The notes beneath the pieces were generated by a model, which worked only from the letters and a program-made list of their open reading frames with translations, had not been told where the DNA came from and ran no database searches. The translations under genes were made by a program, and so were the position numbers. Positions 1 through 13,902 of a stretch of DNA of 13,902 nt are shown in pieces. Source of the stretch: Tannerellaceae bacterium (GTDB lineage: Bacteria; Bacteroidota; Bacteroidia; Bacteroidales; Tannerellaceae); the NCBI GenBank assembly GCA_031273385.1, contig JAISRY010000222.1, positions 1 through 13,902 on the forward strand, written 5' to 3'. Each line of letters starts with the position of its first letter. The first letter of the stretch is position 1.

Positions 1-137
1 GCAAAGAAATATCCAACCAATTATGCATCAGCGTCCACACCGTCAACACGCACCGTCAGCGGATACTGGAAAAATTAGACGTCGACAATTCATTAGAAGC
101 AGTCAAGTATGCCTCCGCACTGGGGTTATTGAGTTAA
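1..137 (+). CDS. LuxR-type response regulator, C-terminal HTH (partial, 5' end outside window)
   Basis: Reading from base 3, the sequence encodes about 44 residues ending in TAA at 135-137. They include the stretch ISVHTVNTHRQRILEKLDV, the recognition-helix region of a GerE/LuxR DNA-binding domain. The following alternation of Ala, Leu and Gly (EAVKYASALGLLS) is the usual end of that domain in Bacteroidetes regulators. The protein would bind DNA as a transcription factor. Whether it carries an N-terminal receiver domain, and so belongs to a two-component system, cannot be seen here. The next gene starts six bases downstream, so the two are probably co-transcribed. Confidence 0.85.
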   Translation, partial: KEISNQLCISVHTVNTHRQRILEKLDVDNSLEAVKYASALGLLS

Positions 138-143
138 GAAAAT

Positions 144-506
144 ATGCAGCAGATGTCTTTCAAAAAGGTTTTATCGTATTTGCCTGAAGTTTCCCTTATG
201 CTAATGGCTGGATGGTGGTTTTTGGATAATTTGCTGGGCGCTTCAACGGTCAATTACATAATGATAGCTATCATCGGCCTTCTATTGACATTGATTGTAT
301 GGAGGAACAAGATTTTAGCGGTTGCTTTATCCATCTTACTTGGAGCGGGAAGTTTATTCATGATCTTGGCCGTTTTATCGGAATACGGAGAGTTTCCGAC
401 AGGAGATCCGGAGGGAAGAAAACTACTGTTGATCGGCGTTCTTATCTTTGTGACTTTAACTGTAATGGCTCTCGTCCTGCCGAGAAAATATCTTTACAGG
501 CAATAA
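144..506 (+). CDS. Small four-helix inner-membrane protein, function unknown
   Basis: This 120-residue protein has four hydrophobic segments at about residues 13-30, 36-53, 57-79 and 93-112, separated by short charged loops (WRNK near 53-56, an acidic loop near 80-92, PRK near 113-115). It is therefore a polytopic inner-membrane protein. I recognise no family and see no catalytic motif. It starts six bases after the LuxR-type gene, so it may be co-regulated with it or be a membrane partner, but that is inference from position only. A second ATG three codons in is an equally plausible start. No Shine-Dalgarno sequence is apparent, as usual for Bacteroidetes. Confidence 0.7.
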   Translation: MQQMSFKKVLSYLPEVSLMLMAGWWFLDNLLGASTVNYIMIAIIGLLLTLIVWRNKILAVALSILLGAGSLFMILAVLSEYGEFPTGDPEGRKLLLIGVLIFVTLTVMALVLPRKYLYRQ

Positions 507-742
507 GTCCGCATCTGCTTATCAGTAACTCTTGCTGCAACTCTTGCTGTAACTCTTGCTGTAACTCTTGCTCCGCTACATAATCCAGTTTCACAAACTG
601 AATCTGAAATGACAAACCGACTTCTTTCCAACGAAAAGCTATCTGCGTATAATCTTTTGTCTTTGAGGTGGTAAGGAGGCATACTGCCGGGATAATAGAT
701 GGAAACTTTTATCAGGTGTTTATCGTCTTCAGTCAAAGTCAT
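442..742 (-). pseudogene. Doubtful small ORF, possibly frameshifted, with four-residue repeats
   Basis: An ATG at 740-742 (minus strand) opens an 82-codon frame ending at 494 that begins MTLTEDDKHLIKVSIYYPGS. Downstream of about position 655 a different minus frame looks more protein-like: it reads KDYTQIAFRWKEVGLSFQ, then about three and a half QQEL repeats over the 12-bp repeat, and stops at 442-444 inside the 3' end of the membrane-protein gene. Joining the two frames needs one frameshift. This may be a decayed gene or chance open frames. I know no family for it. It lies about 20 bases downstream of tRNA-Leu, where integrated DNA remnants often occur. Confidence 0.25.
526..573. repeat. 12-bp tandem repeat, four copies
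   Basis: The unit TAACTCTTGCTG occurs four times in a row (526-537, 538-549, 550-561, 562-573). The second copy begins with C, and the last copy ends in C instead of G. Because 12 is a multiple of three, the repeat stays open in several frames. On the minus strand it reads as a four-residue repeat, either ARVT or QQEL depending on frame. Confidence 0.9.
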
Positions 743-764
743 ATATTTATGTTGGGAAAGGGAG

Positions 765-846
765 TGCGGCTGAAGGGACTCGAACCCCCACGCCGTGAAG
801 CACCAGATCCTAAGTCTGGCGTGGCTACCAATTACACCACAGCCGC
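765..846 (-). tRNA. tRNA-Leu (anticodon UAG)
   Basis: On the minus strand an acceptor stem GCGGCTG (840-846) pairs with CAGCCGC (766-772), with discriminator A at 765. The anticodon arm is CCAGA-CTTAGGA-TCTGG, giving anticodon TAG (UAG, leucine). A long variable arm and the T-loop sequence TTCGAGT follow. The 82-nt length fits a class II leucine tRNA. The 3' CCA is not encoded, so it must be added after transcription. Confidence 0.95.
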
Positions 847-858
847 ATAATTCCGGTG

Positions 859-889
859 CAAAGGTAGTGTTTTTTTTATTCTTTACAAA
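859..889 (-). promoter_or_regulatory. Bacteroidetes-type promoter for tRNA-Leu
   Basis: On the minus strand a TTTG (-33 box, 886-889) is followed after 19 bp by TACCTTTG (-7 box, 859-866). This is an exact match to the Bacteroidetes consensus TTTG/TAnnTTTG. The tRNA 5' end lies about 12 bases downstream. Confidence 0.8.
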
Positions 890-898
890 TGTTTATGG

Positions 899-1912
899 CT
901 AATTTAGGAGAATCCTGATGGCCTCTTCGATCAGGGTGTCTTTGTTTTCTTTGATGTCTTCGTCGGTTAATTCTACTTCGATGTCCGGGTCGATGCCGAA
1001 CTCGGTGTGCTGTTTGTCGACGTCCAATATGGGGCTTGTGGAGAAACGGATGCTCCAGCCGTTGGGCAATTCGGAAGTAAAGGGGAAACCGCTTCCCCCA
1101 CCGGTACGGCCGCCCAGGATGGTGACATTCGGCAGGACTTTCATTTTGCTGACAAAGTTGTTCGTCGCACTGTAACACCTCCGGTTGGTGATGACGATGA
1201 CGGGCCTTAGCCACAAATTGGCGTGCGACGGGGAGAGGTAGATCGGATAGGGATCGGAAAAGTCGTCATGCCCCTTTCCGGTTTTGTGCCGGATATAGCC
1301 GCACAGGGTTTTCTCGCTCAGGAAGCGCGAGGCCAGCCTGTCGGAGTTGGTGATCGACCCTCCCCCGTTATCCCGGACGTCTATAATGATGCCTCTACAG
1401 TAGCTGAACGTGCTGAAGATATTATCGAGGTCCTTTTCCAGGATGCTCTCCTTGAAACTGCCGTAATAGATGTAACCGATCTGATTGTCGACGATACGGT
1501 TATGTTTGATGATGTCGTTGTAGTTCTGCGACCGCGACCAATAGGTGTTACGCAGCACGTCGGTATTGAAATTGGAGGGATAGCCCCTGAGCCATCCGTC
1601 GTATGAAGAGACCCCCATATTGGACGACTGGAGGTTGACGTGCCCGTCCTGCAGTTCGTCAAGCATCTCGGACATTCGCCGGAACAGGTCATAATCGCTC
1701 ATCTGCTCTTCGATCTCCTGGCTGTATTGGGCATGGATACTGTCCCAATCCACACTTTTGTATTCAAAAAAGCAGTAGTTCTCATCTATGATTTTCCATA
1801 GCGATTCAAAATTCCGGCGGGGAGAAACGTTGTATTCGTCCTCAAATTCACATCCGGAAAGAGAGATACAGAGCATCGCCGGACACAGGATATGGGTTAT
1901 ATATCGAATCAT
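899..1912 (-). CDS. S41-family peptidase-like lipoprotein
   Basis: This 337-residue protein begins with a lipoprotein signal whose lipobox LSGC puts the lipidated cysteine at residue 21, so it should be anchored in the cell envelope. The body matches the S41 (C-terminal processing/tricorn-type) peptidase fold: a helical N-terminal region, DGHVNL at 89-94, DVRDNGGGS at 178-186, the nucleophile region CYSATNNF with candidate catalytic Ser248, then GGRTGGGSG at 268-276 and GIDPDIEV at 306-313. The lysine that follows the nucleophile in CtpA-type enzymes is replaced by glycine, so a tricorn/IRBP-like mechanism is more likely than a Ser-Lys dyad. No clear PDZ domain is visible. It is the last gene of the parC unit, 14 bases after the DUF3316 gene. 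Substrate unknown. Confidence 0.85.
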   Translation of the reverse strand: MIRYITHILCPAMLCISLSGCEFEDEYNVSPRRNFESLWKIIDENYCFFEYKSVDWDSIHAQYSQEIEEQMSDYDLFRRMSEMLDELQDGHVNLQSSNMGVSSYDGWLRGYPSNFNTDVLRNTYWSRSQNYNDIIKHNRIVDNQIGYIYYGSFKESILEKDLDNIFSTFSYCRGIIIDVRDNGGGSITNSDRLASRFLSEKTLCGYIRHKTGKGHDDFSDPYPIYLSPSHANLWLRPVIVITNRRCYSATNNFVSKMKVLPNVTILGGRTGGGSGFPFTSELPNGWSIRFSTSPILDVDKQHTEFGIDPDIEVELTDEDIKENKDTLIEEAIRILLN

Positions 1913-1926
1913 CTGCTGACTATATT

Positions 1927-2778
1927 TTAGTAGTAGGAACTGTTCACCCTGCTTTTATTATTCGACCGTTTCCCACCCAGTACGATAAACTCTTTGACCC
2001 AGCCTATCATAAAAGAATGGGAAATGATGTGCGTATTGATCTCATTCGTATCCGAATAATAGAGGCTGTTCAGGTAGCCGAGGCGAAGGGCAAAGCGGCG
2101 GATGGGGATATCGACCGTAAAATAATTCTTCATCGCGAACTTGTTGCGGAAAGAATTAAAGGCGATCACATCAGAGGTATTCCCCTCATTAAACATCTCA
2201 TAATACGAAATACCATAAGGCGGGGAGAAAAAGATCCCGCCGAAAGGCAGTTCCGCCTGGTAACGCAACGTCAAGGGCAAGTTTTTGATCCTCAACCCAT
2301 ACAGCATCATCACGGAAAGGCCCAGGTCGATATCCACTTTGGCGGATAAAGGGTTGTTCCCATTCCGGGTATTATAGATAAAACCGCCCATCAGATGAGC
2401 GGAAAGGCCGGTCAGTAATTTAAAGGAGCTCCCGATGGGGATCCTGTAATGATAGCTTAACGAATAGTCGACAAACGCGCCGAAGTCGTTCACGTTTTCC
2501 GCCGGATTCTTTGTCGACGTGATATCGACGTTGATGATCTGCTGCCGGGAGAAACGCCCTTTCCCGGCGCTGATGGTTTTCATGCGTTCGTTCAGGATAC
2601 GCGCCCCCCAGCCGTTGTAGTTGAAAGGGGAGAGATAGGTGTCCTTTATGTTTGACGTTCCGAACCCGAGCAGTGTGCCTTCATTCATCGAACGTGGTAT
2701 CTCCTCCTCATCCCCTTGTCCCGCCAACCGGCACACCATACACAAGCTCAGTAGAATGAACGTGATTATTCTCTTCAT
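1927..2778 (-). CDS. DUF3316 family exported protein
   Basis: A 283-residue protein starting MKRIITFILLSLC, with a signal peptide cleaved near residue 20 (AGQG). Motifs such as LLGFGTSNIKDTYLSPF, GGFIYNTRNGNNP, LPLTLRYQAELPFGGIFFSP and HSFMIGWVKEFIVLGG match Bacteroidetes DUF3316 proteins as I remember them. The alternating strands suggest an outer-membrane beta-barrel-like structure, but the function is unknown. The ATG at 2776-2778 is preferred because it opens a proper signal peptide. An upstream in-frame TTG at 2791-2793 would overlap parC and add five polar residues. The gene starts four bases after the parC stop, so it is translationally close to and almost certainly co-transcribed with parC. 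Confidence 0.8.
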   Translation of the reverse strand: MKRIITFILLSLCMVCRLAGQGDEEEIPRSMNEGTLLGFGTSNIKDTYLSPFNYNGWGARILNERMKTISAGKGRFSRQQIINVDITSTKNPAENVNDFGAFVDYSLSYHYRIPIGSSFKLLTGLSAHLMGGFIYNTRNGNNPLSAKVDIDLGLSVMMLYGLRIKNLPLTLRYQAELPFGGIFFSPPYGISYYEMFNEGNTSDVIAFNSFRNKFAMKNYFTVDIPIRRFALRLGYLNSLYYSDTNEINTHIISHSFMIGWVKEFIVLGGKRSNNKSRVNSSYY

Positions 2779-2782
2779 ATCG

Positions 2783-5536
2783 TCAATCGTCAAATAGTTT
2801 CATCTGTCCGGTAATCTCATCTATAATATCCGAGTGGCTTGCTTCCCGCTCTTTCTCCTGCTTTTGCTCTTCGGCGCCGGCCTCTTCCGCGACCTCCTCC
2901 TCTTCGGCTTGTGCGGGCGGGGGAGAGGGGAACCTGACAGGCTCCAGCTCGTTTATCGTCTGGATATTCCCGGAGGATATCCGTTTCCCTTTTGCCTTAA
3001 AGCTTTTTACGGGGACAAATTCTTCGGCGTCGATAATCAACGACTCACTGTTGCCGGACTCACTGTTGCCGGCCTCTCCGTCAAAGACGACCTCGATACG
3101 CGGATAGGCTTCATCCGTAAGCAGGTACAAACGGCTGTCGGGGTTATCGCTCACAAAGTTCTGCCTGCGGCCGGTGGCATCCAGCTGGAAACGCTTCAGG
3201 TAACGGTATCCCTGATCCGCATCTAAAAAAGCGGCTGTCCATATCTTCTCCGGATTGTATTTTTCAATCATCAGGATATTATCCTCATAATGGTTGCTCA
3301 GGTCGAAGCTCGTCGTATAAAAGTCGCCGTTCCGCAGCACGACCAATATCACGTCGCCGCTTTGGAACTCACCCAACTCGTCCCCCCGCCCGTCATAATT
3401 CAGGCGCAGGACATCCCAGTCGAACCAGACCTGACGTCCGCCCAACGTAGAGCTACCTTTTTGTTTGAGGGAGATTTTATGTATTTCGGCTTTCGTCAGC
3501 AGATTGCCGATCGAGCCCCTGGTCTTGATATCTACCTCGCTAAAGTCTTTTTCAAACACCAGCAGCTTTTGGCGGGGCTTCGGTTTGAGGATGATTTTCA
3601 CCGTCTCGGCTTCGCCGTTAGCGTTGGCGCTGAAGTACATGACGCGCGAGTTCTCCGCCCCTTTCGTCAGGTCATACTCCTTATCACGCGTGATCCCCAC
3701 GATGGCAAAGCGTTTAATGAAGTTCCTGCCCATCTTCCCGTCGCGATAGATGACGTTGTAAATCGTCCGGGTATCATTCCGCTTGAAGACATTGACATAG
3801 ATCACCTCCTTGCCGACAAACATTTTATCCGCCACCCTCACCACCTTGTACAATCCGCTCCGGTAAAAGATAATGATATCATCCATATCCGAACAGTTAC
3901 ACACAAACTCATCTTTTTTCAACGACATGCCGATAAAACCTTCCGCCTTGTTGATATACAGTTTCTCGTTCGCCTCAACCACTTTGGAGGCTTCGATGGT
4001 ATCGAAATTGCGGATTTCCGTCTGACGCGGATAGTTCGCCCCATACTTCTCTTTCAGCCTGACGAACCAGTCGATCGTATACTCCACGATATGGCTCAGG
4101 TGATGGTCGATCCGCAGGATCTCTTCCTTTGTGTGGGCTATCAGCTCGTTGCTCCGGTCGGAGTTGAATTTCAGGATACGCCCGACTTTGATCTCCATCA
4201 GCCGCAGGATATCGTCGCGCGTCACTTCACGGACAAGCTGTTCCTTGAACGGCGTGAGGCGCAGGTCGATATGGGCGACCGCCTGATCCATATCCTTGGC
4301 ATTCTCAAACTCTTTATCCTTATAGATCCGCTCTTCAATAAATATCTTCTCCAGCGAAGCGAAGAAAAGCGCCTCTTCCTGCTCGGTTTTCTGTATCTCC
4401 AGTTCCGTACGCAGCAAGACCAGCGTATTGTCCGTCGAGTGGCGGAGCAGGTCGCTGACCGTCAAAAAGCGAGGCTTGTTATCCTTGATGATGCAACAGT
4501 TGGGGGAAATGCTGATTTCGCAATCCGAAAAGGCATACAACGCGTCGATCGTTTTATCCGACGACACGCCGGGCGCCAGGTGAACCAGTATCTCCACATG
4601 GCTGGCGGTATTGTCGTCGACTTTCTTTATCTTGATCTTACCCTTGTCGTTTGCCCTAAGAATAGAGTCGATAATCGTCGACGTCGTCTTCCCGTAGGGT
4701 ATTTCACTGATGACAAGCGTCCGGTTATCCAGCTTGCTGATCTTGGCGCGTACCTTTATCGAGCCGCCCCGTTCGCCGTCATTGTATTTGCCGACATCAA
4801 TATACCCTCCCGTCTGGAAATCCGGGTAAATCGTAAAATCTTCTCCTTTCAGGTACGAAACGGAGGCGTCGAGCAACTCATTAAAGTTATGCGGAAGTAT
4901 TTTGGACGACAGCCCGACGGCGATCCCCTCCACGCCTTGCGCCAATAAGAGGGGAAACTTAACGGGCAGCGTGACAGGCTCCCTGTTCCGCCCGTCGTAC
5001 GACGGCTGCCATAGCGTCGTCTTGGGGTTAAACACCGTATCGAGGGCAAACTTGGAAAGGCGCGCCTCAATATAGCGGGGAGCGGCCGCCCCGTCGCCGG
5101 TCAGTATATTCCCCCAGTTTCCCTGGCAGTCGATCAGCAGATCCTTTTGCCCCAACTGTACCAGCGCATCGCCGATCGAAGCGTCTCCATGGGGATGGAA
5201 CTGCATCGTATGCCCCACGATATTCGCTACCTTATTATACCGCCCGTCGTCCAGCCGCTTCATGGAATGAAGTATCCGGCGTTGTACCGGCTTCAGCCCG
5301 TCGTTGATATGGGGGACGGCGCGTTCAAGAATGACGTATGAAGCGTAATCAAGAAACCACTCCTTATACATACCGGAAAGATGGTGGGTGATCCGCCCAT
5401 CCGTCTTCGCGGCTATTTTATTATCCGGCCGCGCCTCCTCAGGAACCGGCGATTCATTAGCCGTCGGCTCCGTCTCTGTCTCTGTCGCTTTTATCTCCTC
5501 ACGGTCGTTGTTCTCTGTTATTTCCTCGGATTTCAT
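2783..5536 (-). CDS. parC: DNA topoisomerase IV subunit A (GyrA/ParC family)
   Basis: This 917-residue type IIA topoisomerase subunit would cut and rejoin DNA, together with a ParE subunit not in this window, to decatenate chromosomes. The core begins near residue 50 (YKEWFLDYASYVILERAVP, DGLKPVQRRIL). The winged-helix motif HPHGDAS lies at 114-120, and the catalytic tyrosine is Tyr155 in APRYIEARLS. A long coiled-coil region near 395-500 and a C-terminal beta-propeller-like domain follow. Both ends carry acidic, low-complexity extensions: residues 1-45, and about 875-905 with runs of glutamate. The length fits the long ParC of Bacteroidetes. Residue 119, equivalent to the quinolone-contact serine of E. 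coli GyrA/ParC, is alanine. It has its own promoter and is followed by the DUF3316 and S41 genes. Confidence 0.95.
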   Translation of the reverse strand: MKSEEITENNDREEIKATETETEPTANESPVPEEARPDNKIAAKTDGRITHHLSGMYKEWFLDYASYVILERAVPHINDGLKPVQRRILHSMKRLDDGRYNKVANIVGHTMQFHPHGDASIGDALVQLGQKDLLIDCQGNWGNILTGDGAAAPRYIEARLSKFALDTVFNPKTTLWQPSYDGRNREPVTLPVKFPLLLAQGVEGIAVGLSSKILPHNFNELLDASVSYLKGEDFTIYPDFQTGGYIDVGKYNDGERGGSIKVRAKISKLDNRTLVISEIPYGKTTSTIIDSILRANDKGKIKIKKVDDNTASHVEILVHLAPGVSSDKTIDALYAFSDCEISISPNCCIIKDNKPRFLTVSDLLRHSTDNTLVLLRTELEIQKTEQEEALFFASLEKIFIEERIYKDKEFENAKDMDQAVAHIDLRLTPFKEQLVREVTRDDILRLMEIKVGRILKFNSDRSNELIAHTKEEILRIDHHLSHIVEYTIDWFVRLKEKYGANYPRQTEIRNFDTIEASKVVEANEKLYINKAEGFIGMSLKKDEFVCNCSDMDDIIIFYRSGLYKVVRVADKMFVGKEVIYVNVFKRNDTRTIYNVIYRDGKMGRNFIKRFAIVGITRDKEYDLTKGAENSRVMYFSANANGEAETVKIILKPKPRQKLLVFEKDFSEVDIKTRGSIGNLLTKAEIHKISLKQKGSSTLGGRQVWFDWDVLRLNYDGRGDELGEFQSGDVILVVLRNGDFYTTSFDLSNHYEDNILMIEKYNPEKIWTAAFLDADQGYRYLKRFQLDATGRRQNFVSDNPDSRLYLLTDEAYPRIEVVFDGEAGNSESGNSESLIIDAEEFVPVKSFKAKGKRISSGNIQTINELEPVRFPSPPPAQAEEEEVAEEAGAEEQKQEKEREASHSDIIDEITGQMKLFDD
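3042..3071. repeat. 15-bp tandem duplication inside parC
   Basis: The unit GACTCACTGTTGCCG occurs twice in a row (3042-3056, 3057-3071). In the parC frame it encodes GNSES twice, in a linker near residues 822-831. The unit is a multiple of three, so the frame is kept. Confidence 0.85.
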
Positions 5537-5570
5537 ATACTTTTATTTCCCGCTCATTTAAGACGGCTTG

Positions 5571-5600
5571 CAAATATAGAAAAAAATATGTTATTTCAAA
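5571..5600 (-). promoter_or_regulatory. Promoter of the parC operon
   Basis: On the minus strand TTTG (-33, at 5597-5600) is followed after 18 bp by TATATTTG (-7, at 5571-5578), a good Bacteroidetes promoter. The parC ATG is about 35 bases downstream. The -33 box overlaps by two bases the target duplication of the neighbouring mobile element. Confidence 0.75.
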
Positions 5601-5606
5601 GAATAC

Positions 5607-5912
5607 GGGTGCACTTCAAATTGTCGCTATGTTATTTCATAGAGTCTTTATTAAGCCCGGAGGGCTTAATTTCCATAACCGCAGGTCAACGACCTGCGGG
5701 AGATGGTAACCACACGAACACTGCCTGAAAGGCAGGACAATCTTTTAGGATATAACACAGTCCTGCCTTTCAGGCAGTGCTTAGTGTGATTGCCTGCCCG
5801 CAGGTCGTTGACCTGCGGTTATGAAAATTAAGCCCTCCGGGCTTAATAAAGACTCTTTGAAATAACATAGCGACAATTTGAAGTGAAAATCGACCCTGGT
5901 TCAAATGCACCC
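5607..5912. mobile_element. Non-autonomous MITE-like element, about 306 bp, almost wholly palindromic
   Basis: The element begins with GGGTGCA (5607-5613) and ends with its exact complement TGCACCC (5906-5912). It is flanked by a perfect 8-bp direct repeat AAGAATAC (5599-5606 and 5913-5920), which looks like a target-site duplication. Inside, 5612-5700 and 5797-5885 are inverted repeats of 89 bases with only two mismatches. An inner pair (5720-5738 and 5760-5778) closes on a 21-base loop. Each arm carries three smaller palindromes: TTAAGCCC..GGGCTTAA, CCGCAGGTC..GACCTGCGG and CTGCCT..AGGCAG. There is no transposase gene, so movement would need an enzyme supplied elsewhere. An 8-bp duplication and GGG ends occur in several IS families (for example ISL3 and IS1595); I cannot tell which. 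The right arm has about 20 extra bases (5886-5905) with no partner on the left. Confidence 0.85.
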
Positions 5913-6016
5913 AAGAATACTTTGCCGGATATGAGGATCATTCGGGATGAAGAGATTCGACTTGGAGGGCTACCCCCAACGCATTAGAACAAGCATAAAT
6001 TAAATTTTGCAAGCGA

Positions 6017-6036
6017 GGCATTCCTAACGGAATGCC
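6017..6036. repeat. 20-bp extragenic palindrome
   Basis: GGCATTCC-TAAC-GGAATGCC forms an 8-bp perfect stem with a 4-base loop. It stands alone between the MITE and the lipoprotein gene. It resembles the short GC-rich palindromes inside the MITE in size but not in sequence. It is a REP-like candidate. A T-run lies about 15 bases downstream (6050-6057), too far for a classic terminator. The rest of 5921-6147 holds no gene that I can see. Confidence 0.6.
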
Positions 6037-6087
6037 AATCAGGAGGTTTATTTTTTTATATATAATATGGAAAACAAATTAATTTAT

Positions 6088-6095
6088 TACATTTG
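6088..6095 (+). promoter_or_regulatory. Putative -7 box upstream of the small lipoprotein gene
   Basis: TACATTTG matches the TAnnTTTG -7 consensus and lies 52 bases before the ATG at 6148. No TTTG is found at the expected -33 distance, so this is only a partial promoter match in an AT-rich region. Confidence 0.4.
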
Positions 6096-6147
6096 TAATC
6101 GAAATGTAACCTGATTATTATTATCTAATGAATAAACAATAATTGTT

Positions 6148-6510
6148 ATGAAAAGAGTGAAGGTTTTTATTGCACTGATCTGTGTGCTGGCTTTGTCTAG
6201 CTGTGGTTATACGAAAACTGCCATGACGCATGGCAACACGGCGCTTACCAATGTGGAACTATCCCAAAAGAATTTTGTTGTCGTCGGGCAGGCCGAGGGA
6301 GTGGCCACCAATTCGTATGTACTGGGCTTCGGAGGCCTGGGGAAAAGGTTGTATAGCCAGGCTAAAAACGACATGATACAAAATGCCAAGCTAAAGGGAA
6401 AGGCAAGGGCTATCGTAGATATTACGTACGATAAGCACGTTGCCCATTATGTCTTTTTCCAAGTTTATACGGTGACTGCAACAGGCACGGTGATTGAATT
6501 TACCAAATAG
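6148..6510 (+). CDS. Small lipoprotein, DUF6567-like
   Basis: This 120-residue protein starts with a lipoprotein signal peptide. The lipobox LSSC places the lipidated cysteine at residue 19. The mature part (VELSQKNFVVVGQAEG, a Gly-rich stretch, then KARAIVDITYDKHVAHYVFFQVYTVTATGTVIEF) resembles the DUF6567 family of short Bacteroidetes lipoproteins. I name that family from memory of its pattern and have not checked it. No catalytic motif is visible and the role is unknown. It is transcribed alone and converges on the next gene, sharing a terminator with it. Confidence 0.75.
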   Translation: MKRVKVFIALICVLALSSCGYTKTAMTHGNTALTNVELSQKNFVVVGQAEGVATNSYVLGFGGLGKRLYSQAKNDMIQNAKLKGKARAIVDITYDKHVAHYVFFQVYTVTATGTVIEFTK

Positions 6511-6537
6511 GGAGAGGCTAAAACTCTATCCCTATTT
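6505..6537. terminator. Bidirectional terminator hairpin between convergent genes
   Basis: AAATAGGGAGAG (6505-6516) pairs with CTCTATCCCTATTT (6524-6537), leaving a two-base bulge and a short loop. The stem ends in A/T runs on both sides, so it could act in both directions. It overlaps the stop codons of both convergent genes, at 6508-6510 and 6518-6520. Confidence 0.65.
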
Positions 6538-7675
6538 TGAAGCACGGCCCGCCGTTGTTTTTTATCTTCCGGTATTGGATATTCTCCAGTTTGTAAGGAT
6601 GGGTAAAGGTTTGGAATGAATAGCCTGCGCTCAGGTTGAGGGCGAAAGAGGAAGAGAGCATGAATTTCACACCTACGGAGGGTTCTACATAGAACCCTAC
6701 CCCCTCCATTTTCGTTTCCTGCCTTGTTTTCTGGCTATCTTTATAATCCCTTTTCGATATGCCTATGGTATATCCTGCTTTTAATCCGGCAAAAGGAATG
6801 ATCGACGCCCCCTCGATAAAGTTAAACCTCAGATCGACAAAGACGGGGATGGTGATCGGTGTGTTCAAGGTGTCCTTTTCTACCGTTCCATTGACCATGA
6901 TGGTATCTTTTGCGATATTTCCCCTGTAATACAGCCCATCGCTATAGAGGTTTGCACCAAGGCCGACGCCAATAAAGAAATAGGGATTGACCTGAATCCC
7001 GTGGCTGGTGGAGAACGCAATCCTGCTCGTTGAAATATCCCCGATCCCAAGGGTATACCCTCCCTCAAGGAAACCGGTATATCCGCTGACTTTGTAGTCC
7101 GGCTCCGGCATATACTGTGGGATGGCTTCCCGCTGTTGGGTGGCAGGCCTTGTCCCTGCGCTTCTCGGCGCCTGGCTCTGACCCTGGCTGCGGGCGGCCT
7201 GGCTACGGGATGCCGCGCTGCGCGAACTGCCGGCGTTGTCCGCCGAAGATCTGCCGGTTGCCGCACTACGGGCGCCTCTCGCTCCCGCCTTGCCGACCTC
7301 TTTGATCGACTTTTCCGTAAAATAGATCACGCTTCTGTTGGGCGTCTCCAGCTTCATCCGCCCATCGGCGCCTGCTTCGGTCAACTGGCCGATCAGCACA
7401 CTGCCGTTACGCAGATAGACCGTCACTTCGTCCCTGAATATTCTTTTCGGCTTTGACGGCCCCTCTTCCACAATCTCCTTTATCGCTTTGTCCGTAAAAT
7501 AAACGATACTGCCGTTGGGTGTTTCCACATACAACCGCTCATCGCTCACTTCGGTCAATTCGCCTATGACGACGCTACCGTTGCGAAGATAGACGGTCAC
7601 CTCCCCTGTGGTTTGCGCAAAAGACTGTTGTACAGTCATTGTTAGCAATATCAGATAAAACATTATTCTTTTCAT
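6518..7675 (-). CDS. Exported protein: two small repeat domains, Arg/Ser/Ala linker, outer-membrane beta-barrel
   Basis: This 385-residue protein has a signal peptide (residues 1-20, cleaved after SFA). Two near-identical modules of about 44 residues follow at 25-68 and 83-127. Both carry VTVYLRNGS, IG, LTE, ETPN and an acidic or polar YFT.K.IKE end, a small all-beta pattern. Residues about 128-183 are a linker rich in Arg, Ser, Ala and Gln. The C-terminal 200 residues (from GYTGFLEGGYTLGIG) look like an eight-stranded outer-membrane beta-barrel ending in phenylalanine (KIGIEF), as expected for barrel insertion. The repeated modules would then sit in the periplasm, perhaps for binding or assembly. 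Function unknown. Confidence 0.75.
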   Translation of the reverse strand: MKRIMFYLILLTMTVQQSFAQTTGEVTVYLRNGSVVIGELTEVSDERLYVETPNGSIVYFTDKAIKEIVEEGPSKPKRIFRDEVTVYLRNGSVLIGQLTEAGADGRMKLETPNRSVIYFTEKSIKEVGKAGARGARSAATGRSSADNAGSSRSAASRSQAARSQGQSQAPRSAGTRPATQQREAIPQYMPEPDYKVSGYTGFLEGGYTLGIGDISTSRIAFSTSHGIQVNPYFFIGVGLGANLYSDGLYYRGNIAKDTIMVNGTVEKDTLNTPITIPVFVDLRFNFIEGASIIPFAGLKAGYTIGISKRDYKDSQKTRQETKMEGVGFYVEPSVGVKFMLSSSFALNLSAGYSFQTFTHPYKLENIQYRKIKNNGGPCFKIGIEF

Positions 7676-7703
7676 ACTATATTCAGATATGTAATTAATA
7701 TAA

Positions 7704-7711
7704 CAAATGTA
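7704..7711 (-). promoter_or_regulatory. Putative -7 box for the 385-residue exported protein
   Basis: On the minus strand TACATTTG matches TAnnTTTG and lies 28 bases before the start codon. There is no TTTG at the expected upstream distance, so the -33 element is missing or degenerate. Confidence 0.4.
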
Positions 7712-7750
7712 CGAAGAACTATTGGAAAAGAAAGCGTTCGGGCATTTTTT

Positions 7751-7815
7751 TATCCTGCATTATTCAAAACGCCCTGTCGTAAAGTAGACTGAATGTGTGT
7801 GAACAATGCAGGATA
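7751..7815. repeat. 11-bp perfect inverted repeat in an intergenic region
   Basis: TATCCTGCATT (7751-7761) and AATGCAGGATA (7805-7815) are exact complements separated by 43 bases, between the oxidoreductase and the exported-protein gene. A T-run adjoins the left arm (7744-7751) and an A-rich run lies near the right arm (7821-7825). On the minus strand the run after the stem is A-rich, so this is not a standard terminator for the oxidoreductase gene. It may be a regulatory hairpin or a small repeat remnant. Confidence 0.5.
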
Positions 7816-7848
7816 GTTTCAAAAAGAGCCTCTCTTATACCCGGGAAG

Positions 7849-9204
7849 TTACATTACCGGAGAATCGGGCACTTTTCCAGGCAGGGGCGCAACGCCCTCA
7901 TGGTAATCGGGAAGAGCGCCGAGGGCATACGTTTCGGGGCCGTACCTCAGGGGAGAGGCCATGATTTCGTCCCATGTGATGGGTTTTCCCGTATACGCCG
8001 ATTCGCGCCCGAGGATAGCGACCTGGGTAGAATAGGCCAGGTCTTCCGCCTGGTTGATCTTCTTGTCCAAACGGATCGACTCGACCAAATGGATATGTTC
8101 CTGATCGTACGGATTCTTTACCGGATTGTTGGTATAATCATACTTCCAGAGGATATTCCCGTTATAATCGACGATGCGGGTATCGCTACCGAGGAAAGCG
8201 ATCCCTTTCGAGCCGTAGATCTGTTCGGATACATTCCCGTCGCAACCGTCTATCTGGCGGGCGGTGGTCAGCATGCGCTTATTGTTTTCGTAGTAATAAT
8301 CCACACTGAAGAAGTCGTAGATATCTCCCGTCAGACGCCGCGCCCTGCCGCCGAAACCGACGGCTTTCACCGGGCGTTGCCCCATAAACCACGTCACCAC
8401 GTCAATATTATGGATCGCCTGGTCGAGCAGGTGGTCTCCACTGAGCCATTTGATGTTAAACCAGTTGCGGATACAATACTCCATATCGCTCCACTCCGGG
8501 CGTTTGCGCTTGTTCCACCAAGCGCCCTGGTTCCAGTGGGCGGTAGCCGACAGCACTTCGCCGATCAATCCGTTCCTGACCTGGACGTAGGCTTCCCAGT
8601 AGTCGCGGCTATGCCTGCGCTGGTTTCCCGTAACGACGGTAAGCCCCTTGCCGGTGGCTACCTTGGCGGCGGCTATCACCGTGCGTATGCCGGTAGGGTC
8701 TACGGCGCAGGGTTTTTCCATAAAGATATGCTTCCCTGCATCTACGGCGGCCTTGAAATGTTCGGGCCTGAAATGGGTGGGCGTACAGAGCAGTACCACA
8801 TCTATGTCGCTCCGTCCGATGACTTTCTGATAGGCGTCAAAACCGAAATAGCAGTCTGCGTCCGCCACTTCGTTATTGAATTTCTTTTTCAATACTTCCC
8901 GGCATGAATTCAGCCTGTCGGGGAAGATGTCGGCCAGTGCGATAATGGAAACATTGGGGCCTGCCGAAAGAAACTGCGTCGCTGCGCCCGTGCCCCGGTC
9001 TCCGCAGCCTACCAAAGCAGCCTTCAAGGGCTTGCCGTCGGGCGCTATTTCTACAAAAGAATACATCCCTAATTCTTCCGGGGAAGAGGTTTTAACCGCA
9101 GTTGTGGGTTGTGTATTACAGGATGATAATGCAAACGGGGCTGTCCCCAAGGGGATACCTGCCCCAATCAGCGCTGTGTTAGCTAAAAAATCTCGTCTTT
9201 TCAT
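7849..9204 (-). CDS. Tat-exported Gfo/Idh/MocA family NAD(P)-dependent oxidoreductase
   Basis: Counting from the ATG at 9202-9204, this is a 451-residue protein. It opens with a twin-arginine signal (MKRRDFLANTALIGAG) leading to a lipobox-like LSSC at 26-29, so it is probably folded in the cytoplasm and exported, perhaps lipid-anchored. A Rossmann dinucleotide motif lies at 63-73 (ALVGCGDRGTG), the family EKP motif with its catalytic lysine at 163-165, and the substrate-side helix DQAIHNID at 261-268. These enzymes oxidise or reduce sugars and related polyols, or act as NAD-dependent glycosidases; the substrate cannot be read here. An in-frame GTG at 9226-9228 would add eight polar residues before the signal and is less likely. 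It has its own promoter, so it need not belong to the methyltransferase operon. Confidence 0.9.
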   Translation of the reverse strand: MKRRDFLANTALIGAGIPLGTAPFALSSCNTQPTTAVKTSSPEELGMYSFVEIAPDGKPLKAALVGCGDRGTGAATQFLSAGPNVSIIALADIFPDRLNSCREVLKKKFNNEVADADCYFGFDAYQKVIGRSDIDVVLLCTPTHFRPEHFKAAVDAGKHIFMEKPCAVDPTGIRTVIAAAKVATGKGLTVVTGNQRRHSRDYWEAYVQVRNGLIGEVLSATAHWNQGAWWNKRKRPEWSDMEYCIRNWFNIKWLSGDHLLDQAIHNIDVVTWFMGQRPVKAVGFGGRARRLTGDIYDFFSVDYYYENNKRMLTTARQIDGCDGNVSEQIYGSKGIAFLGSDTRIVDYNGNILWKYDYTNNPVKNPYDQEHIHLVESIRLDKKINQAEDLAYSTQVAILGRESAYTGKPITWDEIMASPLRYGPETYALGALPDYHEGVAPLPGKVPDSPVM

Positions 9205-9230
9205 GGGTTTATCATTATATTTAATCACGG

Positions 9231-9260
9231 CAAATATAAGACTATTTATCGTATAACAAA
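9231..9260 (-). promoter_or_regulatory. Promoter of the Gfo/Idh/MocA gene
   Basis: On the minus strand TTTG (9257-9260) is followed after 18 bp by TATATTTG (9231-9238), matching the Bacteroidetes -33/-7 pattern. The ATG at 9204 is 27 bases downstream. An in-frame GTG at 9226-9228 would leave almost no leader, which supports the ATG start. Confidence 0.7.
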
Positions 9261-9283
9261 AACATATTTAAGAATCAGTCCAA

Positions 9284-9985
9284 TTAATTCATTACCGATA
9301 CTTTTTTAAACCGGTAAACACAATGCGTTGCCTCGCATATCCGGCAAGTATATTGATTAAACCGCACATCGGCGCCAATGCCGATAATGCCGCTAACAGA
9401 CTTCATCGGCTGCATCAGTGCGCTATCGGTTAATCGTACTCCCAAATTGGAGGGCAGTTGGGCGAATAATTTATGTTGTTCGACGGTTTGCCAACCACAA
9501 TATCCGGGGCTGTAGCGGTTGGTAATTTTCAACCCTTTGGCTTTCATATTATGACTCAATTCTTTCTGGATTTTGTCGGTAGCGGCTTCCACCACCGCAC
9601 CGCCCAAAATATCGGCGATAAACCCTTTCAACGGTTCGTTTGCGGCAAGCATCGCCCGCGAATATTGCTCGATGCCGACTCCTGCCGTACAGACAAATGC
9701 AGCTATTTGCGAGCTGCGTTTCAACTGATTGAAAATGATTTTTCCAATTTGAAAGGTGGCCTCGCCGACGGTGAGCGTGTAACCGTCTTTGTTGAAATGG
9801 GAATGATCAAAGATGACGTATCCGCCACGAATATCGTAACAACCGGCCGTTTCGTCCATCACCTCCCTGACCATCTCTGTGATCTCTTCCGGCAAATCGC
9901 CATCATAGCCCAACATGGGAGCGGCGGCGTTCGGACTGACCGCCAACTCCCTGTAAGAGAAACGATATTCGACGAATTTGTTCAT
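9284..9985 (-). CDS. Stand-alone MetH-type activation domain protein (corrinoid reductive activation)
   Basis: This 233-residue protein resembles the C-terminal AdoMet-binding activation domain of cobalamin-dependent methionine synthase. Key features are RYSPGY at 157-162 (the family RxxPGY AdoMet loop), an acidic-helix segment ADILGGAVVEAATD at 124-137, and MQPMKSVSGI at 191-200. The family supports reductive remethylation of oxidised cobalamin with AdoMet and an electron donor. Here the domain stands alone, with an N-terminal portion unlike MetH. Cys214, Cys217 and Cys222, plus Cys163 just after the AdoMet loop, could bind an Fe-S cluster or metal; this is inference. The ATG at 9983-9985 is ten bases after the corrinoid-protein stop; a longer in-frame ORF from 10144 overlaps that gene and is not believed. 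Likely role: reactivating the neighbouring corrinoid protein. Confidence 0.85.
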   Translation of the reverse strand: MNKFVEYRFSYRELAVSPNAAAPMLGYDGDLPEEITEMVREVMDETAGCYDIRGGYVIFDHSHFNKDGYTLTVGEATFQIGKIIFNQLKRSSQIAAFVCTAGVGIEQYSRAMLAANEPLKGFIADILGGAVVEAATDKIQKELSHNMKAKGLKITNRYSPGYCGWQTVEQHKLFAQLPSNLGVRLTDSALMQPMKSVSGIIGIGADVRFNQYTCRICEATHCVYRFKKVSVMN

Positions 9986-9995
9986 CGCCTGACTA

Positions 9996-10664
9996 TTACA
10001 CGGATAGTCTATCCAACCAGACAACCAAGCCCTGCGGATCCTTCGTATAAACGTCTGCGTTGATTTGTTTGGCAAAATCGTTATTGATCGGAGCCCCGCC
10101 AATAGCCACTTTGGTCTGCGGATATTTGTTACGAATGAAATCAATAATAGTCGCCATGTTTACCATCGTGGTGGTCAATAGCGCCGAAAGCCCTACGACG
10201 GCATCGGGATGATGATCCAATTCGTCAACGAACTTTTCCGGTTGCACGTCCACGCCCAAGTCTATGACTTCCCAGCCTGCACCCTCTATCATCATGCAGC
10301 AGAGGTTTTTGCCTATATCGTGCAAGTCGCCGAACACCGTACCCATAATGAATGTCCCTTTGCGTTTCACTTCGCCCGATTGGAAATAGGGTTTGAGGTG
10401 TTGCATGGATGCCGCCATCGCTTTGGCTGAAAGCAGCATCTGTGGAACGAATATTTTGTTCTCACTGAATTTTTGCCCCACTTTTTCCATTGCCGGAACA
10501 AGCGCTTTGTTCAGAAGGTCATTGGGAGATACGCCCTCTTCCAATGCCTGTTTCGTCAGCTCGTCACTACCCGGTTGCCCTTTCATCTGTGGAGGATAAG
10601 GCGATGCGGCATTTACTTTCCCGTTTTCTACGCAAATTGCGATCTGTTCGATTAAATTGCTCAT
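9996..10664 (-). CDS. mtaC: Corrinoid (cobalamin-binding) methyl-carrier protein, MtaC-like
   Basis: This 222-residue protein has the two-domain structure of methyltransferase corrinoid proteins. An N-terminal helical cap (about 1-95; VPAMEKVGQKFSENKIFVPQ, LLSAKAMAASMQHLKPYF) precedes a B12-binding Rossmann domain. The domain carries GDLHDIGKN at 112-120, where His115 would be the lower axial cobalt ligand, then a serine/threonine motif (LSALLTTTM) and GGAPIN. It would carry the methyl group as methylcobamide between MtaB and the acceptor-side enzyme. Residues 17-32 (VNAASPYPPQMKGQPG) form a proline/glycine stretch not found in minimal corrinoid proteins. The MtaC name rests on its position 49 bases after mtaB. 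It could serve another donor enzyme as well. Confidence 0.9.
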   Translation of the reverse strand: MSNLIEQIAICVENGKVNAASPYPPQMKGQPGSDELTKQALEEGVSPNDLLNKALVPAMEKVGQKFSENKIFVPQMLLSAKAMAASMQHLKPYFQSGEVKRKGTFIMGTVFGDLHDIGKNLCCMMIEGAGWEVIDLGVDVQPEKFVDELDHHPDAVVGLSALLTTTMVNMATIIDFIRNKYPQTKVAIGGAPINNDFAKQINADVYTKDPQGLVVWLDRLSV

Positions 10665-10713
10665 ATCGTTTACTGTTTTTATGATTGGTTTTTCATTGTC
10701 AATGCTCCATGAA

Positions 10714-12090
10714 TCAAAGCCCGTATTCGGATAAAATGAATTTGCTTTGATCCAGCGCAGGCAGCATCATTTCTATGAAATCGCTTTCGCTGTCGGGGAT
10801 GCCGCTTAATTCGTCCCGTAATACCGGCAAGTAGCCGGTTTCCAATTCGGGAAGTTTCATTTTCCCCGATTGCAAGGCCTCTTCTATCATGTCGATGGCT
10901 TCCAATGCGCCATTGCGCGCGTTTGCCACATAACTTTCGCCTTTTACCAAGGCTTGGGAAATGCGTATCACATTTTCGGGCGCCAGAATGAATGCCTGCG
11001 GATCGGTATATATGTCGGAGTCAACCAATAATTTCTGCAAAATATGCGTAGGAACGCTTCCTGCTTTCAGGGCTTCGTTCATCAATCGTACATCATATTC
11101 CAACTGTTCCATATACACTGTCGGCGCCATTCCTGCCAGCAATTTGATGTTTTGCACCGATTCATTGCTCCATAAGTCGGCCGCCGCCGCAGCGATGTTG
11201 CCGACGGGACTGAGATGAGCGCAAGCAGCGGTTTTACCCTCCATTGAAATAGGGATACCTGCAATCGCTTTGATGAAAACACCCTCGTAACCGCAATCTT
11301 TGTGAGGCCCCGTTGCGCCCTCTTCGACGGCAACGATGGAACGGACAACGGAAATGACCCGTACCAAGGCGGCAAAGACCCGGGGAATCATTCTTTGTTC
11401 GGCCAGCACCATCGCCGTATTAGCAAATCCACACGCCGTATCGCCTCCGGCTATTTTGCCGGTTTTGTCCGCTATGGCTTTAATCTTCTTCCACAAGAAA
11501 TGCATATCTCTCACGCCTAATACGGCGAGTGCAAACGTAATGGCCTTAATGTCACACATCAACAGGGCGCCATCCGAGACCTCTTTACCTCCGGTACTTT
11601 CGATAGACAGCAGGTCGCCGCCCGCCAAAGCGCCTTTCTCGAAAAGTTCAAACATCGGTTCGAGTAAAGCCGATGTCCGTTGTTTGGCGGGACGTTCAAA
11701 CTCCCGCAAATCATTTGGCGTCAAACGAATTTCAGACTTTAGCCCATATTTTTGGTAATAATCTTCACAGGTTTCATTCATGATGTTTACCACTTCTATT
11801 CCGATGGACGGTGTTTTAGTCATTTCGAGTAGCGTTTCCAGTTCCAGGACTACGCCTTTGGAATGAAGTTCCAACGCCCTTTGAAGCGCACCCTCGGCAA
11901 TCTCTTTGTAATGCCGGTACACATCGGGCAAGGTGTCGTTGTTGATGCTCATCATGGGCAGGGTAAAGTTCAATTCGGCATAGACTTGTCCTCCACCGAT
12001 CTCCAAGCCTCTCCGGGTGGTTACCGGATGGGGTGCATTCCCGAAGAGTAATTCCGTCGGATCATTGATGATTAGTTCTTTGTATTTCAT
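10714..12090 (-). CDS. mtaB: Methanol:corrinoid methyltransferase, MtaB type
   Basis: This 458-residue protein aligns by eye along its whole length with methanogen MtaB, which is of similar size (about 460). Shared blocks include FGNAPHPV..GLEIGGG near 16-34, LLSIESTGGKE at 160-170, GGDTACGFANTAM at 215-227, GPHKDCGYE at 261-269, SMEGKTAACAH at 282-292, DLWSNESV and DPQAFILA. The zinc ligands known for Methanosarcina MtaB (Glu164, Cys220, Cys269) correspond to Glu164, Cys220 and Cys266 here, so methanol activation on zinc is chemically possible. The enzyme would move the methyl group of methanol to Co(I) on the adjacent corrinoid protein in the cytoplasm. A related methylated substrate is possible. 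It starts 23 bases after the UroD-like gene. Confidence 0.9.
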   Translation of the reverse strand: MKYKELIINDPTELLFGNAPHPVTTRRGLEIGGGQVYAELNFTLPMMSINNDTLPDVYRHYKEIAEGALQRALELHSKGVVLELETLLEMTKTPSIGIEVVNIMNETCEDYYQKYGLKSEIRLTPNDLREFERPAKQRTSALLEPMFELFEKGALAGGDLLSIESTGGKEVSDGALLMCDIKAITFALAVLGVRDMHFLWKKIKAIADKTGKIAGGDTACGFANTAMVLAEQRMIPRVFAALVRVISVVRSIVAVEEGATGPHKDCGYEGVFIKAIAGIPISMEGKTAACAHLSPVGNIAAAAADLWSNESVQNIKLLAGMAPTVYMEQLEYDVRLMNEALKAGSVPTHILQKLLVDSDIYTDPQAFILAPENVIRISQALVKGESYVANARNGALEAIDMIEEALQSGKMKLPELETGYLPVLRDELSGIPDSESDFIEMMLPALDQSKFILSEYGL

Positions 12091-12113
12091 GAGTATGGAG
12101 TATAAAGATTAGA

Positions 12114-13373
12114 TTATTTTTTTCTTATCTCGCAGATGGCATCCATTAATGCAATGACATTTTCTACCGGCACATTTGCCTGTATGTTATGAATGGAGTT
12201 GAAGACAAAGCCACCGTTTTTGCCGAAGATCTCACATAGCCGGTACGTTTGATCCCTGACCTTTTGGGGTGTAGCCAACGGCAACACTTTTTGCGTATCT
12301 ATACCGCCGCCCCAGAAAGTAACCCGACTGCCGAACGTATCTTTCAAAAATTGCGGATCCATGCCTGCCGCATTAATTTGTACCGGATTGATAATATCAA
12401 ATCCCATGTCAATCATTGTATCTAACAGGGGGACGATAGAGCCACAGCAATGTTTGAACGTTTTCCAATGGGTATGTTGATGTATCCAGTTATTTACTTT
12501 CCGGTAGGCATCTCCATAAAGCGCCTCAAGCCCCTCCGCCGAACAAAACTGACTGTCTTGTGTTCCGAAATCGGTGCCGCAGGTGTAGATAATATCAATG
12601 CAATCACCTGCTGCCTGATTGATTTTTGCGAGATTTTGAATAGCGATATCTGTTTGGCGATCGAATATTTCACGTAGAAAATCTTCGCGAACGATAGTGG
12701 ACATATACCAGTCGGCAATGGCGCGAATGCCTTTGGGATTTTTTAGCCCCATCGCCGGAACTAAAGCGACATCGCCCAATCCCGTACCGCCGATATTGGC
12801 GACCACCGACTTGCCTGTCGCCCTTGCTTTCGATAAGGCGCCTTTCCAATAGGCAAGGTCGTCGTCGGTTAGTGGGGTAAATTCTTCCAGGTTATCCTCC
12901 AATTTGAGTTCCGTATCAAAATCAGTTGCAGGAACCCGTTCGATGGCATCAAAGAAGAAGCCGCTTGCAGGCATCATTGCCGAAGGGGGATAGTTGGTAT
13001 CGCCTTGTGGGAAAACGTATGTGTTTCCGTTCTCTTCTTTCATTTTGAAACATTCCGGCAGTAACACGACCTGCCCCCAGGGCATCCGTTTTTCAACAAA
13101 ATTTTCCTGCCGGTGTCCCATCATGTCATAAGGGCCGCTTACTCCGATAGCATCCACGTCCCATAATTTTGCCAATTCTTCATCCACTTCTCCGAGCATT
13201 TGGAAAGGCTCAATCACTTTCACGGGCTTATCTTCTAATCCGTAATGTCGCCTTAGCGCGGCGATTTGCTTTACATGAATGCCGGTTATCGGGGTAGCGC
13301 CAAAGTCCAGTGCGATTTTATCCGCTTCATGATGGGATAATACCCTATCGATTCGTTCTTTTCCTGTCATCAT
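12114..13373 (-). CDS. Uroporphyrinogen-decarboxylase-family methyltransferase (MtaA/MtbA-like)
   Basis: This 419-residue protein belongs to the UroD superfamily that includes the methylcobamide:acceptor methyltransferases. It starts MMTGKERIDRVLSHHEADKI (typical family N-terminus) and has NIGGTGLGD near 193-201 and a probable zinc motif HCCG at 308-311 (His308, Cys310). FNPV-type features and the ending VFNSIHNIQANVPVENVIAL follow. The third zinc cysteine of MtaA, expected near residue 395 in a PGC context, is replaced here by SIH, where His395 could substitute. With no sign of coenzyme M biosynthesis, the acceptor is probably not CoM; tetrahydrofolate or homocysteine is a guess. A role as a second donor-side demethylase is possible, since some O-demethylases are UroD-like. 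Either adjacent ATG (13371-13373 or 13368-13370) could be the start. Confidence 0.85.
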   Translation of the reverse strand: MMTGKERIDRVLSHHEADKIALDFGATPITGIHVKQIAALRRHYGLEDKPVKVIEPFQMLGEVDEELAKLWDVDAIGVSGPYDMMGHRQENFVEKRMPWGQVVLLPECFKMKEENGNTYVFPQGDTNYPPSAMMPASGFFFDAIERVPATDFDTELKLEDNLEEFTPLTDDDLAYWKGALSKARATGKSVVANIGGTGLGDVALVPAMGLKNPKGIRAIADWYMSTIVREDFLREIFDRQTDIAIQNLAKINQAAGDCIDIIYTCGTDFGTQDSQFCSAEGLEALYGDAYRKVNNWIHQHTHWKTFKHCCGSIVPLLDTMIDMGFDIINPVQINAAGMDPQFLKDTFGSRVTFWGGGIDTQKVLPLATPQKVRDQTYRLCEIFGKNGGFVFNSIHNIQANVPVENVIALMDAICEIRKK

Positions 13374-13382
13374 TTTTTTCCG

Positions 13383-13413
13383 TAAATTTAGGTATATTTT
13401 TTTTATCTACAAA
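13383..13413 (-). promoter_or_regulatory. Putative promoter of the methyltransferase operon
   Basis: On the minus strand TTTG (13410-13413) is followed after exactly 19 bp by TAAATTTA (13383-13390), which differs from TAnnTTTG only in the last base. The start codon is 9 bases downstream of the -7 box, which would leave a leader of only a few nucleotides. I see no cobalamin riboswitch between this and the repeats upstream. Confidence 0.5.
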
Positions 13414-13420
13414 GCCTTAA

Positions 13421-13478
13421 CTGAGTTGAGAATTGAGAGCTTTCTGAGTTGAGAATTGAGAATTGAGAGTTGAGAGTG
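13421..13478. repeat. Heptamer-based direct repeats (TTGAGAA/TTGAGAG)
   Basis: A motif CTGAGTTGAGAATTGAGA occurs at 13421-13438 and again at 13444-13461, followed by further 7-base units of the kind TTGAGAA and TTGAGAG. Ten bases of it (13463-13472) are complementary to CAACTCTCAA at 13631-13640, giving an inverted partner nearer the VirE-like fragment. Confidence 0.75.
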
Positions 13479-13501
13479 ATGGGTATGACGGTATGTCTAT
13501 G

Positions 13502-13529
13502 GTAGAGACGCAAAATTTTGCGTCTCTAC
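13502..13529. repeat. 28-bp perfect extragenic palindrome
   Basis: The 14-base arm GTAGAGACGCAAAA (13502-13515) is followed directly by its exact complement (13516-13529), giving a loop-free perfect palindrome. It is intergenic and lies between the heptamer repeats and a CG-rich hairpin. It resembles repeated extragenic palindromes that recur in Bacteroidetes genomes; I recall the motif but cannot check copy number here. Confidence 0.8.
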
Positions 13530-13543
13530 ACACACGCACACAT

Positions 13544-13561
13544 TCGCGCGGATACGCGCGA
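13544..13561. repeat. CG-rich hairpin
   Basis: TCGCGCG-GATA-CGCGCGA forms a 7-bp stem with a 4-base loop, 15 bases after the 28-bp palindrome. No T-run follows, so it is not an evident terminator. The rest of 13562-13680 shows no convincing coding sequence. Confidence 0.6.
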
Positions 13562-13680
13562 GATAGGGTTTTCCCCTAAGATTCTTAAGCCCCTTATAAT
13601 GACAACGATTGGCTCTCGTAGAGAGCACGCCAACTCTCAACTCGCCTTTGCATAGCTATGTTAGCTCTCTGACCTCCCTC

Positions 13681-13902
13681 ACACAGGGGATGGGAAAGAC
13701 CGCCTGGTGTCAACGGCTACTACCTCCCGAACTACAAAACTATTACATTTCGGGTAGCCCGCGCTTCGGTCAGCGCGATACGCTGATCGCCATGTCACGC
13801 GTTTGCCTGTACAATATAGATGAGTACGATGTCTTTGGCCCAAAACAGGTGAATCTACTTAAGGAGATGACCTCCAAGCCCACGATAGACGAACGGGCAG
13901 CC
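13681..13902 (+). pseudogene. VirE-like P-loop ATPase fragment, 5' end apparently missing; runs off the window
   Basis: From about 13681 the plus frame reads TQGMGKTAWCQRLLPPELQ, then YYISGS, RDTLIAMSRVCLYNIDEYD and KQVNLLKEMTSKPTIDERAA, to the window edge. This matches the ATPase core of VirE (virulence-associated E) proteins: a Walker A GKT, a Walker B-like NIDEYD, and the lysine/threonine block before an arginine. Such proteins are helicase/primase-like and usually belong to prophages or mobile elements. They normally have several hundred residues before the P-loop. Here the frame reaches back only to a TGA at 13600-13602, through sequence that reads like translated repeats, and there is no ATG before the one within the motif (13690). 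The gene therefore looks truncated at its 5' end. What lies beyond 13902 cannot be seen. Confidence 0.6.

Follow-up and report, generated by a model that had tools for sequence, protein, structure and literature searches.

A central question raised by this locus is the fate of a methyl group that a member of the Bacteroidales may draw from methanol. The window – the whole stretch of 13,902 nucleotides analysed here, a contig from a Tannerellaceae bacterium that has close relatives among termite-gut bacteria – contains four genes which an earlier note had recognised as a corrinoid operon encoding, among others, an MtaB of the methanol type and the carrier of this MtaB, an identification that profiles, motifs and contig neighbours bear out. 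The same note asked where the methyl group goes, and this proves to be the right question. The answer that we tentatively favour, at somewhat less than even likelihood, is that the enzymes of the operon would charge the carrier MtaC with methyl groups taken from methanol, likely also from a second O-methyl compound, and that these would most likely pass on to homocysteine, yielding methionine, and not to folate or coenzyme M.

All four genes lie on the minus strand, each with an ATG start, in the order UroD-like, mtaB, mtaC, ACT. The gaps between them – 23 bases (12091-12113), 49 bases (10665-10713) and 10 bases (9986-9995) – match exactly those given in the earlier note. The features of the region are as follows.

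13383..13413, minus strand: promoter-like TTTG-N19-TAAATTTA upstream of the UroD-like gene (sequence)
12114..13373, minus strand: UroD-like methyltransferase, 419 aa, probable second methyl-donor enzyme (Pfam, AF2 model, alignment)
10714..12090, minus strand: mtaB, predicted acetogen-type methanol:corrinoid methyltransferase, 458 aa (Pfam, 2i2x_A alignment, tree)
9996..10664, minus strand: mtaC, corrinoid carrier protein, 222 aa, B12 motif GDLHDIGKN (Pfam, PDB match, motif)
9284..9985, minus strand: ACT, stand-alone MetH-activation-fold protein, 233 aa, predicted corrinoid reactivase (Pfam, AF2 fold, four Cys)
7849..9228, minus strand: Gfo/Idh/MocA oxidoreductase, 55 bases downstream of the operon, its leader Tat-like as judged by eye

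Position 13413, where the stretch described in the earlier note ends, is the first base of the TTTG, 19 bases before TAAATTTA; the arrangement resembles the Bacteroidetes promoter consensus and may be a promoter. The Gfo/Idh/MocA gene, a recurrent neighbour of such operons, has a host-like GC3 and its own TATATTTG element upstream, and is thus perhaps outside the operon transcript. The 22-base core of a palindrome at 13502-13529 turned up, among 238 loci, only in two that are copies of the window, and a PDB search with the terminal ORF gave a sole match at E 0.52.

The contig belongs with its supposed host. Its S41-DUF3316-ParC block is present in all eight of the genus mates fetched (of 17), with ParC 93% identical in the nearest. 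The earlier note had allowed that the contig might be a misassembled archaeal or Firmicutes one; contamination of this kind is rejected, given that the ParC neighbourhood is that of genus mates and that 70 of 80 operon relatives are, by record title, Bacteroidota. A search of 72,556 plasmid records gave no match. For comparison we used 81 mtaB loci, comprising the window and 80 others, with up to 8 kb on each side and many shortened by contig ends: an mtaC belonging to one cluster is present in 54 of them, ACT in 17 and a gene of the UroD family in 28.

MtaB scores 541 bits against the Pfam MtaB profile (cut-off 25), and E164, C220 and C266, the zinc ligands, are found in 113 of 113 aligned MtaBs at positions matching those of 2i2x. 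A tree of these 113 rows – a quick method, with long branches flagged – divides 10 methanogen-type rows from 103 others, the window included, with a split support of 100. On the window's side stand Bacteroidota and 18 Firmicutes rows, 17 forming one group and one lying among Bacteroidota. A methanogen-type MtaB is rejected both by this split and by a score of 425 bits against the NCBIfam MtaB_Meth equivalog cut-off of 720. The earlier note would have been undone by an MtaB that fell outside the methanol clade and differed in its substrate residues; this is the case relative to the methanogen-type group only, and not relative to acetogen-type Firmicutes MtaBs, with which the window protein groups and shares both a Q222-to-F change and its zinc-site surroundings.

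One locus on the window's side of the tree, L193, has three consecutive genes whose products have masses of 29.7, 22.3 and 53.3 kDa, next to a corrinoid gene of 675 bp. By layout and masses, not by name, it matches the methanol-induced operon of Moorella, for which the consulted part of PMC13391211 gives 29.7, 22.3 and 52.8 kDa and a 675-bp neighbour. The window MtaB is 52% identical to the L193 protein and 37% identical to 2i2x. By sequence, then, it groups with acetogen-type MtaB, one member of which matches a methanol-induced operon, and we infer that it uses methanol, whose methyl group it would transfer to MtaC.

The carrier has the B12-binding domains (Pfam B12-binding 76.7 bits, B12-binding_2 65.5 bits), and DxHxxG is present in 54 of 54 members of the mtaC cluster. 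Its best PDB match is 1y80 (E 5e-46), which agrees with the L193 MtaC at all 40 residues that could be compared. It falls under the cut-offs of the NCBIfam MtaC equivalogs, which are methanogen models (114.3 and 110.3 bits versus 450 and 420), and scores higher on the MtgC model (178.6 bits versus a cut-off of 370).

Reactivation of the carrier would fall to ACT, which carries the Pfam Met_synt_B12 domain (43.5 bits, cut-off 25) and whose AF2 model (pLDDT 88.5) has 1j6r as its best PDB match (target TM 0.86). Four cysteines – Cys163, Cys214, Cys217 and Cys222 – are invariant in all 137 rows of its alignment and absent at the aligned places of the host's own MetH; they are predicted to form an iron-sulfur site. 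The window protein also has RYSPGY, an instance of the SAM-binding motif RxxPGY: across the 137 rows R is found in 131, P and G in 137 and Y in 130, while replacement of the Arg by Ser in six rows counts against a SAM-dependent reading. ACT may thus return inactive Co(II) to Co(I), probably with SAM and with the iron-sulfur cluster as electron relay. RACo_C_ter, the mark of the ATP-driven RACo/RamA reactivase, was found in none of the 10 window proteins scanned and is present in 28 of the 81 mtaB loci.

A critical issue is whether the UroD-like protein loads MtaC or unloads it. It belongs to the Pfam URO-D family (45.5 bits, cut-off 23.9), and its AF2 model (pLDDT 91.6) has MtaA of M. mazei (4ay8) as its best PDB match, with a target TM of 0.66; sequence searches of solved structures with the protein (E 0.001) and with its alignment (E 0.01) returned nothing. 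That the nearest solved fold is a coenzyme M methyltransferase fits the relay proposed in the earlier note, with the UroD-like protein as the acceptor-side enzyme of a private methanol pathway. The methyl group of methyl-MtaC would then end on folate or on a thiol (homocysteine, sulfide or coenzyme M). We consider this possible, if unlikely. Beside MtaB the operon encodes no methyltransferase but this one, and searches with the Pterin_bind and MtrH profiles found no other acceptor enzyme. The gene abuts mtaB in seven of the 81 loci (the window, L021, L042, L046, L047, L053 and L056) and shares a cluster with it in L015; this layout is equally compatible with an acceptor partner, and counts against the donor reading. 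Eight other mtaB loci have a different UroD with a His-Cys-Cys site of the thiol type.

The active site speaks against an acceptor. His308-x-Cys310...His395 is found in 121 of 121 rows of an alignment in which the window protein stands with the best 120 of 7,974 database matches: the His-Cys-Cys zinc site of MtaA/CmuA-type coenzyme M methyltransferases is absent, His395 replacing the third Cys, although histidine too is able to bind zinc. Scores of 20.4, 24.2 and 29.8 bits on the NCBIfam MtaA and MtaA/CmuA models lie far under the cut-offs of 400, 235.4 and 244, and with the missing site lead us to reject coenzyme M as an acceptor by way of a classic MtaA. In the part of PMC10418091 consulted, thiol methyltransferases of the UroD superfamily have a His-Cys-Cys site, and His is not among the replacements named for O-methyltransferases. 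The distribution of the gene also tells against an acceptor. Window-type UroD occurs in 3 of 391 other Bacteroidota genomes, and for two of these, G338 and G415, the search of that set turned up no mtaB; in G338 it stands beside mtaC, ACT, a homocysteine methyltransferase and a sugar transporter. Conversely, 53 of the 81 mtaB loci have no UroD of this cluster in view, many of the stretches being short. On the strength of the His-Cys-His site, the genomes without mtaB and the G338 neighbourhood, we read the UroD-like protein as a probable second methyl donor, an O-demethylase that would load the same MtaC; for its substrate, the leading candidates at present are methylated plant sugars. The claim that the operon encodes every protein type needed for the relay therefore does not hold up, given that the UroD-like protein lacks the third Cys of thiol-type acceptors and occurs in genomes without mtaB, and that no stand-alone folate methyltransferase was found.

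This last result bears on the final step. In the consulted parts of PMC13391211 and PMC10418091, bacterial methanol methyltransferase systems end on folate. Across 21 mtaB-bearing genomes the Pterin_bind profile matched a protein of MetH length in all 21 and one of DHPS size in 19, with no third protein that might be a stand-alone folate methyltransferase, and the MtrH profile exceeded its cut-off in none of 22 Bacteroidota-side genomes. Both profiles detect the Firmicutes versions: Pterin_bind scores 79-96 bits on four Firmicutes folate methyltransferases, MtrH has four matches in genome G529, and, of 15 Firmicutes regions on the window's side of the tree, 8 have a Pterin_bind methyltransferase close to mtaB. 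ORFs resembling the Firmicutes Pterin_bind methyltransferase were found in none of 95 loci, the window included. As no separate folate-transfer enzyme was found in the draft genome or the relatives searched, the methyl group likely ends in methionine.

Homocysteine is accordingly listed by us as the likeliest acceptor, reached through MetH or, in some relatives, through a stand-alone homocysteine methyltransferase. A stand-alone enzyme adjoins the corrinoid protein in L136, L151 and L152, and is present in 8 of 19 mtaB-bearing Bacteroidota-side genomes, beside corrinoid genes in only two of the eight. The earlier note had proposed looking for metH and metF in the host: MetH is there, full-length and complete, elsewhere in the genome, while neither MetF nor a stand-alone homocysteine methyltransferase was found in a draft that is only about 70% complete, an incompleteness by which acceptor genes may simply be missing. 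MetH has a corrinoid domain of its own, which counts against transfer from MtaC to MetH.

The company that these operons keep suggests a different emphasis. Neighbours in some relatives include sugar transporters, glycoside hydrolases, Gfo/Idh enzymes and 3-keto-disaccharide hydrolases, together with a xylulokinase-like kinase and a rhamnose transporter. The whole cluster could therefore serve O-methylated plant sugars, with MtaB and the UroD-like protein both acting on methyl groups that methylated glycans carry or release and free methanol incidental, a reading that we regard as rather improbable. When 108 operon neighbours from 43 loci were set against 306 distant genes – related loci not being independent – Gfo/Idh proteins made up 7 of the 108 near and 4 of the 306 far genes (p 0.009 uncorrected), and no other sugar neighbour was individually enriched (p 0.07-0.28). 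In a Pfam comparison of the 108 with 108 of the 306 distant genes most sugar families fall near, the distant set also holding two alpha-rhamnosidase C-terminal domains, two MFS and two xylose-isomerase-like proteins; only the Gfo/Idh enrichment holds over all 306. Homocysteine methyltransferase is absent from the 108 near genes and occurs twice in the 306 far ones, the gene-run rule having placed that of L029/L151 in the distant set. Many loci, moreover, have no glycan genes beside mtaB, and the zinc-site surroundings of MtaB are those of the acetogen type.

That the operon is a recent import, possibly non-functional and with no settled role in its host, is very improbable. In favour of an import, the operon was not found in any of the 17 other genus members searched (many incomplete). 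Of the 8 fetched mates, 6 have contigs long enough to cover the stretch upstream of ParC, and none of the 6 has the operon there; its GC3 is 0.49-0.56 against 0.61-0.70 in five flanking genes. Against it, all four genes have unbroken reading frames and retain the conserved catalytic residues, and mtaB-mtaC-ACT are kept together in L011, L012, L015 and L019, with MtaBs 81-92% identical to that of the window.

Transfer to homocysteine, the outcome that we favour, would make methanol from plant polymers a source of amino-acid methyl groups, not of energy, and these bacteria might then compete with methylotrophic methanogens for methanol. Related operons are rare (4 of 391 Bacteroidota genomes) and spread across the Bacteroidota, cultured species included; Draconibacterium, Sunxiuqinia and Labilibacter have the same methanol front end. 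Among titles and abstract starts of the open-licence PMC literature, we found neither mtaB operons in Bacteroidota nor a four-cysteine activation protein reported, and the consulted part of PMC4031174 calls methanol metabolism in Dysgonomonas unreported. Oxidised corrinoid proteins are revived by the MetH domain or by RACo, and the activation protein would add a third route. A broader conjecture, which we offer as unlikely to hold in full, is that anaerobic Bacteroidota practise a folate-free corrinoid salvage: MtaB acting on methanol and a His-Cys-His UroD clade on plant-glycan O-methyls would share one corrinoid protein, kept active by a relative of the activation domain with a four-Cys iron-sulfur site, and the methyl would go straight to homocysteine, coupling glycan digestion to amino-acid synthesis.

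There exist partial parallels with several known systems. Methanogen MtaABC (methanol:coenzyme M) has the same MtaB fold and zinc ligands and, in MtaA, a UroD-superfamily partner; the window MtaB lies across the deepest split of the tree, and its UroD-like neighbour lacks His-Cys-Cys. The mtaA-mtaC-mtaB operon of the acetogens Moorella thermoacetica and Acetobacterium woodii, as described in the consulted part of PMC13391211, shares the MtaB group and the MtaC type, whereas the Pterin_bind folate methyltransferase (MtaA) that accompanies mtaB and mtaC there was not found in the window operon or the genomes searched, and the UroD-like protein and ACT stand instead. Type 1 mlp gene clusters likewise combine UroD-superfamily methyltransferases, a corrinoid protein and a reactivase without a folate methyltransferase; as far as the consulted part of PMC10418091 goes, they are defined by at least Mlp2 and Mlp3 with His-Cys-Cys sites, their Mlp proteins are mostly of that type, their reactivase is Ram/RACE, and mtaB is not among the core genes described. 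The window operon has a single UroD, with His-Cys-His. TM0269 of Thermotoga maritima (1j6r) has the stand-alone MetH-activation fold of ACT, but has Gly where the window family has Cys163, and the window family adds a C-terminal CxxCx4C. MtgBCDE of Ruegeria, from the consulted part of PMC12478193, also uses a Pterin_bind protein, MtgD, of which no counterpart was found here, where the host keeps a complete MetH; what the two have in common is a single corrinoid protein that joins, in the window operon by prediction, the demethylation of a methylated compound to the synthesis of methionine.

The four minus-strand genes of the operon, with gaps of 23, 49 and 10 bases, are just as the earlier note described them, and fall in turn into the Pfam families URO-D, MtaB, B12-binding with B12-binding_2, and Met_synt_B12. 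The features are as follows:

12114-13373, minus strand: UroD-like protein, a UroD-superfamily methyltransferase
10714-12090, minus strand: mtaB
9996-10664, minus strand: mtaC, corrinoid carrier
9284-9985, minus strand: ACT, stand-alone MetH-activation-fold protein
7849-9228: flanking Gfo/Idh gene
13502-13529: 28-base perfect palindrome GTAGAGACGCAAAATTTTGCGTCTCTAC, upstream of the operon
13609-13902, plus strand: 98-codon open frame that runs off the contig end

The window spans contig C162 (13,902 bases) from end to end; the contig is one of 251 in a 2.3-Mb assembly that is about 70% complete, and it belongs to Bacteroidales. The suspicion of a misassembled archaeal or Firmicutes contig can be set aside: the S41-DUF3316-ParC block is common to all eight genus mates fetched (of 17), and ParC is 93% identical to that of the nearest. 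Upstream of ParC, its place in the window, the operon is absent from the six of these eight with long enough contigs, and mtaB was found in none of the 17 other genus members searched, several of them incomplete genomes. GC at the third codon position (GC3) is 0.49-0.56 in the four operon genes versus 0.61-0.70 in five flanking genes; gain of the operon by the window lineage, or loss by its genus mates, fits these observations. The Gfo/Idh gene, given its host-like GC3 (0.64) and its own upstream TATATTTG element, is not counted with confidence as a member. Among fetched loci the 22-base core of the palindrome occurs only in copies of the window, and a PDB search with the plus-strand open frame gave no significant relative.

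Methanol is kept as the predicted substrate of the window MtaB because of its grouping, the resemblance of a relative to a known methanol operon, sequence identities and the closest structure to its MtaC. In a tree of 113 rows – made by a quick method, with long branches flagged – ten methanogen-type rows (the reference structure 2i2x, the Bacteroidales genome G042 and eight Firmicutes) stood apart from 103 others with an SH-aLRT of 100. The Firmicutes rows are a phylum sample around the genome of a locus named Clostridiales (L072): of 26 usable rows, eight were methanogen-type, 17 grouped beside Bacteroidota and one was that locus's own. Zinc ligands are retained in all 113 rows, while residue 222, two after the zinc cysteine, is Gln in 10/10 on the methanogen side and Phe in 102/103 on the other. 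On this other side lies L193, a neighbourhood encoding in order a folate methyltransferase (29.7 kDa), a corrinoid protein (22.3 kDa) and MtaB (53.3 kDa if its first start codon is used); a corrinoid gene of 675 bp adjoins them. In Moorella thermoacetica the methanol operon encodes products of 29.7, 22.3 and 52.8 kDa, has a neighbour of 675 bp and shows transcripts that rise by log2 9.0-9.9 on methanol (PMC13391211); layout and masses mark L193 as a Moorella-like methanol operon. The window MtaB is 52% identical to that of L193 and 37% to 2i2x, and 1y80, the best PDB match of the window MtaC, agrees with the MtaC of L193 at all 40 residues compared. The earlier note's placement of MtaB among methanol enzymes thus survives in modified form: the protein lies outside the methanogen-type group and differs at residue 222, but it sits on the side of L193. 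G042, a genome of the same taxonomic order as the window, carries a methanogen-type pair, mtaC-like and mtaB (L140:7931-11796, contig C25; also L004), whose MtaB scores 676.6 bits and falls on the methanogen side; by eye, a RamA-like protein follows mtaB and two-component-type genes lie upstream.

Acetogens pass the methyl group to folate via MtaA (PMC13391211). This is a Pterin_bind protein (79-96 bits on four Firmicutes examples), and such a methyltransferase lies near mtaB in 8 of 15 fetched Firmicutes regions on the window's side of the tree. At E 0.001, over 21 genomes with mtaB (the window's own plus 20 more, that of L011 not among them), Pterin_bind matched one MetH-length protein in every genome, a DHPS-sized one (218-256 bits) in 19, and no further protein. 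With G338 added to these 21, MtrH exceeded its cut-off in none of 22 Bacteroidota-side genomes, two sub-threshold matches both lying within MetH-length frames; the Firmicutes controls gave four matches (G529) and three, sub-threshold (G484). Nor did a profile of eight Firmicutes folate methyltransferases match any ORF of the 95 loci scanned, among them the window. MetF was found in 15/18 genomes and 7/7 genus mates searched, and not in the own, roughly 70% complete, assembly; FTHFS was found in 9/18, the own assembly among them, and in none of three isolates.

From gene content, methionine is the most likely exit: the methyl group of methanol would pass to MtaC and thence to homocysteine. The own-genome MetH is complete, activation domain included, and is the only homocysteine methyltransferase found in that assembly; a stand-alone enzyme besides MetH occurs in 8 of 19 mtaB-bearing Bacteroidota-side genomes. 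Three of ten neighbourhoods of such enzymes (L136, L151-L159) contain adjacent corrinoid genes; profiles found none in the other seven, one of which is a 4.3-kb contig. L151, in the genome that holds the Bacteroidia MS502-39 loci (G061), runs rhamnose mutarotase, mtaB, GH31, one protein, UroD, short protein, RhaT, SSF transporter, homocysteine methyltransferase, mtaC, ACT, GH141, MFS transporter and alpha-rhamnosidase. A second corrinoid operon in Draconibacterium aestuarii (L152:8070-12602) joins an mtaC paralogue, a UroD-thioredoxin fusion, homocysteine methyltransferase and CobW. L136, from G338, has no mtaB in its cluster: GH42, window-type UroD, mtaC, second UroD, ACT, third UroD, homocysteine methyltransferase and sugar transporter.

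The operon is of a kind found across Bacteroidota. A contig scan with an 18-sequence MtaB alignment gave 273 related stretches. The 80 retained include 70 labelled Bacteroidota; the others came from Spirochaetes, Ignavibacteria, Calditrichota, Victivallaceae and the one named Clostridiales, whose MtaB falls among Bacteroidota in the tree. Cultured carriers include D. aestuarii, Sunxiuqinia indica and Labilibacter sediminis. The closest, at 88-92% identity, are Bacteroidia MS499-82 and MS502-39, a Bacteroidales MAG and Candidatus Symbiothrix dinenymphae, a termite-gut symbiont; 'termite gut metagenome' homologues reach 86% (MtaB), 77% (UroD-like) and 70% (ACT). In an even Bacteroidota sample mtaB is rare (4/391 other genomes). 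Across 81 loci (the 80 and the window) we counted 54 with mtaC, 33 with an AraC-type regulator, 28 with a UroD-family gene, 28 with a RACo-type reactivase, 17 with ACT (ten without RACo, the window among them, and seven with) and 12 with a Gfo/Idh cluster, all lower bounds since contig ends cut many loci. CobW GTPase, present in 28/81, adjoins mtaB and mtaC on both sides of the tree (L187-L191: 5/5 fetched methanogen-type Firmicutes regions, of eight), and may load zinc or corrinoid. A conserved three-gene block (clusters 12-14) flanks the mtaB operon in five loci (L016, L018, L032, L041, L043).

The surroundings of mtaB operons give a real but weak lead towards glycans. Same-strand runs with mtaB in 43 loci contributed 108 non-core genes, among them seven Gfo/Idh, four alpha-rhamnosidase-like, four MFS, three sugar porters, three MGH1-like, and two each of GH127, GH31, ROK and 3-keto-disaccharide hydrolase. 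For comparison, 108 genes were drawn at random from 306 distant ones. This draw included two each of MFS, xylose-isomerase-like proteins and alpha-rhamnosidase C-terminal domains; none of its 25 listed families, which go down to two members, was Gfo/Idh, sugar porter, GH127, GH31 or 3-keto-disaccharide hydrolase. By profile, Gfo/Idh numbered 7/108 near versus 4/306 distant (p 0.009, uncorrected, the loci being related), and no other sugar family was individually in significant excess over all 306. At L030:2281-14218 and in L029, mtaB shares an operon with PdxA, an SBD_N/NBD_C kinase, iron alcohol dehydrogenase, rhamnose mutarotase, GH31 and a sodium symporter, which suggests acid-sugar use.

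The UroD-like protein (predicted structure, pLDDT 91.6) is nearest to M. mazei MtaA (4ay8, target TM 0.66). PMC10418091 assigns His-Cys-Cys zinc sites to S-methyltransferases of the superfamily and carboxylate or non-coordinating replacements to O-methyltransferases, His not being among the replacements named there. His308, Cys310 and His395 are fixed in 121/121 rows (the window's own and the 120 best of 7,974 matches), and the family therefore fails the thiol-type test. Window-type UroD occurs in 9/81 mtaB loci and in 3/391 other Bacteroidota genomes, two of which gave no mtaB. In these three its neighbours are a further UroD, GH3, GH26, PL14, Gfo/Idh and a 3-keto-disaccharide-hydrolase-like protein (L135), the L136 cluster described above, and a further UroD plus a beta-helix protein (L137). 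The failed thiol-type test, the genomes without mtaB and the surroundings in L135, L136 and L137 lead us to prefer, with moderate confidence, a role as second methyl donor. A different UroD, its His-Cys-Cys site intact, is present in eight mtaB loci and may be a thiol acceptor there.

The ACT is predicted to adopt the MetH-activation fold, closest to the stand-alone domain TM0269 of Thermotoga maritima (1j6r, target TM 0.86), then to the MetH structures 6bdy, 6bm5 and 1msk, and has the SAM motif RYSPGY. Cys163, Cys214, Cys217 and Cys222 are invariant in 137/137 rows (the best 120 of 3,801 matches plus 17 from loci, a total in which the window, and perhaps other rows, appears twice). The own MetH has none of the four at aligned positions, in a loosely aligned stretch, and TM0269 has Gly at position 163. 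An iron-sulfur cluster is predicted, given that a protein expected to reduce corrinoids keeps four cysteines fixed; they could instead bind zinc.

No report of an operon with this UroD-like partner and four-cysteine reactivase was found in the open-licence literature searched, and these two predicted proteins set it apart as a variant. Judged by its genes, it is a genuine methanol-type corrinoid operon, acetogen-like at its front and without the acetogen folate exit.
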